The notes under the pieces were generated by a model. It did no database searches. It was given only the letters and a program-made list of their open reading frames with translations, and was not told the DNA's origin. Positions 1 to 5,852 of a stretch of DNA of 5,852 nucleotides are shown here, piece after piece; the first letter of the stretch is position 1; each line of letters begins with the position of its first letter. The translations under genes and the position numbers were made by a program. The DNA comes from Pseudomonadota bacterium (GTDB lineage Bacteria > Myxococcota > UBA9042 > PHBI01), in NCBI GenBank assembly GCA_005772945.1, contig SXIE01000178.1:1-5852 (forward strand), written 5' to 3'.

Positions 1-138
1 ACCATCTCCGGCGCATCAAGCCACGCAGCCGTGACGCCCTGGACAGCGCCATCGCGGCCACTATGAATGCTCTGCCCACGGACCACATCCGCAACTGGTT
101 CAACGAGTGCGGCTATGGTCACTGAAGTCGATCGGCGC
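1..138 (+). mobile_element. Right-hand end of an IS630-like insertion sequence; boundary not resolved
   Basis: IS630-like elements usually end within a few tens of bases of the transposase stop, so the right boundary should fall soon after 125. The adjacent gene's surviving reading frame appears native from about codon 25 (the Cys codon at 139-141). IS630 elements normally insert at and duplicate a TA dinucleotide, but I find no TA between the transposase stop and 469-470. The junction therefore lacks the expected target duplication on this side, suggesting a later deletion or an imprecise end. I could not identify a terminal inverted repeat because the left end is outside the window. Confidence 0.5.
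3..125 (+). CDS. IS630-family-type transposase, C-terminal end (partial, cut by left window edge)
   Basis: Reading the + strand from base 3 gives 40 codons ending in TGA at 123-125. This frame is too short to stand out as an ORF but has a recognisable ending. It begins with HLRRIKPRSRDALDSAIAA and finishes with WFNECGYGH. The pattern of a basic LRR/LRK segment, a helix with R-ALD-AI-A, then a (W/Y)F-x-x-CGY-G ending is the usual C-terminus of IS630/Tc1-mariner-like DDE transposases, downstream of the last catalytic acidic residue. The DDE residues themselves would lie left of the window, so integrity of the enzyme cannot be judged. The following gene's first possible ATG (67) lies inside this frame, so the mobile element abuts or interrupts that gene. 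Family assignment is by pattern recognition, not by search. Confidence 0.78.
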   Translation, partial: HLRRIKPRSRDALDSAIAATMNALPTDHIRNWFNECGYGH

Positions 139-1161
139 TGTGACACGACCACGGCGACGGACACGGCCGTGCCGACCGGGCCCGAGGTCGCCACCTCGGC
201 GGACGCGACGGCGCCCGAGACCGCGACCGAGACCGCGACCGACGCGCGCGAGTCCACCGCCGCCGACAGCGCGCCGACCGCGGACACGGCGCCGGCCGAG
301 ACGACGCCGCGCCCAGGACCCACGCTGACCTTCGAGATCGAACCGATCACCGTGCAACCGGGCAAGGAGCGCCAGGTCTGCCGCACGGTCAACATCCCCG
401 GCGACGTGCCGTTCGACGTCGTGCGCTTCACGGCCGACATGGCCGGCCGCTCGCATCACTTCAACGTGTACAAGGTGATCGACGGCAAGGCGCTCGACCC
501 CGTCACGGGCGGCGATGGGGTCACCCACGACTGCGCGCCCGCGAGCGAGCAGCTGGCCGGCGACGCGGCCTACATCTTCGGATCGGCGACCCCGAATCGC
601 GTCATGGAGACGCCGCCCGGCGTCGCGTTCCACCTCGAGGCGGGGCAGCGACTCATCCTCGAATATCACGCCATCAACTACACGCAGGCGCCGGAGCAGG
701 CGGGCGTGAAGATCCACCTCGAGGGCGCGAGCCCCGACACGATCATCGCGCACCACGCCGAGATCTTCTGGTTCGCGAACTGGGGATTCCTGCTCCCGCC
801 CGAGACGGAGATCTCGGACACGGCCCAGTGCACGATCCCCTACGACGTCGAGATCTTCGGCCTGATGAGCCACTTTCACGAGCTCGGTACGCACTTCCTC
901 ATCGAGACGATCCGGGGCGATGGGGCGACGAACGTCTACGAGGACGACGACTACGCGCACCCGAAATACCAGGCCTTCGATCCGCCGCTGGCGCTCGACG
1001 CGGGCGACGCGATCCAATGGACCTGCACGTGGTTCAATTGGCGCACCGACACGGTGATGCCGAACAGGACCTCGAAGGACGAGATGTGCATGGTGTTCGC
1101 GGCCGGCTACCCGCGCGCGGGGCTGTCGGCCGAGCCGGCGCAGTGCAACGTCGTCTTCTGA
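67..1161 (+). CDS. Type II copper monooxygenase-like (PHM/DBH-like) protein, 5'-truncated and without export signal
   Basis: From the first ATG the product has 364 residues; an alternative ATG is at 115. Residues 26-85 are a Thr/Ala/Asp/Pro-rich linker. Residues 86-364 form a beta-rich domain carrying every ligand expected for peptidylglycine alpha-hydroxylating and dopamine beta-monooxygenase relatives: SHHFN (H130, H131), LEYHAINY (H201), MSHFHELGTH (H269, H271) and DEMC (M340). In characterised relatives HH plus the single His bind CuH, and HxH plus Met bind CuM, for ascorbate-dependent C-H hydroxylation. Cysteines at 105, 156, 255, 320, 341 and 360 fit an extracytoplasmic disulfide-bonded protein. 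Such bacterial proteins are normally secreted or lipid-anchored, yet no signal peptide or lipobox can be encoded: an in-frame stop (64-66) lies directly before ATG67 and the first 20 residues are transposase sequence read out of frame. C25 followed by Asp may be the original lipidated Cys. The gene may be a pseudogene or give a cytoplasmic product. Substrate is unknown. Confidence 0.82.
   Translation: MLCPRTTSATGSTSAAMVTEVDRRCDTTTATDTAVPTGPEVATSADATAPETATETATDARESTAADSAPTADTAPAETTPRPGPTLTFEIEPITVQPGKERQVCRTVNIPGDVPFDVVRFTADMAGRSHHFNVYKVIDGKALDPVTGGDGVTHDCAPASEQLAGDAAYIFGSATPNRVMETPPGVAFHLEAGQRLILEYHAINYTQAPEQAGVKIHLEGASPDTIIAHHAEIFWFANWGFLLPPETEISDTAQCTIPYDVEIFGLMSHFHELGTHFLIETIRGDGATNVYEDDDYAHPKYQAFDPPLALDAGDAIQWTCTWFNWRTDTVMPNRTSKDEMCMVFAAGYPRAGLSAEPAQCNVVF
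219..242 (+). repeat. Perfect 12-bp tandem duplication in the linker
   Basis: The unit gaccgcgaccga occurs twice back to back (219-230, 231-242). It falls in the low-complexity linker of the copper protein and encodes the repeated TATE/TATD residues at about 53-60. It keeps frame and looks like ordinary replication slippage in a disordered spacer. Confidence 0.85.
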
Positions 1162-1203
1162 ACCGTCAGCCCGCGCGCGCCCACCGGGGTCGTCGCGACG
1201 GGG
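1162..1203. other. Convergent intergenic gap without a clear terminator
   Basis: These 42 bases separate the stops of two convergent genes. They contain a 10-base perfect palindrome, cgtcgcgacg (1191-1200), and an AGCCC (1168-1172) that could pair with GGGCT (1201-1205). Neither has a following T run on either strand, so I do not call an intrinsic terminator. Transcription from either side could read into the opposite gene. Confidence 0.5.
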
Positions 1204-3108
1204 CTACTGCGCCAGCGCGAGCAGGCCGTCGGAAAAGACGTCCGGCGCTGTGACGGCCGGCGGATGCGCGGCGAGGAAGGTCATCGCGTCCGCGAGCGGC
1301 GTGCCGCTGCGGCCCCCGCGCGACCCGATCCGAACGGCGGCGACCGCGAGCAAGGTCGGCTCGTCGCGGCGCAGCGTTTGGATGCTCGCCGGATCGGGTG
1401 CAGTGCCCGTGGCGGTCCAGATCCGGAGCCACGTTTCGAGCGCGAGGAGGCGGTCGCGATCGCGCCGGGACGCATCCAGCGCGGCTGCGAGCAGGGCCTC
1501 GTGCAGCGCGTAGGCCGCCGTGGGATTGCCATGCAGAGCCGCGAGGAGCAGCGGCGCGCGCTGGTCGTCGGCGAGGACGCGCTGCGCGGCGGTGACGAGC
1601 TCGAGCTCCGGGTCTTCGGCTTCGAGGGCCTGCGCGACGACCTCGAAGAGGCGCCGGTTCGAGGTGGCGTCGGCCTTGCGGATGAGGGCGGCCAGGACGG
1701 TCGCGCCGGCCGCCGTTTGGCCGGCCGCCAGGAGGTCGCTCGCGGCCGCGAGGCGGTTGTCGGGGTGGTGTGGGTCGTCGCTGACGAAGGGGGCAGGGGC
1801 CTCCGCGGGCGCTTCGTCGGCGGCCGTGACGTGCGCGCCCACCATGCGCAGCGCGAGGAGCTGCTTGGCCGGGCCGGGCGGGAGGACCTGGTAGGCCGCG
1901 AGGGCGGGGCGCGGGTCCTTGGCGATGGTGAGCTCGTCGTCGGGGGCCTTGCCGAAGGCGGCGCCAAGCTCGGTGGGCGCGAGCAGGTCGGCGAAGCGCA
2001 AGGCGTGCGGCTCGCGGCGCGCGAGCCAGCCGCGGCCGGCGCGTGCGTACTCGCCGATCGCCTCGAGCAGCGCGAGGTCCTCGGGTGACGGCGCGACGTC
2101 CCCGACGTCCGCGTCGGGCGCCGCTGTCCCGAGGACGAGGAGCCGCGTCTCCCAGCCGGCTCGAATGGGCTCGGGCGCCGCGCGCTCGGGCGCCGGAAAG
2201 TCGCGTCGTTCCCCGTCTGCGAGCAGGAGCCGGCGGGCGGCCAGCGCACGCTCGACGTCGTCGCTCGTGCCATGTTGCGTCAGCGCGAGCGTGAGAAGCT
2301 CGGTGCCGCGCGCAAAATCCCCGGCGGCATCGGCGGCCTCGGCGGCCGCTAGCGCGGGCCCCGGGCCGGCCTGCGCCGTCCAGTCCGCGATGCGCTCGAG
2401 CTCGCGCCCGAGCGCCGGGCGCCGCGCAAACGCCAGCGTGAGGTTCGCGATCTCCGTCCCGTCGCACACCGACGCGAGCCAGGCGTGCCCGTAGGGCTCT
2501 TTGCCGCGTGGCGCCGCATCCAGCGCCTCGACCGCCGCCCGGCGCAGCCCCTCGCCGAGCGCCGTCGCATCAGCCGCGCCGCGCAGCTCCGCGATCCGCC
2601 GCCCGAGCTCGACACCCGCCAGCGCCGCCGCCCTGAAACGCGCCACCGCCAGCTTGCGGCGCGCCTCCGACGACCCCCGCGGATCCAAGCGCGCCTCGAG
2701 CTTCCCGATGAGCTGTCGCGCCCGCTCGGCCTCGCCCGGCACGCGCAAGAGCAGCTCCAGCGCCGCCCACGCGCGGTCCGTCTGCCCGAGCTGCCCCGCC
2801 TCGGCCGGCTCCGGCAACGTCACGAGCTCGGCGGCCAGGGCCGCCCGGTCCTCGGGTTGCCAGCTCGCGAACGTCCGCGCCGCCGCACTGGCCGCCGGCA
2901 GCTCGCGAATCGGCGGCGGCACGAAGCCGCGCGCCCGCAGATGCGCGAACCCAAGCGCCAGCTCGCGGTCCCACGGCGCCATCGCCAAGAGCCGTCGCGC
3001 CCGCTCCCCGAGCCATCCCGCGACGTGTCGCCCGCTGCTCGCTGCGCGTACGCGCGCTGTGTCCGTGAGCGCCGCGAGGCGCTCGATCGGACTCAGCGCG
3101 CCCAGGTT
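1204..3108 (-). CDS. Large Ala/Leu-rich helical protein segment in the -1 frame of the preceding gene; probable C-terminal 634 residues of an 809-residue fusion
   Basis: From the A-run at 3107-3115 this frame reads NLGALSPIERLAALTDTARV and continues to TAG at 1204-1206, 634 residues. The frame remains open up to 3618 but upstream of the A-run it is Gly/Arg-rich shadow sequence. Protein-like composition and high G/C at third positions start exactly at the A-run. No ATG, GTG or TTG initiator with a Shine-Dalgarno lies near 3108; the first in-frame ATG is at 2980-2982, 42 codons later, with no good ribosome site. This supports expression as an extension of the upstream 179-codon frame. The sequence is Ala/Leu/Arg/Glu-rich, mostly predicted alpha-helical by eye, with many helix pairs typical of TPR- or HEAT-like solenoids, and a Pro/Ala/Glu spacer around TAADEAPAEAPAPF. 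I see no catalytic motif, signal peptide or membrane segment. I do not recognise the family; a scaffold or binding role is inference. If translated separately it would be about 592 residues from 2982. Confidence 0.72.
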   Translation of the reverse strand, partial: NLGALSPIERLAALTDTARVRAASSGRHVAGWLGERARRLLAMAPWDRELALGFAHLRARGFVPPPIRELPAASAAARTFASWQPEDRAALAAELVTLPEPAEAGQLGQTDRAWAALELLLRVPGEAERARQLIGKLEARLDPRGSSEARRKLAVARFRAAALAGVELGRRIAELRGAADATALGEGLRRAAVEALDAAPRGKEPYGHAWLASVCDGTEIANLTLAFARRPALGRELERIADWTAQAGPGPALAAAEAADAAGDFARGTELLTLALTQHGTSDDVERALAARRLLLADGERRDFPAPERAAPEPIRAGWETRLLVLGTAAPDADVGDVAPSPEDLALLEAIGEYARAGRGWLARREPHALRFADLLAPTELGAAFGKAPDDELTIAKDPRPALAAYQVLPPGPAKQLLALRMVGAHVTAADEAPAEAPAPFVSDDPHHPDNRLAAASDLLAAGQTAAGATVLAALIRKADATSNRRLFEVVAQALEAEDPELELVTAAQRVLADDQRAPLLLAALHGNPTAAYALHEALLAAALDASRRDRDRLLALETWLRIWTATGTAPDPASIQTLRRDEPTLLAVAAVRIGSRGGRSGTPLADAMTFLAAHPPAVTAPDVFSDGLLALAQ

Positions 3109-3632
3109 TTTTTTTCGGCCAACTCCACGCCGAGCGTGCGCGACCCGATGCGAAGCTCGGCCGGAACTCCAGAAAGCGCAGCGCCCAGCGGCACTTGCAC
3201 GCGCAGGTAACCGACCCCCTGAAGACCGAAGCCGACGTCCTCGGCTCCGAGCCGCGGCGCCATCGCCTCGGCCAGCGCCACCGCGATCGCGCCCGGCGTC
3301 GGTGCCTCGGCGTCCGCCATTGCCGCATCCCACGTCACCACCAGCTCGCGCCGCGCGTCCTCGTCGCGCTCGTCTGCGCGCCGCAAGACGAACACCGCCG
3401 GCCGTCCGCCCTCGTCCGCGGCCACGAAGCGCGGCGTCTGCAGCATCGCCGCGCGCCCCGCAGCGACCTCGACCGCGGCCACCCCGAGGCGCCCCGGACC
3501 GATCATCCCGACGTCCTCCGCCGGGATCCCGAGCCCGACCCCGAGCGCCCGCAAGACCCGCCCCGGCACCAACAACCCCGCGGACGCGCCGCCCGCCTCG
3601 AGCTCGAGCGTCTCCCAAAGCGCGACGCTCAT
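3093..3632 (-). CDS. 179-residue zero-frame product with DbpA-type RNA-binding-domain-like N-terminus; likely N-terminal part of a frameshifted fusion
   Basis: ATG at 3632 is well supported: it overlaps the upstream stop as ATGA and has GGGGAGG seven bases upstream. Residues about 18-65 read LLVPGRVLRAL, then GIPAEDVGMI, then RLGVAAVEV. This follows the pattern of the DbpA RNA-binding domain (PF03880 type: PGDIxGAL, aGIxxxxIGkI, hydrophobic strand), which in DbpA recognises a 23S rRNA hairpin. The match is by eye and moderate; no DEAD-box helicase core is present, so this would be a stand-alone use of the domain. Residues 75-105 contain a short beta segment and an acidic/Arg-rich stretch, and 135-173 look beta-rich (GYLRVQVPLG, ELRIGSRTLGVELA). 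The zero frame ends LAEKKTWAR-stop, five codons after an A-run on the coding strand; shifting -1 there joins 175 residues to 634 more. The short form may be a real second product or simply the failed frame of a broken gene. Confidence 0.75.
   Translation of the reverse strand: MSVALWETLELEAGGASAGLLVPGRVLRALGVGLGIPAEDVGMIGPGRLGVAAVEVAAGRAAMLQTPRFVAADEGGRPAVFVLRRADERDEDARRELVVTWDAAMADAEAPTPGAIAVALAEAMAPRLGAEDVGFGLQGVGYLRVQVPLGAALSGVPAELRIGSRTLGVELAEKKTWAR
3107..3115 (-). promoter_or_regulatory. A9 slippery tract: candidate -1 frameshift or transcriptional slippage site
   Basis: The + strand has nine T residues, so the coding strand reads GCC GAA AAA AAA ACC. In zero frame this contains the classical heptamer pattern X XXY YYZ as A AAA AAA (3114-3108). 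A -1 slip gives GAA AAA AAA followed by AAC CTG, entering the long downstream frame; an extra A in the transcript would do the same. A GGAG (3126-3123) lies eight bases before the heptamer, close to the spacing of the stimulatory Shine-Dalgarno of dnaX. About five bases after the tract, GGCGC (3102-3098) can pair with GCGCC (3082-3078), though such pairings are common at this GC content. A one-base homopolymer error or mutation would look the same. Confidence 0.55.
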
Positions 3633-5851
3633 GCGCTGGCCTCCCCGCTCGTCACGGCGACGACCGCTTCGCCTGCGTCCGCGGCCTCGGCGACCTCAGC
3701 AGCCTCGTCCTGAGCGGCGGCGCCTCGCGGCAGCGGCGGCGCTTCGACGACCTTGCCGACCACCGCGTAGGCCGTGCCGGCACCCTCGCCGACGCGCCCG
3801 ACCTCGCCCACAAAGCGCTTGCCGCGCCCCCCGAGCGCCGCCGGCTCATAGCCCTCGGGCAGCTGCTCGACTTCCATGCGCGGGCGCAGCCGGAATTCCT
3901 GTCCCGCCGGCCCGAGCAGCCGCGCGATGATGCGCTTCTTACGCCCGTCCCAGGCGATCTTCAGCGCCACAGGTTTGCCCGAGCCGATCCCGAACGTCTG
4001 CTCCTCGGCCTCGACGCGCTTGTGCAAATCTTCGGGCGCCAACGCGACCTTGACGGCCTTGCGATCCGCCACCCAGTACACGCGATAGTTGTCGCGGTCG
4101 CGCTCGTGCGTCGCGTCCTGCCCGCGGACCGGCGCCTTGATCACGTCACCCTTCTTGAGGTCCGCCGCCGCGACGCCCTCCGGCAGGTCCTCGTCGCGCA
4201 ACATGACGCGCAGGTGCCGATGGTCGTAGAACTCCGGTGCGTTGCGCTCGGTCACCTCGGCCAGCGCGTAGGCCGGGCTCGTGTAGACCACCTTCAGCTC
4301 GAACGCCTTGGCGGTCCCGATCCCGAGCTGGTCCTCGAACGCCACCAGCGTCCGCCAGCGCGCCTCGCGGTACTTCGGATCGCTACGGATCCGTCCGCGC
4401 AACGCCTGCACCTCGCCCGCGAGCGCGCCCTTGGCGTCCCCGAGCGGCCTCAAAACATCGTCGGCCTCGTCGAGGTCCTCGCCCCGCGCGACCAGCGCCC
4501 GCACGAGCCCGAGCCGCGCCTCGACCGGCCCGCGCTCGCTCACCGCGCGCCGCCCGATGTCGATCGCCGCCTCGACATCCTTGCCCTCCTCGGCCAGCGC
4601 CATCGCCCGCCGCCACACGAACTCCTTGCCCTTCAGCTCGCGCGCCTGCGTCAGCTTCGTGCGCGCAAACGCCACCGCCCGCTCGACCCCGAACGTCTCG
4701 CGCAGGAGCCCGATCAGCGCGTCGATGTCGTCCGCCGCGAGGCGCCCGAGCGCAGCCAGCGGCACCGACTTCATCACCTGATCGATGACCGTCGCCTCGA
4801 ACGGCGCCGCGAGCCGCTGCCGCAAATTACGCAGGAGCCGCTCGAAGAGGTGCCGCGCCGCCGTCTGGTCCTTCGGATCCGCCAGGATCGCTTTCTCCGA
4901 CAGCGCCAAGAGCGCGCCCTCGTTGCCCTGCGCCTCGAAAACCAGCGCCCGCGCCTCGTTCCACGCGTCCCCGCGCTCGCTCGACGCGAGCCCGAGCAGC
5001 TGCTGGACCTGGGTCGCGAGCGCGGCCGTCAGCGCCTTACTGCGCTCGAGGGTCCGAAGCAGCTTCGCCGTCCGCTTGGGATCCGCCGCCCGCTCGCGCA
5101 CGTCCTGCTCGAGCAGGGTCATGGTCTCTTTGGCGAGGTCCGCGGGCGCCGCGTCCGTGCGCGAGCGCAGTTGGACGAGCGTCGCGTAGACCTCGCGCTG
5201 CGCCTCGCTCGGCCCGAAACGCGCCTCGTGGTCGGCGATGAGCCCGCGCGCCGTCGCGAGCGCCTCCTGGCGTCCCGCCCCATCCGCACCACGCGCCCCA
5301 AGCAACACGAGCTTGATCCGATCGAGCGCCAGATCCGGGTGCTCGGGCAGGCGCTTTGACAGGCGCTCGACCGCCTCGCGCACGGGCGCCGCGAGTCCCT
5401 CGGCCGCCGCCTTCACAGCGTCGGTCCCCGCGTGGCCCGCCTGCGCGACCAGCCGCGTCGCCGCCGCCGCGAGCCGCGGTCCCGCATGCGGCTTGGCGAC
5501 CGCCTTGGCGACCAGCGCGAGATCCTCGGCCAACCGATCGTCCGCCGCGTCGTGCGATGCGAGCACGCGCTCCGCCCCGAGCGCCAACGCCAGCGCGCAC
5601 GCGAGGTCGTCCGGATCGCTCGTCAGCGCCTCGGCGAGCCGCCGCCGCGCCCCCAGAAAGAGCGTCTCGCCGGCCGCCCGCAGCCCGGGCTCGGTCGCCC
5701 CGAGCGCGCCGACCAGCCCGCCCGGGCCCGCGATGGCCTCGGCCACCAACACGCCCAGGTCATGGTCGGCCCAGGCCGTCCCGACGGCGCGCCCGCCGCG
5801 GTCGCCGAGCGCCTGCTCAATCAGCGCCCGCGTGGTCTCGGCGAGGCGTCG
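3629..5851 (-). CDS. Large helical-repeat protein with duplicated beta-rich C-terminal domain (partial, start beyond right edge)
   Basis: The frame is open from the window edge to TGA at 3629-3631, giving 740 visible residues. A GTG at 5752 is a possible internal start, but the 33 codons before it (starting RRLAETTRALIEQALGDR) look equally coding, so the true start is probably outside the window. Counting from GTG5752, residues 1-470 are Ala/Leu/Arg-rich helices with TPR-like spacing, for example around LVARGEDLDEADDVLRPLGD. Residues about 475-583 and 586-672 are beta-rich and form two related units: each begins GIG(T/S)xK then LK(V/I), and each carries LPEG about 45 residues later. The ending (675-707) is an Ala/Glu/Val-rich tail. 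No signal peptide or membrane segment is visible, so a cytoplasmic location is likely. The second gene overlaps it by four bases, so the two proteins are probably made together and may interact. I do not recognise the family. The beta units could be OB- or S1-like nucleic-acid-binding folds, but that is a guess. Confidence 0.8.
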   Translation of the reverse strand, partial: RRLAETTRALIEQALGDRGGRAVGTAWADHDLGVLVAEAIAGPGGLVGALGATEPGLRAAGETLFLGARRRLAEALTSDPDDLACALALALGAERVLASHDAADDRLAEDLALVAKAVAKPHAGPRLAAAATRLVAQAGHAGTDAVKAAAEGLAAPVREAVERLSKRLPEHPDLALDRIKLVLLGARGADGAGRQEALATARGLIADHEARFGPSEAQREVYATLVQLRSRTDAAPADLAKETMTLLEQDVRERAADPKRTAKLLRTLERSKALTAALATQVQQLLGLASSERGDAWNEARALVFEAQGNEGALLALSEKAILADPKDQTAARHLFERLLRNLRQRLAAPFEATVIDQVMKSVPLAALGRLAADDIDALIGLLRETFGVERAVAFARTKLTQARELKGKEFVWRRAMALAEEGKDVEAAIDIGRRAVSERGPVEARLGLVRALVARGEDLDEADDVLRPLGDAKGALAGEVQALRGRIRSDPKYREARWRTLVAFEDQLGIGTAKAFELKVVYTSPAYALAEVTERNAPEFYDHRHLRVMLRDEDLPEGVAAADLKKGDVIKAPVRGQDATHERDRDNYRVYWVADRKAVKVALAPEDLHKRVEAEEQTFGIGSGKPVALKIAWDGRKKRIIARLLGPAGQEFRLRPRMEVEQLPEGYEPAALGGRGKRFVGEVGRVGEGAGTAYAVVGKVVEAPPLPRGAAAQDEAAEVAEAADAGEAVVAVTSGEASA
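3640..3646 (-). promoter_or_regulatory. Shine-Dalgarno for the second operon gene
   Basis: The coding strand reads GGGGAGG, seven bases before the ATG at 3632. It lies inside the last codons of the upstream gene. Its strength and spacing settle the start of the second gene, and with the ATGA overlap it indicates translational coupling. Confidence 0.75.
3737..4330 (-). other. Tandemly duplicated protein domain, two units of about 90-110 residues
   Basis: Unit one is roughly 4330-4004 and unit two roughly 3997-3737. Shared landmarks in order are: Q-x(0-1)-(L/F)GIG(T/S), a Lys two residues later, LK(V/I) followed within two residues by Y or W, LPEG 46 versus 43 residues after GIG, then a hydrophobic beta stretch (DVIKAPVRG versus KRFVGEVGR) and another ending in YRVYWVA versus YAVVGKV. 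DNA identity is low, so this is an old duplication at protein level, not a recent repeat. Confidence 0.6.
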
Positions 5852-5852
5852 C

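Follow-up and report, generated by a model that had tools for sequence, protein, structure and literature searches.

The best-known prokaryotic recoding cases, as named in the part of PMC3711429 drawn on here, are insertion sequences, prfB and dnaX. In E. coli, dnaX (gamma and tau subunits of DNA polymerase III) produces its short form by -1 ribosomal frameshifting, and in T. thermophilus a run of nine A's in the same gene gives rise to the short form via slippage of transcription, the two other frames each having a stop nearby (excerpts of PMC5009743 and PMC1088944). In the split dnaX of Chlorobi the zero-frame stop of the short form lies directly after the shift site and frameshifting yields the long form (excerpt of PMC5009743), the tract holding 10, 9, 8 or 7 A's depending on species (excerpt of PMC3711429). 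Ribosomal frameshifting and transcriptional slippage are used as alternative solutions by insertion sequence (IS) elements (excerpt of PMC5009743). The kind of mechanism considered below is already known, and only a small number of families with conserved recoding have been recognized among the cellular genes of bacteria. The RNA-binding domain of the DEAD-box helicases DbpA, YxiN and Hera is also listed among the systems closest to the locus described here.

The window, i.e. the whole stretch of DNA that was analysed (5852 bases, 73.7% GC), is coding mostly on the minus strand and holds a two-gene operon in which gene 1 is the conserved upstream partner of gene 2 (Table 1). A GGAGG motif spans 12 to 8 bases upstream of the gene 2 start. 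A sequence-only reading of the window had placed a frame change of a long coding region exactly at a run of nine A's (A9), with a frame of 179 codons stopping just after the run and 634 open codons continuing in the -1 frame. All of this was confirmed, and the short product was found to end in ELAEKKTWAR. The -1 frame also proved coding-like from the tract onward, as had been proposed, with a GC content by codon position of 0.79/0.64/0.83 compared to 0.83/0.54/0.89 upstream and 0.82/0.57/0.91 in the rest of the long frame. The count of 42 codons without a start in this frame was correct for ATG, which first occurs at codon 43, and incorrect for TTG, which is present at codon 41; none of ATG, GTG and TTG occurs in the first 40 codons. 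The third frame after the A9 tract is open for 178 codons.

Table 1. Coordinates of the features in and around the gene 2 frame junction, given as positions in the window.
Feature	Position	Strand	Remark
Gene 1 (upstream partner)	3629..5851	minus	5' end beyond window; ATGA overlap with gene 2 start
GGAGG, Shine-Dalgarno-like, ahead of gene 2 start codon	3640..3644	minus	
Gene 2 zero-frame ORF, short product of 179 aa with two RRM-like domains (predicted)	3093..3632	minus	Relatives similar in length, same end point
First RRM-like domain (predicted), residues 6-85	3378..3617	minus	Predicted structure model and structural matches
Second RRM-like domain (predicted), residues 95-171, ending just ahead of the A-tract	3120..3350	minus	Predicted model and structural matches
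GGAG, Shine-Dalgarno-like, 8 nt upstream of heptamer	3123..3126	minus	Distance identical in G001
A9 tract (T9 on plus strand), gene 2 codons 173-176	3107..3115	minus	
Slippery heptamer A_AAA_AAA, zero-frame register	3108..3114	minus	
Stem-loop starting 6 nt 3' of heptamer, 8+5+7 bp stem, UCGC loop	3052..3101	minus	
Zero-frame TGA stop of gene 2, four codons past the tract	3093..3095	minus	
-1 frame extension, 634 codons and stop, helical-repeat-like C-terminal part of long product (predicted)	1204..3108	minus	

The nine T's at 3107-3115 of the plus strand were the sole run of six or more A's or T's in the window, for which a first-order Markov estimate gave an expectation of about 2e-4 runs of nine or more. 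The in-frame heptamer and the GGAG eight bases upstream of it were both found as previously described. The pair of AAA codons is a departure from local lysine codon habit, as had been argued from the neighboring gene; gene 1 uses 29 AAG and 3 AAA codons for lysine. The heptamer follows the X_XXY_YYZ pattern of -1 frameshift sites both in the window and in G001, the genome of a sister lineage. A GGAG is found 6-14 nt upstream of 4.9% of random positions in the window gene and 3.4% of those in the G001 gene, and the 8 nt gap common to the two therefore adds modest support only.

Relatives were compared at the DNA level through gene 1. A profile search of 377 genomes of the phylum matched 11, of which seven were convincing, all from the G001 class (52 genomes), and four were weak (G068, G202, G206 and G356, with the region of G356 being the one inspected). 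A scan of a genome collection yielded at least one locus, L001 (Deltaproteobacteria MAG), and its genome, G001, also contains the 5' part of gene 2. In the same 377 genomes two of the four matches of P0001 (L004 and L005, E about 7e-4) were rejected as spurious, judged from their frames. No clear conserved neighbors besides gene 1 were found in the regions of the relatives. A GrpE-like ORF was recognized by eye upstream in G124, and G210 and G148 carry different genes.

The frame junction was compared in the window and in six of the seven gene 1 genomes, G176 being left out as its sequence is cut off. A run of 7-10 A's was present at the homologous linker in six of these seven readable junctions: A9 in the window, A7 in G001 and A10 in each of G210, G200, G124 and G167. 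G148 has no run, its longest stretch of A's in the first 900 nt of gene 2 being five. Family members sharing the slippery run are about 25-33% identical. G001, at 42% protein identity, has the layout and spacings of the window around its A7; the zero frame meets a stop one codon after the run, compared to four in the window, and the -1 frame runs on without a stop until the contig ends. The putative shift would be -1 in window and G001 alike; the four A10 relatives are continuous, with the zero frame being the long frame. The +1/-1 frames of the latter stop after 1/4 (G210), 5/3 (G200), 4/2 (G124) and 19/2 (G167) codons, i.e. at least one shifted frame is closed within three codons in all four genes and both are closed within five in three of them. 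Gene positions with both shifted frames closed at least as soon made up 0.27% in G210, 0.28% in G200, 0.13% in G124 and 4.7% in G167, fractions that are counted from a slightly different codon than the distances at the junction. Tight stops in the shifted frames are not a feature of the window, given its open third frame, and slippage in the opposite direction there would produce a longer aberrant protein. GGAG was absent within 15 nt upstream of the run in all four A10 genes. Neither the coexistence of the two frame arrangements nor the stem-loop had been part of the sequence-only reading.

A run of ten A's is unique on either strand of the genomes of G210 (7.8 Mb), G124 (5.0 Mb) and G167 (5.4 Mb) and always sits at the junction, whereas G200 has four distinct runs with one at the junction. 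No ten-A run was found in the G001 assembly. Within the class, such runs were present in 25 of the 52 genomes and absent from 27. Among the matches listed, three of 28 other ten-A runs (L065, L068 and L073) lay in a frame that stayed open for more than 100 codons in either direction.

Many studied 3' stimulators are separated from the slip site by a spacer of 5-9 nt (excerpt of PMC5009743). The main stem of G001 begins 6 nt after the heptamer, as in the window. Folding of 60 nt in the window gave -40.8 kcal/mol with a z of -4.81, and equal stability was reached by 0 of 200 dinucleotide shuffles and 0.3% of 400 synonymous recodings. The stem of G001 was weaker at 60 nt (-33.4, z -1.12, 30 of 200 dinucleotide shuffles equally stable); set against synonymous recoding, 2% of 400 variants were as stable at 60 nt, 0 of 300 at 70 nt and 1.7% at 80 nt. 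In the A10 genes the share of synonymous recodings as stable at 60 nt was 0.90 (G210), 0.13 (G200), 0.31 (G124) and 0.29 (G167), and no consistent structure signal was seen across these genes. G210 and G167 were unremarkable relative to windows of their own gene. The structures downstream of the run in G200 (60 nt) and G124 (40 nt) fell within the strongest 2% of windows of their own gene, not so relative to synonymous recoding, and a strong stem is accordingly not exclusive to the two loci with a broken frame.

Further relatives (P0005 and P0012-P0018) were compared as proteins. A search with the short product returned eight proteins including that of the window. The other seven all end 1-4 residues after a Lys-Lys pair, namely in KKTWAR (two), KKKP (one) and KKA (four). 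The corresponding search with the downstream piece, over the best 7997 candidates, returned nine proteins, of which only P0005 (756 aa) combines the two parts in a single frame. A query made of residues 1-230 from P0005 found no other protein of its size class among the best 7997 candidates scored. In the N-terminal tree, which is poorly resolved, P0005 sits inside the short-ending group. The break has therefore possibly been lost or gained more than once within this group. A profile of the short product was also run on viral contigs, where 78 stretches fitted a pattern and none was confirmed.

Structure prediction suggests that the short product consists of two RRM-like domains and that the long product adds a helical-repeat part, with the frame junction falling in a low-confidence linker between predicted domains. 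No Pfam family matched the short product in any of eight members at E 10, and this includes the DbpA-type RNA-binding domain, for which no significant profile match was obtained. The A1 profile had no match to PDB sequences up to E 10. Gene 1 and the long part gave assorted weak Pfam matches, mostly of TPR type, none of which was above the curated cut-off where one was shown. Foldseek matches of the long form were weak only and mainly to helical-repeat proteins (best E 0.003, TM to query about 0.1-0.17), and the long part is described as helical-repeat-like on this account and no further. An Rfam scan of the window returned nothing at gathering score.

Taken together, the most probable reading, to which we assign roughly 72%, is that the A9 tract serves as a programmed recoding site through which gene 2 yields both a short and a long product. 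Most ribosomes would end translation at the zero-frame stop close by, giving the 179-residue protein, while a fraction would slip back by one base at A_AAA_AAA and synthesize a protein of about 809 residues that includes the helical-repeat part. Help with the -1 slip would come from the GGAG, 8 nt ahead of the heptamer, and from the stem-loop, which starts 6 nt after it, and slippage of RNA polymerase on A9 may contribute to the long form as well. In the A10 relatives the long protein would come from the zero frame and slippage, most likely transcriptional, would give the short one on account of the close stops in the shifted frames. The observations cover the layout of the sequence, how far it is conserved, how rare the run is across whole genomes and the statistics of the stem; what we infer here is the slippage itself, together with its mechanism and rate, RNA binding and a need for both products. 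The sequence-only proposal of a candidate programmed -1 frameshift gained support from the break in G001 with its equal GGAG and stem spacing, from the A10 relatives and from the Lys-Lys ends. The homologues were not uniformly continuous and free of an A-run, as G001 is broken at A7 and four relatives carry A10. Against a strict form of the recoding reading stand G148, which has no A-run, and P0005, which is continuous inside the short-ending group.

The strongest rival in the window is transcriptional slippage as the main route, in which RNA polymerase would add or drop A's on the A9 tract and the long protein would be read from transcripts in the other register, so that ribosomal slippage is not needed. 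It owes this rank to the orthologues differing in which frame is continuous, which, judged by a standard similar to the one applied by the GeneTack authors, is a sign of transcriptional realignment (excerpt of PMC3711429). Runs of nine A's slip efficiently in bacteria (excerpts of PMC1088944 and PMC5009743), and the A10 runs of the four relatives lack a close GGAG. The run in G001 is however only A7 and is flanked by ribosomal-type stimulators spaced as in the window, and the stems of these two loci stand out against synonymous recoding whereas those of the A10 genes do not. We consider transcriptional slippage unlikely to be the main route in the window, where it may act alongside ribosomal slippage.

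Gene fission would make the A-run incidental, with a second protein starting separately in the -1 frame, at TTG (codon 41) or ATG (codon 43). Of the nine downstream database proteins, every one except P0005 has an internal start in its annotation, with several on short contigs. When the extension is compared to P0005 by BLASTP, the match starts at residue 38 and leaves out the first 37 residues. The stretch ahead of the possible starts is however uninterrupted and coding-like, with a weak alignment to the linker in G001 and in the continuous relatives, and the linker of P0005 is predicted to be a long helix. Fission also leaves unexplained why the run is unique genome-wide in three relatives and why the spacing is shared with G001, and we regard it as improbable.

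Phase variation, in which replication slippage alters the tract length and cells switch between the long (on) and short (off) form, is slightly less probable again. Tract lengths do vary among the relatives (7, 9 and 10), and homopolymers can serve as phase-variation tracts (excerpt of PMC3711429). P0012 and P0013, which are 94% and 88% identical to P0001, nevertheless have their ends in the same frame, two protein searches (best 7997 candidates each) turned up no version of the window protein in the long frame, and the A10 length is identical in four distant genomes. Seven A's, as in G001, are in addition short for a hypermutable tract. Sequencing error, to which homopolymers are prone, or a recent loss-of-function mutation is highly improbable, as relatives on other contigs end at the same place, G001 has the same kind of break, a similar run lies at the same place in distant relatives and the 634 downstream codons are intact.

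Returning to the programmed recoding site, its history was considered using an unrooted tree of gene 1. The window groups with G001 (96/97) and then with G210 (99/99), G200, G124 and G167 form another group (100/100), and G148 attaches between the groups. A single gain of the run with one loss in G148 would fit this tree, as would a root near G148, and two gains are conceivable. Given this topology, the broken frame with its ribosomal-type cassette would most simply be derived in the window and G001. Tentatively, and at a little under even odds, we propose an undescribed RNA-binding-like family whose deeply diverged members have kept a two-length output while exchanging the coding arrangement and probably also the mechanism. 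The continuous A10 members would obtain the short form through slippage of RNA polymerase, and the lineage of the window and G001 would have changed register and acquired the GGAG, heptamer and stem-loop as a ribosomal cassette for the long form. Neither the gene family nor the coexistence of both arrangements in it was found in the literature searched, outside which most subscription papers lie, and searches for frameshifting or slippage in Myxococcota or Myxococcus returned nothing on the subject in titles and the opening parts of abstracts. That a slippery A-run is shared by a family lacking any Pfam match above cut-off, while runs of this kind are rare in the genomes concerned, suggests that both protein lengths are needed, and the locus would offer a first way into an undescribed two-gene operon.

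The closest counterparts of the locus are found in dnaX and in IS elements. As in orfA/orfB of IS elements, the zero frame of gene 2 is the first ORF and the shifted frame adds the second; gene 2 differs in having no transposase domain in a Pfam scan and in having a conserved upstream partner gene. As in dnaX, one gene would give two products with a common N-terminal part by way of an A-rich slip site, and the earlier likening of the site to dnaX was apt. The proteins are unrelated, neither piece of gene 2 having any Pfam match above cut-off and hence none to a clamp-loader ATPase domain, and in the window the zero frame leads to the short form and the shift to the long one. The T. thermophilus layout of a single ORF with a long A-run and near stops in the other frames (excerpt of PMC5009743) resembles that of the A10 relatives, and the split dnaX of Chlorobi is a close parallel in an unrelated gene. 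In contrast to the latter, the present family mixes continuous A10 orthologues with broken A9 or A7 ones. If the proposed reading is true, the family would be a cellular counterpart of dnaX in which one bacterial class hosts both mechanisms, and it would become the second system available for tracing how transcriptional and ribosomal slippage are exchanged.

Gene 1 is an undescribed partner of gene 2, the gene carrying the A9 tract. In the window, and likewise in each of the six relatives with a readable junction, it was observed directly 5' of gene 2, and its TPR-like matches all fell below the cut-off. The surroundings of the pair differed between genomes, as the neighbours in G210 and G148 were unlike those in G124, where an ORF recognized by eye as GrpE-like precedes gene 1 and gene 2 (locus L030). 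In the window, gene 2 is converged upon by a gene encoding a copper monooxygenase domain. An ORF resembling this protein by eye was also seen adjoining gene 2 at locus L001 of a relative.

Features surrounding gene 2 in the window
Feature	Position	Strand	Evidence or loci in relatives
Gene 1	3629-5851	-	L014, L015, L030, L031, L032
Protein with copper type II monooxygenase C-terminal domain	67-1158	+	Cu2_monoox_C, E 6.7e-11

Three database proteins covering the downstream piece alone (P0006, P0007 and P0008) share an annotated start, MALR..EAG, which reflects either genuine internal initiation or a gene-caller choice common to all three. The sister lineage G001 has no start codon at the matching site.

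Among the matches listed, a single long open frame (>100 codons on each side) spanned 3 of the 28 other ten-A runs opened, namely L065, L068 and L073. The last (G138:C109:11118-11127) lies within an apparently coding stretch, with 256 open codons upstream and 383 downstream in one frame, the product of which appears thioredoxin-like by eye.
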